Under the pieces are notes generated by a model, which saw only the letters and a program-made list of their open reading frames with translations, was not told the origin of the DNA and did no database searches. Position numbers and translations under genes: made by a program. Of a DNA stretch of 64,000 nucleotides, positions 1 to 64,000 are shown piece by piece (position 1 is the first letter of the stretch; each line of letters opens with the position of its first letter). Origin of the DNA: Plebeiibacterium marinum (lineage in GTDB: Bacteria > Bacteroidota > Bacteroidia > Bacteroidales > Marinilabiliaceae); the NCBI RefSeq assembly GCF_026013615.1, contig NZ_JAPDPI010000002.1, positions 1 to 64,000 of the forward strand, in the 5' to 3' direction.

Positions 1-6
1 GCTATC

Positions 7-70
7 TTTTAAAGAACCGTTTTTCTCTAAAGCGGGTGCAAAGAAAGAGGTTTTATTTTTACCCGCCAAA
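7..70 (-). promoter_or_regulatory. Putative rRNA-operon-type promoter reading off the left edge, with boxA-like antitermination motif
   Basis: On the minus strand: TTTG (67-70), 20-nt spacer, TTTCTTTG (39-46), matching Bacteroidetes TTTG-N19-21-TAnnTTTG with one mismatch in -7; then GGTTCTTTAAAA (7-18), 9/12 identical to the E. coli boxA TGCTCTTTAACA. Confidence 0.5.
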
Positions 71-161
71 CTTTTTTGCAAAGTTTTTTCACACGGAATT
101 CAAAGATATAAGATAACTGGCATCTTGTCAAGGGGTTGTGATGAGGATTTTTTTTACCGGG

Positions 162-266
162 CAATAGCTATTAGCAATTAGTCATTAGTCAATGGACATT
201 GGTTACTGCTCATTGCTCATTGGTGATTGATCATTGATAATTGGTGATTGGTCATTGGTTATTGCC
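162..266 (+). repeat. Degenerate tandem heptad tract, 15 x 7 bp, consensus HATTRGT-like
   Basis: CAATAGC TATTAGC AATTAGT CATTAGT CAATGGA CATTGGT TACTGCT CATTGCT CATTGGT GATTGAT CATTGAT AATTGGT GATTGGT CATTGGT TATTGCC, with no phase slip. Confidence 0.85.
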
Positions 267-391
267 ATTACAAAGATCCTCTTCTTGTTTTTGTTTCAGG
301 CTAAGAAATGATAGATTTTTAACTACAAAAAACCATTTGTTTTACAGTTGTTATTATATTCGTGCATTATTTATAATAAAAACATGGTATT

Positions 392-1120
392 GTGAGCAAT
401 AGATTAGTTGTAATTCCTACATATAACGAAAAAGAGAATATTGAAGCCATTATTAATGTAGTTTTTGAGTTACCCAAAAAATTTGAAATATTAATTATTG
501 AAGACAATTCTCCTGATGGAACTGCCGACATTGTAAGGAAATTACAGGAAAAACATCCTGAAACACTTCATATGATTGAACGCAAAGGCAAACTGGGTTT
601 AGGAACGGCATATATTACAGGTTTCAAATGGGCGGTAGAAAAGGGATATGACTATATATTTGAAATGGATGCAGACTTCTCGCACCCTCCTGAGAAGCTA
701 CTGGAACTTTATGCGGCATGTAAAAACGGAGCTGACCTTGCCATCGGATCCAGATATAAATCTGGCGTAAATGTTGTAAACTGGCCAATGGGAAGGGTTC
801 TAATGTCGTATTTTGCTTCGGTTTATGTAAGAATGATAACCGGAATGAAGATCATGGATACTACTGCCGGTTTTAAATGTTACAAAAAAACCACATTAGA
901 AACTATCCCATTAGATAATATTAAACTAAAGGGCTACGGCTTTCAAATTGAAATGAAATTTACCACCTGGAAATATGGATTCAACATTATTGAGGTACCA
1001 ATTGTTTTTACAGACAGACAAAAAGGAACTTCGAAAATGAGCGGTGGTATTTTTAACGAAGCGGTATGGGGTGTTATCAAAATGAAAATAGCCAGTTGGT
1101 TTAAAAAATATGAAAGATAA
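392..1120 (+). CDS. Polyprenol monophosphomannose synthase-like GT2 glycosyltransferase
   Basis: VVIPTYNEKENIE, EDNSPDGTADIV, EMDADFSHPPE and GSRYKSG motifs of DPM1-like GT2; GTG start. Confidence 0.9.
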   Translation: MSNRLVVIPTYNEKENIEAIINVVFELPKKFEILIIEDNSPDGTADIVRKLQEKHPETLHMIERKGKLGLGTAYITGFKWAVEKGYDYIFEMDADFSHPPEKLLELYAACKNGADLAIGSRYKSGVNVVNWPMGRVLMSYFASVYVRMITGMKIMDTTAGFKCYKKTTLETIPLDNIKLKGYGFQIEMKFTTWKYGFNIIEVPIVFTDRQKGTSKMSGGIFNEAVWGVIKMKIASWFKKYER

Positions 1121-1187
1121 ATTTGACATTCATACCTGCTTAACTGAAATTTGATTACTAAAAGAATAATACATTAATATACCCAAA

Positions 1188-2537
1188 ATGGCAACTACAT
1201 TAATAAAGAACATAACAATAATAAATGACGGAAAAGCATTTGTTAGTAGCGTTTTGATTGAGGATGATAAAATTGCAACTATTTACAAAAGCAATGATGA
1301 GTTAGAGAATGCGGACCTTGTGATTGACGGAGAAGGAAAAATGTTGTTGCCCGGCGTGATTGACGACCAGGTACATTTTAGAGAGCCAGGTTTAACCCAT
1401 AAGGCTGAAATAATGACCGAGGCCAAAGCGGCTGTAGCCGGAGGTGTTACTTCTTACATGGAAATGCCCAACACCAAACCACAGGCCACCACACATGAAA
1501 TTTTGGAAGACAAGTATAAGATAGCTTCTGAAAAATCGATTGCTAATTACTCATTTTATATAGGAGCCACTAACAACAACCTGGAAGAACTATTAAAAAC
1601 AGATCCCCAAAAAGTATGTGGCACCAAAGTTTTTATGGGCAGCTCTACCGGGAATATGTTGGTTGACAACGAAGAAACCCTCGCCGCCATTTTCTCAAAA
1701 GTACCTACATTAATTGCAACCCATTGTGAAGATGAAGAAACAATAAATGCAAATTTAAAAGCCTTTAGAGAAAAATACGGCGAAGATGTTCCTTTCGAGA
1801 TGCACCATTTGATTCGTTCTGAAGAAGCTTGTTACAAATCATCGTCAAAAGCTGCTGAATTAGCCAGAAAACATGGTGCCAGATTGCATATTTTGCATTT
1901 GACCACAGCCAAAGAAATGGATTTATTAGACAAAGACATGCCCATTGAAGATCGAAAAATAACAGGTGAGGTTTGTGTTCATCATCTTTGGTTTAGCAAT
2001 GAGGACTATAAAAAATATGGCGCCAACATCAAATGGAATCCGGCTATTAAAACAGCAAACGACAGAGAAGCCTTACGAAATGCGTTAAAAAACGACACCC
2101 TTGCAGTTGTTGCCACGGACCACGCCCCTCATACCAGGGAAGAAAAACAAGGAACATATTTCAGCGCACCATCTGGAGGCCCTTTGGTACAACACTCACT
2201 GGTTGCCATGCTGGAAATGGTTTATCAAGGTATCTTCTCATACGAACAAGTGGTTGAAAAAATGTGCCATGCTCCGGCAAAACTCTTCAGAATTGAGGAA
2301 CGAGGTTATATCAGGGAAGGATACAAAGCAGACCTGGTAATTGTTGATCCTAATGCAAACTGGAAAGTCGCAGCAGAAAACATCTATTCAAAGTGCGGGT
2401 GGAGCCCTTTTGAAGGCGAAACTTTTAAACATAGCGTGAGCCATACTTTTGTTAACGGACACCTTGCATACCACAACGGGATCTTTGATAACAGCAAAAT
2501 GGGAGAACGCTTAACTTTTAAAAAACAGATCCGTTAA
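1188..2537 (+). CDS. pyrC: Dihydroorotase
   Basis: DDQVHFREPGLTHK metal-binding motif, MPNTKP, ATDHAPH; amidohydrolase length. Confidence 0.9.
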   Translation: MATTLIKNITIINDGKAFVSSVLIEDDKIATIYKSNDELENADLVIDGEGKMLLPGVIDDQVHFREPGLTHKAEIMTEAKAAVAGGVTSYMEMPNTKPQATTHEILEDKYKIASEKSIANYSFYIGATNNNLEELLKTDPQKVCGTKVFMGSSTGNMLVDNEETLAAIFSKVPTLIATHCEDEETINANLKAFREKYGEDVPFEMHHLIRSEEACYKSSSKAAELARKHGARLHILHLTTAKEMDLLDKDMPIEDRKITGEVCVHHLWFSNEDYKKYGANIKWNPAIKTANDREALRNALKNDTLAVVATDHAPHTREEKQGTYFSAPSGGPLVQHSLVAMLEMVYQGIFSYEQVVEKMCHAPAKLFRIEERGYIREGYKADLVIVDPNANWKVAAENIYSKCGWSPFEGETFKHSVSHTFVNGHLAYHNGIFDNSKMGERLTFKKQIR

Positions 2538-2619
2538 AAGAGGTTACATGAAACAACCTCTCAATTCGAAAAAAATCCCTAGTGGTGCATACAATATATA
2601 ATAATGTAATACCAATATC

Positions 2620-3114
2620 GTGATAAAATCAATTCTGCCTGCAATACTAATGTTTCTGCTTATTTCCGTCTCGTGCCAAGACAACAATAGTAATAACACT
2701 GACAAGGAAAACAATCCTGTTAAGAAAAATCTGGAATTGTGGGCCGATACAATTATTTATGATGTCCTTATCCAAAATCCTGACCCAACAGATGAATGGC
2801 AGGATCAAAAAATTAAGCACGTCAACCATAAAAAATTAGTTGACGACATTTTCAGCAGCATTTATACCGAAAAAAAAATAGCATATGACTATTACTCCAA
2901 CCAGCCATATACTATTGATGAAATCAGGGAATTTGAAGAAGGATACCCGAGAACAGATATTGGAAAACTGCAATTTGAAGAATGTTGGAAATATGATCAG
3001 AATACAGGAAATATTGAAAAACAGGTATATTCTATTCTTGTGGCCTACACCCTATATGACTCTTCTCAAAACATCAGGGGATATAAAGCCGGTTTTTATC
3101 TAAAAAATGAGTGA
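2620..3114 (+). CDS. Hypothetical lipoprotein
   Basis: Signal peptide with lipobox LISVSC; GTG start. Confidence 0.65.
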   Translation: MIKSILPAILMFLLISVSCQDNNSNNTDKENNPVKKNLELWADTIIYDVLIQNPDPTDEWQDQKIKHVNHKKLVDDIFSSIYTEKKIAYDYYSNQPYTIDEIREFEEGYPRTDIGKLQFEECWKYDQNTGNIEKQVYSILVAYTLYDSSQNIRGYKAGFYLKNE

Positions 3115-3235
3115 TGCTTATATAAGCACTGGTTTATTTACAACCAAAATAATTTCAGGTTGAAATAATAAATTTACTTTTTTCGAAGGCTATCGTTTTC
3201 CTTATCGTCAAAAAACGACAAACAAAACAATTAAA

Positions 3236-3733
3236 ATGAAAACTATTCGAATTTTACACCGCTATGTCGGTTTTTTCCTTGTGGGAATTATGTCTATGTA
3301 TGCCATAAGTGGCATTGTTTTAACTTATCGAAACACAGACATCTTTAAAGTAAAAAAACATATTGAAGCTACGTTAGATCAAAACCTATCGGGAGATGAA
3401 CTAGCCCGAGCTCTTAGAATCAGACATTTTAAAATTGACAAAGAAGATTCTACTACCATACATTTCAGAGAAGGATCGTATAATAAACAAACCGGAATTG
3501 CAACATACGATCAATCTGGTTATCCCGAATTTATTTCAAAACTGGTTAAGCTTCACATGACAGCTTCGGGTGGTGCGATGTCGTGGCTAACAACCATATT
3601 CGGAATCGCTTTGTTATTTCTCGCAATCTCTTCATTCTGGATGTTTAAACCTCAAACCAAAATCTTTAAGAACGGAATTATTGTTGCTATTGCCGGCATT
3701 ATCTTTACTATAATATTAGCACTCCTCTCATAG
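3236..3733 (+). CDS. PepSY-associated TM-domain-like small membrane protein
   Basis: N-terminal RILHRYVGFFLVGIMSMYAISGIVLTYRN and C-terminal TM segments typical of PepSY-TM proteins. Confidence 0.7.
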   Translation: MKTIRILHRYVGFFLVGIMSMYAISGIVLTYRNTDIFKVKKHIEATLDQNLSGDELARALRIRHFKIDKEDSTTIHFREGSYNKQTGIATYDQSGYPEFISKLVKLHMTASGGAMSWLTTIFGIALLFLAISSFWMFKPQTKIFKNGIIVAIAGIIFTIILALLS

Positions 3734-3741
3734 TCGCAAGA

Positions 3742-5019
3742 CTATGAGAATTTCCATTCGCTTTCTTTAACCACAAACCGGGCTGTATTGCGGCTGAGTT
3801 GAGAATCAACAATTTCCTTTTTGCCAATAATCTCATCCATAGCATCCTGTGTATAGTTACGGATCGTTACCAACTCAACATTTTCGTTATACTTTACAAT
3901 AAAGTCTTTCTTTAAGTCCTCTATCAACTTATAGGGATTCCTTTTGGTATCAATACATACAGAAAAATTCAGTGCCGAATTCTGCATCAGGTTAATCTTA
4001 ATTTTATTTTTCCCAAATATTGAAAAGATATCACTGAGGTTATCTTCTACAATAAAAGAAAAATCCTTTGGTGAAATAGTAATAAACAATTGATTTTGCT
4101 TTAATATAAACACAGGCATTTTATTACCCGAATGCTCCACTGTTTGAATTTTTGTTCCAACCAGGCTGGTATCCACAAAAGACTTCACATAAAGTGGAAT
4201 TTCTTTATTTTGTAATGGCTTCAATGTTTTGGGATGGATTACCTGCGCTCCGTAATAGGCTAATTCAATTGCTTCCGGATATGAAATATCTTCCAGTTTT
4301 TTTGCTTGGGGATACCATCTTGGATCAGCATTTAAAACTCCGGGCACGTCTTTCCATATGGTTAAACTTTCGGCATTAAGCACATGGGCAAATATAGACC
4401 CGGAATAATCAGACCCTTCCCTGCCTAAAGTAGTTGTTTTATTATTTATGGTAGAACCAATAAATCCCTGGGTTATATAAACAGAGGCATTTTCAAAACT
4501 GCATTCCTTTTTTATAAACTGAGTTGTCAGTCCCCAATTTACTTTTGAATCCCTGTAATCATCATCGGTTTTGACCAAAACCCTGGCATCAACCCAAGTA
4601 TTTTCAAATCCGATTTGATCCGCGTAACGACTTACTATCTTGGTCGACATAATTTCGCCAAAGGATACGAGCTGATCATATTCAAAATCGTAATCCCTGG
4701 ATGGCGGAACACATAAGCGATCCCATAAAGCATCCGCAATCTCATCAAATGTTTTGTAAAAGAGGTGTCCTTCTCCAAACAGATCCCCTATAATATTATG
4801 GTGATAATTAATTACAAAATCGAATTTGCTCTTCATAAGCAGTGTATCTTGCAACATGTATGCCTCAACAAGCTCTTCCATAGCATTTGTTGTTTTGCCC
4901 ATGGCCGAAATTACCACAACCATTGGATTGACATTTTGCTTAATGATACTACAAACGTTACGAACTCCGGAAGCATCTTTTACTGACGCCCCACCAAATT
5001 TATATACTTGAATATTCAT
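3742..5019 (-). CDS. lysC: Aspartate kinase
   Basis: VYKFGGASVKDA N-terminus, VVVISAMGKTTN, TTLGREGSDYSG, WKDVPGVLNADPR. Start placed at internal Met (MNIQVYKFGG) rather than the longest ORF start at 5088. Confidence 0.9.
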   Translation of the reverse strand: MNIQVYKFGGASVKDASGVRNVCSIIKQNVNPMVVVISAMGKTTNAMEELVEAYMLQDTLLMKSKFDFVINYHHNIIGDLFGEGHLFYKTFDEIADALWDRLCVPPSRDYDFEYDQLVSFGEIMSTKIVSRYADQIGFENTWVDARVLVKTDDDYRDSKVNWGLTTQFIKKECSFENASVYITQGFIGSTINNKTTTLGREGSDYSGSIFAHVLNAESLTIWKDVPGVLNADPRWYPQAKKLEDISYPEAIELAYYGAQVIHPKTLKPLQNKEIPLYVKSFVDTSLVGTKIQTVEHSGNKMPVFILKQNQLFITISPKDFSFIVEDNLSDIFSIFGKNKIKINLMQNSALNFSVCIDTKRNPYKLIEDLKKDFIVKYNENVELVTIRNYTQDAMDEIIGKKEIVDSQLSRNTARFVVKESEWKFS

Positions 5020-5345
5020 CTGTTTAAATTTATTTTCAACGGACAGATGGAACTCCCAAATAAATTTAATCACCCTCCTGTGTGCCAATTTAGATAATCA
5101 AATGTACATGGTCGTTCCATTTGTCTGAAATTATTTATTTTTCATGCATTATTAAAACACATCAATACAGCCAATCTCCTGGTTGAAAAAGAAATACTAC
5201 TGATTTGTTTTACCTGCCAAATTTTAAAATCCATTTATCCAAAATTAACAAAATACATTATGTGTTTTGTGTGAAACGTCATATCTTTTAGTTGATTTTA
5301 ATCATTCATTATTAGCAACAATAGTAATAACTAGCAGTATCCGGG

Positions 5346-5370
5346 GCCTGATAGTTTTTTTTCATCAGGC
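5346..5370. other. Intergenic hairpin GCCTGAT...ATCAGGC
   Basis: 7-bp perfect inverted repeat with T-rich loop, between lysC and fbp. Confidence 0.4.
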
Positions 5371-5461
5371 TCAGATCATTAATTCGTTAAGTTTTTGTAA
5401 GTGTTTAATCTTTAGAGTTTTAATGTCAATAAAGAATTTTATATAAGATATTGGAATCCAA

Positions 5462-5512
5462 GCTATTGACAAATAAACTAATGACCAATGACTAAAAACT
5501 AACGAACTATTG
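5462..5512 (-). repeat. Heptad tract: CAATAGT T CGTTAGT TTTTAGT CATTGGT CATTAGT ... CAATAGC (minus strand)
   Basis: Read directly on the reverse complement just upstream of fbp. Confidence 0.7.
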
Positions 5513-5547
5513 TCAGATAGAACGTTAATAAAAATTTACATAATCTT

Positions 5548-6561
5548 ATGAATCAGTTTGAAGTTACTACGCTAAATGAGTTTATCCTTGAACAACAAGC
5601 CCAGTTTCCAAATGCAGAAGGAGATCTGTCGCACCTGTTACACCATGTTGGAACCGCAGCAAAAATTGTAAACCGCGAAGTAAACAAAGCCGGCCTGGTT
5701 GATATACTTGGAAATGCAGGCAACACAAATGTGCAAGGTGAAGAGCAAAAGAAACTCGACATTTTTGCCAACGACCACTTTATTAATGCACTACACTCAT
5801 GCGGGGAGGTATGTGCTATTGCTTCAGAAGAAAATGAAAGCTTTATATTATTTGATGATGACATGGCCCGAAATGGCAAATATGTTTTTTTAATGGATCC
5901 ACTGGATGGCTCTTCAAATATAGATGTGAATGTTTCTATTGGTACTATCTTTTCTATTTACAAAAGAAAATCTGCCATCGGCGAGCAAGCTACCATGGAT
6001 GATTTTTTACAACCGGGAACCCAACAAGTTGCTGCAGGTTATATCCTTTATGGCTCATCAACCATGTTGGTATATACTACCGGACAAGGCAATTACGGAT
6101 TTACCCTGGATCCATCCATTGGTGAATTTTGTTTATCGCACCGACAGATCCAAACGCCTGAAAACGGAAATATTTATTCCATTAACGAAGGAAATTACCT
6201 GAAATTCCCTGCCGGTGTTAAGCAATATATTAAATACTGCCAGGAAAAAGATGCATCAACAAACCGCCCTTATTCATCAAGATATATCGGATCGTTGGTA
6301 GCGGATGTACACCGCAATCTGTTAAAAGGTGGAATCTTTATATACCCGGAAACAGAAAGTGCCCCTAAAGGAAAACTGCGCCTGCTATATGAATGCAATC
6401 CCATAGCTTTTATTATTGAGCAGGCCGAAGGACAGGCAACATGCGGGCCACAAAGGATAATGGAGGTTGAACCGACTTCGCTACACCAAAGAACCCCATT
6501 TTATGCAGGTTCATCAAATATGGTAAATAAAGTGGAAGAATTTTTAAGCGTTTTTGGATAG
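5548..6561 (+). CDS. fbp: Fructose-1,6-bisphosphatase class I
   Basis: [25 protein letters not shown] metal/substrate motif; [24 protein letters not shown]-terminal motif. Confidence 0.95.
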
Positions 6562-6597
6562 AATGCCATAAATTGTTACTTTCGTGCGTTTTTTATG

Positions 6598-6652
6598 AAA
6601 CTCAGGCTGTTGGTTGATGGTAAAAATCACTTTTTAAGCCTGGAGTTTTTCG
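6598..6652 (+). terminator. Putative terminator after fbp
   Basis: AACTC-AGGCT ... AGCCT-GGAGTT hairpin followed by TTTTT. Confidence 0.4.
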
Positions 6653-6780
6653 TTCTTTTCTTCATACCCATACTCTAAACCGAGTACTTGACTGAACATA
6701 ACACCAGCTATTGGGTTTATAGACAACACAAAAGTCAAAACATAATTCTGTGGTAATAACATCACAAAATTGTACGGTTT

Positions 6781-8154
6781 ATGGAATGGCAAGAAGACAA
6801 ATATAAGGAGGATAAGGATTACGTTTTATGGCTTTTTTACTCAAACAAGCAGTACATAAGAAGCTTATTTGTGATTCTTTTGGTAGTTTTCCCCGCATTT
6901 TCAATGCTTGATTACTACAGCAACCCTATATCATTCAACAATCTGCTTTACATCCGCATTTTTATTGGCATTCCGATATTGGCTATTCCAATTATTCTAT
7001 CCTACACTGAAAAAATACAGGTATATCTACGAATAATCAATGCTACAGCCCTGTTTATAATTAACCTCAGCATATCTCTAATGTACTTTTTTATAAAACC
7101 GGAAGAGTATGCTTTCAACACCTTTTATTCGGGCTTAATGATTACTACTGCTAGTTTATCATTATCCATGAGCAGGGTAAACTTAACAAACTGGTATATT
7201 ATATTGTCGACCATTGTTTTTATCCTTGTTTCCGTTTTTAAGCACGACCTTATTTATGAAAACAAGTTATTATTTATCAAATCATCTACTTTCCTTGTTG
7301 CATCTTCAGCCTTTTGGATATTTGCCAACACTGTTATCAACCGGTTTGCCAGAAAATTGTATGATGCCCAAAAAAAAATCAGCCAGGAAAAGGACCTCAT
7401 TCATTTCCAAAAAGACAAATTTGAAAGGCTGAATACAACAAAGGACCAGTTTTTAAGTATTATTTCGCATGACTTAAGAAGTCCGTTTAATACATTAATT
7501 GGGTATTTCAGCATCATGCTGCAAAACAAGCAAGAACAGTTTACTGTTAAAAGAGAAGAAATCCAACGGATTTATTTTCATATCAGACGCACTTATAACC
7601 TACTCAACAATATACTCATCTGGTCAAGATCGCAATTGCGCAACAACTATTTTCAACCACAAACCTATGTAATCAAAGATATTATATTTGAGAACAAAGA
7701 ACTTTATATGGAAATTGCATCAGCAAAAAATATATCTCTCACATATATTGTTGATGATTATGAATTTGTTTATTGTGACAGAGATATGATTTCCACTATA
7801 ATCAGAAACCTGATTCTCAACTCTATTAAATTCTCTAACTATGGAGGTGAAATCACCATAAGGGCCCAAAAAGAAAGCAATTTCACCATTGAATTTGCAA
7901 TAATTGACAACGGAATTGGCATGTCTCCCCAAGTACGAAAAAAGCTTTTAAAAGCAGAAGAACAGTATTCTACCCCTGGCACAGAAAGAGAGGAAGGATC
8001 GGGAATAGGACTGATGATATGCAAAGAGTTTTTAAATGTTCATGGAACAGACCTTAAAATTGACAGCAAGCAAGGTATTGGCAGCAAATTCTATTTTATC
8101 CTGCCTGCAAATGAAAATACTTTTAAAAGCCAGCAAAACCAAAACACAGACTAA
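6781..8154 (+). CDS. Membrane sensor histidine kinase
   Basis: Multiple N-terminal TM segments; H-box SIISHDLRSPFNTLIGY; N-box NLILNSIKFS; G boxes DNGIGM and GSGIGL. Confidence 0.9.
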   Translation: MEWQEDKYKEDKDYVLWLFYSNKQYIRSLFVILLVVFPAFSMLDYYSNPISFNNLLYIRIFIGIPILAIPIILSYTEKIQVYLRIINATALFIINLSISLMYFFIKPEEYAFNTFYSGLMITTASLSLSMSRVNLTNWYIILSTIVFILVSVFKHDLIYENKLLFIKSSTFLVASSAFWIFANTVINRFARKLYDAQKKISQEKDLIHFQKDKFERLNTTKDQFLSIISHDLRSPFNTLIGYFSIMLQNKQEQFTVKREEIQRIYFHIRRTYNLLNNILIWSRSQLRNNYFQPQTYVIKDIIFENKELYMEIASAKNISLTYIVDDYEFVYCDRDMISTIIRNLILNSIKFSNYGGEITIRAQKESNFTIEFAIIDNGIGMSPQVRKKLLKAEEQYSTPGTEREEGSGIGLMICKEFLNVHGTDLKIDSKQGIGSKFYFILPANENTFKSQQNQNTD

Positions 8155-8277
8155 CTACATCCGTCAACAACATTGCAGAAGAAACCAACTCCAATACACT
8201 CCTTTACCAGGAGTTTCACAAACAATCCGGCTTAATTCGACAGAATCATTACATTTGCATCAAAAAATTATTGCAAC

Positions 8278-11200
8278 GTGAGTCCTTCAAACATCATTAA
8301 TCAGTATCAAAACAATCCTCTTATCAACCAGCTCAACGAGGCTATAAACCAACACAAAAACATCTTTGCGTCAGGAACCACCGGATCTTTTAAAAGTGTG
8401 GTATTGGCTTCATGCTATCCTAATGGTGCACACCTGGCCATTATGTCCGACAAAGAAGAGGCTGCCTACTATTACAATGACCTGGCACAGCTGATAGGTG
8501 AAGATCAGGTGTACTTTTTACCTTCAACATATAAACGGTCGCCAGAGTATGGCAACCTTGAACCATCAAACATTATTTTGCGCACAGAGGCATTAAACTA
8601 TCTGGCCAATACAAAAAAACCGGGTATTGTAGTCACCTATCCCCTTGCTCTGTTTGAAAAAGTACCCTCCAACGAACTATTGCACGACTCAACGCTGAAC
8701 ATTAAAACCGGCGAGCAACTAGACATTGCTTTTGTAACAGAGGTTTTAAACGAATATAAATTTCAACGGGTAGATTTCGTTTACGAACCGGGGCAGTTTT
8801 CTGTTCGCGGAAGCATTATCGATATCTATTCCTTTGCCAACGAAGAACCATACCGTGTGGATTTTTGGGGTGATGAAGTCGATTCCATCAGAACTTTTGA
8901 TCTGGAAAACCAGTTGTCAATTGCCAAACTTGATGAAATCGCCATTATACCAAAATTAAACTCCAACCAGGAAAACCATGTTTCGCTATTGGAATTTATC
9001 AAGCCCGAAACAAAAATATGGGCCTATGATATTGATTTTATCCTCTCAAAAATAAAAGAAGCTTACTCAAAAGTAATCCATCGCCAAAGTCAACGATCTG
9101 AAGATCCAACTATCCCCTCACCCGAAATATTTGTTGATGCTGTAATCTTACAAACACAAATTAACGGGCATACTACAATCGAAATGGGCAAACGCAGTGT
9201 TTACACGGATGCATTTGAAGTAAAATTTAAAACCACTCCACAACCAGTCTTCAATAAAAACTTCGATTTGCTGGAAGAAGACCTGGTGAGCAAAGATGAA
9301 CAAGGGTACAACTGTGTTATTTTGGCCGACAACCCCAAGCAACACGAACGTTTAAAAGCTATTTTTGAGGACAAAGAAAGTACTGTAAAATACACAGCCC
9401 AGGACAAAACCCTGCACGAGGGCTTTATTGATCACAACATAAAGGTGTGTTACTACACCGACCATCAAATATTTGAACGCTACCATAAGTTCAGCCTGCG
9501 TACCGACAAAGCCCGCATTGCCAAACAAGCCATCTCCTTAAAAGAACTAAGCAGGCTAAACCCGGGTGATTATGTGGTTCATGTAGACCATGGGATTGGT
9601 CGTTTTGGAGGATTGGTAACCAGTGAGGTGAACGGTAAAAAGCAAGAAGCCATCCGATTGGTTTTCCGCGATAATGACGTTCTTTTGGTTAGCATCCATT
9701 CGCTCCACCGCATAAGTAAATACAAAAGCAAAGAAGGCGAACCCCCAAAAATAAACAAACTGGGCACTGCGGCATGGCAAAAGATTAAGGACAAAACAAA
9801 GAAAAAAGTCAAGGATATTGCCCGCGAGCTAATATCCCTATATGCCCAACGTAAGCAAGAGCCCGGCTTTTCCTATTCGCCCGACAGTTACTTACAAACG
9901 GAATTAGAGGCATCGTTTATATATGAAGACACACCCGATCAGGAAAAATCGACACGCATGGTAAAAGAGGCCATGGAAAAACCTACCCCTATGGACATGT
10001 TGGTTTGCGGCGACGTTGGTTTTGGGAAAACAGAGATTGCCATCAGGGCAGCCTTTAAAGCTGTTACCGACAACAAGCAAGTCGCCATACTTGTACCAAC
10101 AACCATCCTGGCCATGCAACACTACAATACCTTCAGGGAGCGTTTAAAAGATTTTCCTTGCGAAATAGATTACATCAGTCGCCTGAGAAAGCCCAAAGAA
10201 ATTAAAAACGCCCTGACAAAACTAAAAACAGGTGAAATCAATGTTATTATTGGAACCCACAGGTTAATTGGGAAAGACGTTGAATTTAAAGACATGGGAC
10301 TGCTTATTATTGATGAAGAGCAACGTTTTGGGGTGAGTATAAAAGAAAAACTTAAAAAACTAAAGGTAAATGTAGACACGCTGACCTTAACAGCCACTCC
10401 CATCCCCCGTACATTGCAGTTCTCGTTAATGGGCGCCAGGGATCTATCCATATTAAACACACCACCGCCAAACCGCCACCCAATATTAACAGAGCTCCAC
10501 ACCATAAATGATGAGATAATAAAGGAAGCCATCTCATACGAAATAGACAGAAACGGCCAGGTATTTTTTATACACAACCGGGTACAAAATATATTTGAAA
10601 TAGAAGCGATGGTCAACCGCATCCTCCCCCAGGTAAAGACCATTGTTGCTCACGGACAAATGGACGGGCCACAGCTTGAAAAGATTATGCTGGGCTTTAT
10701 CAATGGCGATTACGATGTATTAATTGCCACCACCATTATCGAATCAGGATTAGATATTCCCAATGCCAATACCATAATTATTAACAACGCTAACCATTTT
10801 GGACTTAGCGAGCTACACCAGTTGCGAGGAAGAGTTGGTCGCTCAAACAAAAAGGCATTCTGCTATTTAATGGCACCCCCATTAACTTCGGTAACACAGG
10901 AAGCCAGAAGAAGACTTAAAATCATTGAGGAGTTTTCAGATTTGGGAAGTGGCTTTAACATAGCGATGCAGGACTTGGATATACGCGGAGCGGGTAATCT
11001 ATTGGGTGGCGAACAAAGTGGGTTTATCGCCGACATAGGTTTTGAAACCTATCACCGCATCCTTAACGAAGCGATTCTGGAATTAAAAGAAACTGAATTT
11101 AAAGAACTATACCAGGAAGAAATAAACCAGGCAGCCGACAAGAACATCAAATTTGTTTCCGACTGCACCATAGAAACAGATGCCCGACTTTTATTGCCGG

Positions 11201-11640
11201 AAGAATATGTTGAAAACGTAGCTGAAAGGATGCAATTATACCGCAAACTGGATGGACTAAAAGATCAAATGGAGCTAACAGCATTTGAAAACGAGCTAAA
11301 CGACAGGTTCGGAAACATTCCGGAAACCACCCAAGAGCTTATTAAAGTAGTTCAAATAAGATGGTTGGCCATTGACTTGGGGGTTGAAAAAATTGTATAT
11401 AAGAACAACAAGCTGATCATTTACTTTGTAAGTAATCAGGAGTCCCCTTATTACCAATCACCTGTTTTTACAAAAATATTAGCCTACTTACAACACAACG
11501 CCAAGGAGGCAAAAATGAAAGAAAAGGCAGGAAAGCTAAGCCTGGTTTTTAACAAAGCCGACGGAATTTCGTTTATAAAGGATTTGTTTGATAAAATGTA
11601 CAGATTTGTTTTTGACACTTCTGAAAAAGAAGCTCAATAA
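8278..11640 (+). CDS. mfd: Transcription-repair coupling factor
   Basis: CarD-like RID (LNPGDYVVHVDHGIGRFGGL), VCGDVGFGKTEIA, DEEQRFGV, TATPIPRTLQFS, RGRVGRSNKKAFCY; GTG start. Confidence 0.95.
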   Translation: MSPSNIINQYQNNPLINQLNEAINQHKNIFASGTTGSFKSVVLASCYPNGAHLAIMSDKEEAAYYYNDLAQLIGEDQVYFLPSTYKRSPEYGNLEPSNIILRTEALNYLANTKKPGIVVTYPLALFEKVPSNELLHDSTLNIKTGEQLDIAFVTEVLNEYKFQRVDFVYEPGQFSVRGSIIDIYSFANEEPYRVDFWGDEVDSIRTFDLENQLSIAKLDEIAIIPKLNSNQENHVSLLEFIKPETKIWAYDIDFILSKIKEAYSKVIHRQSQRSEDPTIPSPEIFVDAVILQTQINGHTTIEMGKRSVYTDAFEVKFKTTPQPVFNKNFDLLEEDLVSKDEQGYNCVILADNPKQHERLKAIFEDKESTVKYTAQDKTLHEGFIDHNIKVCYYTDHQIFERYHKFSLRTDKARIAKQAISLKELSRLNPGDYVVHVDHGIGRFGGLVTSEVNGKKQEAIRLVFRDNDVLLVSIHSLHRISKYKSKEGEPPKINKLGTAAWQKIKDKTKKKVKDIARELISLYAQRKQEPGFSYSPDSYLQTELEASFIYEDTPDQEKSTRMVKEAMEKPTPMDMLVCGDVGFGKTEIAIRAAFKAVTDNKQVAILVPTTILAMQHYNTFRERLKDFPCEIDYISRLRKPKEIKNALTKLKTGEINVIIGTHRLIGKDVEFKDMGLLIIDEEQRFGVSIKEKLKKLKVNVDTLTLTATPIPRTLQFSLMGARDLSILNTPPPNRHPILTELHTINDEIIKEAISYEIDRNGQVFFIHNRVQNIFEIEAMVNRILPQVKTIVAHGQMDGPQLEKIMLGFINGDYDVLIATTIIESGLDIPNANTIIINNANHFGLSELHQLRGRVGRSNKKAFCYLMAPPLTSVTQEARRRLKIIEEFSDLGSGFNIAMQDLDIRGAGNLLGGEQSGFIADIGFETYHRILNEAILELKETEFKELYQEEINQAADKNIKFVSDCTIETDARLLLPEEYVENVAERMQLYRKLDGLKDQMELTAFENELNDRFGNIPETTQELIKVVQIRWLAIDLGVEKIVYKNNKLIIYFVSNQESPYYQSPVFTKILAYLQHNAKEAKMKEKAGKLSLVFNKADGISFIKDLFDKMYRFVFDTSEKEAQ

Positions 11641-11654
11641 TGCAGAACATGAGG

Positions 11655-12731
11655 TCAGTCAGAGATACACTCTATGAGCAGTATCTCTGAAACACTTCCA
11701 TCTACAGCAATAGTAACAAAGGCTCTCAGGCAAATCTCTTTTTCATCCTGTCCCTGCACCATCACTCGAATCTTATCTGTATTTTTTGAACTGAATTCAC
11801 TTATACATATTGTATCACTACCTACTGTCCTAATAAAGTCAGTTACCTCCTTTCCAATAATATTACATTCTGCTAACATGCCCTTTGTATAATCATTCGA
11901 CTTAATAATTTCCCCCTTCCCATTTAATATCATACAAAACTTCTTTGCATCATCCATCATCTTTTCATACGCAATAACTTTCCCCTCATAATACATCTGG
12001 TCACTAACATCTTTAATAATAAGCTGTATCGACTTCTTGTTATTAAACTTCACAATAGATCCGGTAACTTCTGCCCAATAAAGATCTCCATGCACATCTT
12101 TCATTTTTAACAAACAGGGATCAATCCTCTTACCGGCATCCAAAGGCATGGCCATAATATTATCATATTGGTCAAAACAATCTTCATGAATAAACTCTTT
12201 AATATCAGACCCGATTACATCTTCTATATAATGAGTTTTAAAAATATCCAGACCCAAACAATTCAAATATGCAAGTTTTCCATTATTCAAGACTATTATA
12301 GGCAAAGGGGAAGCAGAAATAAACTCACGATAACTCTGTTCCCTTTCTTTTTGCTCCATATCAACCTTATGCTTATAAAAAGCCAGATCAATACTAATGC
12401 CCAGCTCCTTTTTATTAATAGGTTTTACCAGGTAACCATACGAATTAGATACAATAGCCCTTTCAATTACCTGCGATGAGGTATCACTTGAAACATAAAT
12501 AACAGGAATATGAAGCTCTCTGTTAAGCATCTCTGCAGTCTGTATACCATCCAAATCCCCATCCAGATGAATATCCATCAAAACCACATCGGGCTGCAAC
12601 TCCCTGCACATTTCAATCGCCTTGCTCCCACTTGCCGTTTTCCCAACCAAATCGTGCCCCAAATCCCGAAGAAACATGGTAAAAATGGCAGTAATAAACT
12701 TATCATCCTCAACAATAAATACTTTTCTCAT
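11655..12731 (-). CDS. Response regulator receiver protein with PAS-like domains
   Basis: REC domain (VFIVEDDKF, DVVLMDIHL, YLVKPINKKEL) followed by PAS-like segments; no HTH or kinase domain visible. Start moved to MRKVFIVEDD. Confidence 0.85.
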   Translation of the reverse strand: MRKVFIVEDDKFITAIFTMFLRDLGHDLVGKTASGSKAIEMCRELQPDVVLMDIHLDGDLDGIQTAEMLNRELHIPVIYVSSDTSSQVIERAIVSNSYGYLVKPINKKELGISIDLAFYKHKVDMEQKEREQSYREFISASPLPIIVLNNGKLAYLNCLGLDIFKTHYIEDVIGSDIKEFIHEDCFDQYDNIMAMPLDAGKRIDPCLLKMKDVHGDLYWAEVTGSIVKFNNKKSIQLIIKDVSDQMYYEGKVIAYEKMMDDAKKFCMILNGKGEIIKSNDYTKGMLAECNIIGKEVTDFIRTVGSDTICISEFSSKNTDKIRVMVQGQDEKEICLRAFVTIAVDGSVSEILLIECISD

Positions 12732-12833
12732 AATAATCCGCGTGCCTTTATACAATTAAATAGTCTCTGCACTAAATAGCCATCAATTAGACTAAATATT
12801 AACTCTATAATTTTAATCGAACTCAGGATATTA

Positions 12834-12841
12834 TATCTTTG
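12834..12841 (+). promoter_or_regulatory. -7 box TATCTTTG upstream of coaX
   Basis: Exact match to Bacteroidetes TAnnTTTG, 20 bp before the GTG start; -33 not clear. Confidence 0.45.
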
Positions 12842-12860
12842 CGATAAAAACTATATAAAA

Positions 12861-13595
12861 GTGAATTTAGTTATTGATCAGGGAAATACATTTATAAAAA
12901 TTGGAGTTTTTGACAAGGGTAAGCTGATTTATTTTAATTCATACCAATTTTTTGACGAAAATATAACTCAGTGCATTGAAAATCCTGACAAGATTAGCAA
13001 AGTCATTATTTCTTCAGTAAAAAGCGCATATCCTTCGGCCGCCGAAATACATCAACTACTAGCCATCAAGGCCAGCACACCAATATTATTTCTGAACAAC
13101 AACACGCCCGTTCCAATTAAAAACAACTATGAAACCCCAAAAACATTAGGTAAAGATAGAATTGCAGCCCTAGTTGGCGCATCTTTGTCGAACCCGGGGT
13201 TTCCAAAATTAGTTATTGATGCCGGCACAGCAATAACAATTGATTACCTTGATGAGCACAACACCTTTTTAGGAGGAAACATTTCTCCAGGTATCCAAAC
13301 ACGCTTTAACGCATTACATCAAAATACAGGACAATTACCTCAATTAAAATTAAATACTGAGACTTCATTTTTAGGAAGAAATACAGCAAATGCAATCCAC
13401 TCTGGTGTTCAAAATGGGGTAATTTTTGAAATAGATCAGTACATAAACCACTTTAACACACTAAATATCAATACAAAAACAATTTTAACAGGAGGAGATG
13501 CATATTTTTTTGCCAAAAATTTAAAAAATCCCATCTTTGTAAATCCAAATTTAGTATTAACAGGATTAAACACCATACTAGAATACAATGCTTAA
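12861..13595 (+). CDS. coaX: Type III pantothenate kinase
   Basis: LVIDQGNTFIKIGVF, GKDRIAALVGA, VIDAGTAITID, GGNISPGI. Confidence 0.93.
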   Translation: MNLVIDQGNTFIKIGVFDKGKLIYFNSYQFFDENITQCIENPDKISKVIISSVKSAYPSAAEIHQLLAIKASTPILFLNNNTPVPIKNNYETPKTLGKDRIAALVGASLSNPGFPKLVIDAGTAITIDYLDEHNTFLGGNISPGIQTRFNALHQNTGQLPQLKLNTETSFLGRNTANAIHSGVQNGVIFEIDQYINHFNTLNINTKTILTGGDAYFFAKNLKNPIFVNPNLVLTGLNTILEYNA

Positions 13596-13749
13596 AATAA
13601 ACAGTTTAGCAAACGGTTCGCTAACAACAAGTTCAAATACAAAATCCTACCACCACATAAACAAATACCAAAGTTATAAAGGAATCTTTTTCACTTATGG
13701 CATAACTTTTGGTGTACTAGCAGCTAAATACTCTGGAAGTATAAAATAA
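13588..13749 (+). CDS. Small ORF (53 aa) overlapping the coaX stop; hypothetical
   Basis: ATG at 13588, TAA at 13747-13749; MLKINSLANGSLTTSSNTKSYHHINKYQSYKGIFFTYGITFGVLAAKYSGSIK. Not in the ORF track because of its length. Confidence 0.35.
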   Translation: MLKINSLANGSLTTSSNTKSYHHINKYQSYKGIFFTYGITFGVLAAKYSGSIK

Positions 13750-13820
13750 TAAAAAGGGAATATTACACATCACTAAACAAAATTAATTTGATTAACAATT
13801 ATTTAAAACTTATAAACACC

Positions 13821-15191
13821 ATGCCAAGAATTTTTACAAAGATTTTTATCACGGGAATGATTACTCTTTTTGCAGTGCAAGCAAGTGCTCAAAAAGGAGT
13901 TGAGGACGGCTCAAAATATGGGCACGGAGAAGACAGCTTAAGATGTTTAAAAAACTTGTCTCTATTTGTTGAATACGTAAAACAAAAAAGTTACGCAGAT
14001 GCAGTTGCCTCATGGGAAATCTGTTTCAACGAGTGCCCGTTAGCAAGCACTAAAATTTACACAGACGGTGTAAAAATAATGGACTTCCGCATTAAAGTAG
14101 AAAAAGACAAAGCAAAAAAAGAAGAACTATTTCAGCAACTGATGGGCGTTTATGACCAAAGAATAAAATACTTTGGAGACGACAAGAAATATGGAGAAGA
14201 CTATATTTTAGGCCGTAAAGCAGTTAAGCTTCTTCAATACAAAAAAACCGATACTGAAGCAAGAGCTCAGGCTCAGGAATGGTTTAACAAATCAATTGCA
14301 GGACGAAAAACCAAAAGTGAAGGTGCAGTATTAGCTACATACATGACCAACACAGTTGCCATGTACAAAGCTGATCAGGTTGGTGCTGAAGAAGTAGTAA
14401 ACAGCTATATCAAAGTAAACGACATCCTTGCCAAAGTTATTGAACTAACTGCAAGCAAGCCGAAAGCACAAGCAAAATACCAAGGCTTAAAAGACAACGT
14501 TGAAAAACTATTTGCCACCAGTGGTGCTGCCGACTGCGAAACAATTGAAAAAATATTTGGCCCTCAACTAGAGGAAAACAAAGCAAATAAGGAATGGCTT
14601 CAATTGGTTAACAAATTATTGGCGCGCGCAAACTGTGAAGATGCCCAGCTATCGTACGATGTTGCTGTAAGACTTTATGAAATTGAACCATCATCTTCTG
14701 CAGCATACCTTATTGCTGTAAGAAACCTTAAAACTGGCGACCTGGATCAAGCCACTCAATATTATACTGAGGCAATTTCGTTAGAAGAAGATCCGGAACC
14801 AAAAGGAAAATACAATTACCAGCTTGGATTAGTAAAACAAAGCCAGGGAAAACTATCTGAAGCAAGAACTTTGGCCCAGGAAGCCATTAAACTAAGACCA
14901 AACTGGGGAGAGCCTTATATTTTAGTTGGAAACCTTTATGCTACTTCAGCTAAAAACTTCGGAAAAGATGAATTTGAGCACAAAACAGCATATTGGGCCG
15001 CAGTAGATCAGTTTATCAAAGCAAAAAGCGTGGATGCTGAAGTTGCTGCTAAAGCAAACGAACTAATCGGAATCTATTCAAAACACTTCCCGGGAACAGA
15101 AGAAATTTTCTTCCAGGGGCATCAGGTTGGTGCTTCATATACCGTAGGTGGATGGATTGGTGTAACAACAAAAGTCAGGGCTAAACAATAA
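13821..15191 (+). CDS. Secreted/periplasmic TPR-repeat protein
   Basis: Signal peptide MPRIFTKIFITGMITLFAVQASAQ; C-terminal TPR units. ATG at 13821 preferred to TTG at 13788. Confidence 0.85.
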   Translation: MPRIFTKIFITGMITLFAVQASAQKGVEDGSKYGHGEDSLRCLKNLSLFVEYVKQKSYADAVASWEICFNECPLASTKIYTDGVKIMDFRIKVEKDKAKKEELFQQLMGVYDQRIKYFGDDKKYGEDYILGRKAVKLLQYKKTDTEARAQAQEWFNKSIAGRKTKSEGAVLATYMTNTVAMYKADQVGAEEVVNSYIKVNDILAKVIELTASKPKAQAKYQGLKDNVEKLFATSGAADCETIEKIFGPQLEENKANKEWLQLVNKLLARANCEDAQLSYDVAVRLYEIEPSSSAAYLIAVRNLKTGDLDQATQYYTEAISLEEDPEPKGKYNYQLGLVKQSQGKLSEARTLAQEAIKLRPNWGEPYILVGNLYATSAKNFGKDEFEHKTAYWAAVDQFIKAKSVDAEVAAKANELIGIYSKHFPGTEEIFFQGHQVGASYTVGGWIGVTTKVRAKQ

Positions 15192-15194
15192 CAG

Positions 15195-15782
15195 ATGAAA
15201 TCTGAATTATCTAGCAAAAAAAATATAATTAAAACTGCAAGTGGCATTTTGCTGCTTGCAGTTTTAATTTTCACCTATGCCTGTTCTTCAAACAAACCGG
15301 AAGAAATAAAAGCTATAGAGAAAATACAAGAAATACCTTCATTGGAATTGGAAGATTACGAGACATTCGTTACTGATTCCGGGAAAGTAAAATACCATAT
15401 TACTACCCCGCACCTTCTACAATACGACAAAGTAGAAGATCCATACAAGGAATTCCCAAAAGGGGGACACATTATTACATATGATTCAATTAATGTTATA
15501 AAATCAGAGATCAAATGCCAGTATGCTATAAACCATGACAAAGAAAAGCTATGGGATCTCAGAAACAATGTTGAAGCCATAAATGAAGAAGGTGTCATAT
15601 TTAACACAGAACAATTATTCTGGAACGAAAAAGAAAAACGTATTTATACGGATAAATTCATTAAAATCACCACTGAAGACAAAATCATAACCGGCTATGG
15701 ATTAGAAGCTGATCAAAGCTTAAACAACTATGAGATTAAAAATGTAAGTGCAGTATTAGGCGTTGATGAGGAAATGCAATAA
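15195..15782 (+). CDS. lptC: LPS export ABC transporter periplasmic protein LptC
   Basis: Lipoprotein-like N-terminus (IFTYACSS); LptC-like DSGKVKYHITTPHLLQYD and RIYTDKFIKITTEDKIITGYGLEAD. Confidence 0.85.
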   Translation: MKSELSSKKNIIKTASGILLLAVLIFTYACSSNKPEEIKAIEKIQEIPSLELEDYETFVTDSGKVKYHITTPHLLQYDKVEDPYKEFPKGGHIITYDSINVIKSEIKCQYAINHDKEKLWDLRNNVEAINEEGVIFNTEQLFWNEKEKRIYTDKFIKITTEDKIITGYGLEADQSLNNYEIKNVSAVLGVDEEMQ

Positions 15783-15841
15783 CCTTTTTATTTATAAGCA
15801 AATTTATTATTTTCAACATTCTATTTTGCAATAAACACCCA

Positions 15842-17107
15842 ATGGATAATATTACCATAATTATAACTGCGCTACTCTTTTCAGCATTTTTCTCAGGATG
15901 TGAAATGGCCTTTATATCCTCCAATAAGTTACTCATCGAGTTAAACAAAAAGAAATATCCTCGGCTCGGAAAAATACTTGACATTTTTATCAACAATGGA
16001 GGCTTATTTATTTCTACGCTTTTAGTAGGCAACAATATTGCTTTAGTAGTTTATGGTTTAGAAATGGGACAATTACTCAAACCCATACTTGAAGAGTACT
16101 TAATTTCTCCCATGGCCATATTGTTAACACAAACAGCCCTCTCTACCATACTAATTTTAGTAACAGCAGAATTTCTTCCCAAAATACTATTTCGGATTAA
16201 TCCCATCCTAATATTAAACCTTACTGCTCTGCCCTTACTCCTGTTTTACACCATATTTTTCCCCATTTCAAGACTGACGGTACAGTTTTCTGAGTTTCTA
16301 ATGTCGAAAGTCCTTAAAACACCAGCTCAAAACAGCAATAACGAAATGGTATTAGGCAGGATTGACCTGGACAACCTGATTACACAACATCATGAAAAAC
16401 TTGAAATAGACGATGACAATGCCAAGGAGGTTAAAATGCTCAAAAACGCATTGGATTTTTCGAAAATTAAAATCAGGGAATGTATTATACCAAGAACAGA
16501 AATCACAGCTATTGAGGTTCATGAATCGCTGGATATATTAAAAAAACGCTTTATAGAAACGGGGCACTCCAAAATCCTTATTTACAAAAAATCCATAGAC
16601 AACATCATTGGTTACGTTCACGTTTCTGAACTATTTAAAAAGCCAAAACAACTAAAAAACGCCATAAACCCACTCTCCATAGTACCAGAAACCATGACTG
16701 CAAACAAACTGCTTGAAGTCTTCACCAAAGAACACAGGAGTATAGCTTTGGTTGTAGATGAATTTGGTGGAACAGCAGGCATTGTAACCATGGAGGATAT
16801 TTTAGAGGAAATTTTTGGTGAGATCGACGATGAGCATGACGTATCTGACTTGATTGAAAGAGTAATATCAGATGAGGAATACCAATTCTCCGGAAGGTTA
16901 GAGATTGATTACATCAATGAAAAATACAATTTGGGCATTAAACAGTCTGAAAACTACGAAACATTAGCTGGTTTTATTCTCCACCATAATGAATCCATAC
17001 CTAAAAATGATGAAATTGTTATCATCGGAGAATTCAAATTCAAAATACAACTCGCATCCGACAACCGAATCGAATTGGTTAACGTAATCACTCCAAAGCC
17101 ATTATAA
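15842..17107 (+). CDS. CNNM/CorC-family (DUF21 + CBS + transporter-associated) membrane protein
   Basis: FSAFFSGCEMAFISSN (DUF21), ECIIPRTEITAIEV (CBS), VVDEFGGTAGIVTMEDILEEIFGEI. Confidence 0.9.
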   Translation: MDNITIIITALLFSAFFSGCEMAFISSNKLLIELNKKKYPRLGKILDIFINNGGLFISTLLVGNNIALVVYGLEMGQLLKPILEEYLISPMAILLTQTALSTILILVTAEFLPKILFRINPILILNLTALPLLLFYTIFFPISRLTVQFSEFLMSKVLKTPAQNSNNEMVLGRIDLDNLITQHHEKLEIDDDNAKEVKMLKNALDFSKIKIRECIIPRTEITAIEVHESLDILKKRFIETGHSKILIYKKSIDNIIGYVHVSELFKKPKQLKNAINPLSIVPETMTANKLLEVFTKEHRSIALVVDEFGGTAGIVTMEDILEEIFGEIDDEHDVSDLIERVISDEEYQFSGRLEIDYINEKYNLGIKQSENYETLAGFILHHNESIPKNDEIVIIGEFKFKIQLASDNRIELVNVITPKPL

Positions 17108-17217
17108 TATTTTTTTAGGGTTTTTAGGTATTCATAAGCTATCTAATTACCGTGTTACCCATTTTTTTGTATATTCGTAACCTATTTTTTGAAGAATTAA
17201 AATAAACAAATAAAAGA

Positions 17218-19308
17218 ATGGCAACATTAGAGAGAATTAGAAACAAAGGTGGTATTCTAGTAGCTGTTGTTATTGGCCTTGCCCTGTTTGCCTTTATCAT
17301 AGGTGACTTTTTAAAAAACAATGGGGGTGGGAATCAAGCAAGCAGCATTGAAGTAGGAGACATTAACGGCACCACCATTTCGTACGCAGCTTACCAGAAT
17401 GAAATAAACAAATCGGAAGATTTTAGAAAACTTCAAACTGGACAAAGCAGCCTTGATGCAAATACGCAACACCAAATAATGAATCAGGTATGGGAACAAA
17501 TGATTCAGGATGTATTGATGGGTGAAAAGTATGAAGAAGCAGGAATAGCCGTAAGTACTGAAGAAATATTAGAAATGGCAACCGGCAAGAATGCACACCC
17601 TGCGATTCGCCAAATGTTCTCAGATCCTCAAACCGGAGTATTTAATCAGGCAGCTGTAATCAATTTCCTTAGAAACAGAAAAAGAGACAGGAACGCCAAT
17701 ATATACTGGGAGTATATTGAAAATGCTATAGTTAAGGAAAAACTTAACTCAAAATACAGCAACCTTTTTTCTAAAGGCATATATACTACACAAAACATGG
17801 TTAACAGTGAAGCAAAAGCGGCTTTGAGATCAGTAGATTTTGACTTTGTTGCGGTAAACTACACTACGATTCCAGATAGCACAGTTGAAGTGTCAAACAG
17901 TGAGATCAAAGACTACTTCACCAACCATATGGAAGACTTCAAACAAGATGCAGAAAGAAGCATACAATATGTTTCTTTCACAGTTAATCCTTCTAAAGAA
18001 GACGAGCAACTTGCTGAAAAATGGATCACTGATACAAAAGATGAGTTCTCTAACACAGAACTGGACGCTGGCCAGTTTGTTACCATGAATTCAGACCTTC
18101 CATATGAAGACAAAAACATCAAAGCTGATGACTTGAGAATTTCAATCAAAGAGTTTGTTGAAAACGGAAAAGAAGGAGATGTTTTTGGCCCTTACCTTGA
18201 AGACAACGCATACAAATTAAGTCGCATTGTTAGCATCAAGCAATTACCTGACTCTGTTCGTGCCCGTCACATATTAATTCAGGAACAAAACCCAGCTACT
18301 GCAAATTCAATAGCGGATAGTTTAATGAACCTGATTAAAAAAGGAGAAGACTTTGCTGAACTTGCCCGCAAACACTCAAAAGATAATGGTTCGGCCATTA
18401 ACGGAGGTGATTTAAACTGGTTTAAGGAAGGTATGATGGTTAAACCATTTAACGACGCCTGCTTCAATGCAAAAAAAGGAGATGTTGTTAAAGTAGAAAC
18501 TCAGTTTGGAGTACATATCATCAACATTCAAAACGTTGGAGAAAAGGTTACAAAGTACAACGTAGCTACACTTGCAAGAGAAATAAAATACAGCTCAAAA
18601 ACATACCAACAGGTTTATTCAGAAGCTAACAGATTTGCCGCAAACAACAATTCCGCTGACAAATTTAAAGAGGCAATTAAAACAGAAAATAAAACTCCAC
18701 GTTATGCCACTTTAAAAGCAAACGACAGGGAAGTAAGAGGTTTAGAAAGTTCTCGCAGACTTGTTCAGTGGGCTTTTGAAGGCGAAATTAACGACATGTC
18801 ACCGACAATATACGAATTTGGAAACCAATTTGTAATTGCTGTAATTACCGATGCCAAAGAAAAAGGCTATCAAGACATCAATGATGTTGCCGTTAGAATC
18901 CGTGCAATTTTAGCCAAGGACAAAAAGGCTGAGATCATCATGAAGAAGTTTATTACCAATACAGCTTCTAGCCAGAGTTTATCATCTGTGGCTCAAAAGA
19001 TGGAAAGCACAGTTCAAACTGCAAACAACATCAATTTTGCTTCTTATCAAGTTCCTGGCGCAGGTTTTGAGCCAGCTCTTGTTGGATTGGCAACTTCTTC
19101 TGATATAAACAAAATATCAGCTCCTGTAAAAGGAAACAGAGGTGTATACGTAGTTAAAGTTACATCAGAGACTGTTGCTGAGGAAGCAAATACTGAAATG
19201 GCTAAAAGAACATTAGATCAAGCCACAAGCAGTAAAATCAATTACTCTTTAAGCAGATCTATTCGTGATGAAGCAGAAATTATTGACGAAAGAGCAAAAT
19301 ATTTCTAA
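17218..19308 (+). CDS. SurA/PpiD-type peptidyl-prolyl cis-trans isomerase
   Basis: N-terminal TM anchor, SurA_N-like region, parvulin motif RARHILIQ ... FAELARKHSKDNGSAINGGDLNWFKEGMMV. Confidence 0.9.
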   Translation: MATLERIRNKGGILVAVVIGLALFAFIIGDFLKNNGGGNQASSIEVGDINGTTISYAAYQNEINKSEDFRKLQTGQSSLDANTQHQIMNQVWEQMIQDVLMGEKYEEAGIAVSTEEILEMATGKNAHPAIRQMFSDPQTGVFNQAAVINFLRNRKRDRNANIYWEYIENAIVKEKLNSKYSNLFSKGIYTTQNMVNSEAKAALRSVDFDFVAVNYTTIPDSTVEVSNSEIKDYFTNHMEDFKQDAERSIQYVSFTVNPSKEDEQLAEKWITDTKDEFSNTELDAGQFVTMNSDLPYEDKNIKADDLRISIKEFVENGKEGDVFGPYLEDNAYKLSRIVSIKQLPDSVRARHILIQEQNPATANSIADSLMNLIKKGEDFAELARKHSKDNGSAINGGDLNWFKEGMMVKPFNDACFNAKKGDVVKVETQFGVHIINIQNVGEKVTKYNVATLAREIKYSSKTYQQVYSEANRFAANNNSADKFKEAIKTENKTPRYATLKANDREVRGLESSRRLVQWAFEGEINDMSPTIYEFGNQFVIAVITDAKEKGYQDINDVAVRIRAILAKDKKAEIIMKKFITNTASSQSLSSVAQKMESTVQTANNINFASYQVPGAGFEPALVGLATSSDINKISAPVKGNRGVYVVKVTSETVAEEANTEMAKRTLDQATSSKINYSLSRSIRDEAEIIDERAKYF

Positions 19309-19330
19309 AAAGAGAATACAAAAGATAATG

Positions 19331-19362
19331 AAAGCAGTCCGGGTTTCGGGCTGCTTTTTTTT
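19331..19362 (+). terminator. Rho-independent terminator after PpiD-like gene
   Basis: AAAGCAGTCCGGGTTTCGGGCTGCTTTTTTTT. Confidence 0.85.
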
Positions 19363-19472
19363 ATTCCGTTAACCGAAGTCACCTCTTCGTATGGAAATCC
19401 TCAAGTTTATATACAAAAAAAGGGAAGCCAATACGACTCCCCCTTGTTGCTAACTCTAAATACCTTTAGTTG

Positions 19473-19925
19473 CTAGGCACTTAATATCTTTTTTACCAAA
19501 TCTGCAATTTCTTTGCCATCTGCTTTACCTCCCAATTCCTTCGATGCCATCCCCATTGCCTTACCCATTTCCTTCATAGATTGGGCTCCTGATTTTTCAA
19601 CAATAGCAGCAACCATCTTTTCCAATTCTGCTCCTGTTACCTGTTCTGGCATATATTTAGCAATTACTTCAGCTTCTGCATTTTCTTTTTCTGCAAGATC
19701 TTCCCGCCCTTGCTCAACAAAAATAGCAGCAGCATCCTTACGTTGCTTTACCATTTTTTGTAGAATTTTCAAACCGGCATCCTCAGCTAATTCCTCACTT
19801 GCCCCTTTTGCTGTATTAGCTTCAATAAGCTCTTTTTTAATACCTCTCAAAGCCTCCAATGCAACTCTATCTTTGGCTTTCATTGCTGTCTTTATGTCCT
19901 GCGTAATCTGATCTATTAAACTCAT
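19473..19925 (-). CDS. yqeY: GatB/YqeY domain-containing protein
   Basis: MSLIDQITQDIKTAMKAKDRVALEALRGIKKELIEA; MGKAMGMASKELGGKADGKEIADLVKKIL. Confidence 0.9.
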   Translation of the reverse strand: MSLIDQITQDIKTAMKAKDRVALEALRGIKKELIEANTAKGASEELAEDAGLKILQKMVKQRKDAAAIFVEQGREDLAEKENAEAEVIAKYMPEQVTGAELEKMVAAIVEKSGAQSMKEMGKAMGMASKELGGKADGKEIADLVKKILSA

Positions 19926-19950
19926 TATTCAATACTATTAATACATTAAT

Positions 19951-21447
19951 TTAATCAACGTTATCATGCAAATAAGGATTATCACGAACAATTTTTGTTC
20001 TCCCATCCTTACCCTCTGAAATAGTAAACCTGGATACTTTATAATCCCCTTCATCCTCCTGAACAGGATTTATTTTAACCCTTTTTCTTTTATAAGCAGG
20101 TATATTCTCCAGGCGCTCAATATACCTATCATCCTCCATATCTTCCGGAGTGATACTAAACCGTTCTCCTATACCTGTAGCAATTTGACTACGCTGGTAT
20201 TGGTCTCCTGTATATGACTCTGGTTCTTTAACTTCCTTCTTGCGTGGTGTTGACTTATAGAACATATTTATACGCTCATCTTTGGCCTTTTCTATCTCAT
20301 CAAAATCAATCACCCGGCTTTGCCCCTCATCCATTGCTTCATCGCCTATGCCCAAATCCAGCTCCAAAGGCTCCTCATCAACTGTACTAACGAAATCACT
20401 TGTAATTTCTGATTCCCCATCCAATGAAAACTTTTGGACTTTGGGCTCATTCCTTGCCGAAAACTCGGCAATATTACGCGTATTAAAACCCGTGGCAATA
20501 ATGGTTACATTAACCATATCTTTTAAGTGTTCATCAGAACCCGTACCCCAAATAATCGATGCGCTGGCACCAACTGTATCCTGAACAAAGTCAGTCACTT
20601 CACCCACCTCATCCATAGTAATCTCATCAACTCCGGATGTGATATTCAGAAGAATATTTTTTGCTCCCCGGATATCGTTACTATTCAACAATGGTGATTC
20701 TAAAGCTTGCTGTATAGCCATAAGCGCCCGATTTTCTCCTGAAGCAGAAGAACTACCCATAATAGCCACACCACTATCCTTCATCACAGTTTCAACATCG
20801 GCAAAATCAACGTTTATATATCCATGCACCGTAATTATCTCAGCAATCCCTTTAGCCGCAGTAGACAATACATCATCCGCTTTGGAGAAGGCATTTGACA
20901 ACTTAAGGTCTCCATACATTTCCCGTAACTTTTCATTATTGATCACCAAAAGGGAATCAACATTTTTCTCCATTTCGGCAATCCCGTCAAGGGCCTGATT
21001 TATCCTTAATTTTCCCTCAAACTTAAACGGAATGGTAACAATACCTACTGTTAGGATTCCCAAATCACGTGCAGCTTTTGCAATTATAGGCGCTGCACCG
21101 GTTCCGGTTCCTCCTCCCATACCTGCAGTAATAAAAACCATCCGGGTATTATCCTTCAGAACATTCTCAATATCTGTAAGATTCTCTATAGCTGACTGCT
21201 TTCCCTTTTCGGGCTTATTACCAGCTCCCCTCCCCTCTGTCAGTGATTCTCCCAATTGAATCTTTACAGGAACCGGACTATTTTCCAATGCCTGGGCATC
21301 AGTATTGCACACCAGGAAATTAACATCCTTGATACCCTGACTGAACATGTGATTTACCGCATTACTACCACCTCCGCCAACTCCAATTACTTTTATGATG
21401 CAGTCGTTGTTTTGAGGCAACTCAAAACTCATCAAATCCTCGTTCAT
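19951..21447 (-). CDS. ftsZ: Cell division protein FtsZ
   Basis: GVGGGGSNAVNHM, FITAGMGGGTGTGAAP tubulin signature. Confidence 0.97.
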   Translation of the reverse strand: MNEDLMSFELPQNNDCIIKVIGVGGGGSNAVNHMFSQGIKDVNFLVCNTDAQALENSPVPVKIQLGESLTEGRGAGNKPEKGKQSAIENLTDIENVLKDNTRMVFITAGMGGGTGTGAAPIIAKAARDLGILTVGIVTIPFKFEGKLRINQALDGIAEMEKNVDSLLVINNEKLREMYGDLKLSNAFSKADDVLSTAAKGIAEIITVHGYINVDFADVETVMKDSGVAIMGSSSASGENRALMAIQQALESPLLNSNDIRGAKNILLNITSGVDEITMDEVGEVTDFVQDTVGASASIIWGTGSDEHLKDMVNVTIIATGFNTRNIAEFSARNEPKVQKFSLDGESEITSDFVSTVDEEPLELDLGIGDEAMDEGQSRVIDFDEIEKAKDERINMFYKSTPRKKEVKEPESYTGDQYQRSQIATGIGERFSITPEDMEDDRYIERLENIPAYKRKRVKINPVQEDEGDYKVSRFTISEGKDGRTKIVRDNPYLHDNVD

Positions 21448-21490
21448 ATTGAATTACTTTTCTCTGTTAAAAAAAACAATGCCAAAACCT

Positions 21491-22831
21491 TTACATTTCA
21501 ACATCTTTCTCATCAAAAATTCCTGCAAAAGTTTTCTTAAGGTTTCCAAACAGATCACCTGTCATTTCTGTTCTTTCCTTTCTCTTCTTCTCCTTTTTCA
21601 CAGAAGGGGATTTCTTTGGTCTTTCAAAATCCTCCTCAAACTCATCAGGGAAAAGTTCTTGCTCAACCACTTGCTTAACAGGACTCTCCATCGCGGTAAG
21701 CAGCAAACCTATACTGGTTGCATACATTGATTTATCAGCTTCCTCAACACTATTAGAGTTGATATATTTATTTGGTAAACCTAAACGAACTTCAAGACCT
21801 GTTCTATATTTAACTAATTGAGGAAGATGCTTTAACAAGGCTCCACCACCGGTAACAACGATACCGGCACCAAGTTTATCATATAGCTTTGACGCTTCAA
21901 TTTGATATATCACATAATCCACAATTTCTTCCATCCTGGCCTGAATAATGTATGCCAATGACTTAAAAGAAATCTCCTTTGACTCCCAACCTTCTATTCC
22001 AGGGATTGTAACCACCATATCTTCCCTTTCAAGATCCCCCAATGCAGAACCAAACTGCTTTTTCAAAGACTCGGCCTGTTTATATAATACAGAACAACCT
22101 TCTTTAACATCTGAAGTAACCACATTTCCACCTAATGGTATTACAGCAGTATGCTGAATAACTCCATCATAAAACACAGCCACATCTGTTGTTCCGCCAC
22201 CAATATCCACCAGCACAACACCGGCTTCCTTCTCTTCTTCGGTTAAAACCGCACGTGCCGAGGCCATTGGTTCAAGAATCAGCTGATTAAGCTTTAAACC
22301 AACCCGATTAATGCATTTTTCTATGTTATTTACAGACGCAATCCTTCCTAAAACAATATGATAATTGCCTTCTAACCTTCTACCTGACATCCCAATAGGA
22401 TTTTTAACACCTGCTTCGTTATCCACAACATAATCCTGAGGAAAGACATGCAAGATATTTTCACCTGCCTCCAAAGGAATTTTGTAATTGTCTTTAAAAA
22501 GGTGATCTACATCAAACTGTGTAATTTCAAGATTAGTTTCTATATAGCGATAGCCACGGTTCTGCAGGCTCTTTATATGTTGACCTGCTATACCTACATA
22601 TACATCATATAGCTTTATACCGTATTTTGACTCAAGATTAAAAACGACATCTTTAATCGCATTAACGGTTTCTTCGATATTTAATACTACACCACGTTTT
22701 ACACCTGTTGAAGGAACTTTTTCTATTCCAACAACATTCAATCTTCCACTGTCATCCTTTTGTCCAACAACAGCTACAATTTTGGTGGTTCCAATATCGA
22801 TAGCAGCAATTAAATTGGATTGGTTGCTCAT
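21491..22831 (-). CDS. ftsA: Cell division protein FtsA
   Basis: AAIDIGTTKIVAVVG, VVLVDIGGGTTDVAVF, GIVVTGGGALLKHL; adjacent to ftsZ. Confidence 0.95.
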   Translation of the reverse strand: MSNQSNLIAAIDIGTTKIVAVVGQKDDSGRLNVVGIEKVPSTGVKRGVVLNIEETVNAIKDVVFNLESKYGIKLYDVYVGIAGQHIKSLQNRGYRYIETNLEITQFDVDHLFKDNYKIPLEAGENILHVFPQDYVVDNEAGVKNPIGMSGRRLEGNYHIVLGRIASVNNIEKCINRVGLKLNQLILEPMASARAVLTEEEKEAGVVLVDIGGGTTDVAVFYDGVIQHTAVIPLGGNVVTSDVKEGCSVLYKQAESLKKQFGSALGDLEREDMVVTIPGIEGWESKEISFKSLAYIIQARMEEIVDYVIYQIEASKLYDKLGAGIVVTGGGALLKHLPQLVKYRTGLEVRLGLPNKYINSNSVEEADKSMYATSIGLLLTAMESPVKQVVEQELFPDEFEEDFERPKKSPSVKKEKKRKERTEMTGDLFGNLKKTFAGIFDEKDVEM

Positions 22832-22835
22832 CTTA

Positions 22836-23570
22836 TTACTTTTTTGTACAAATTATCTGATCCTTATACTTCAAATTAATTTCTCTGTAATTATTCCATT
22901 CACGAGGGTGAAGCCCATGTGTATAAAACGCATAGAGATTCCTCATTTTTACGGCATAATTTTCAAGCGAACCCAGATAAACAATCTGGTCGCCCACTCT
23001 GGGAGCCAAAGAAAACTCCCCATTATTTTCAACATATATTTGTTCAATCTGCGAATTCCAAAAAGGATCACCTTCAATGAAACGGGCAAATTCAATAATT
23101 TCATTTAAACTATCCAGTGTATTAACATGACCACTTAACACAAGAGTATGGGCAGCAAACTGATTTGATAATGGCATTTTTTCACCTTCCTCATCAATAT
23201 AGTATGAGTCGTAGCCAGAAAACACTCTTAACAAAGGTTTTCTTTGTCCAATAAAAACGTTCAGATTTCCACCAACAGTACAATAAGCCTCACACTCATT
23301 GATGGCATCATGCTTTTTCAGAAACGTCTCAATTTCTTCACAGTTTATATTTTCAACTTCACCTCCCAACAAGCGAGGATATTTATTTAATAAAACACTG
23401 CGTATCTGCGTCGAAGTCACGAACTGTGCATTAACACTATCTTTAACTTCTACAAGAACATGCGAGCAGACAACTTCACTTTTCCCTTTTGAAACAAATG
23501 CAAAAACAACAGGAAAAAATGCAATCAAAAGCATCCAAAGACTAATATTTCGTATTTTCTTAAAATTCAT
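22836..23570 (-). CDS. ftsQ: Cell division protein FtsQ
   Basis: Single N-terminal TM, POTRA/FtsQ-like region, position between murC and ftsA. Confidence 0.85.
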   Translation of the reverse strand: MNFKKIRNISLWMLLIAFFPVVFAFVSKGKSEVVCSHVLVEVKDSVNAQFVTSTQIRSVLLNKYPRLLGGEVENINCEEIETFLKKHDAINECEAYCTVGGNLNVFIGQRKPLLRVFSGYDSYYIDEEGEKMPLSNQFAAHTLVLSGHVNTLDSLNEIIEFARFIEGDPFWNSQIEQIYVENNGEFSLAPRVGDQIVYLGSLENYAVKMRNLYAFYTHGLHPREWNNYREINLKYKDQIICTKK

Positions 23571-23711
23571 TTTACAAGGCCTGTATAAACCCTTTTAAAT
23601 ATAAACTTAATAACACACACCAGATAATCACTCATCCCTTATTTATAAACATTTACCAAAAATTTATTAACGTTTTGGCAAAAATCAATTCCAATATTTG
23701 TAAAACTCACT

Positions 23712-25100
23712 CTACAAATTGAACTTTTCTTTATAACTCTGTGTGATTTTGTCAATTTCCTTATCAATATCTCCTGCCCCCATCATCAATAAAACCTCAG
23801 GCTTCAATTGCTCCAAATTCTCAAACAATCCTTCTTTCGACGACAGTTTTTTCACAGGCAGATCAACCAATCCCAAAATCATATCAGAATTCACCCCTTC
23901 CATAGGCAACTCCCTTGCCGGATAAATATCCAACATCACCAACTCATTGAGCAGGCTTAAGCTCTGGGCAAATTCTTTATGGAAGTCATTTGTTCTTGAA
24001 AACAAATGAGGTTGAAAAACCCCGGTGATTTTTTTTTCAGGATACAATGCCCTTACTGAATTTACAGTTGCTTTTATTTCTTCCGGATGATGGGCATAAT
24101 CGTCTATCAACACAAAACCTTCTGTTTTAATCCTGTAATCAAACCGCCTCCTGATACCCTTAAACTGCGGCAATGCAGTTCGCAACTCCTCAGATGTTGC
24201 TCCACACAACAACGCTGCGGCACAGGCTCCTACAGCATTTTCAACATTTACTAAAGCAGGAATACCCAACTTTAAACCACAACACTTTTCTTCAGGAGCA
24301 TATAAATCAAAAACATATAAACCTCCTTCAAGCCTTATATTGTCGGCATAAAAATCAGCTGACGCATCACTTAAAGAATAAGTAAAAACAGAAACGCCCT
24401 CTCTTTTTGGAAACTCAAGATCAATTTCTTTTTTTGTCAACAAAATTCCTCCTGCCTGAACCAAGGAAGCAAATTCCTTAAACGACTCCTTAACTGAGGC
24501 ATCTGTTCCATAAATATCTAAATGGTCAGCATCTGCAGATGACACCAACGCCAAAAAAGGCGTTAACTGCAGAAACGACCGATCGAACTCATCAGCTTCT
24601 AAAACAACATAATCTGATTTTGCAGAAGTCAATAAGTTGGTTTTATAATTTTGAGAAACCCCTCCCAAAAACGCACTACAATCAACACTGGACTGTTTCA
24701 ACAAATGCGAGACCATAGTTGATATGGTTGTTTTTCCATGCGTTCCGGCTACACATACACCTTTATGCTCCCGGGTTAACATTCCCAACACCTGAGAACG
24801 CTTCTTTACCTCAAATCCATTATTAATAAAAAAACACAACTCACCATGATCCCTCGGAATAGCCGGAGTATATACAACAAGTGTTTTTTCGACATTCTTA
24901 TATTCTTCGCTTACACTGGCTATATTATCTTCAAAATGTATTTCAATCCCCTCTTTTTCCAATTCGCCAGTAAGAATGGTAGGCGTACGATCATATCCTG
25001 CCACACAAAAGCCATTAGCTTTAAAATAGCGGGCCAGGGCACTCATTCCAATTCCCCCAATCCCTACAAAATAAACATTCCGAATCTTCTGTAAATCCAT
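23712..25100 (-). CDS. murC: UDP-N-acetylmuramate--L-alanine ligase
   Basis: GIGGIGMSALAR, VAGTHGKTTISTM, DDYAHHPEEIKAT. Confidence 0.97.
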   Translation of the reverse strand: MDLQKIRNVYFVGIGGIGMSALARYFKANGFCVAGYDRTPTILTGELEKEGIEIHFEDNIASVSEEYKNVEKTLVVYTPAIPRDHGELCFFINNGFEVKKRSQVLGMLTREHKGVCVAGTHGKTTISTMVSHLLKQSSVDCSAFLGGVSQNYKTNLLTSAKSDYVVLEADEFDRSFLQLTPFLALVSSADADHLDIYGTDASVKESFKEFASLVQAGGILLTKKEIDLEFPKREGVSVFTYSLSDASADFYADNIRLEGGLYVFDLYAPEEKCCGLKLGIPALVNVENAVGACAAALLCGATSEELRTALPQFKGIRRRFDYRIKTEGFVLIDDYAHHPEEIKATVNSVRALYPEKKITGVFQPHLFSRTNDFHKEFAQSLSLLNELVMLDIYPARELPMEGVNSDMILGLVDLPVKKLSSKEGLFENLEQLKPEVLLMMGAGDIDKEIDKITQSYKEKFNL

Positions 25101-26180
25101 TTATACTAACTTCAATATTTCATCAACAATTTCATTTGCAGCATCAGGCTTGGCAAACTTAACTATATTCATTTGACAAGTGCTCATCCTGTCATCATCC
25201 TGTACCAACTCCAAAACCTCGCCAATTAACCTTTCCCGCACCTCACTATCTTTAACCAAGATTGCGGCACTTTCTTTAACCAAAGCTATCGCATTTTTAG
25301 TTTGATGATCTTCAGAAACATTTGGCGAAGGAACAAAAACCACTGCTTTTTGCAACAATGCCATTTCTGAGATAGATGATGCCCCTGCCCTGGAAACAAC
25401 TACATCAGCCAATGCAAAGGCAGCTTCCATCTTATCGACGAATGCCATAATTTTTACATTTTTATTTTCCGGGACTGCCTTTTTTATATCTTCATAATAA
25501 AACTTGCCTGTCTGCCATATCAACTGAATATTCTGATCCAATAGTTTTTGATAACCGGCAAGAACACCTTCATTTACAGATCTAGCCCCCAAACTACCTC
25601 CTGTAACAAAAACAACTCTCTTATCCGGATCTAAATCAAAATACTTTGCAGCATCCCTCTTTTCAATCTTCTTTAATAAATTCTGTCTGACAGGGTTTCC
25701 TGTCAGAATTATTTTATCCTTTGGAAAAAACCTTTCCATATCGGGATAAGCCACACAAATCCTGCTTACTTTTTTGGATAATATTTTATTGGTAACACCC
25801 GGATACGAATTCTGCTCCTGGATAACACAGGGGATATTTCTATTGGATGCTACTCTTAAAACAGGACCACTGGCATACCCTCCAACCCCAACAACTACAT
25901 CAGGATTAAAATCTTTCACCACCTTTCTGGCCTTTAACATACTTGATGCCAGCTTAAAAAAGAAAGTAATATTCTTAAACGTCAACCTACGCTGAAACCC
26001 AGCCACAGGAAGACCCACTATTTTATATCCGGCTGCCGGCACTTTTTCCATTTCCATCTTACCTTCGGCTCCAACGAAAAGAATGTCTATATTTTTATCT
26101 CTTTGTATAAGCGCATTGGCAATAGAAACTGCCGGAAAAATATGTCCCCCGGTTCCTCCGCCACTAATTATTACTCTCAT
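25101..26180 (-). CDS. murG: UDP-GlcNAc:lipid I GlcNAc transferase MurG
   Basis: ISGGGTGGHIFPAVSIA, VVGVGGYASGP, VTGGSLGA. Confidence 0.97.
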   Translation of the reverse strand: MRVIISGGGTGGHIFPAVSIANALIQRDKNIDILFVGAEGKMEMEKVPAAGYKIVGLPVAGFQRRLTFKNITFFFKLASSMLKARKVVKDFNPDVVVGVGGYASGPVLRVASNRNIPCVIQEQNSYPGVTNKILSKKVSRICVAYPDMERFFPKDKIILTGNPVRQNLLKKIEKRDAAKYFDLDPDKRVVFVTGGSLGARSVNEGVLAGYQKLLDQNIQLIWQTGKFYYEDIKKAVPENKNVKIMAFVDKMEAAFALADVVVSRAGASSISEMALLQKAVVFVPSPNVSEDHQTKNAIALVKESAAILVKDSEVRERLIGEVLELVQDDDRMSTCQMNIVKFAKPDAANEIVDEILKLV

Positions 26181-26190
26181 ATCCCTTTTA

Positions 26191-26232
26191 AGTTTGAAGT
26201 TGGAAGTATAAAATCTGAAGAGCGAAACTCCT
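26191..26232. repeat. Second heptad-type tract (AGTTTGA AGTTGGA AGTATAA AATCTGA AGAGCGA AACTCCT)
   Basis: Six in-phase 7-mers in the ftsW-murG gap. Confidence 0.6.
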
Positions 26233-26252
26233 TAATCCATACTTCTATAATT

Positions 26253-27434
26253 TTATATTTGCTGAGCTTCTTCCTTTAACCTCTGGGCTTCCTCCATATT
26301 AAACCTGCTTACACTCAAAATTGCGCCCATAGCCACACAGGTAAACAATATTGATGTACCTCCCATACTAACCAAAGGCAAAGGCTGACCCGTTACCGGG
26401 AAAATACCTACAGCAACACCCATATTGAAAAATCCCTGAAAAACGAGCAAATAGGATAGTCCAATAGCTAAAAATGCAGGGAATGTACGCGTACTTCCCC
26501 GAACAATAACACCTGCCCTGAACAAAAATACCACATAGCACATAATAATCAACAGTGCACCCATAGCCCCCCATTCCTCAACAATTATTGCAAAAATAAA
26601 ATCACTATACGGATGTGGCAAGAAATTTCTTTGTTTACTGTTTCCGGGTCCCTTCCCCAAAATACCTCCTGTGGCCACAGCCATTTGGGCCTGGCGCGAT
26701 TGATAGTTTCCATCTGAATCTGCCTCAACCTCATCTCCCCCCACAAAATTTTCGATTCTGGTTTTCCACGTTTCTGCCCTATGTAAAAAAGGCAAATATG
26801 GCGAAGCCAGGAAAACAATAACCACAAAACCAACAACAGCTCCTACTGTTGTAAACAAATATCTAAATGGCACTCGCCCAATAAACATCATCAAAAAGGC
26901 AATAAATCCAATTAAAAATGCTGTAGAAAAATCCTCTGTAAAAATCAGTCCACATACAACTCCCACATAAATCAATATGGGACGAAAAGCATCCCTTGCA
27001 CCGTAATCTGCATCCTGATGGCGCGCCAATGTCCTGGCTATATACATGATCAATGCCAACTTAGCAATTTCGGAGGGTTGAAAGGACAGTCCCAAACCTG
27101 GCACGGTTAACCACCGCGATGCCTGGTTCAAACTCACCCCTGTTACCAGAGTAATAAACAACAGAACTATAGACACCCACAACAACAAGGTAGAATATTT
27201 AGCAAATATCCTGTAATCCATTTGATGAATACCCCAAATAAGTGCAATACCCACACATAAAAACGCAAAATGCTTAAACATGTAATAATAAGTATTTCCA
27301 CCCTGATACTTATATGCCAAAGACCCTGTTGAGCTATAAACAGCAAGCAGTGAAACCGCTGCCAACACAGCAATCACTCCCCATAAGATTGGATCTCCCT
27401 TAAAATATTTTTGAAGACTGGCCTTTATTCCCAT
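26253..27434 (-). CDS. ftsW: FtsW/RodA/SpoVE-family SEDS glycosyltransferase
   Basis: Polytopic; GLSFQPSEIAKLALIMYIA, GILGKGPGNSKQRNFLPHPYSDFIFAIIVEEWG, VTGQPLPLVSMGGTS. Confidence 0.95.
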   Translation of the reverse strand: MGIKASLQKYFKGDPILWGVIAVLAAVSLLAVYSSTGSLAYKYQGGNTYYYMFKHFAFLCVGIALIWGIHQMDYRIFAKYSTLLLWVSIVLLFITLVTGVSLNQASRWLTVPGLGLSFQPSEIAKLALIMYIARTLARHQDADYGARDAFRPILIYVGVVCGLIFTEDFSTAFLIGFIAFLMMFIGRVPFRYLFTTVGAVVGFVVIVFLASPYLPFLHRAETWKTRIENFVGGDEVEADSDGNYQSRQAQMAVATGGILGKGPGNSKQRNFLPHPYSDFIFAIIVEEWGAMGALLIIMCYVVFLFRAGVIVRGSTRTFPAFLAIGLSYLLVFQGFFNMGVAVGIFPVTGQPLPLVSMGGTSILFTCVAMGAILSVSRFNMEEAQRLKEEAQQI

Positions 27435-27435
27435 A

Positions 27436-28776
27436 CTACAAATTCCTTACACACTCTTTAAACAACCGCCCTCGATGCTCATAATTTTCAAACAAATCAA
27501 AACTGGCACATGCCGGAGACAAAAGCACCGTATCCCCCTTATCTCCAAGATAGTAAGCCGATTTAACAGCCTCCTGCATCGAATTTGTCTCAACAATAGT
27601 AGGCACAATCCCCTTAAAGCTTTCCAGCAATTTGGCATTATCAACCCCTACACAAACTAAAGCTTTAACCTTTTGTGCGGCCAACTCTTTCAACTCACCA
27701 TAATCATTCCCTTTGTCAACTCCACCAGCAATCCACACTACTTTTGTTTTCATGCTCTCCAGTGCATACCATGTTGAGTTTACATTTGTAGCCTTTGAGT
27801 CATTAATAAATTCCATACCCCGTACAGAAAGCACCCTTTCAAGACGATGCTCTACACCCTTAAAACTCAGCAAGCTTTCCCTGATCACAGGTTTGCGGAT
27901 CTGAAACAAACGCGCTACTATACCCGCAGCCATCGTATTATATCGATTATGCTGCCCCTGAATGGCCAATTGTTCTACAAATACACTCATAACATCCTCC
28001 CTTTCTTTAAATTGGATTTCGTCATTTATACAAAAGGCTCCCTCACTAACTTCCTTAAAATTTGAAAAAGGAAACTGGCGAGCCTTTATATCTCTCTTTG
28101 CCAGTTCCTTTGTTATATTTTCATCATCCAGACAATAGATGAAACAATCATCATTTTTTTGATTTTGGACAACCCTAAACTTACTCTGGATATAGTTCTC
28201 CATCTTATAATCGTACCTATCCAAATGATCAGGTGTAATATTCATCAACACTGCTATATCTGCCCTAAACTGATACATCCCATCAAGCTGAAAACTGCTT
28301 AATTCCAAAACATACCATTCTTTATCATCTCCCAAAGCAATCTGACGGGCAAGGCTTTGTCCAATATTGCCAGCAAGACCTACATTCACCCCTGCTGTTT
28401 TTAAAATATGATAGGTAAGCAAGGTTGTAGTAGTTTTTCCATTACTTCCAGTAATGCATACATATTTAGCCTTACTAAACCTGGATGCAAACTCAATCTC
28501 AGAAATAACCTCAATGCCCTTTTCCCTTAATTCTCCAATCATAAGAACTGTATCCGGAATCCCAGGACTTTTAACTACAACATCAGCGTTAAATATTTTC
28601 TCTCTGGTATGCTGCTTTGATTCATATAAAACCCCTGCATTATCCAATTCATCCTTAAATATATCCTTTAGCTCCCCCAAGTCAGACACAAAAACATCAA
28701 AACCCTGCTTTTGCGCCAACAAGGCAGCACCAACACCACTTTCTCCAGCTCCTAATATGACAACGCGCTTACTCAT
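27436..28776 (-). CDS. murD: UDP-N-acetylmuramoylalanine--D-glutamate ligase
   Basis: VCITGSNGKTTTTLL, NITPDHLDRYD, FINDSKATNVNSTWYAL. Confidence 0.97.
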   Translation of the reverse strand: MSKRVVILGAGESGVGAALLAQKQGFDVFVSDLGELKDIFKDELDNAGVLYESKQHTREKIFNADVVVKSPGIPDTVLMIGELREKGIEVISEIEFASRFSKAKYVCITGSNGKTTTTLLTYHILKTAGVNVGLAGNIGQSLARQIALGDDKEWYVLELSSFQLDGMYQFRADIAVLMNITPDHLDRYDYKMENYIQSKFRVVQNQKNDDCFIYCLDDENITKELAKRDIKARQFPFSNFKEVSEGAFCINDEIQFKEREDVMSVFVEQLAIQGQHNRYNTMAAGIVARLFQIRKPVIRESLLSFKGVEHRLERVLSVRGMEFINDSKATNVNSTWYALESMKTKVVWIAGGVDKGNDYGELKELAAQKVKALVCVGVDNAKLLESFKGIVPTIVETNSMQEAVKSAYYLGDKGDTVLLSPACASFDLFENYEHRGRLFKECVRNL

Positions 28777-28792
28777 TTACAACCTTTTGCTC

Positions 28793-30025
28793 TTATCTGA
28801 TTTTTAACGTAACAACAGCCAAAACAGCCAATAAAATCCCAACAATCCAGAATCGGGTAACAATTTTTGATTCGGTATATCCCTTTTTTTGGTAATGGTG
28901 ATGAAGCGGTGCCATTTTAAACACTCTTCGCCCTTCTCCATATTTCTTTTTTGTATACTTAAACCAGGAAACCTGGATCATCACAGATATATTTTCCACC
29001 AGAAAGATTCCACATAGAATTGGAATCAATAATTCTGTTTTAATGATGATAGCAAAAACTGCAATAATTCCTCCAAGCGTCAAACTACCGGTATCTCCCA
29101 TAAACACTTGCGCAGGAAAAGAATTGTACCATAAAAAGCCAATAGTTGCTCCAATAAAAGCCGCCATAAAAATCACCAGCTCTTCTGATTGAGGGATATA
29201 CATAATATTCAAATAATCGGCCCAAACTGTATTACTGGATACATATGCCAGAATACCAAGCGTTGTTCCTATTATGGCCGAAGTTCCAGTAGCCAGACCA
29301 TCGAGCCCATCTGTCATATTGGCTCCATTTGAAACTGCTGTAATAATAAAGATGACTGCCAATACAAACACCACCCATCCCCATTTAGCAGCACTTTCGC
29401 CCATAAAGGAAACGAACCATGCATAATCAAAACGGTTATTTTTCATAAATGGGATAGTAGTCTTGGTACTTTTTATATCAACTGTTGCGGGACGTACTTC
29501 TGTTGTGCCATCTTCCAACTGCACCTCTATGGTTTCTCCCGGAACCTTTTCTCTAACAACCACAGAATCATTAAAATACAAAGTTAATCCTACAATTAAA
29601 CCAAGTCCTATTTGTCCTACAATTTTAAATCTCCCGGCTAAACCTTCCTTATTCTTTTTAAATACCTTGATATAATCATCCAAAAAACCAATAGTCCCTA
29701 ACCAAACAGTTGACACAAGCATTAAAATGATATAAACATTATCAAGCTTTCCGAACAATAAAACAGGGATAATAATCGAAGTAATGATAATGATCCCTCC
29801 CATGGTTGGAGTTCCCTTTTTCTCATACTGTCCTTCCAGGTTTAAATCGCGCACTACTTCACCAATTTGCTTTTTCTGAAGCAGTTTAATAACCCTTTTC
29901 CCATAAATTGTACCGATCAACAAAGAAAAGATCACGGCCATCCCTGAACGGAATGATATATATTGAAACATCCCTGCTCCGGGAATATCCATTTGCTCGA
30001 GTAATTCGAAAATATAGTATAGCAT
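28793..30025 (-). CDS. mraY: Phospho-N-acetylmuramoyl-pentapeptide-transferase
   Basis: [49 protein letters not shown]. Confidence 0.97.
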
Positions 30026-30044
30026 TTATATAATTATTTAAATG

Positions 30045-31502
30045 TTATTGCATATCAAAAATTTCTTTTATCACTTCACGATCATCAAAATGATGTTTTA
30101 CACCATTTATTTCCTGATAATCTTCGTGCCCTTTTCCTGCCACCAGGATAATATCTCCACGCTTCGATATAAGTATGGCTGTTTTGATCGCCTCTTTACG
30201 GTCGGTAATCGAAACAACCTTAATGCGGTTTTTAAAATCAATCCCTTCCATCATTTCTTCAATTATGGTTTGCGGATTCTCTGAACGGGGATTGTCAGAT
30301 GTCAAAATAACCTTTGAACTTCCGTCAACCGACACTTTTGCCATCTCAGGTCTTTTGGTTTTATCCCGGTCGCCACCAGCACCCACAACAGTAATTAAAT
30401 CCTGTCCCGGCTGACGAATTTGATTAATGGTTTCTATTACATTTTTCAAAGCATCAGGCGTATGCGCATAATCCACAATGGCCGTTACCCCATTAGAAGA
30501 CCTGATAGTCTGGAACCTACCATCTACAGAATGCAATTTGCTCAACGAAAGCAAAACCTCATCCGCAGGTCGTCCCAACTTGATTGCAGCACCATAAACC
30601 GCAAGCAGGTTTTGGGCATTAAACTTTCCTATAAAAGGTGTCCATACCTCCTGATTGTTTATCAACAGCTGCATCCCCTCAAACATACTCTCAATAATCT
30701 TGGCTTTAAAATCGCCCATACTTCTTATTGAATAGGTATTGATATCAGCCTTACAATTCTGCACCATCACCATCCCATTCTTATCATCCACATTAACCAG
30801 TGCAAAAGCCTCTTTCGAAAGACTATCAAAAAACTGCTTTTTTGCTTTTATGTAGGCATCAAATGTTTTGTGGTAATCGAGGTGGTCATGCGACAAGTTG
30901 GTAAAAATACCCCCCATATATTTCAAGCCCGCAATACGTTTTTGATCAATGGCATGTGAGCTTACTTCCATAAAGCAATACTGACACCCCGCATCAACCA
31001 TTTCGCGCATTATTTTATTCAACGCAACAGGATCTGGCGTGGTATGAGTAGAATCAAGCCTCCTGGCACCTATATAATTAGCCACTGTACTAAACAAACC
31101 TGCCTCAAATCCCATATTACGAAACAACTCATAAAGAAGAGTAGCTATTGTTGTTTTCCCGTTAGTACCGGTTACTCCTACCAACTCCAACTCTTGCGAT
31201 GGATTGCCATAAAACCCAGAAGCAATTTCTCCAAGAGCCAACGCCGAGTCCTCAACAACAACAAAAGGTATGTTCTCATATTTTTCCTGTGGCACATTTT
31301 CACAAAGCACAGCACTACAGCCATTAGCTACAGCTTTAGCTATATAATCATGCCCATCAACATGCACACCCTTTACTGCCACAAACAATGTTGACTCAAC
31401 TGCTTTTCTGGAATCAAAAGTAATCTCATTAAACAGAACCTGATTGTTACCTATCAGCTCTTTTACCTTTGTCCATTCATATATTTTATTTACACCAACC
31501 AT
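30045..31502 (-). CDS. murE: UDP-MurNAc-tripeptide synthetase
   Basis: VGVTGTNGKTTIATLLY, NLSHDHLDYHKT, IVDYAHTPDALKNV, SDNPRSENP. Confidence 0.96.
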   Translation of the reverse strand: MVGVNKIYEWTKVKELIGNNQVLFNEITFDSRKAVESTLFVAVKGVHVDGHDYIAKAVANGCSAVLCENVPQEKYENIPFVVVEDSALALGEIASGFYGNPSQELELVGVTGTNGKTTIATLLYELFRNMGFEAGLFSTVANYIGARRLDSTHTTPDPVALNKIMREMVDAGCQYCFMEVSSHAIDQKRIAGLKYMGGIFTNLSHDHLDYHKTFDAYIKAKKQFFDSLSKEAFALVNVDDKNGMVMVQNCKADINTYSIRSMGDFKAKIIESMFEGMQLLINNQEVWTPFIGKFNAQNLLAVYGAAIKLGRPADEVLLSLSKLHSVDGRFQTIRSSNGVTAIVDYAHTPDALKNVIETINQIRQPGQDLITVVGAGGDRDKTKRPEMAKVSVDGSSKVILTSDNPRSENPQTIIEEMMEGIDFKNRIKVVSITDRKEAIKTAILISKRGDIILVAGKGHEDYQEINGVKHHFDDREVIKEIFDMQ

Positions 31503-31504
31503 GC

Positions 31505-33616
31505 CTATCCTAGCTTTATAAATATCCTTTCACCATTCTTCAACCTACTCCCAGCCCTCACGGACTGCTCCACAACCTTGCCCCTTCCGGAAACAATTAC
31601 CTTTAGTCCAAGATTTTCCAAAAGCGAAACAGCATCTTTAGCCCCCATTCCTTTCACATTTGGCACCAATCCTTTGGCAAACACTTTTCTATCAAAATCC
31701 ACTTTGTGCTCCTGAGCCGTTGTCGAAATCCAGTCCGACTCCACATCCTCACCTTCTATGGCAACATTCAACCTCTCAAAAACAGTTAGCAAATCATCCT
31801 TTTTACCACCCTTTGAATATGGCAGAATTCCTGAATCCGGCACTTTACCTACGCGCTCATCCATCATAGCAAAGCTTGTTGCATATACGCGGTCTGCAAT
31901 ATCCTTAAATACTTTCCCGGCAACTACATTACCATAAAATCCATTACTAGTAGGCCCATTAACAACAACAATACACGAATACTTAGGCCTGTCAGCCGGA
32001 AAATAACCACAAAAAGAAGCCTGATATTCAACCCCACTCCCACCTTTATAACCCTTTGAACCTTTAGCAATCTGTGCAGTTCCTGTTTTACCGGCGATCT
32101 TGTAATTATCATTCTTAATATTTTTTGCCGTACCCCTTTCAACCACACCAATCAACAATTCATGCACTTTTTCAATAGTAGACAATGAACATATAGACGG
32201 ATTCAACACAACAGGATCATAAGATTCCACAAGTTCGCCATGTCTATAAATACCTTTTACAAAATGGGGCTTTACCATTTTTCCATTATTGGCAACGGCA
32301 TTATAAAAATTAAGTGTTTGAAGAGGCGTTAACTTTGATTCATACCCAATAGAAATCCAAGGTAAAGAAACCCCTGACCATGTTTCTGATCCTGGATATT
32401 TGATAAAAGGATCCCCTTCACCTTTTATTTCAAGGCCAATCTTTTCATTGAGACCCATAGAATAAATCCTGTCTATATATTTTTTAGGATCAGATTTATA
32501 ATTGGCTACAATCATTTTCGAAATCCCCACATTAGAAGAATATTCAAAAACCTGACGGTTTGTAATCGTGCCATAGCCTCCATGATGGCTATCCCGCATT
32601 ACCCGATCATAAAACTTACAATAGCCTTTACCCGTATCTATAGAATCTTCCAGGTTCAGCAAACCATCCTCCAAAGCCACCATAACACTGGCCAACTTAA
32701 AGGTTGATCCGGGCTCTGTAGCCTCCCCAATGGCATAATTAAAATAATCCTCAACATAATTACCAGGACTTTTACGATGTAAGTTTACAATAGCTTTTAT
32801 TTCTCCTGTCTGAACCTCCATTAAAATTGCACACCCATGATGGGCATTATGCTTAATCAGTTGCTGACGAAGTGAACTTTCTGCTACATCCTGGATTTCA
32901 ATATCAATGGAAGTTAGGATATCATTTCCATTTTGAGGAGGCATCACCTCTTCTGGTACCCAGTGCCCTGAAATTCGGGTAAAAGTACTCACCCCATTTT
33001 TACCTTTCAGCTCATGGTCATAAGCCCTTTCCAGTCCAACCATCCCTCCTTTTTCCTTCTCCCCGTAAAGCTTTCCTATAGTACGAGAGGCTAAAACACC
33101 AAATGGAAGCTTGCGCTGATCAAGCATTTCCGGCAGGAATCCACCCTTATTTTTCCCTAATCTGAAAATAGGAAACTGTTTTACCTGTTTTAAATCCGTA
33201 AAAGATATCCTTTTATGATGTATTCGGTAATACCGCCGTCCCTTTTGGCGAGCTACAGAAAGCTCTTTTTTGTATGCCTGAGAAGACTTATCACCGAAAA
33301 ACCTTGACAAACAGATACTCAGGCTATCCACATCCCGATTAAAAATCTCATCGGTAAGACCATGCGCCATCATATCCATATACAAGCGATAACTTGGAAC
33401 CGAACAGGCCAGCTTGCGACCATCAGAAGCCAGTATATTTCCTCTATTTGCTTCTATTTCCCGTTCTTTACTAGTCAACACCTGCTCCATGGAACGCCAC
33501 TTTTCACCCTCAACTACCTGAAGGTAAACCACCCTGACAAAAACAATAACAGCCAGCACCACCAAACTTAGGTATATTACCCCAACACGCCATGTTATGT
33601 CTCTCTTAATTGTCAT
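31505..33616 (-). CDS. ftsI: Division-specific transpeptidase (PBP3/FtsI type) with C-terminal PASTA domain
   Basis: EPGSTFKLASV (SxxK), YSSNVG (SxN), AGKTGTAQ (KTG), one C-terminal PASTA-like segment. Confidence 0.95.
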   Translation of the reverse strand: MTIKRDITWRVGVIYLSLVVLAVIVFVRVVYLQVVEGEKWRSMEQVLTSKEREIEANRGNILASDGRKLACSVPSYRLYMDMMAHGLTDEIFNRDVDSLSICLSRFFGDKSSQAYKKELSVARQKGRRYYRIHHKRISFTDLKQVKQFPIFRLGKNKGGFLPEMLDQRKLPFGVLASRTIGKLYGEKEKGGMVGLERAYDHELKGKNGVSTFTRISGHWVPEEVMPPQNGNDILTSIDIEIQDVAESSLRQQLIKHNAHHGCAILMEVQTGEIKAIVNLHRKSPGNYVEDYFNYAIGEATEPGSTFKLASVMVALEDGLLNLEDSIDTGKGYCKFYDRVMRDSHHGGYGTITNRQVFEYSSNVGISKMIVANYKSDPKKYIDRIYSMGLNEKIGLEIKGEGDPFIKYPGSETWSGVSLPWISIGYESKLTPLQTLNFYNAVANNGKMVKPHFVKGIYRHGELVESYDPVVLNPSICSLSTIEKVHELLIGVVERGTAKNIKNDNYKIAGKTGTAQIAKGSKGYKGGSGVEYQASFCGYFPADRPKYSCIVVVNGPTSNGFYGNVVAGKVFKDIADRVYATSFAMMDERVGKVPDSGILPYSKGGKKDDLLTVFERLNVAIEGEDVESDWISTTAQEHKVDFDRKVFAKGLVPNVKGMGAKDAVSLLENLGLKVIVSGRGKVVEQSVRAGSRLKNGERIFIKLG

Positions 33617-33641
33617 CTATATATTTTGTACTCAATTAGGT

Positions 33642-34013
33642 TTACTTTTTAATCACAATTCTCCTGGGAGGTTCTGTCAGCTCATCCAACTCAACCCCTG
33701 CTGCATTTACCTTTTCCCGGATTACCGATTGCTTACTGATATACATCAAATCAGAAGAAGTGGTAATAGCCTCAATCCTTAACTCCTGGATTTCTTTATT
33801 TAATGTAGCCGCTTCCTTTAACAGTTTTTCAACTTTAAAATGGTTTGAGATATAAGAAAACGCCAGTACAATCAGAAACAAAAAATAAGGCAACTGCTTT
33901 ACAACAACCTCCTTTGTAAAAATCCTCCCTGACACAAAGTCGCGCAGGGTAATTTTTTTAAAAGCCTCATCCCCGGAACCAACAAACTCCTTATCTCTCT
34001 TTTTTCTGGTCAT
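33642..34013 (-). CDS. ftsL: FtsL-like cell division protein
   Basis: Small single-TM protein with coiled-coil-like stretch between rsmH and ftsI. Confidence 0.8.
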   Translation of the reverse strand: MTRKKRDKEFVGSGDEAFKKITLRDFVSGRIFTKEVVVKQLPYFLFLIVLAFSYISNHFKVEKLLKEAATLNKEIQELRIEAITTSSDLMYISKQSVIREKVNAAGVELDELTEPPRRIVIKK

Positions 34014-34015
34014 GA

Positions 34016-34921
34016 CTACAACTTTTCTGAGATCCGCAATTTTGCACTTCTTGAACGCGTATTTTCCTCTAGCTCTTTTGCTGTAGGTAAAATTGGCTTT
34101 CTGCTTATGGCTTTAAACGGAACCAGGCTTTTGCCAAAAAAATCCTGATCTGCCTGAGCTTTATCGCAATCACCACTTTTCATGAAGTTTTTTACCAACC
34201 TATCTTCAAGTGAATGATACGAAATAACCACCAAACGACCACCTGGAGCCAACACCTCTTTGGTCTGCATCAGCATCTCTTTCAAGGCCTCCATCTCACG
34301 GTTCACTTCTATTCTTAAAGCCTGAAAAACTTTAGCTAAAAACTTATTCTTTTCCCGGGAAGGCACACAAGGCTCTGCAACCTCGAGCAAGTCTGATATC
34401 ATTTTAAACGGAGATGATTGCCGACGTGCCAAAATACCACGAACCAGCTTACCTGCATTTTTTATTTCGCCGTAGTTTTTAAAAATCCTGAACAGATCAT
34501 CCTCTTCATATTCGTTCAATACCTCATCAGCTTTTAATGTAGCCTGCTTGTTCATGCGCATATCCAACTCCCCCTCAAAACGGAACGAGAATCCACGCTC
34601 TGGCGTATCAAAGTGATGAGATGACACACCCAAATCTGCCAGTATACCATCTACATGATCAATATCCAGATATTGTAAAAAATGCTTTAGGTAACGAAAA
34701 TTATGGCGAACAAAGATCAGTCGCTCGTCATCGGGACGGTTTGCATAGGCATCCTCATCCTGATCGAACACAATCATTTTGCCCCCCTTTAGATGTTTTA
34801 AAATCTCTTTGGTATGCCCACCCCCTCCAAAAGTAAGGTCAACATAAACTCCATTTTCTTTTAGGTTTAAGCCATCAATACATTCTTGCAGCAAAACCGG
34901 TATGTGATATACATCTCCCAT
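34016..34921 (-). CDS. rsmH: 16S rRNA (cytosine1402-N4)-methyltransferase
   Basis: HIPVLLQECIDGL, YVDLTFGGGGHTKEIL, DLGVSSHHFD, VISYHSLEDRLVKNF. Confidence 0.97.
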   Translation of the reverse strand: MGDVYHIPVLLQECIDGLNLKENGVYVDLTFGGGGHTKEILKHLKGGKMIVFDQDEDAYANRPDDERLIFVRHNFRYLKHFLQYLDIDHVDGILADLGVSSHHFDTPERGFSFRFEGELDMRMNKQATLKADEVLNEYEEDDLFRIFKNYGEIKNAGKLVRGILARRQSSPFKMISDLLEVAEPCVPSREKNKFLAKVFQALRIEVNREMEALKEMLMQTKEVLAPGGRLVVISYHSLEDRLVKNFMKSGDCDKAQADQDFFGKSLVPFKAISRKPILPTAKELEENTRSRSAKLRISEKL

Positions 34922-35394
34922 TATTCAGTCTCCTTTTCCCGGTTATCATAACTTCCTAATATTTTCTCAGCCATCAATGCCAACTCCCCTTCTCCAAGCT
35001 CATCACTTTCGTAAACAGATTTACTCCACAATTCAATCTTCCTGTCTACACCCACCAACACCATCTCTTTGGGCACATTAATTTTCTCCATCAACCGCTT
35101 GGGCAAAAGCATCCTTCCGTTTGAATCAAAAGTAACTTCAGCAGCCCCTCTAAAATACTGACGATAGAATTTATTCTCTGCACGGTTGTACATGTTCACG
35201 CGAGACCTGATTTCATTCATTTCCTCCTCCCATTCCGGATAGGGAGATAAAACCAAACACTCTTCAAACAGATCTTTTCTCACCACAAAACGGTTCTCTT
35301 CCATGGCGTTCATTGCCTTTTTAAAAAGAGAAGGCAACACGATCCGTCCTTTAGCATCAGCTTTACAAACAAAATCTCCTATAAATGTGGCCAT
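34921..35394 (-). CDS. mraZ: Transcriptional regulator MraZ
   Basis: DAKGRIVLPSLFKKAM and DSNGRMLLPKRLMEK tandem motifs; first gene of the dcw cluster. Confidence 0.95.
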   Translation of the reverse strand: MATFIGDFVCKADAKGRIVLPSLFKKAMNAMEENRFVVRKDLFEECLVLSPYPEWEEEMNEIRSRVNMYNRAENKFYRQYFRGAAEVTFDSNGRMLLPKRLMEKINVPKEMVLVGVDRKIELWSKSVYESDELGEGELALMAEKILGSYDNREKETE

Positions 35395-35437
35395 TACGAT
35401 TGTGGTTTATTCGGCGTAAAAATAAAACATTTTTAAA

Positions 35438-35474
35438 CCACTATCAACCACTTTAATCCACTTTCTTACACTTT
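35438..35474 (-). promoter_or_regulatory. Four MraZ-like boxes, 10-bp spacing
   Basis: Minus strand: AAAGTGT AAG AAAGTGG ATT AAAGTGG TTG ATAGTGG, about 44-80 bp upstream of the mraZ start. Confidence 0.8.
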
Positions 35475-35746
35475 GTTGATAAGTTTTTTCAATAACAGAT
35501 CACCAGATCAAAAACAAAACACACTACACCTAATGTCAAAATACACAATATCAACAACTTAACACCATTCAAGACATTCCTTTAACACTATCATTGTCAA
35601 TACAATAAATACCAATAAAGAATTGATGTCTGAGGATAAAAAAAATCACAACCACATAAAAATTCACCAATCTAAACTGACAAAACTCATTTTTCTACCG
35701 TTTTCATCATGATGTTTACTTTTTTTTTTCTAAAATTGAGCTCTTA

Positions 35747-36589
35747 TTGAGAATTGGTACGATGGAGAACAAGAATACTGCAATTACCAAAATTGATATT
35801 GACAAGGTATTTAAGGATAAAAACCCTGGATTATATAAAGTTTTACCAGGCTTTATCTTACGATATCTTAAAAAGGTAATTCACCAGGATGATCTAAATG
35901 GAATTCTAAAAAAATTCCCGGATAGCTACAATGTTGATTTTGGTAACAGGTGCAAAGAATTATTTGGAGTTACCAGCTCCTCTGAAGGATTAGACAAGAT
36001 CCCCAAAGATGGCCGTTATTTATTTGTTTCGAACCACCCCCTTGGCGGTCTGGATGGAATAATATTTTTAACTGAAGTTGGAGCCATTTTTGAAAATATA
36101 AAATTTCCGGTTAACGACATCTTGTTGCAAATTGGACGGTACAATGACATTTTTGTACCCATTAACAAACACGGAGGACAGGCAAAGGAAGCTGCCAGAA
36201 TGATTGAAAACGCCTTCAAATCAGAAGCTCAAATGCTATACTTCCCAGCAGGATTAGTATCCAGGAAACAAGGCAACCAAATTAAGGATCTGGAATGGAA
36301 ACCAGCTTTTATTAAAAAAGCCATTCAGCACAAACGCGATGTTGTTCCTGTTCATATCAGCGGAAACAATTCAAAGTTCTTCTACAACTTATCCTATATA
36401 AGGAAAAAACTGGGCATCAAAGCTAACATTGAGATGCTTTACCTGGTTGACGAAATGTTTAAGTTTAAAAACAAGAATGTAAAACTAACTTTTGGTAATC
36501 CTATACCGTGGGAAACCTTTGCAAAAGAAGGTACCCCCAAAACATGGGCCGAAAAAATAAAGGAAACCGTCTACAGCTTACCAAAATAA
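35747..36589 (+). CDS. PlsC-like acyltransferase (OlsA/GlsA-type lysolipid O-acyltransferase)
   Basis: FVSNHPLGGLDGIIF acyltransferase motif; adjacent to a GNAT-type N-acyltransferase-like gene. Confidence 0.75.
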   Translation: MRIGTMENKNTAITKIDIDKVFKDKNPGLYKVLPGFILRYLKKVIHQDDLNGILKKFPDSYNVDFGNRCKELFGVTSSSEGLDKIPKDGRYLFVSNHPLGGLDGIIFLTEVGAIFENIKFPVNDILLQIGRYNDIFVPINKHGGQAKEAARMIENAFKSEAQMLYFPAGLVSRKQGNQIKDLEWKPAFIKKAIQHKRDVVPVHISGNNSKFFYNLSYIRKKLGIKANIEMLYLVDEMFKFKNKNVKLTFGNPIPWETFAKEGTPKTWAEKIKETVYSLPK

Positions 36590-36593
36590 GTTT

Positions 36594-36601
36594 AATTTTG
36601 T
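36594..36601 (+). promoter_or_regulatory. -7 box TAATTTTG upstream of the GNAT gene
   Basis: Exact TAnnTTTG match 24 bp before the ATG. Confidence 0.35.
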
Positions 36602-36624
36602 AGCTCAATTTATCTATATAATAC

Positions 36625-37581
36625 ATGGATTCTATTAAACCAATTATTGAACCGGTTGAAAAATCAAAACTGGAAGCAGAGTTAACTAAAGAAAGATTTG
36701 TTCGCAACACCAACAAGGGAGGCAACAAAATATATGATTTCGCAGGAAACGAAGCTCCCAACTTAATGAGAGAAGTGGGTCGCTTGCGTGAAGAATCATT
36801 TCGTCAGGCAGGTGGGGGAACAGGAAAAGAAGCCGACATTGACGACTATGACTTGGCCGAAGTCCCTTACAGACAATTGATAGTGTGGGATCCAGAAGAA
36901 AAAGAAATTTTAGGAGGATACCGCTATATCATGGGCAACACCATCCCTCGTGACGAAAACGGCAATGTAAAACTGGCAACCTCACGTCTTTTCCATTTTT
37001 CGCAAAAGTTTTTGGATGAGTTTTTCCCCCACACCATTGAACTGGGAAGATCATTCGTTCAACCTCAATACCAAAGCAGTAAGCATGGGGCCAAAAGCCT
37101 GTTTGCCCTGGACAACCTTTGGGATGGATTGGGATCCCTGATTGTTAACAATCCCGAAATGAAATACTTCTTCGGTAAAGTAACAATGTATACACATTTC
37201 AACCAGGAAGCCAGGGATCTCATCCTGAGCTTTATGAACAAATACTTCAGAGATAAAGACAAACTGGTATATCCTTTGGATGAATTCAAGGTGAAAATCG
37301 GTTTATCTGACGAAAAAGTTAAGGAGATATTCAAAGGTCCTACCTTTGTTGAAGACTATAAAATTTTGAACAGGATGGTTAGAGAACTGGGAGAATCAAT
37401 CCCTCCGTTGGTAAATGCCTACATGAACCTCTCACCATCAATGCGCTCATTCGGAACTGCCGTGAACGACCGCTTTGGCGATGTTGAAGAAACCGGTATC
37501 ATCATCACTATCAATGAGTTTAACAAGGCAAAAACAGAACGCCATGTAGAAACTTACAACCCTAACGACACACACGAATAA
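36625..37581 (+). CDS. GNAT-family N-acyltransferase (OlsB/GlsB-like, hemolysin-type acetyltransferase)
   Basis: QLIVWDPEEKEILGGYRYIMG, ATSRLFHFSQKFLDEFFPHTIELGRSFVQPQYQ. Confidence 0.75.
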   Translation: MDSIKPIIEPVEKSKLEAELTKERFVRNTNKGGNKIYDFAGNEAPNLMREVGRLREESFRQAGGGTGKEADIDDYDLAEVPYRQLIVWDPEEKEILGGYRYIMGNTIPRDENGNVKLATSRLFHFSQKFLDEFFPHTIELGRSFVQPQYQSSKHGAKSLFALDNLWDGLGSLIVNNPEMKYFFGKVTMYTHFNQEARDLILSFMNKYFRDKDKLVYPLDEFKVKIGLSDEKVKEIFKGPTFVEDYKILNRMVRELGESIPPLVNAYMNLSPSMRSFGTAVNDRFGDVEETGIIITINEFNKAKTERHVETYNPNDTHE

Positions 37582-37603
37582 GGGATCGTTTATAATTTAA
37601 AGC

Positions 37604-37652
37604 AGAGAGCTTTTAGCCTGTAACATATAGTTCATAGCCAATAGCTTTTAAT
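37604..37652 (+). repeat. Heptad tract (AGAGAGC TTTTAGC CTGTAAC ATATAGT TCATAGC CAATAGC TTTTAAT)
   Basis: Seven in-phase 7-mers directly downstream of the GNAT gene. Confidence 0.7.
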
Positions 37653-37680
37653 GCAACCTCATAAAAATATTATAATCAAA

Positions 37681-37716
37681 AAAAACGCTGTTTCAGAAAT
37701 GGAACAGCGTTTTTTA
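37681..37716 (+). terminator. Rho-independent terminator
   Basis: AAAAACGCTGTTTCAGAAATGGAACAGCGTTTTTT. Confidence 0.88.
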
Positions 37717-37800
37717 TTAAAAAAGACAGCATCACTTTTTGCTTAGTCAAAAATCTGAAATATATTTACTTATAAAAACTTACATTCAACTTATCATACT

Positions 37801-40449
37801 ATGAAAACTAAACAATTTCTTCTGGTATTAACTACTCTTTTCATTACATTTTGCAATGTACTTGCCCAGATAGACGAAAAAGACCCATTTGAGGAGATGA
37901 ACCGCAGATACGAGGCTAAAATGGACAAGATGCATCAGGATTACGAAAACAAGATGAAGCAAATGGAAGCCGAGTATGCTGCCCACATCAAAGAAATGAA
38001 CGAAGCTTTTGAAAAATACCTGGGACAAAACTTCACTGAAGTGGAGCAAAAAAAAGAAGTTGAAAAACCCAAAGAGGCACCAAAACCAATAGACCAACCA
38101 GTTTATAAACCCATAAAAATATCTGACCCCAAAAAAGACCTTGCACCCATCCCGGCCCCCATTACCCCAAAAATTGCATTAAGTGAAGCTCCCGCATACT
38201 CTATTGCCCCCATAGTTCAACAACCCGAAGAATCAGACAACTTCAAACAAAACATTAGCGTTGACTTTTTTGAAACAGAAGTTTCCCTGAATATTGATTC
38301 CAGAATGAAATCGTTAAGCCTGGCCTCGGTATCTCCAGATAACTTTGCCAATTACTGGAAAGAGTTTACCAAAACCTATTATCAGGTTTATATTGAGTCG
38401 ATGATGGATTTTGCAGCCCAGGCCAACCTAAACGACTGGGGCATCTATCAACTAATAAACAAAACATCAAAAACACTTTATACATCGTCCAACAACCAGG
38501 AACTTTGGAAATGGGCTATGTTGAACCAGGCTGGATACCAGGCAAAAATTGGATATAATGGAAATACCGTATGCCTGATGCTCCCGTTCATTCAGGAAGT
38601 TTATGAAAAACCATACTATTATATTAACGGATACAACTACTATTTAATCGACAATAAGTTAGGCAAAAAAAACCTCTATACTTACGAAGAAAACTTTGGC
38701 GGAGCCACAAAAGCCATCGACCTGCACCTTCCTTACGCATTGAACCTGAGCAACAGCAAAACTATTGTTAAAAAAACAACCCTTCCAAACGAAAGCTCTC
38801 CTCTTGAGCTACATATGAACAAGTCGAACATGTTGTTCCTGGCAAGCTTCCCACAAACCAATAACAAGGTATATCTGGAAGCAGCCATGTCAGGAACAGT
38901 GAAGGATGAGCTATACGATTACATCCGTCCCCGAATAAAAGACATGAGCGAAACAGAAGCCGTTTCCTATTTACTAAAGTATTTACACAACTCATTCCAA
39001 TACAAAACCGACCGCGACCAGTTTGGCAAAGAAAAGATGTTTTTTCCGGATGAAATTTTCTATTATCCATACTCCGATTGCGAAGACAGAACTGTATTAT
39101 TTACCAGATTAGTAGGCGATTTAATTGGTTTAGATGCCGTAGCCCTTACTTACTTCAGCCACATGGCCGCGGCTGTTTCATTTTCACAACCGGTAGAAGG
39201 ATACAACTTTGTTGTTGGCGATAAAAATTACACTATTTGCGACCCTACATACATTAATGCACCCATTGGATCGGTAATGCCTGAGTACAAAGATTACACT
39301 CCAATAGCCATTAAAATAAACAACAATAGCCAGATGAATAACATTTGGCAAATGATTGCCCAAAGCATAGAAGCCAACAACAAAGGAAATATATTCATCA
39401 ACAACCGAACAATTGCCGAAAATGGCAAGTACATTGTTTCCGGATGGTATGATAGTGACATTCAGATAGGCGACAAAAACTTCTCGTCGCACAATGGTAC
39501 CCGCGATTTATGGTTTGCAACCTTTGATAACAAAGGGGACATGGAATGGTTTTTACCTGTAAATTGCTCTAATTTTGGATTTACACAAGCTTTCAATGTA
39601 GGCAAAAAAGGAAACGTATACGCTCTTATTAACTATGCCGGAGCAATAAGTATCAGTAACCGCAGAATTTGCCAGAGCGAACAATCTGCCCATTTAATTT
39701 TAGGAATATCCAACAGAGCACAGACCATTTTACATGAAAATATTGACTTTGAAGCTCCTGAAGGTAAGAAACTGGCTTTTTACGGCAAGTTCAGGCCTGA
39801 TGGCACAAAAGTAGATTTAGTTTCCTTCCCAACCGACAAGGTTCGCTTTGATTCTAAAATCACTGTCGATTCGCAAAACGACATCGTTGTAAGAGGAATT
39901 GTTGGAGAAATTGAGGGGCTTACCAAAGATGTGCCCATTACATTAACCACAAGCACTTACAGCACCGAAGATCAACTCGAATCCTTTATCGACGATTATA
40001 AAACACAATCATTCAACAAACATATGGTTCCGTTATTTGCAGCTTTAAAAATACTATCTCAAAACGGAGGTAGCTTTAGCGGCATCAATGTTCGTAATCT
40101 CATCAATAAAAACAACCCAAGCTTCCCAAAAAACAATCCAGGCATTTACGAAAGTTTGTTACGAATGCAGTTTGTTGTAAACAAAGGTGGCGTAGTAAAA
40201 ATCGAAACCTACAAAGGCAAAAAGATCTCTCTTGATGCCATGAACATTGAAAACAATGCCAACATGCAAATTGTAAATACTTCGGCAACCAGCTATAAGC
40301 TTAATTTTTTAAATGGAGTCCAGGTTGGAAAAGCTTTTATATGGTTTGATTTAAATTCAATTTCGTTAGATAAAACCGGCGATATGGTTTTTGATTACGA
40401 CGATGACCATACTAAGAAAAATTTCAAGATTGAGGATATTTTAGACTAA
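37801..40449 (+). CDS. Large secreted protein with coiled-coil N-terminus and transglutaminase-like core
   Basis: Signal peptide; charged heptad-rich N-terminus; ordered Cys (YSDCEDRTVLF), His (YFSHMAAAV), Asp (YTICDPTYINA), consistent with a transglutaminase-like triad. Confidence 0.65.
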   Translation: MKTKQFLLVLTTLFITFCNVLAQIDEKDPFEEMNRRYEAKMDKMHQDYENKMKQMEAEYAAHIKEMNEAFEKYLGQNFTEVEQKKEVEKPKEAPKPIDQPVYKPIKISDPKKDLAPIPAPITPKIALSEAPAYSIAPIVQQPEESDNFKQNISVDFFETEVSLNIDSRMKSLSLASVSPDNFANYWKEFTKTYYQVYIESMMDFAAQANLNDWGIYQLINKTSKTLYTSSNNQELWKWAMLNQAGYQAKIGYNGNTVCLMLPFIQEVYEKPYYYINGYNYYLIDNKLGKKNLYTYEENFGGATKAIDLHLPYALNLSNSKTIVKKTTLPNESSPLELHMNKSNMLFLASFPQTNNKVYLEAAMSGTVKDELYDYIRPRIKDMSETEAVSYLLKYLHNSFQYKTDRDQFGKEKMFFPDEIFYYPYSDCEDRTVLFTRLVGDLIGLDAVALTYFSHMAAAVSFSQPVEGYNFVVGDKNYTICDPTYINAPIGSVMPEYKDYTPIAIKINNNSQMNNIWQMIAQSIEANNKGNIFINNRTIAENGKYIVSGWYDSDIQIGDKNFSSHNGTRDLWFATFDNKGDMEWFLPVNCSNFGFTQAFNVGKKGNVYALINYAGAISISNRRICQSEQSAHLILGISNRAQTILHENIDFEAPEGKKLAFYGKFRPDGTKVDLVSFPTDKVRFDSKITVDSQNDIVVRGIVGEIEGLTKDVPITLTTSTYSTEDQLESFIDDYKTQSFNKHMVPLFAALKILSQNGGSFSGINVRNLINKNNPSFPKNNPGIYESLLRMQFVVNKGGVVKIETYKGKKISLDAMNIENNANMQIVNTSATSYKLNFLNGVQVGKAFIWFDLNSISLDKTGDMVFDYDDDHTKKNFKIEDILD

Positions 40450-40462
40450 AGCATATCTAATA

Positions 40463-40520
40463 AAAAATGCCGAAAAGCAATTTTACCAACTAAAATGCTT
40501 TTCGGCAAAAGCTTTTTTTG
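40463..40520 (+). terminator. Putative terminator: 12-bp inverted repeat TGCCGAAAAGCA / TGCTTTTCGGCA
   Basis: Arms 40468-40479 and 40496-40507; T-run shortly downstream. Confidence 0.6.
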
Positions 40521-40657
40521 AAACGCTTGCTCAATATCCCATTTTTCTTGAACAAAATTTAATATCCTCAAACGTAGATCCGAACAATTTTAACTATTCA
40601 ACTCAATTTCTGACTAAAAATGATTAATTTACGAGAAACATAACTAACAAACCTTTC

Positions 40658-43081
40658 ATGAAAATATCCCTGTTCATTACAGCAATATTTATTACAACCT
40701 ATAGTATAGCTCAAAACAAAAAAAGCATTGAAGCACTAAAAATATCCAAACCACTATCTATAGACGGCATTCTCGATGAAGACGTCTACTCAATTTCAAT
40801 TCCTGCAAAAGACTTTGTGCAGCTACAACCAAACAATGGCAAGCCTGCACTTCAAAATTCGGAGGTATATATTTTTTATGACCAAACAGCGATCTATGTA
40901 GGAGCCATGTTATACGATGAACACCCGGATAGTATTTTTAATTATTTAAGCAGCAGAGACAACATTGGGTTATCCGACTACTTTGGGATATATTTTGACC
41001 CCTACAACCAAGGACAGCTCGCCTATGGTTTTTTCATCAATCCGGCAGGTGTACAAACCGATATAAAAGCTATTAAAACAGACCATGATTATGAAGACGA
41101 AAGCTGGGATGCTGTTTGGCACAGTGAAACAAAAGTCACCGATAAAGGTTGGGTAATTGAAATGAAAATACCCTATTCGAACCTACGTTTCCCCGACCGG
41201 AACATTCACACCTGGGGTTTAAACATGTTTCGTAATATCAGAAGGTACAACTCCAATAACTCCTGGAGTTTTATAAACAAGCAAATATCCGGTTTCATTC
41301 ACCAACAAGGCGAATTAACCGGCATTAAAAACATAAAGCCCCCATTACGGCTATCATTCACCCCCTATGCCGCCACTTATATAGAAGCATCTGGTGACAA
41401 AACCAACCCGGAGGTGATTTACCGTGGCGGGCTAGATGTGAAATACGGGTTTAACGAAAGCTTCACACTCGATATGATGCTGATCCCGGACTTTGGCCAA
41501 ATCCAATCTGACGATAAACAATTAAACCTGTCTCCATACGAATTATATTATGACGAACGACGACAATTTTTCACAGAAGGAACAGAACTTTTTAACCGGG
41601 GCGATATATTTTACTCGAGAAGAATTGGAGCAAAGCCAAAATTTGCAGACAAAGCTGAAGATAGCTTAAACGAAAATGAAATTATAGTTTACAACCCTAG
41701 TTCAACCAGATTAGCTAATGCCACTAAAATTTCGGGTAGAACCACTAATGGGTGGGGCTTCGGATTCCTAAATGCCATGTCGTTAGCGGCCGAATCTGAA
41801 ATAAAAGACACTATTACCGGCATCAAAAGACACCTCGAAGTCCAGCCATTTACAAACTACAATACAATTGTCATTGACAAAACTTTAGAAAACAACTCAT
41901 ACATAAGTCTCATCAACAACAATATGACTATGGCAAACACCCCCTTCCGGGCCAACGTTACTGCTACAGAATTTGCACTACGCGACAAAAAGAAAAGATA
42001 CTCTCTCAACGGAAAAGGAGGAATAAGCAACCGCAAGAATGAAAGTCATTTGGTAGAAAACGGAGGCTTTGCCAATATTGAAATAAAGAAAGATAAGGGA
42101 AATTTCATCTATGGCATTGAACAGGAATTTCTCTCAAAAAACTACAATCCTAACGATATGGGATATTTGAAAAGAAATAACAGGTTAAATACTGAAATTT
42201 CAACGGAATATGCAATCAGGGAACCCTTTGGGATAATCAGAGAAATTTACACCGGTTTTGATGCTGAATACAACAGAATTGTAGACCCCGGGGACAAAAT
42301 CAATCATGAATTAGGACTCTGGACTTTCATCAGATTCAAAAACAACAGTGTTATCAATCCCAACATTAGTTATTCATCAAAAACCAATGATTATGACGAA
42401 ACACGCGTAGAAGGAAGGTATTATTCAAAATCCTATCATATCTCCTACAACTTTTATTATCAATCAGATTTCAGGAAGAAGTTTTACTATAACTTCTTCA
42501 TAGGTGGATTTAACCATCCCAACACCGACGAAAACAGCAGCTGGATAGGCTTAGGCCTGGATACCCGTCCCAACCAACACCTACGGCTTGAATACGATAT
42601 TAATTTCAGGTTTGATAATAACGACAATGGCTTTGCAGACCTTTCCGATGACGAAGCAGTGATATACTTTGGAAAGAGAAATGTAGAAACCATTGAAAAC
42701 GAACTTGAGATTGACTACACCTTCAACAACAAGCTAAGCCTGGCTTTTAGGGCTCGCCACTATTGGTCGGCAGTCGCCTACAAACAGTTTTTTCAACTTC
42801 AGGACGATGGATCACTAAAAAACAATGTAGATTACAATGAAAACAACGACAGCAATTATAATATTTTTAACATAGACACTACGTTAAAATGGCACTTTGC
42901 TCCCGGATCGGAACTATCTTTGGCATGGAAAAACGAAATATTCAATGAAGAATCCAACCCAATTTATGGTCTGGAGAATAATTTTAAAAACACTTTCGAA
43001 TCTTCTGCTACCAACACATTCTCTATTAAAATATTATACTACATAGATTTTCAACACATTAAAAACCTATCAAAAAATTAA
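40658..43081 (+). CDS. DUF5916-like outer-membrane protein with CBM9-like N-terminal domain
   Basis: SKPLSIDGILDEDVY and VYIFYDQTAIYVGAMLYDE CBM9-like start; EGTELFNRGDIFYSRRIG; beta-rich C-terminal part. Confidence 0.8.
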   Translation: MKISLFITAIFITTYSIAQNKKSIEALKISKPLSIDGILDEDVYSISIPAKDFVQLQPNNGKPALQNSEVYIFYDQTAIYVGAMLYDEHPDSIFNYLSSRDNIGLSDYFGIYFDPYNQGQLAYGFFINPAGVQTDIKAIKTDHDYEDESWDAVWHSETKVTDKGWVIEMKIPYSNLRFPDRNIHTWGLNMFRNIRRYNSNNSWSFINKQISGFIHQQGELTGIKNIKPPLRLSFTPYAATYIEASGDKTNPEVIYRGGLDVKYGFNESFTLDMMLIPDFGQIQSDDKQLNLSPYELYYDERRQFFTEGTELFNRGDIFYSRRIGAKPKFADKAEDSLNENEIIVYNPSSTRLANATKISGRTTNGWGFGFLNAMSLAAESEIKDTITGIKRHLEVQPFTNYNTIVIDKTLENNSYISLINNNMTMANTPFRANVTATEFALRDKKKRYSLNGKGGISNRKNESHLVENGGFANIEIKKDKGNFIYGIEQEFLSKNYNPNDMGYLKRNNRLNTEISTEYAIREPFGIIREIYTGFDAEYNRIVDPGDKINHELGLWTFIRFKNNSVINPNISYSSKTNDYDETRVEGRYYSKSYHISYNFYYQSDFRKKFYYNFFIGGFNHPNTDENSSWIGLGLDTRPNQHLRLEYDINFRFDNNDNGFADLSDDEAVIYFGKRNVETIENELEIDYTFNNKLSLAFRARHYWSAVAYKQFFQLQDDGSLKNNVDYNENNDSNYNIFNIDTTLKWHFAPGSELSLAWKNEIFNEESNPIYGLENNFKNTFESSATNTFSIKILYYIDFQHIKNLSKN

Positions 43082-43166
43082 CTATTTTTAATAGCAATAA
43101 TGTTGAACATGTCCGTGTCCGTATTGTTTCTTTCCAAATAATTCAGACAAAAAAAAACAAAACATT

Positions 43167-43562
43167 ATGGCTATTATTAAATGGAACGAATCTTACAACC
43201 TAAACATTAAAATCATCGACGAACAACACAAAAAACTCGTTGACATGATAAACGAATTTTACCTGGAAATTCAAAACAAGTCAAGCAATGAGCTTATTGG
43301 TGACCTCATTAAAAAAATGAAGGAATACATCAGTTTTCATTTTAAAACAGAAGAAGAACTTCTTGAAAGGTCGGGATATAAAAACCTTTTGGAACACAAA
43401 GTAAAACACAAGGAATTTACTGACAAAGTGGCCAATTTGGAGGAACGGTTTTTAAACGGAAGGATGGTCCTGTCTTTTGAGATTACAAACTTCCTGAAGG
43501 ATTGGCTGATCACCCACATACAGAAATCAGACAAGGATTATGTTAGTTCGGTTTTAAATTAA
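43167..43562 (+). CDS. Bacteriohemerythrin
   Basis: DEQHKKL, HFKTEEELL, HKVKHKEF, HIQKSDKDY iron-ligand pattern. Confidence 0.93.
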   Translation: MAIIKWNESYNLNIKIIDEQHKKLVDMINEFYLEIQNKSSNELIGDLIKKMKEYISFHFKTEEELLERSGYKNLLEHKVKHKEFTDKVANLEERFLNGRMVLSFEITNFLKDWLITHIQKSDKDYVSSVLN

Positions 43563-43664
43563 TAAACAGTACCATTTACCGGTTAAACAACTCCATAAAA
43601 TTCACATTTAGGTTTTATTTATTTAAATTAGGATCACATTAAGAACAACTTAAACATCCAAAAA

Positions 43665-43868
43665 ATGAAAAAACTAATCGTACCTGCATTGCTCCTGGGC
43701 CTATTTACTGTAGGCTGTGGAGGCAAAAAAGAACAAAAAACTGAGGACTCCGAAACTAAACAAGCAATTGAAAAAATTGAAGCAGAAGCAAAAAAGATTG
43801 AAGCAGAAGCCATCAAAATAGAAGAATCGGCAGAGAAATTAGATGATTTATTAAATGACTTAGAATAG
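43665..43868 (+). CDS. Small lipoprotein (67 aa), Glu/Lys/Ala-rich helix
   Basis: Lipobox FTVGCGG followed by IEAEAKKIEAEAIKIEESAEKL repeats. Confidence 0.75.
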   Translation: MKKLIVPALLLGLFTVGCGGKKEQKTEDSETKQAIEKIEAEAKKIEAEAIKIEESAEKLDDLLNDLE

Positions 43869-43873
43869 AAACT

Positions 43874-44443
43874 ATGAAAAACATTATAATTCGCTCCGTA
43901 TTTTTTTTATTGGCATTTTCTCTAATTTCAGGAGCAGCAGTTGCCCAGCAAGAAAAAGGCAAAGGGAAAGAAAAAATTGAAAAGGCATTAAAAAAAGGAA
44001 AAGATAAAACAGAAGAGAACTTTAACAAAGCAAAAGATAAAGTAAAAAAAGAGAAGGAAGAACACCATGATGATGTAGAAAAAGCTTCTGAAAAAGCTAA
44101 AGAGGTAAAAGAAAAGGCAGGTGAAAAATTAAAAGAAGGTCATGCTTATGGAAAAAACAAAGCAGAATTGACAGGAAAAGAGTTTGGCCAGGAAAGAGCA
44201 AGACAAGCAAAAATACTAAAAGAAGAAAAGAAAGAAGAACTTAAAAACTCCATTAGCAAGGGTGAAACAAAAGCAATAGAAGCCAAAGAAAAAATCAAAA
44301 AAGCAAAAGACAAATTAGAAAAGGAAAAGAAAGACTTATCTGAAGAAGAATACAAAACGCGGAAGGAAAAAATTGAGAAGGCAGAAAAAGGTCTAAAAGA
44401 TCTTGAAGAAGATCTTAAAAAAGCGAGCACTTCAAATATTTAA
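43874..44443 (+). CDS. Secreted Lys/Glu-rich (LEA-like) low-complexity protein
   Basis: Signal peptide ending AVAQQ, then K/E-rich 11-mer-like segments (KAKEVKEKAGEKLKEG). Confidence 0.75.
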   Translation: MKNIIIRSVFFLLAFSLISGAAVAQQEKGKGKEKIEKALKKGKDKTEENFNKAKDKVKKEKEEHHDDVEKASEKAKEVKEKAGEKLKEGHAYGKNKAELTGKEFGQERARQAKILKEEKKEELKNSISKGETKAIEAKEKIKKAKDKLEKEKKDLSEEEYKTRKEKIEKAEKGLKDLEEDLKKASTSNI

Positions 44444-44456
44444 TTCTCTTTGATAT

Positions 44457-44488
44457 AAAAACTGCCCCCAAAAGGCAGTTTTTTTTTA
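44457..44488 (+). terminator. Rho-independent terminator
   Basis: AAAACTGCCCCCAAAAGGCAGTTTTTTTTT. Confidence 0.88.
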
Positions 44489-44635
44489 TTACAGATTCTT
44501 TGATATTGACCCACAATCCCCTATTTTAGATTAAACAAATACCGTTAAAACAAGCCATAATAAAAACTTTATCATAAAGGTAAATGTTAAAATATGGCGA
44601 GTCCCAAATTTCCATAATTATCAAAACACAAACAG

Positions 44636-46126
44636 ATGAAAGATTATGATTTAATAATAATTGGCTCAGGCCCTGCCGGTTTTTCTTCAGCCATAAGAGC
44701 CCTCGATTTTGGTTTAAACATCTGTATTGTGGAAGGATCGCATATAGGGGGAGCAGGAATCATGAACGGGGCTTTAACCTCCAAAACCATGTACGAACTT
44801 AGCATGGACTACTCTGTAGCAGCCAGAACTGACAGGGGGTATAGATCGGGAAGTTTAAGCGTAGATTTTAAGGAAGTAATCAAAACAGTTATTCATGCTG
44901 CAAAAGAAAAACAATACCAGATCCTTAGCCAGATAGAAACCTTTTCAGAAGAAAAAAACGGCAAAGGGTCGCTGACACTTGAAAAAGGATGGGCTAAATT
45001 TATTGATACCCATACCATATCAATAACAAACAAAGACTCCTCTAAAAGACTAACCGCAAAAAACTTTATCATAGCCACCGGTGCCAAGCCAAGAAAAGCC
45101 CCGGGACTGGAAATTGATCACAAAAGGATAATCAATTCTGAGGACATACTTAACCTGAAAAAATTTCCGGAACGAATGCTTATTATCGGATCCGGAATTA
45201 TTGGTTGTGAATTTGCCACCATCTTCAGCAACTTTAAACAAACAGAAGTCCACCTGTTAGACAGGGCAAAAAGGGTATTGCCATACGAAGATAATGATGT
45301 AAGCGAATTTGTTTCTAAAAACCTGGAAAATAATGGTGTAATCATCCATCAAACCGCAAATCTAAGAACCATAAAAAAACATCCGGAACACCTTGAGGTT
45401 ATTTTGGATTACGAAGCAGGGAACAGCATGGTTATAGAAGTTGACGTTGCCCTGGTTGCCATAGGAAGGGTTGCCAACACAGATAAACTGGGACTAGAAA
45501 ATGCAGGGTTAAAAACAACAGAAAGAGGCACCCTGGAAATTGCCGACCATTGCTGCATTAAAGAAACTGAACACCAACCCCATATTTATGCAGCCGGAGA
45601 TGTAACAGGTCACACCCAACTCTATAGCGTGGCAGAATTTCAGGGCAGGTTAGCGGCTGAACAAATTGCCGATACGCCATGCTACCCTCTCGATTACAGC
45701 CACATGTCTACGCTCATGTTCTTCAAACCAGAATTGGCATCAGTGGGACTAAACGAAAAGCAGTTGCGTGCCCACAAAGTTCCGCATAAAGTTGCTTATT
45801 ACTCAAACAAGCTAGTAAATCGCGCAATTGCCATGCGAAACACCAATGGATTTGTAAAAATAATAGTAAGTAACGATGATCAGCGCAAAATACTAGGCAT
45901 GAGAGCAGGCGGCCCGCAAGCTTCGGCTTATATTGTTTCAGTTGCCCATCTGATTAACCAGGGCAACTCACTGCAGGAAGTGTTAAAAATATTCTATCCT
46001 CACCCAAGTTTAGCTGAGGGCATCCAGGAATGCCTGAGAACTTTGAGCGGAAAATCAATCTATAAACCCGAAGCATTTCCTGACCTGATTACTTTTAAAG
46101 AATGGAATCCTGAAGAACCTGAATAA
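44636..46126 (+). CDS. Dihydrolipoamide-dehydrogenase-like FAD/NAD(P) oxidoreductase lacking the CxxxxC disulfide
   Basis: IIIGSGPAGFSSAIRA, IGGAGIMNGALTSKTMYE at the disulfide site, LIIGSGIIGCEFA, IYAAGDVTG, HPHPSLAEGI. Confidence 0.85.
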   Translation: MKDYDLIIIGSGPAGFSSAIRALDFGLNICIVEGSHIGGAGIMNGALTSKTMYELSMDYSVAARTDRGYRSGSLSVDFKEVIKTVIHAAKEKQYQILSQIETFSEEKNGKGSLTLEKGWAKFIDTHTISITNKDSSKRLTAKNFIIATGAKPRKAPGLEIDHKRIINSEDILNLKKFPERMLIIGSGIIGCEFATIFSNFKQTEVHLLDRAKRVLPYEDNDVSEFVSKNLENNGVIIHQTANLRTIKKHPEHLEVILDYEAGNSMVIEVDVALVAIGRVANTDKLGLENAGLKTTERGTLEIADHCCIKETEHQPHIYAAGDVTGHTQLYSVAEFQGRLAAEQIADTPCYPLDYSHMSTLMFFKPELASVGLNEKQLRAHKVPHKVAYYSNKLVNRAIAMRNTNGFVKIIVSNDDQRKILGMRAGGPQASAYIVSVAHLINQGNSLQEVLKIFYPHPSLAEGIQECLRTLSGKSIYKPEAFPDLITFKEWNPEEPE

Positions 46127-46139
46127 AAAACATCAGAAT

Positions 46140-47279
46140 ATGCTTAAACAATTCAGAATTATATTGATAATATTGCTTTTGGGCTTTATATATTTCTCTA
46201 CGCCCAATTATGTAAAAAAATCAATCATATATCTATTCCCCGGGATTGAGGATTATACAATATTTGCAAACAGGGAGGTAGAAGCAGGCAAATACAAACC
46301 CTGGTATATTGCCAAAGATTATATGCAACACACACTACAACCAAACGAAAGAGACACCCTGGAGCTCTACGAATCGGTGGCATATATTATTATTCAAAAC
46401 GACTCTATTATTTACGAAGAGTATTGGGATGATTATAACGAAAATTCACTTTCAAACTCCTTTTCTGCCTCTAAGAGTATTGTGTCATTATTAATTGGTG
46501 CAGCAATTCAGGATGGGCTTATTAAAGACGTGAACGAGCCGGTCACCAATTATATACCGGAATTTAACAATACAGCCTATAATAAATTATGCATCAAGGA
46601 TCTTTTAACCATGAGTTCCGGACTAAACTGGAAAGAAAGCTACAGCAACCCATTTTCAATGACAACAGAAGCCTACTATGGGGATCATATAAATGAATTA
46701 GCATTAAGTCTTAAACCAATAGAAGTCCCCGGAGTTGAGTTTAAATATTTAAGCGGAAACACTCAGTTACTGGCTATTATTGTAGAAAATGCAACAAAAA
46801 AAACACTTTCAGAATATTGCTCTGAAAAAATATGGAAACCCTTAGGAGCAAAACACACAGCCCTTTGGAGCCTGGATAAAGAAAACGGAAACGAGAAAGC
46901 ATACTGTTGCCTGAACAGCAACGCCCGTGACTTTGCCCGTATTGGCAAAATAATTATGAACAAAGGGAAAATTAATGGTGTTCAAATATTTCCCGAATCC
47001 TTTATTTCAGAATCTATTACCCCAGCCCACTATCTTATTGATTCACAAACAAAACAGCCTGTTGATTTTTATGGCTACCAATGGTGGCTTATCCAATCAG
47101 GCAGAGATACCATACCATACGCACGGGGAATTTATGGGCAATATATCTTTGTATTAGAAAAAGAAAACGCCATTGTTGTTCGCCTGGGGCACAAGCGCAG
47201 TTCTCAAAAAGTAAACCATCACCCTTCTGAAACCTATACATACATCAATACAGCAAAGCGTATTTTAGCCGACAGATAA
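46140..47279 (+). CDS. Serine hydrolase, beta-lactamase class C/EstB-like family
   Basis: FSASKSIVSLLIGAAIQDG (SxxK), LKYLSGNTQL region (YxN-like), N-terminal TM/signal anchor. Confidence 0.85.
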   Translation: MLKQFRIILIILLLGFIYFSTPNYVKKSIIYLFPGIEDYTIFANREVEAGKYKPWYIAKDYMQHTLQPNERDTLELYESVAYIIIQNDSIIYEEYWDDYNENSLSNSFSASKSIVSLLIGAAIQDGLIKDVNEPVTNYIPEFNNTAYNKLCIKDLLTMSSGLNWKESYSNPFSMTTEAYYGDHINELALSLKPIEVPGVEFKYLSGNTQLLAIIVENATKKTLSEYCSEKIWKPLGAKHTALWSLDKENGNEKAYCCLNSNARDFARIGKIIMNKGKINGVQIFPESFISESITPAHYLIDSQTKQPVDFYGYQWWLIQSGRDTIPYARGIYGQYIFVLEKENAIVVRLGHKRSSQKVNHHPSETYTYINTAKRILADR

Positions 47280-47313
47280 CAAAAACGGCCGTTCATTTAT
47301 TGAACAGCCGTTA
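47280..47313 (-). terminator. Putative terminator downstream of the PurF-like gene
   Basis: Minus strand AACGGCTGTTCAATAAATGAACGGCCGTTTTTG. Confidence 0.65.
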
Positions 47314-47334
47314 AAATATATCTTACTTTAATCT

Positions 47335-49236
47335 TTAGTACGCCCTGGCATTACGCCCTTCAACAAAGTTGATAAAAGATGTATTAACCACCTTGTTACC
47401 TCCTGCTGTTGGATATCTACCTGTAAAGTACCAATCTCCGTTATCATTTGGACAAGCCTTATGAAGATTTTCAATAGTTTGATACACCACCTCTACTTCA
47501 GCATCAATATTGTGGGGTGTTAACATCTCTGCAATCTTGGCAGAAACCTCCTCTACTGTAAATGGCTTATAAATCTCCCTAACGTAGTTTACAATTTCTT
47601 CTTTAGGCAAGAATTGCTGTTCTTTACATTTTTTATAAACATCATCAATTACCGATTGCATACCCCTTTCCTTCAACAACGCTATGGCAGCCTGAAAAGC
47701 ACAGAAATCCCCTAACTTGGCCATATCTATCCCATAACAGTCCGGATATCGAATTTGAGGAGCCGAAGATACAATAATAATCTTTTTAGGATGTAGCCTG
47801 TCTAAGATCCTCAGGATACTTTTCTTTAAGGTTGTCCCCCTAACAATAGAATCATCAATAACAACCAATGTATCCTCATTATTTTTAACAACGCCATAAG
47901 TAACGTCATATACATGGGCAACCAAATCATCCCTGCTTTCGTCATCGGCAATAAAGGTCCTCATCTTAACGTCCTTTATGGCCATTTTTTCAACCCTCGG
48001 TTGAGTATGTAAAATTTCTGAAAGCTGTTCCTCTTTTGCATCCGGCCCCAGTTCCAGAATCTGCTGAACTTTTCTCTGGTTCACCTCGTTCCGAACACCT
48101 TCCACCATACCATAAAAAGCAGTTTCTGCAGTATTTGGAATATAAGAGAAAACGGTTTGCTCAATATTGTAGTTTACTTTTTCTAAAAGAATTGGAGCCA
48201 GTAACCTTCCCAACTCTTTCCTTTCTTCGTAAATAACTTTATCATTTCCCCTGGAAAAATAGATTCTCTCAAAAGAACACGAACGACGTTCCTGCGGAAC
48301 CCTTATCAGCTCTTCTTTAACATCACCATTTTTCTTCACTATCAATGCATGACCCGGCTTCAGTTCCTGAACATCATTAAAACCAACATTCATAGCTGTT
48401 TGGATCACTGCCCTTTCAGATGCAATAACCACCACCTCATCATCATAATAATAAGATGCCGGACGAATCCCCCATGGGTCGCGTGTAACAAACGCATCTC
48501 CATGACCAAACATACCTGCAATCACATAGCCTCCGTCCCATCGTTTGCTGGATCTTTCCAGAACTTTTCTCACATCAAGATTTTCTTCAATCTGGTGAGA
48601 GATATCCCTGTTGGCGTAACCTTCATTTTTGTATTGACGGAACAGGTACTGATTTTCTTCATCAAGGAAATGCCCTACATTTTCAAGGATAGTAACCGTA
48701 TCTGTAAAATCTTTAGGGTGCTGCCCCAGATCTTCAAGATTTCTAAAAATCTCATCCACATTAGTGAGGTTGAAATTACCTGCCAAAACAAGGTTTCTTG
48801 AACGCCAGTTATTTTCCCTCATCACAGGATGCACATAATCAATACTATGCCTGCCAAAAGTTCCATAACGAAGATGCCCCAGGTACAGTTCACCACAAAA
48901 AGGCATATGCTCTTTTGCCCATTCCGGGTTTTTCACCAATTCAGGCTTAGCCCCTTCAACCTTATCCAGGCGAGCGTGAATATCATTAAACACTTGTTGA
49001 ATTGGGTTTGCCTTGTTTGACCTGGATCGGGAAAGATATCTGCTCCCTGAGTGCTGATCAATTTTTAAGCTTACAACTCCTGCACCATCCTGCCCTCTAT
49101 TGTGTTGCTTCTCCATTAATAAATAGAGCTTGTTCAGTCCATACATCCATGAACCATACTTCTCTTTATAATACTCTAATGGTTTGCGTAATCTTATCAA
49201 CACAAAACCACATTCATGCTTAATCTGATCGCTCAT
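47335..49236 (-). CDS. Amidophosphoribosyltransferase-like class II glutamine amidotransferase
   Basis: MSDQIKHECGFVLIRLR (Ntn Cys), KQHNRGQDGAGVVS, LGHLRYGTFG, VVIDDSIVRGTTLK (PRPP loop); 633 aa. Confidence 0.85.
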   Translation of the reverse strand: MSDQIKHECGFVLIRLRKPLEYYKEKYGSWMYGLNKLYLLMEKQHNRGQDGAGVVSLKIDQHSGSRYLSRSRSNKANPIQQVFNDIHARLDKVEGAKPELVKNPEWAKEHMPFCGELYLGHLRYGTFGRHSIDYVHPVMRENNWRSRNLVLAGNFNLTNVDEIFRNLEDLGQHPKDFTDTVTILENVGHFLDEENQYLFRQYKNEGYANRDISHQIEENLDVRKVLERSSKRWDGGYVIAGMFGHGDAFVTRDPWGIRPASYYYDDEVVVIASERAVIQTAMNVGFNDVQELKPGHALIVKKNGDVKEELIRVPQERRSCSFERIYFSRGNDKVIYEERKELGRLLAPILLEKVNYNIEQTVFSYIPNTAETAFYGMVEGVRNEVNQRKVQQILELGPDAKEEQLSEILHTQPRVEKMAIKDVKMRTFIADDESRDDLVAHVYDVTYGVVKNNEDTLVVIDDSIVRGTTLKKSILRILDRLHPKKIIIVSSAPQIRYPDCYGIDMAKLGDFCAFQAAIALLKERGMQSVIDDVYKKCKEQQFLPKEEIVNYVREIYKPFTVEEVSAKIAEMLTPHNIDAEVEVVYQTIENLHKACPNDNGDWYFTGRYPTAGGNKVVNTSFINFVEGRNARAY

Positions 49237-49324
49237 AATATTTTTAAGAGACTAACTATTTTAAGAAAGCGCAAATTTATTCTATTTTTTTGGCTTACCC
49301 AACACTCATAAGGTAAAAAGGGTT

Positions 49325-49358
49325 AAAATAAAAAACGCCCCCTAAAACAGGAAGCGTT
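49325..49358 (-). terminator. Rho-independent terminator after SPOR gene
   Basis: Minus strand AACGCTTCCTGTTTTAGGGGGCGTTTTTTATTTTA. Confidence 0.75.
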
Positions 49359-49366
49359 CATATATT

Positions 49367-49822
49367 CTATTTCAAATTCGACATTTGTATATTATCCACA
49401 GGAACCGGGTAGCAGCTTGGAAACTCTTTTTTAAGCTCCCTGTACAATTGCAAAGATTCACTTTTACTCCTGAAATCACCTACCTGAATCCGCCAGAAGG
49501 GTGCTTCATACATAAGGTAAATCTTTTCTTCGGGAAATAACTCCAACACTTTAGCCTTTACCTCTCCTGCTTGTTTTTTAGCATCTTTCCCCGATCCAAG
49601 AAAAAGCTGAATCCTGAAACCATCCACACCTCCGGCTCTCTTATTGCAATCAAGGTGAATTCCTACTAAATCCTGAATATCCTCTGGTTGCGAAATACTT
49701 AAAAACCCCTCTCCTTCTTTCTGTTCTGACAGGTTACTAAAAAACTCTTGCCCCGACTTGTTTTGTGCTACCGCAAAAGAACAAACAAAACCTACTATAA
49801 TCACAAAAACAATCCTGATCAT
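49367..49822 (-). CDS. SPOR-domain-containing secreted protein
   Basis: Signal peptide; RIQLFLGSG...PFWRIQVGDFRSKSESLQLYRELKKEFP SPOR pattern. Confidence 0.8.
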   Translation of the reverse strand: MIRIVFVIIVGFVCSFAVAQNKSGQEFFSNLSEQKEGEGFLSISQPEDIQDLVGIHLDCNKRAGGVDGFRIQLFLGSGKDAKKQAGEVKAKVLELFPEEKIYLMYEAPFWRIQVGDFRSKSESLQLYRELKKEFPSCYPVPVDNIQMSNLK

Positions 49823-49831
49823 TTTCTCATT

Positions 49832-50692
49832 TTAATATTTAGCCTGCAAATATAATGATTCTTTTGTTGGGACAGCCAATACCGGACAAGCAGACTCATT
49901 AATCAATTGATTTGCAAAAGGCTTTATTAAGTTTTCAAACGGATTTGATGAATGCCATACATTAGTAGCAATAATGTCTCCATCAACCTCTTTTGTGTAA
50001 TTCATTAACATCTCTGCTTTTGACCTGCCACTTAACACTGTTGATTCAACCTTTAAATCAGTTTTTTTCTGAATATATCTCACAGTTTGTTTTACGATAG
50101 CATTTATCCTTGGAAGCAAAAGGTTATACCCACTATCTTTTAAACCCACCACATATATTTTGGCATTAAATAGTTTTGCCATTGCAACTGTTGCCGGTAT
50201 TTTTTGGCGACTGGACCCATTGATACCAACCGGCAATACTACTTTATCAATACCATTCCATTTTTTGTTTGGCTGGATGGTTAAAACAGGAACTGTACAA
50301 CTATGAACCATCCGATAGGCATTACTTCCTATCCACTTATCCTCAAAGCCGGAAGCACCATGCGTTCCCATAACTATCAGGGCAGCATCATCATATTTGG
50401 CCTGGTTTGAAACCTCCATAATCACATTTCCTTCCCTAACCTTATAATCAAAAACACCTCCGGGTACATTATATTTATCCTTTCGCTTTTTAATAATATC
50501 TTCTAACCAATCAGCTACATTATCATTCAAAATATCGTCCGTGCTCTTATCCGAATATTTATAATATACCTTTTTTGTTTTTACATGCAGAATTCGGAGA
50601 TTGGCATTTAATTTATTTGCAATCTGTATTCCGTATTCCAATGCATTTAATGAATTATCAGAAAAATCAATAGGAACTAAAATTTTGGTCAT
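49832..50692 (-). CDS. Tandem-domain universal stress protein
   Basis: KILVPIDFSDNSLNALEYGIQIANKL; ALIVMGTHGASGFEDKWIGSNAYRMVHSCTVPVLTI; two-domain length. Confidence 0.92.
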   Translation of the reverse strand: MTKILVPIDFSDNSLNALEYGIQIANKLNANLRILHVKTKKVYYKYSDKSTDDILNDNVADWLEDIIKKRKDKYNVPGGVFDYKVREGNVIMEVSNQAKYDDAALIVMGTHGASGFEDKWIGSNAYRMVHSCTVPVLTIQPNKKWNGIDKVVLPVGINGSSRQKIPATVAMAKLFNAKIYVVGLKDSGYNLLLPRINAIVKQTVRYIQKKTDLKVESTVLSGRSKAEMLMNYTKEVDGDIIATNVWHSSNPFENLIKPFANQLINESACPVLAVPTKESLYLQAKY

Positions 50693-50817
50693 GATTAAGT
50701 CTTTTTTATTTAATGATACCCAACTTTGTGCTCATAAGATACGGATAGTTTTATAAAATTGTTGTCTTCTGCTCCCAAAAAAATTTTATGTTCATCATGT
50801 CCCAAAAATGAAAAATA

Positions 50818-50871
50818 CCGGAAAAACAAAGTCTGACGACTTATATTTCCCGGCATCAATCAACACAACAC
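50818..50871. repeat. Hairpin element A with ATCAATCAACACAACAC tail
   Basis: CCGGAAAAACAAAGTC TGAC GACTTATATTTCCCGG then CATCAATCAACACAACAC. Confidence 0.8.
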
Positions 50872-50899
50872 AATCTTTAATATTTTAATTTGAAAAACA

Positions 50900-50959
50900 C
50901 CGAGAGTTACATTTGTGGGGACAAATATTCGCAACTCCCGGCATCAATCAACACAACAC
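50900..50959. repeat. Hairpin element B with ATCAATCAACACAACAC tail
   Basis: CCGAGAGTTACATTTGT GGGG ACAAATATTCGCAACTCCCGG then CATCAATCAACACAACAC. Confidence 0.85.
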
Positions 50960-51074
50960 TCTAAAATTTTCCGCTAAAATAGTTTTTTAAAATTATCATT
51001 GATAATAAATCAAACAATAATATCTAAAAATCCAGATACTTTATTACTATACTATACTTGTGAAGGCTTAATTT

Positions 51075-51132
51075 GCCGGAAGCTGCTTCTGTGGGGACAT
51101 AACGCGAGCTTCCGGCTTTATCAACACAACAC
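51075..51132. repeat. Hairpin element C with ATCAACACAACAC tail
   Basis: GCCGGAAGCT GCTTCTGTGGGGACATAACGCG AGCTTCCGGC then TTTATCAACACAACAC; outer stem is a perfect 10 bp. Confidence 0.85.
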
Positions 51133-51138
51133 TATTTT

Positions 51139-51483
51139 TTACGCCATCAACAAATCAGATGAAAATGGCTTAGGAATATCACAAAAGAAAAACAGATGGT
51201 CAACCTTGGCAGAACGAAGCATCTTAAACACTTTTTCCTTGACATTAAATAAACTAACCTGCCCCTTATTCATTTCCGACAATCTTTGTCCGGCTATAAG
51301 AGCATCAATGGTAGCTGCACTAATTTCATTTACCTGAGCAAAATCAACCATTATATTAGAAAACGGATGGGTTAACTTTTGAATAAGTTCATTTTTGAAC
51401 TCCACAGAATCTATTGACTCTTTATTTCTGGCCTCATCGAAAGACACCAATACTGTATTTTGGTAAGTTTTAATCTTAATCAT
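51139..51483 (-). CDS. STAS-like (anti-sigma-factor-antagonist-type) domain protein
   Basis: IMVDFAQVNEISAATIDALIAGQRLSEMNKGQVSLFNVKEKVFKMLRSAKVDHLF; start at MIKIKTYQN. Confidence 0.7.
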   Translation of the reverse strand: MIKIKTYQNTVLVSFDEARNKESIDSVEFKNELIQKLTHPFSNIMVDFAQVNEISAATIDALIAGQRLSEMNKGQVSLFNVKEKVFKMLRSAKVDHLFFFCDIPKPFSSDLLMA

Positions 51484-51705
51484 AAACTTGCGTGTTTGTG
51501 TTTCGAACCACAAATACCAAAGCCCATGCCACTTTTTCACACACACTGATTTTCAACACATTAACTTCACAACACTTTAAATTATTGCTGTTTTTTGGAA
51601 TTTATTCCATAATATGGATTTTGTTCATTATATGTAATTACTATAAACAATACGCTATTTTTAGCACAAAAAAACGCGCAACAACGCCTTAAAAACACCA
51701 AAGAA

Positions 51706-51736
51706 TTTCTTATATCGAATGATTGTAATAATTTTG
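51706..51736 (+). promoter_or_regulatory. Putative Bacteroidetes-type promoter upstream of the acyltransferase gene
   Basis: TTTC-N19-TAATTTTG, 24 bp before the ATG. Confidence 0.4.
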
Positions 51737-51759
51737 TAACAAATTTTTAAAAGCATAAA

Positions 51760-52911
51760 ATGGTAACAGACCAAAAATTCGATTCCATACGTCCATACAG
51801 GGACCATGAAATGAAAGAGGTATTTGAGCAGTTGATGAAAGAAGAATCGTTTAAAAGATTACTCCTGTATTTATTTCCACAAATTCCCATAGATAGCTTT
51901 ACAAACAAACTATTGTCTTTAAAAACAATAAAGGAATTTCAGATTGAAATTATCTATCCCTTTATTAAGGACATTATTAAAAAAACCACCCATGGCTTAT
52001 CTTGTGAAGGACTGGACAAATTAGATCCCTCAAAAAGCTATATCTTTATCTCCAACCACAGAGACATAGTTTTAGACTCTGCCTTTTTAAACATATTGCT
52101 CCACGACCACAGCCACGACACTTGCGAAATTGCCATAGGTGACAATTTACTAATATACCCATGGATTACCAAACTGGTAAAACTAAACAAATCGTTTATT
52201 GTAAAAAGGAATTTACCAGCCAGGCAGATGCTGATGAGTTCAAAGCTTTTATCAGAATATATTCGTTACGATATAACAGAACGCAACTCAAGCATTTGGA
52301 TTGCACAAAGAGAAGGACGATCAAAAGACGGTGACGACAGAACCCAGTCAAGCCTCTTAAAAATGCTTGACTTGAGTGGGAACAGGAATTTCGAGGAAAG
52401 CTTTAAAGAATTACAGATTGTTCCTATAGCCATTTCATACGAATACGACCCCTGCGATTACCTTAAAGCTCACGAAGCCTTACTAAAAAAAGAAAATCCC
52501 GATTACAAAAAAACCCAGGAGGACGACCTGAAACACATGGGCGCCGGCATTAAGGGAAGAAAAGGAAGAGTACATTTTAAAGTTGGAACTCCAATTAAAA
52601 ACGAACTAAAGCCACTTGCAGCTCTTGATAAAAACGAACAAATTAGTGGACTTGCGGAGTTAATTGATGAACAAATCCATAACAACTATAAACTATGGCC
52701 AGGCAATTTTATAGCCGCAGATATCATCAATGCTAACAACAACTTCAAGAACAAATACACAAAGGAGGACGTAGTTACCTTCCACGAGTACATCGACGAA
52801 CACATCTCCAGACTAGACAAAAGCGCAGATGCCGTTTTTATTAAAAACACTTTAATGGAAATGTATGCAAATCCTGTTAAAAACTTTTATAAAGAACTAT
52901 CCAGGATTTAA
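51760..52911 (+). CDS. PlsC-like acyltransferase (1-acylglycerol-3-phosphate acyltransferase-like)
   Basis: FISNHRDIVLDSAFLN acceptor motif; IWIAQREGRSKDGDDRTQ conserved block. Confidence 0.8.
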   Translation: MVTDQKFDSIRPYRDHEMKEVFEQLMKEESFKRLLLYLFPQIPIDSFTNKLLSLKTIKEFQIEIIYPFIKDIIKKTTHGLSCEGLDKLDPSKSYIFISNHRDIVLDSAFLNILLHDHSHDTCEIAIGDNLLIYPWITKLVKLNKSFIVKRNLPARQMLMSSKLLSEYIRYDITERNSSIWIAQREGRSKDGDDRTQSSLLKMLDLSGNRNFEESFKELQIVPIAISYEYDPCDYLKAHEALLKKENPDYKKTQEDDLKHMGAGIKGRKGRVHFKVGTPIKNELKPLAALDKNEQISGLAELIDEQIHNNYKLWPGNFIAADIINANNNFKNKYTKEDVVTFHEYIDEHISRLDKSADAVFIKNTLMEMYANPVKNFYKELSRI

Positions 52912-52932
52912 TTTATCATAGAAATTCAAATC

Positions 52933-52971
52933 AAAAAAGGCGATTTCCAAAATATGGAAATCGCCTTTTTT
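52933..52971. terminator. Bidirectional terminator between convergent genes
   Basis: AAAAAAGGCGATTTCCAAAATATGGAAATCGCCTTTTTT. Confidence 0.9.
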
Positions 52972-52986
52972 CATATCCAGTATTTC

Positions 52987-54744
52987 TTATTTCCTAATTT
53001 CTTTAAGAGAAATACTTAATTCATCCAATTGATCTTTAGCGATTGGCGAAGGAGAATCAATCATCACATCCCTTCCTGAATTATTTTTTGGGAACGCAAT
53101 AACATCCCTAATAGAATCAATTCCTGCAAATAGCGAAACCAACCTATCAAACCCAAAGGCAACACCTCCATGAGGCGGCGCACCATATTTAAAGGCATTC
53201 ATCAGGAATCCAAACTGACTCTCTGCCTCTTCTTCTGTAAAGCCTAACAACTGAAACATTTTATGCTGCAATTCATCATCATGAATTCTGATAGAACCTC
53301 CCCCTATTTCAACACCGTTTATAACAAGGTCGTATGCATTTGCCCTAACTTTCCCCGGCTCAGCATCAAGCATTTCAAAATCTTCTTTTTTGGGCGACGT
53401 AAACGGGTGATGCATGGCATGATACCTTTCTGATTCTTCATCCCATTCCAACAGCGGAAAATCAACCACCCACAAAGGAGCAAATTTATTCTTATCACGA
53501 AGCCCCAATCGCGCGCCCATCTCCAAACGAAGTTCACAAAGAGCATTTTGGGTCTTAGCCTTTGCTCCGGCTAAAATCAATAACAGATCTCCAGGTTTGG
53601 CATCAAATTTTTCTGCCCAATTCATAAGTGCAGCCTCATCAAAAAACTTATCAACTGACGATTTAAATGTACCATCCGTGTTATACTTTACATATACCAG
53701 CCCCTGGGCCCCAATTTGAGGCTTACGAACAAAATCAGTCAGTTTATCAAGCTCTTTTCTTGTATATGATGCACATCCTTCCGCACAAATTCCACCAACA
53801 TACTCCGCGTCTTCAAACACCTTAAAACCACAACCTTCCATCATTTCTTTCATCTCAACAAACTTCATGTCAAAACGAATATCAGGCTTATCCGAACCGT
53901 AATACTTCATGGCCTCATCAAAAGGCATCTGAGGAAAATCATAATCAAACTCAACATCTTTAATCACCTTAAACAAATGCTTGGTCATACCTTCAAAAGT
54001 CGACAACACATCCTGCTGCTCTACAAATGCCATTTCGCAGTCAATTTGTGTAAACTCCGGCTGACGATCTGCTCTTAAATCCTCATCCCTAAAACATTTA
54101 ACTATTTGAAAATAGCGATCAAAGCCTGCTACCATCAACAATTGCTTAAACACCTGCGGAGATTGTGGTAAAGCATAAAACTCTCCTTGATTCATCCTTG
54201 AAGGTACGATAAAATCACGAGCTCCTTCCGGAGTTGACTTAATTAAGACAGGCGTTTCTGTTTCAATAAAATTTTGTTGATTTAAAAAGTTACGCACTTC
54301 AAAACCCAACTTATGTCGCAACTCAAGATTTTTTCTGACAGGGTTACGGCGTAAATCCAGGTAACGATATTTCATCCTCAATTCATCACCCCCATCAGTT
54401 TCGTCTTCTATTGTAAACGGAGGCAACTCCGAAACATTTAGCAACTCAAAAGCATCAACCAGAATCTCAATATCCCCGGTTGGAATTTTTGTATTTTTAT
54501 TACTTCTTTCGGCAACCTTACCGGTCACCTGAATTACATACTCCCTTCCTAACTTACGCGCCTTTTCACTCAAATCCTTTCTTGATTCAACATCCAATAC
54601 CAACTGGGTAATTCCATATCGGTCTCTTAAATCAATAAAAGTCATTCCTCCAAGGTTTCGAACTTTTTGCACCCATCCACTAAGGGTCACTTCTTTATTT
54701 ACATCTTCAAGCCTAAGCTCTCCACAAGTATGCGATCTGTACAT
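52987..54744 (-). CDS. aspS: Aspartyl-tRNA synthetase
   Basis: [23 protein letters not shown], class II motifs [21 protein letters not shown] and GVAFGFDRL. Confidence 0.97.
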
Positions 54745-54894
54745 TATAGTTGTTATTTTATTATCTCAAAATTATTTTTTAACCCGCTTATTATTTAATT
54801 ATTTTCGAAAAATAAACTACTGGTTATTTTAACATGCGAAAATATAAAGAAATTAAATAAATCAAGTCTATTTACACTAATATAAAATCAAAAG

Positions 54895-55341
54895 ATGACG
54901 AAAATCAATTTCTCAGACGAATATTTTATGCAACAAGCACTTAACGAGGCTAAAAACGCACTTCACAAAGATGAAATCCCGGTTGGCGCAGTGGTGGTTT
55001 GCAACAAACAAATCATTTCAAGGGCACACAATCTTACCGAAACACTGAATGACGTAACAGCTCATGCCGAAATGCTGGCAATAACAGCTGCTGCCGAATT
55101 CTTAGGTGGAAAATACCTTAACGAATGCACACTGTACGTCACCCTTGAACCCTGTACCATGTGCGCTGGCGCTTTAAGCTGGTCGCAAATTGGAAGAATC
55201 GTTTTTGGAGCTTCCGACACAAAAAGAGGTTTTTCAAGACACACACCCCCCGTTTTACATCCAAAAACAAACGTAATTAGTGGTATTTTAGAAAAAGACT
55301 GCTCTTTTTTAATAACAAACTTCTTTAAAAATAAAAGATAA
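54895..55341 (+). CDS. tadA: tRNA-specific adenosine deaminase
   Basis: EIPVGAVVV, TAHAEMLAI, TLEPCTMCAGAL, GASDTKRG. Confidence 0.9.
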   Translation: MTKINFSDEYFMQQALNEAKNALHKDEIPVGAVVVCNKQIISRAHNLTETLNDVTAHAEMLAITAAAEFLGGKYLNECTLYVTLEPCTMCAGALSWSQIGRIVFGASDTKRGFSRHTPPVLHPKTNVISGILEKDCSFLITNFFKNKR

Positions 55342-55378
55342 ACTTTTTATACTCCTCAACTTTTCTTATTTTTACCTT

Positions 55379-56077
55379 ATGAATTTTGAGAATATTTATA
55401 CTGAATTAGAAAAGTGCGGGACGGATCAAAACAGAAAAGTTTATGCACAGCATGGAGCTAAAGGTGAACTATTCGGAGCAAGCCTTGAAGACTTAAAAAA
55501 CATCAAAAGTAAAATTGTTTCATCTGAAGGAGAAAAAGGCATCAACCAGCCATTGGCAAAAAAACTCTGGAATACAAGAAACATTGATGCCAGAATACTG
55601 GCATGTATGATTGCTGACCCCACAAGAATAACCCGCAACGAAGCAAACAAATGGATCGCTGAAATAAACTACTTTGTTATTGCTGATCATTTTGCGGAGC
55701 TAATTGCCAAAACCAGATATGGACAGGACATCATGTATCTATGGATTCAATCTCCTGACGAATATATAAAAAGGGTTGGCTTTGACATTTTAAGCTATTT
55801 TGCCAGAGAGGATAGTTCTAAAAGCGATTTATTCTTTAAAGCCTTTATCTCAAAAATAAAACAAGAAATACAATTCTCACCAAACAAAGCAAAAGAGGCC
55901 ATGAACAATTGCCTGATTGCCATAGGTGGAAGATCAGAAAAATTAAAAGATGAAGTAATCAGAGCTGCACGGATAATAGGTCCGGTAAAAATTGATCAGG
56001 ACCTAACCTCTTGCAAAACATTTATTATAGAAGAGTACCTGGAAAATATCTGGAGTAAAAAAACATCAAAGGTTTAA
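55379..56077 (+). CDS. DNA alkylation repair protein (AlkD-like HEAT-repeat glycosylase)
   Basis: FGASLEDLKNIKSK, AKKLWNTRNIDARILACMIADP, NNCLIAIGGRS. Confidence 0.85.
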   Translation: MNFENIYTELEKCGTDQNRKVYAQHGAKGELFGASLEDLKNIKSKIVSSEGEKGINQPLAKKLWNTRNIDARILACMIADPTRITRNEANKWIAEINYFVIADHFAELIAKTRYGQDIMYLWIQSPDEYIKRVGFDILSYFAREDSSKSDLFFKAFISKIKQEIQFSPNKAKEAMNNCLIAIGGRSEKLKDEVIRAARIIGPVKIDQDLTSCKTFIIEEYLENIWSKKTSKV

Positions 56078-56172
56078 TATATCAACTCATCTACCCCAAA
56101 CAAACCAACCAATTCATCACTCACAGAACAAAACCTACTGACCTTTACCGTAACCATGCATTATTATAGTTT

Positions 56173-56216
56173 AAACAGTTTGATTATTAGAGATAATTTT
56201 CAAACTGTTTTTTTTT
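56173..56216 (+). terminator. Terminator after alkD-like gene
   Basis: AAACAGTTTGA ... TCAAACTGTTT followed by TTTTTT. Confidence 0.8.
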
Positions 56217-56231
56217 AGGATTCCGACTATT

Positions 56232-56267
56232 CAATAGATTGTTAGATTTTAGATAATAGACATTAGA
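56232..56267 (+). repeat. Heptad tract CAATAGA T TGTTAGA TTTTAGA TAATAGA CATTAGA
   Basis: Read directly; same layout as the tract at 5462-5512 on the other strand. Confidence 0.75.
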
Positions 56268-56411
56268 CTGATTTACAATTCGCTCAAAATCAATAAGATA
56301 ATAATCCTGCATAAATTATTCAATATATTTAGAATCAGCACATTATAAAAATTTAACGAACTAATGACTATTACATTTTATAGTTTATTAGCCCTTTTGC
56401 AATTATCATCT

Positions 56412-56419
56412 TATCTTTG
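56412..56419 (+). promoter_or_regulatory. -7 box TATCTTTG upstream of DEAD helicase
   Basis: Exact TAnnTTTG match about 26 bp before the start. Confidence 0.45.
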
Positions 56420-56444
56420 CCCCAAACATTAAAATATCACGGTT

Positions 56445-57776
56445 TTGAAATTTTCAGATTTAAATTTAAACACACCCCTTTTAAATGCCATTAGCGAAAC
56501 GGGACTTACCGACACAACCCCTATTCAGGAAGAAGTATATCCTGTAGCCATGTCGGGAAGAGACATTGTGGGGATTGCGCAAACCGGAACAGGAAAAACA
56601 ATATCATACATACTTCCTATTTTAAGAAACTTAAAATTCAGCAAACAGCGTCATCCCAGGATCCTGGTACTTGTACCAACCCGCGAACTTGTTGAACAGG
56701 TTGTGGGTGAGTTTGAAAAATTAACCGAATATATGACCGTGCGAATCGCCGGCGTTTATGGAGGAACAAACATCAACACCCAAAAACAAGCTGTTTACGA
56801 TGGCCTGGATATACTGGTAGGCACTCCCGGACGACTTATAGACCTGGCTCTTACCGGAACCCTCCGATTCAAGTCCATCCAAAAGTTAGTAATCGATGAA
56901 GTTGACGAAATGTTAAACCTGGGTTTTAAACCCCAGATTGAAAGAATCGTTGACCTGTTGCCGGAAAAAAGGCAGAACCTGATGTTTTCTGCAACGCTAA
57001 CTTATGATGTTGAAGAGCTAATAAACCACTTCTTTTACAACCCTGTAAAAATAGAAGTAGCCCCTGCCGGAAAACCAGTAGAAAAAATATTCCAGTCAGC
57101 CTACCAGGCACCTAATTTTTACACAAAGATCAACCTTTTGCTTTACCTGCTTGACGTAAACCATGGAATGGACAAGGCATTAATCTTTGTAAAGAGCCGA
57201 CAAATAGCCGACATATTATACAACAATCTGGAAGAAATATTTGAAGAAGAAGTTGGAGTTATCCATTCCAACAAATCGCAAAATTTCAGATTCAGAATGG
57301 TAAATGAATTTACCGAGGGCAACCTGAAATTACTGATTGCAACTGACTTGATTGCCAGAGGTCTTGACATCAGCAACGTTACACACGTTATTAACTTTGA
57401 CTTACCTGATGAAGCTGAAGCCTATGTACACAGGATTGGCCGTACAGGTAGAGCTGAAGCAGAAGGGAATGCGATAGCCTTTATCAACGATAAAGAACAG
57501 GAAATGTGGCATAAGATTGAAAAATTGACAGGCTCCAAAGTTACAATCGACAAACTGCCACCCGATGTGGAGATTTCAGAACTTGCTTTAGATACTGAAA
57601 CACCAGAAATTGCAGGAAAGACTTTAATAAAAACACCTAAAATAGATGCAACTAAAGGCTCGGCATATCATGAAAAAAAGGAAAAAAACAAAAAAGTAAA
57701 CCTTGGTGGATCGTACAGAAGAAAACTAGCCGCAAAATACAAGAAACCGAAAACAAGAGGACAAAAAAGAAAATAA
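56445..57776 (+). CDS. DEAD-box RNA helicase
   Basis: TPIQEEVYP Q-motif, AQTGTGKT, PTRELVEQ, VIDEVDEM (DEVD variant of DEAD), SAT, HRIGRTGRAE; basic C-tail. Confidence 0.93.
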   Translation: MKFSDLNLNTPLLNAISETGLTDTTPIQEEVYPVAMSGRDIVGIAQTGTGKTISYILPILRNLKFSKQRHPRILVLVPTRELVEQVVGEFEKLTEYMTVRIAGVYGGTNINTQKQAVYDGLDILVGTPGRLIDLALTGTLRFKSIQKLVIDEVDEMLNLGFKPQIERIVDLLPEKRQNLMFSATLTYDVEELINHFFYNPVKIEVAPAGKPVEKIFQSAYQAPNFYTKINLLLYLLDVNHGMDKALIFVKSRQIADILYNNLEEIFEEEVGVIHSNKSQNFRFRMVNEFTEGNLKLLIATDLIARGLDISNVTHVINFDLPDEAEAYVHRIGRTGRAEAEGNAIAFINDKEQEMWHKIEKLTGSKVTIDKLPPDVEISELALDTETPEIAGKTLIKTPKIDATKGSAYHEKKEKNKKVNLGGSYRRKLAAKYKKPKTRGQKRK

Positions 57777-57875
57777 ACAAATTAATAAAATTTGTTAATC
57801 TCGGCCCAATATGGGTTTCTTCATGAAATATGTTGTATTTTTCGGTGGCATCAAAAACAATTGTAAGCAACAAAT

Positions 57876-60578
57876 ATGAACACTGAAAGAAAACGTCTAG
57901 AAGATTGTTCAACCCAGAATATAGAATGGAAGAAATGGGGACCATATCTTAGCGAAAGACAGTGGGGAACCGTTAGAGAGGACGATGGATCAACAAACAA
58001 TCCCTGGCTATCGTTTACCCATGATCAATCCAGATCAAGAGTATACCGATACGGGGAAGACGGAATTGCCGGGATTAGCGACGACAAGCAACACTTATGC
58101 TTTGCACTGTCGCTATGGAATAAAAAAGATCCTATTTTAAAAGAGCGCCTTTTTGGGCTCTCCGGCCCCAAAGGAAACCACGGCGAAGATGTTAAGGAGT
58201 ATTATTTCTACCTTGACTCTACGCCCACGCACTCATACATGAAATATTTGTATAAATATCCATTGAGTGAATTCCCTTACCTGGAACTGGTAGACACCAA
58301 CGGGAGCAGAACAAAGAACGACTTTGAGTTCGAGCTCCTTGACACCAAAGCTTTCAACAACAGCAACTACCTTGATGTTTATATTGAATATGCAAAAAAA
58401 AGCACCGAAAACATCCATATAAAGATCACTGCATACAACAGATCTAAAGAAGATGCCAATGTAGTTTTTCTCCCTACCCTCTGGTACAGAAACACCTGGT
58501 GGAATTACAAAACTACAGAACCAAGCATCAAGCTTTTGGACGACAATTCAATAATTGCCCAGGATGATAACTTAGGCAGTTATGTGCTTAGCACAGAATT
58601 AACACCATTATGGCTGTTTACCAACAACGAAACCAATTATAAGCGACTTTACGACACCCCCAACCCTTCACCATTTGTAAAAGATGCTTTTAACGAATTT
58701 ATTGTAAACCACGATACAGAAGCCATAAACCCGGAGCAACACGGAACAAAGGCTGGAGCCATGTTCGATATTACTATTCCCGCCGGCGACAAAATTGAAC
58801 TTCGAATGGCTTTAAAGTCCACATCCACTCCAAAACACTCATTTAATACTTTTGAGGAAAGGATGGGGATCCGCAGAAAAGAAGCAGATGAGTTTTACGA
58901 AGACATCTACCCGCCAAATACATCAGAGGATGAAAAAAGGGTTATACGACAAGCCTTTGCAGGAATGCTATGGACCAAACAATATTACGAATTTGATGTT
59001 TCAGAATGGCTTAACGAATACAAAGGAGGCCCACGCCACTCCCTGCGCAATCACGACTGGGAACATTTAAAAAACAGCGACATTATAAGCATGCCAGACA
59101 AATGGGAATATCCATGGTATGCCGTTTGGGATCTGGCGTTCCACACCATACCCATAACAATGGTAGATCCGTATTTTGCTAAAGAACAGTTAACACTCTT
59201 CTTAAAAAAGAACTATCAGCATCCTAACGGACAAATCCCGGCTTACGAATGGAGCTTCAATGATGTTAACCCCCCGGTACATGCTTACGCCGTAATTACT
59301 CTATACAAAAACCTGAAACAAATGCTCAACATTGTTGACAAAGAGTTTTTGAAGGAGTGTTTTGATGGTCTCGATAGAAATTTTCAATGGTGGATCAACC
59401 ACAAAGACCCAACATCCAAAAATGCGTTCCAGGGAGGATTTCTTGGGCTTGACAACATTGGTGTCTTTGACAGGAGTCAATCATTACCCACAGGCGGACA
59501 CATTGAACAGTCGGATGGCAATGCATGGATGGCTCTGTACGCACAAAACATGCTTGAAATAAGTCTGGAGTTAATCATACAGGGGTATGACGAATACAAG
59601 GAAAAGGCAGTAGATTACTACAACCACTTTCTTGAAATTGCTTCGGCAATGGACAGAATAGGAGATAATGAAGACGAAATGTGGGATGAAGAAGACCAGT
59701 TTTTCTACGATGTACTTCGCTTCCCAGATGGTAGCGCCACAAGACTTAAAGTTCGGTCGTTGGTTGGGTTACTTCCCATGTGCGCCTCTACAGTTTTGGA
59801 GCCTGAGCACTTAAAACTGCTTCCTAATTTTGCAAAGCAATATCAGTTTATGATAACGCGCACCAAGCGATTATCAAAAACAATTGCCAACCCTATGGAG
59901 CCCGGAAAAAACAAAAGAAGGTTGCTCGGTATACTAAATGAAAACAAACTCAGATCCGTTTTAAAGGTAATGCTCGATGAAAATGAATTTTTAAGCGCAT
60001 ACGGCATCCGTTCCCTTTCTAAACATCATGAAGAAAATCCTTATGTTTTCAAATGGAACGATGAGGAATTTACAGTAAAATATATTCCCGGGGAATCTGA
60101 CAGCTCCATGTTTGGGGGCAATTCCAATTGGAGAGGACCCATCTGGTTCCCGGCTAACACAGTAATCATAAGGGCTCTTTACCAGAACTACGCTTATTAC
60201 GGGGATGACTTTAAAATCGAATGTCCAACAGGCTCCGGCAACATGATGACATTAATAGAGGTTGCTCAGGAAATTATCCACCGCCTGGAAAAGATATTTT
60301 TAAAAGACGAAAATGGTTACAGGCCGGTTTACGGTTGGTATGAAGAGTTCCAAAAAGACAAACATTGGGAAAATAACCTACTTTTTTATGAATATTTCCA
60401 TGGAGATAACGGAGCTGGCATCGGAGCCAGTCACCAAACCGGTTGGACCGGCATGATTGCTTACCTGATGGTAATGTTCCGCACCTATAACTTCCAAAAG
60501 TTAATGGAAAAAGCACACTGGGACAAGGACACTCAACTTAACAAAACAGAAAAAGAGGACAACAACCTCAACGAATAA
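57876..60578 (+). CDS. GH63-like glycoside hydrolase (glucosidase family)
   Basis: SERQWGTVREDDGSTNNPWLSFTHDQSRSRVYRYGEDGIAGISDD; WAVWDLAFHTIPI, PAYEWSFNDVNPPVHA, MFGGNSNWRGPIWFPANTVI. Confidence 0.85.
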   Translation: MNTERKRLEDCSTQNIEWKKWGPYLSERQWGTVREDDGSTNNPWLSFTHDQSRSRVYRYGEDGIAGISDDKQHLCFALSLWNKKDPILKERLFGLSGPKGNHGEDVKEYYFYLDSTPTHSYMKYLYKYPLSEFPYLELVDTNGSRTKNDFEFELLDTKAFNNSNYLDVYIEYAKKSTENIHIKITAYNRSKEDANVVFLPTLWYRNTWWNYKTTEPSIKLLDDNSIIAQDDNLGSYVLSTELTPLWLFTNNETNYKRLYDTPNPSPFVKDAFNEFIVNHDTEAINPEQHGTKAGAMFDITIPAGDKIELRMALKSTSTPKHSFNTFEERMGIRRKEADEFYEDIYPPNTSEDEKRVIRQAFAGMLWTKQYYEFDVSEWLNEYKGGPRHSLRNHDWEHLKNSDIISMPDKWEYPWYAVWDLAFHTIPITMVDPYFAKEQLTLFLKKNYQHPNGQIPAYEWSFNDVNPPVHAYAVITLYKNLKQMLNIVDKEFLKECFDGLDRNFQWWINHKDPTSKNAFQGGFLGLDNIGVFDRSQSLPTGGHIEQSDGNAWMALYAQNMLEISLELIIQGYDEYKEKAVDYYNHFLEIASAMDRIGDNEDEMWDEEDQFFYDVLRFPDGSATRLKVRSLVGLLPMCASTVLEPEHLKLLPNFAKQYQFMITRTKRLSKTIANPMEPGKNKRRLLGILNENKLRSVLKVMLDENEFLSAYGIRSLSKHHEENPYVFKWNDEEFTVKYIPGESDSSMFGGNSNWRGPIWFPANTVIIRALYQNYAYYGDDFKIECPTGSGNMMTLIEVAQEIIHRLEKIFLKDENGYRPVYGWYEEFQKDKHWENNLLFYEYFHGDNGAGIGASHQTGWTGMIAYLMVMFRTYNFQKLMEKAHWDKDTQLNKTEKEDNNLNE

Positions 60579-60590
60579 AATTTAACAAAT

Positions 60591-60617
60591 AAGGGGGCAT
60601 ATAAAAAACGCCCCCTT
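60591..60617. terminator. Hairpin between convergent genes (AAGGGGGC...GCCCCCTT)
   Basis: 8-bp perfect inverted repeat, 11-nt loop; weak T-run. Confidence 0.6.
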
Positions 60618-60621
60618 CACA

Positions 60622-63090
60622 TTACTTCCTGTTTGGTTCTGCCACCAAAGGATCATCAGGCCATTTATGCCTGGGATATCTTGCCTTTAATTCCTTTTTT
60701 ACTTCAAAATAGGCATTATCCCAAAAACTCCTGAGGTCGCCAGTAATCTGAACCGGCTTAAAACCCGGCGATAACAAATGCATCAACAAACTAACTTTAC
60801 CCTTATTTACAGCAGGTGTTTCCTGCCATCCAAAAATCTCTTGCAATCTCACAGACAAAACAGGAACGTCACCATTGGCATGGTACTGTATTACAATTTT
60901 TGATCCTGTCGGCACCTGTATCCTATCCGGAGCCAATTCATCTAAAACCTGCTGTTTCTCATAACTTAAATGATGCTGCAACACCTCTTTCAACTTAATT
61001 TTCTTAAGATCCTCAGGCCTTTTAACCTGCGATAGATAAGGAGCCAACCATTCTTTAGCATCACCAAGTAAAGTTGCTTTACTAACATCCGGCCATCCTT
61101 CTTCCGGATTCCATTTTCTTAAGCTTAAAACCCGGTTTTGCCACTGAGTAACCTCTTTATTCCAATCAAGCAACCATCCCCCTTCTTTTTCTATGGCCTT
61201 TAAAATAGCAGCAACCTTCTGCCCCTCATCACACTGATGCAGTGGCTTTGATTGCAGAATAATATGTCCGATACAAAGGTTTCGCTCTGCTTTAAAACCA
61301 CCTTTTTTCGTATCCCATTCCACCATTTCCTTTTCCTTGACCATGGGAGCCAGATCACGAGGATTTAAAGGTGAGGCCATAAAAATCTTCCCAAGTCCTT
61401 CACGCATACTAACCTGAGCTACGGCAAGCCACTCTTCGTGAGCCAGGTCATCCTTATGTCCGGCAGCAGCAACAGCTCCATTGGCCATACGGAACTGGGC
61501 ATTATTTCCAGGTTTTGCATGGGCAATCCTTTCCGGATAAGCATAAACCAATAGCAATCCGGTTTCAAATGGATCCACTGGCCCATTATCTACTTTAACT
61601 CCCAACATTTTACGATACTGATTCGCCACCTTTTCTATCCGCGACAAAACTTTATTACTCACCAACCCTTTCCTGCTTTTTCGCAGGGCTTCTATCCGGA
61701 GATTTACATCAATGCCTGACTCCCTTTCCAGTGGATCTCGCTCTTCCATCACTGCTGCTATATCCGTTGCCAGCTCTGCCAATCCTTCCTCCTGTGCCAT
61801 TAACAACATATGGGCAATACGGGGATGACAAGGGAGTTTATCTATCTCTTTCCCAAGATCAGTAATTTTCCCATCCTCCAAGGCTTCCAGCTGATGCAAA
61901 AGATCTGAAGCCTGAGCCACAGAACCCGACGGTGGCGGTGTTAACCAAATAAGACTGTCCGGCTTTGAAATTCCCCAAACAGCCAAATCCAATACCAGAG
62001 AAGCCAAATCCGCTTCCTGAATCTCGGGAGTACGATGCTCCTTCAAACGAGATTGTGTAGCTTTAGTCCACATCCTGTAACAAACCCCAGGAGCCAAACG
62101 ACCAGCCCTTCCGGCTCTCTGATCAGCAGCATCCCTGGTAATCTCAATAGTTTCCAATCGACTCAAAGCTGAAGACGGATCAAAACGCATTGTTCTTGAA
62201 AAGCCACAATCCACCACTACTTTTATGCCTTCTATGGTCAAACTGGTTTCGGCAATTGAGGTTGCCAGCACAACTTTCCGCTTCCCATTTTTATCAGGCA
62301 TGATAGCCGCGAACTGCCTTGAGGGCGGCAACTGGCCATATAATGGATGAACAGCTATTTCATTCAGTGTTTTCCTTAAAATAGCTTCACATTTACGAAT
62401 CTCCCCTTCTCCCGGCAAAAAAACCAACACATCCCCCTCTTCCTTTGCCATAACTTTTTTTACCAACCTGGCAGTCAATTCCGGAAGCATTCTCACATCA
62501 CTCTCTCCTTCATACTTTATCTCTACGGGAAATTGGCGCCCCTGACTCTGAACCACTTTTGCCTTTAACAACGACGACAATTGCGGGAGGTTTAAGGTAG
62601 CCGACATAATCATTATCCGTAAATCAGGACGAAGTACTTGCTGAGACTCCCTGGACAAGGCCAGGGCTACATCTGCAAAAAGGCTTCGTTCATGGAACTC
62701 ATCAAAAATAACCATCCCCACGTTTTCAATTGCATTATCCGACTGCAGCATCCGCGTAAGAATACCTTCCGTAACAACCTCTATTTTAGTTTTTTCAGAA
62801 ACACAATTATCAAAACGGATACGATACCCCACCGATTCTCCTACTTTTTCGCCTAGCAAATCCGCCATACGCATGGCAATTGTTTTTGCAGCCAACCGCC
62901 TTGGCTCAAGCATGATAATCTTTCTTCCCTCCAACCATTCTTCCTTCATTAACGCCAGGGGTAATACCGTGCTTTTTCCTGCACCCGCCGGGGCATTAAC
63001 TATAATAGTATTCTCTTCTCCCAATGCCCCTCTTACTTCCTCAACTATTTCAACTACGGGCAAATCAATCTTTGCAATATCTAATTTCAA
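60622..63090 (-). CDS. hrpB: ATP-dependent helicase HrpB
   Basis: NAPAGAGKSTVLPLALM, FDEFHERSLFADVALAL, ATSIAETSLTIEG, QRAGRAGRLAPGVCYRMW. Confidence 0.95.
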   Translation of the reverse strand: MKLDIAKIDLPVVEIVEEVRGALGEENTIIVNAPAGAGKSTVLPLALMKEEWLEGRKIIMLEPRRLAAKTIAMRMADLLGEKVGESVGYRIRFDNCVSEKTKIEVVTEGILTRMLQSDNAIENVGMVIFDEFHERSLFADVALALSRESQQVLRPDLRIMIMSATLNLPQLSSLLKAKVVQSQGRQFPVEIKYEGESDVRMLPELTARLVKKVMAKEEGDVLVFLPGEGEIRKCEAILRKTLNEIAVHPLYGQLPPSRQFAAIMPDKNGKRKVVLATSIAETSLTIEGIKVVVDCGFSRTMRFDPSSALSRLETIEITRDAADQRAGRAGRLAPGVCYRMWTKATQSRLKEHRTPEIQEADLASLVLDLAVWGISKPDSLIWLTPPPSGSVAQASDLLHQLEALEDGKITDLGKEIDKLPCHPRIAHMLLMAQEEGLAELATDIAAVMEERDPLERESGIDVNLRIEALRKSRKGLVSNKVLSRIEKVANQYRKMLGVKVDNGPVDPFETGLLLVYAYPERIAHAKPGNNAQFRMANGAVAAAGHKDDLAHEEWLAVAQVSMREGLGKIFMASPLNPRDLAPMVKEKEMVEWDTKKGGFKAERNLCIGHIILQSKPLHQCDEGQKVAAILKAIEKEGGWLLDWNKEVTQWQNRVLSLRKWNPEEGWPDVSKATLLGDAKEWLAPYLSQVKRPEDLKKIKLKEVLQHHLSYEKQQVLDELAPDRIQVPTGSKIVIQYHANGDVPVLSVRLQEIFGWQETPAVNKGKVSLLMHLLSPGFKPVQITGDLRSFWDNAYFEVKKELKARYPRHKWPDDPLVAEPNRK

Positions 63091-63468
63091 TCTTTCCTGT
63101 ATTAATTTTAATAAAATACAAAGTTAGGGAAAAGACTCCAGTACCAGGCAACAACACTTTATTTCAAATACCCTGATCCCTTTTTCCTGCAACTTTATAC
63201 ATTTCAGAATTCGGTTCATTCATCTTTTTTCAGATATTAACCATATTAGTCCTTTATCTAATAAGTATTTATTAATTTAGCCGCGATTTTGTGAAGTTTT
63301 TTTACGTGTTCAACCAAAACGAATTGTCTTTAAAGGGTAGTTTTTATTGGGAAACAGAAAACATCACAATACAAAACAATTTAGGATGACAAAATACATA
63401 TCAATTCGTTGTGTTTTATTCATTTATCCTAAGTAATTTCGTTGAGAACAATAAGGCAAATACAACGC

Positions 63469-64000
63469 ATGAAGAATATCAAAGTAGGCCAAAAAGAATT
63501 TGGCAAGGACAAACTTTTTATCATCGCAGGCCCTTGTGTGGTAGAAGAGGAGTCTATAATGATGAAAACTGCTGAAAGACTCAAGCAGATAGCTGACAAC
63601 CTGGATCTCCCTTTTATTTTCAAATCATCTTATGTAAAGGACAACAGAAGTTCTGTTGATTTTTACCATGGCCCGGGATTGGAAGAAGGATTAAAGATAT
63701 TGGAAAAAGTAAAAAACACTTTTGATGTACCTGTAATTTCAGATGTACACCAGGCTTCTGAAGTTAAGCCGGCAGCTGAGGTATTGGACGTTATTCAGAT
63801 ACCTGCATATTTGTGCATGCAAACATCATTGGTTACAGAGGCAGCAAAAACAGGAAAGGCTATCAACATAAAGCACGGACAATTTTTGGCTCCGGAAAAC
63901 ATGATTAAACCAGTTCAAAAGGTAGAGGCTTTTGGCAACAAAAACATCATGGTTACAGAACGGGGATATACATTCGGCTACAACGACCTAATTGTGGATC
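63469..64000 (+). CDS. kdsA: 3-deoxy-8-phosphooctulonate synthase, truncated by the window end
   Basis: Manual translation: MKNIKVGQKEFGKDKLFIIAGPCVVEEES...FKSSYVKDNRSSVDFYHGPGLEEGLKIL...VISDVHQ...IQIPAYLCMQTSLV...NIKHGQFLAPENM. Confidence 0.95.
   Translation, partial: MKNIKVGQKEFGKDKLFIIAGPCVVEEESIMMKTAERLKQIADNLDLPFIFKSSYVKDNRSSVDFYHGPGLEEGLKILEKVKNTFDVPVISDVHQASEVKPAAEVLDVIQIPAYLCMQTSLVTEAAKTGKAINIKHGQFLAPENMIKPVQKVEAFGNKNIMVTERGYTFGYNDLIVD

Follow-up and report, generated by a model that had tools for sequence, protein, structure and literature searches.

Three tandem hairpin units downstream of a STAS-domain gene in Plebeiibacterium marinum, predicted sibling small RNAs directed at a surface-adhesin mRNA

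Locus and Unit Architecture

The window, a stretch of 64,000 nucleotides from Plebeiibacterium marinum (contig NZ_JAPDPI010000002.1, positions 1 to 64,000), contains a gap of about 446 bp between a STAS-domain gene and a Usp gene, and this gap is occupied by three hairpin units. The three units, the gap length, and the tail-to-tail spacing of 88 and 173 bp were all found as described in the initial annotation. Read on the + strand, the common tail ATCAACACAACAC was exact at 50859-50871, 50947-50959, and 51120-51132. The three-unit pattern is real and well beyond chance. On the minus strand, each unit opens with an unpaired 5' leader, GUGUUGUGUUGAU(UGAU); a covarying hairpin comes next, and a U-rich tail closes the unit. 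Unit 1 begins about 7 nt after the STAS stop codon. The features of the locus are as follows.

51517..51531, minus strand: sigma-54-like promoter TGGCATGGGCTTTGG upstream of the STAS gene, by consensus resemblance only
51139..51483, minus strand: STAS-domain gene of 114 aa (Pfam STAS, E 8.5e-5), host of the array
51066..51132, minus strand: predicted sRNA unit 1 (C in the initial annotation), with leader GTGTTGTGTTGAT and a CCCC-loop hairpin
51120..51132, minus strand: predicted seed of unit 1, GUGUUGUGUUGAU, invariant leader with adhesin complementarity
50974..50981, minus strand: putative -7 promoter box of unit 2, TATTTTAG, a TAnnTTWG match
50890..50959, minus strand: predicted sRNA unit 2 (formerly B), with leader GTGTTGTGTTGATTGAT, a CCCC-loop hairpin, and tail GTGTTTTTC
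50943..50959, minus strand: predicted seed of unit 2, GUGUUGUGUUGAUUGAU, including the invariant leader, with adhesin complementarity
50808..50871, minus strand: predicted sRNA unit 3 (formerly A), with leader GTGTTGTGTTGATTGAT, a hairpin without the C-rich loop, and tail TATTTTTC
50855..50871, minus strand: predicted seed of unit 3, GUGUUGUGUUGAUUGAU, including the invariant leader, with adhesin complementarity

The covariance model R1 recovered unit 2 with the highest score (80.1 bits, E 4e-20), followed by unit 3 (59.8 bits, E 1e-14) and unit 1 (43.5 bits, E 4e-10). The spacers between units (L009, L011, L012, and L013) showed short inverted repeats of varied sequence when read by eye, such as GCTGTCA/TGACAGC in L009.

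Distribution of the Array

A DNA search of 61 genomes detected the array in six other members of the genus, giving 22 units in seven genomes, with three units per genome and four in G004. All seven array genomes belong to one GTDB genus (Labilibacter, Plebeiobacterium, Saccharicrinis), and a collection scan matched Plebeiobacterium sediminum, Labilibacter marinus, Labilibacter sediminis, and a Saccharicrinis MAG. A covariance search of the kind proposed in the initial annotation was run over 71 genomes of the family, and convincing copies appeared inside the genus only. In G001 and G002 of the same genus, the array, the STAS gene, and the adhesin gene discussed below were absent together. At the gathering and E-value thresholds of Rfam no family was assigned to the units; matches to GibS, FopS, the hairpin ribozyme, and miRNA were at chance level.

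The tail 13-mer had also been proposed for a genome-wide search. In the 5.6 Mb genome of the window it gave a single extra exact copy (L001, 1501-1513), which is non-coding and lies without a hairpin and without an adjoining gene start. This bears on the suggestion of REP/RAYT-type mobile palindromic elements, which the tandem CCGG-bounded palindromes with a common tail do resemble. Dispersed copies were absent from all seven array genomes, each of which holds one array strictly after STAS, and the stem differences are compensatory, as in RNA. The copy distribution in the seven genomes contradicts a mobile element, and we give this reading practically no chance.

In the seven genomes, the STAS stop codon and the array start were never more than about 10 nt apart. 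The next gene past the array in G006, which we take from reading by eye to be tryptophanyl-tRNA synthetase, is not Usp; the array therefore belongs to STAS. The placement between STAS and Usp was thus correct as a location, while the suggested tie to Usp as its leader or attenuator had to be given up.

Strand, Folding, and Covariation

The minus-strand folds of the window's units were more stable than those of shuffled sequences, with −23.9 kcal/mol (z −3.9) for unit 1, −26.3 kcal/mol (z −4.5) for unit 2, and −22.3 kcal/mol (z −5.4) for unit 3. Over the 22 units, 51 G.U pairs on the minus strand would be A.C mismatches on the + strand, which identifies the minus strand as the RNA strand. The minus strand also gave the more stable fold in 18 of 22 units, and the 3' tails consist of 62% U. 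The tail reported on the + strand therefore exists as sequence, but its direction is reversed: on the minus strand it becomes a 5' seed, and the + strand version is a likeness of the target mRNA. The leader GTGTTGTGTTGA was identical in all 22 units.

The covarying stems noticed earlier in the single window held over the seven related genomes. In the MAFFT alignment, double-sided changes were observed at 11 of 21 pairs, with a covariation score of 0.282 compared with 0.09-0.13 for slid structures. The model-fitted alignment, which is biased toward the structure, gave 15 of 21 pairs and a score of 0.336.

The apical loop 'TGTGGGGACA' had been described as common to B and C. It is present in these two of the three units, but as the transcribed strand is the minus strand, it is really the C-rich loop UGUCCCCACA, which is missing in the last unit. 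C-rich motifs are associated with csRNA and LhrC, and the loop of the array recalls them. The CCCC loop kept in units 1 and 2 might function as a second seed. The repeated hairpins with a conserved loop had also suggested a protein-binding decoy, which might titrate a CsrA/Rsm-like protein. The proposed GGGGA motif sits on the non-transcribed strand, so that the RNA loop reads CCCC and is gone from the last unit, and the most conserved part of the unit is the leader rather than the loop. A decoy RNA is accordingly very improbable, slightly more so than the autoregulation of STAS considered below.

Putative Promoters and Probable Origin of the Array

STAS orthologs were found in 27 of the 71 family genomes, and nearly all 27 carried a sigma-54-like TGGCA(C/T)-N5-TTG-like motif upstream. 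The sprB operon of F. psychrophilum also has a sigma-54 promoter (PMC9723704). A second type of promoter motif was detected inside the array. The -7 box of Bacteroidota is TAnnTTTG (PMC7366714), and a TAnnTTWG box was located 21-24 nt before the leader of the middle unit (the third of four in G004) in 7/7 genomes, a count that, like the other 7/7 counts, is not independent because these genomes are related. The chance of such a box is about 0.01 per spacer. A TTG followed 22-24 nt farther upstream in five of the seven genomes. No such box was found for units 1 and 3, which may therefore be supplied by the STAS transcript and by read-through.

Most of the inspected STAS orthologs of other genera end in a single ordinary terminator hairpin, e.g., ACCGGGAGAAAACGTTCTCCCGGTTTTTTT, and the array therefore probably derived from the STAS terminator by duplication. 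A pattern scan for a GC stem with a T-run found no canonical terminator in the window, and the tails were U-rich in relatives. The same observations, the single hairpin of other genera and the U-rich tails of the array, would fit units that are still 3'-UTR terminators, with the leader as a processing or protein-binding site and without any trans target. Terminators, however, need no invariant 13-nt leader, no three or four copies, and no internal promoter. We consider this reading unlikely, although it is the strongest of the alternatives.

Complementarity to the Adhesin mRNA

Each array-bearing genome was scanned for the complement of the leader with one mismatch allowed. The exact 13-mer complement was present in five array genomes and a one-mismatch form in the other two, all in the same adhesin gene. 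The adhesin has 1,648 aa in the window's genome and about 1,500-1,690 aa across the array genomes, with several PKD domains and a type IX secretion C-terminal domain (CHU_C), and in the window's genome it is followed by a PorP/SprF gene (porP/sprF). Its start is an unusual GTG, which at best continues with ATC AAT CAA CAC AAC AC, the complement of the entire 17-nt leader GUGUUGUGUUGAUUGAU. The window's own genome has a 12-nt match (TCAACACAACAC). Leader complementarity covered codons 2-7 of the adhesin in 7/7 array genomes.

The longest perfect run was 12-17 nt in the seven array genomes and at most 8 nt in 23 array-less orthologs, which have different starts, often MDGKKK-like. The duplex energies of the two groups did not overlap (−19.3 to −26.5 kcal/mol with the array, −4.7 to −15.8 kcal/mol without it), and the difference over the 30 orthologs was significant when relatedness was ignored (Mann-Whitney p 4e-5). 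Inside the site, the three invariant codons CAA CAC AAC (Q-H-N) showed no synonymous change in the seven genomes, whereas farther downstream only 3 of 57 invariant residues kept one codon. This codon constancy points to a constraint on the RNA sequence. Terminators would need neither a conserved C-rich loop nor a perfect start-codon complement in the same seven genomes. When each of the 22 units was cofolded with the adhesin mRNA of its genome, the leader paired through nucleotides 1 to 11-17, at +3..+19 or at −30..−15, the latter being a second pairing site. Both STAS and the adhesin occurred in 26 of the 71 family genomes, STAS only in one, the adhesin only in 17, and neither in 27 (Fisher p 7e-7, phylogeny ignored).

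The 5' leader of STAS (51484-51510) contains ACACAAACACRC just before the start codon in all seven array genomes, and the seed could pair with it across one bulged A. The resulting duplex (−11.3 to −16.8 kcal/mol) was mostly weaker in other genera, as would be expected if the array regulated its own host gene in cis. The bulged A is always present, however, the fractions of shuffled sequences were 0.01-0.17, and homologous AC-rich sequence is also found in array-less genera. Autoregulation as the main role is improbable; the STAS leader may be a secondary target.

Further Candidate Targets

The second candidate target, a T9SS type A protein, combines a galactose-binding-like domain with a type A sorting domain. 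In most array genomes, tandem CAACACAAC-type sites lie right before the ATG of its gene; G004 has a single 11-nt run. The array-less genome G002 keeps this complement (L306) despite the absence of the array, STAS, and the adhesin, which weakens the candidate unless the array was lost there recently; the kept complement may reflect such a loss. Nearly all array genomes have TGGGG(A), a complement of the C-rich loop in units 1 and 2, about 30 nt into the type A coding region (L304-L311). As a sign of a second seed it was given little weight, since a Trp-Gly dipeptide forces most of TGGGGA. The third candidate, found in G000 and G007, is an SprB-repeat protein, and the fourth is a transglycosylase/LysM protein that was strong only in G003 and G006.

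A genome-wide count of TCAACACAA before ATG showed no enrichment, with array-bearing and array-less genomes alike. A large regulon read from this motif was therefore rejected, and the number of regulated genes is probably low. When 631 start regions sampled from the window's genome were ranked, the adhesin came second, ahead of the type A protein in third place. The true seed gave only slightly more strong sites than shuffled seeds did, and this excess is inflated by the choice of the sample, which includes contigs picked for holding candidates. The best duplex of the 631 was with a 211-aa protein (L267, 175-807, + strand), which has TTCAACACAACAC 24 nt before its ATG, a likely membrane segment, and no Pfam family.

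Proposed Mechanism

The array has a defined strand, a covarying hairpin, an invariant seed, a promoter box for unit 2, complementarity linked to its presence, and a codon constraint at its target. An accessible seed and conserved complementarity at the translation start of a target are the marks of sibling sRNAs, and both were found here. In our judgement the locus probably encodes three tandem sibling trans-acting sRNAs on the minus strand that would block translation of surface adhesins, the small-RNA array being the one among the initially listed possibilities that the results support. The predicted sRNAs would each be about 65-75 nt long. The seed GUGUUGUGUUGAU(UGAU) would pair with AUCAAUCAACACAACAC in the start-codon region of the PKD adhesin mRNA, and probably also with the leaders of the T9SS type A and SprB-repeat proteins. 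A duplex over the start region would block ribosome loading, and production of the surface proteins would be lowered. Start-region pairing has been shown to prevent ribosome loading for FopS on SusC mRNAs (PMC11697453). From the sequence we infer that the units are transcribed and that units 1 and 3 are processed. Repression appears the likelier direction, with activation by unfolding as the alternative.

A wider scheme can be proposed tentatively. The array could be a genus-specific module in which unit 1 lies in the 3' UTR of a sigma-54-type STAS transcript and units 2 and 3 are transcribed from a vegetative promoter. The amount of a common seed, and with it the silencing of type IX-secreted adhesins (PKD/SprF, type A, and SprB-repeat), would then respond to two inputs, the CCCC loop would act as a second seed, and the module would have arisen by duplication of the STAS terminator and gain of the adhesin site. 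We regard this complete scheme as possible, with the odds somewhat against it.

Comparison with Known sRNAs

The closest analogue is FopS of Bacteroides (Rfam RF04319), which is also about 65-70 nt long, with a single-stranded 5' seed followed by a terminator hairpin, multicopy siblings, a canonical Bacteroidota promoter, and a seed directed near the start codons of surface-protein mRNAs (PMC11697453). The units share this architecture of 5' single-stranded seed, hairpin, and U-tract by analogy and not by membership, and the FopS model scored them at 17.8 bits, below the cut-off of 56. FopS is a dispersed 14-member family with SusC mRNAs as targets and another seed (PMC11697453), whereas the array is a single tandem cluster after STAS in one genus with T9SS adhesin targets.

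NgncR_162/163 of Neisseria are likewise near-identical siblings with a common seed that block ribosome binding on the same targets, but they differ in phylum, sequence, structure, and metabolic targets, and their seeds lie in a stem-loop and linker instead of a 5' leader (PMC9973317). The streptococcal csRNAs are several similar small non-coding RNAs with one common target; they are five RNAs under CiaR, with another sequence and another target (PMC4507080). Rfp18 of Flavobacterium psychrophilum is a Bacteroidota sRNA with predicted pairing to mRNAs of secreted proteases and an adhesin, but it is one conserved sRNA that pairs via its third stem-loop, and its deletion lowers the target mRNA (PMC9723704). 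A search of the openly licensed PMC literature for an sRNA near a STAS domain in Bacteroidetes, or for a small RNA in Marinilabiliaceae, returned nothing relevant. Because they differ in sequence, arrangement, and targets and are not matched by the FopS model, the units are not members of FopS and would form a new family of tandem sibling sRNAs.

To our knowledge, outside Bacteroides only a small number of Bacteroidota sRNAs have been assigned defined targets. The array offers a concrete predicted target and a 12-17-bp interaction conserved together with it, which is testable in cultured strains, and it can plausibly be linked to type IX secretion and gliding-type adhesins. It also suggests a route for the birth of sibling sRNAs, in which a duplicated terminator would gain a seed and an adhesin of the same lineage would gain the matching start region.
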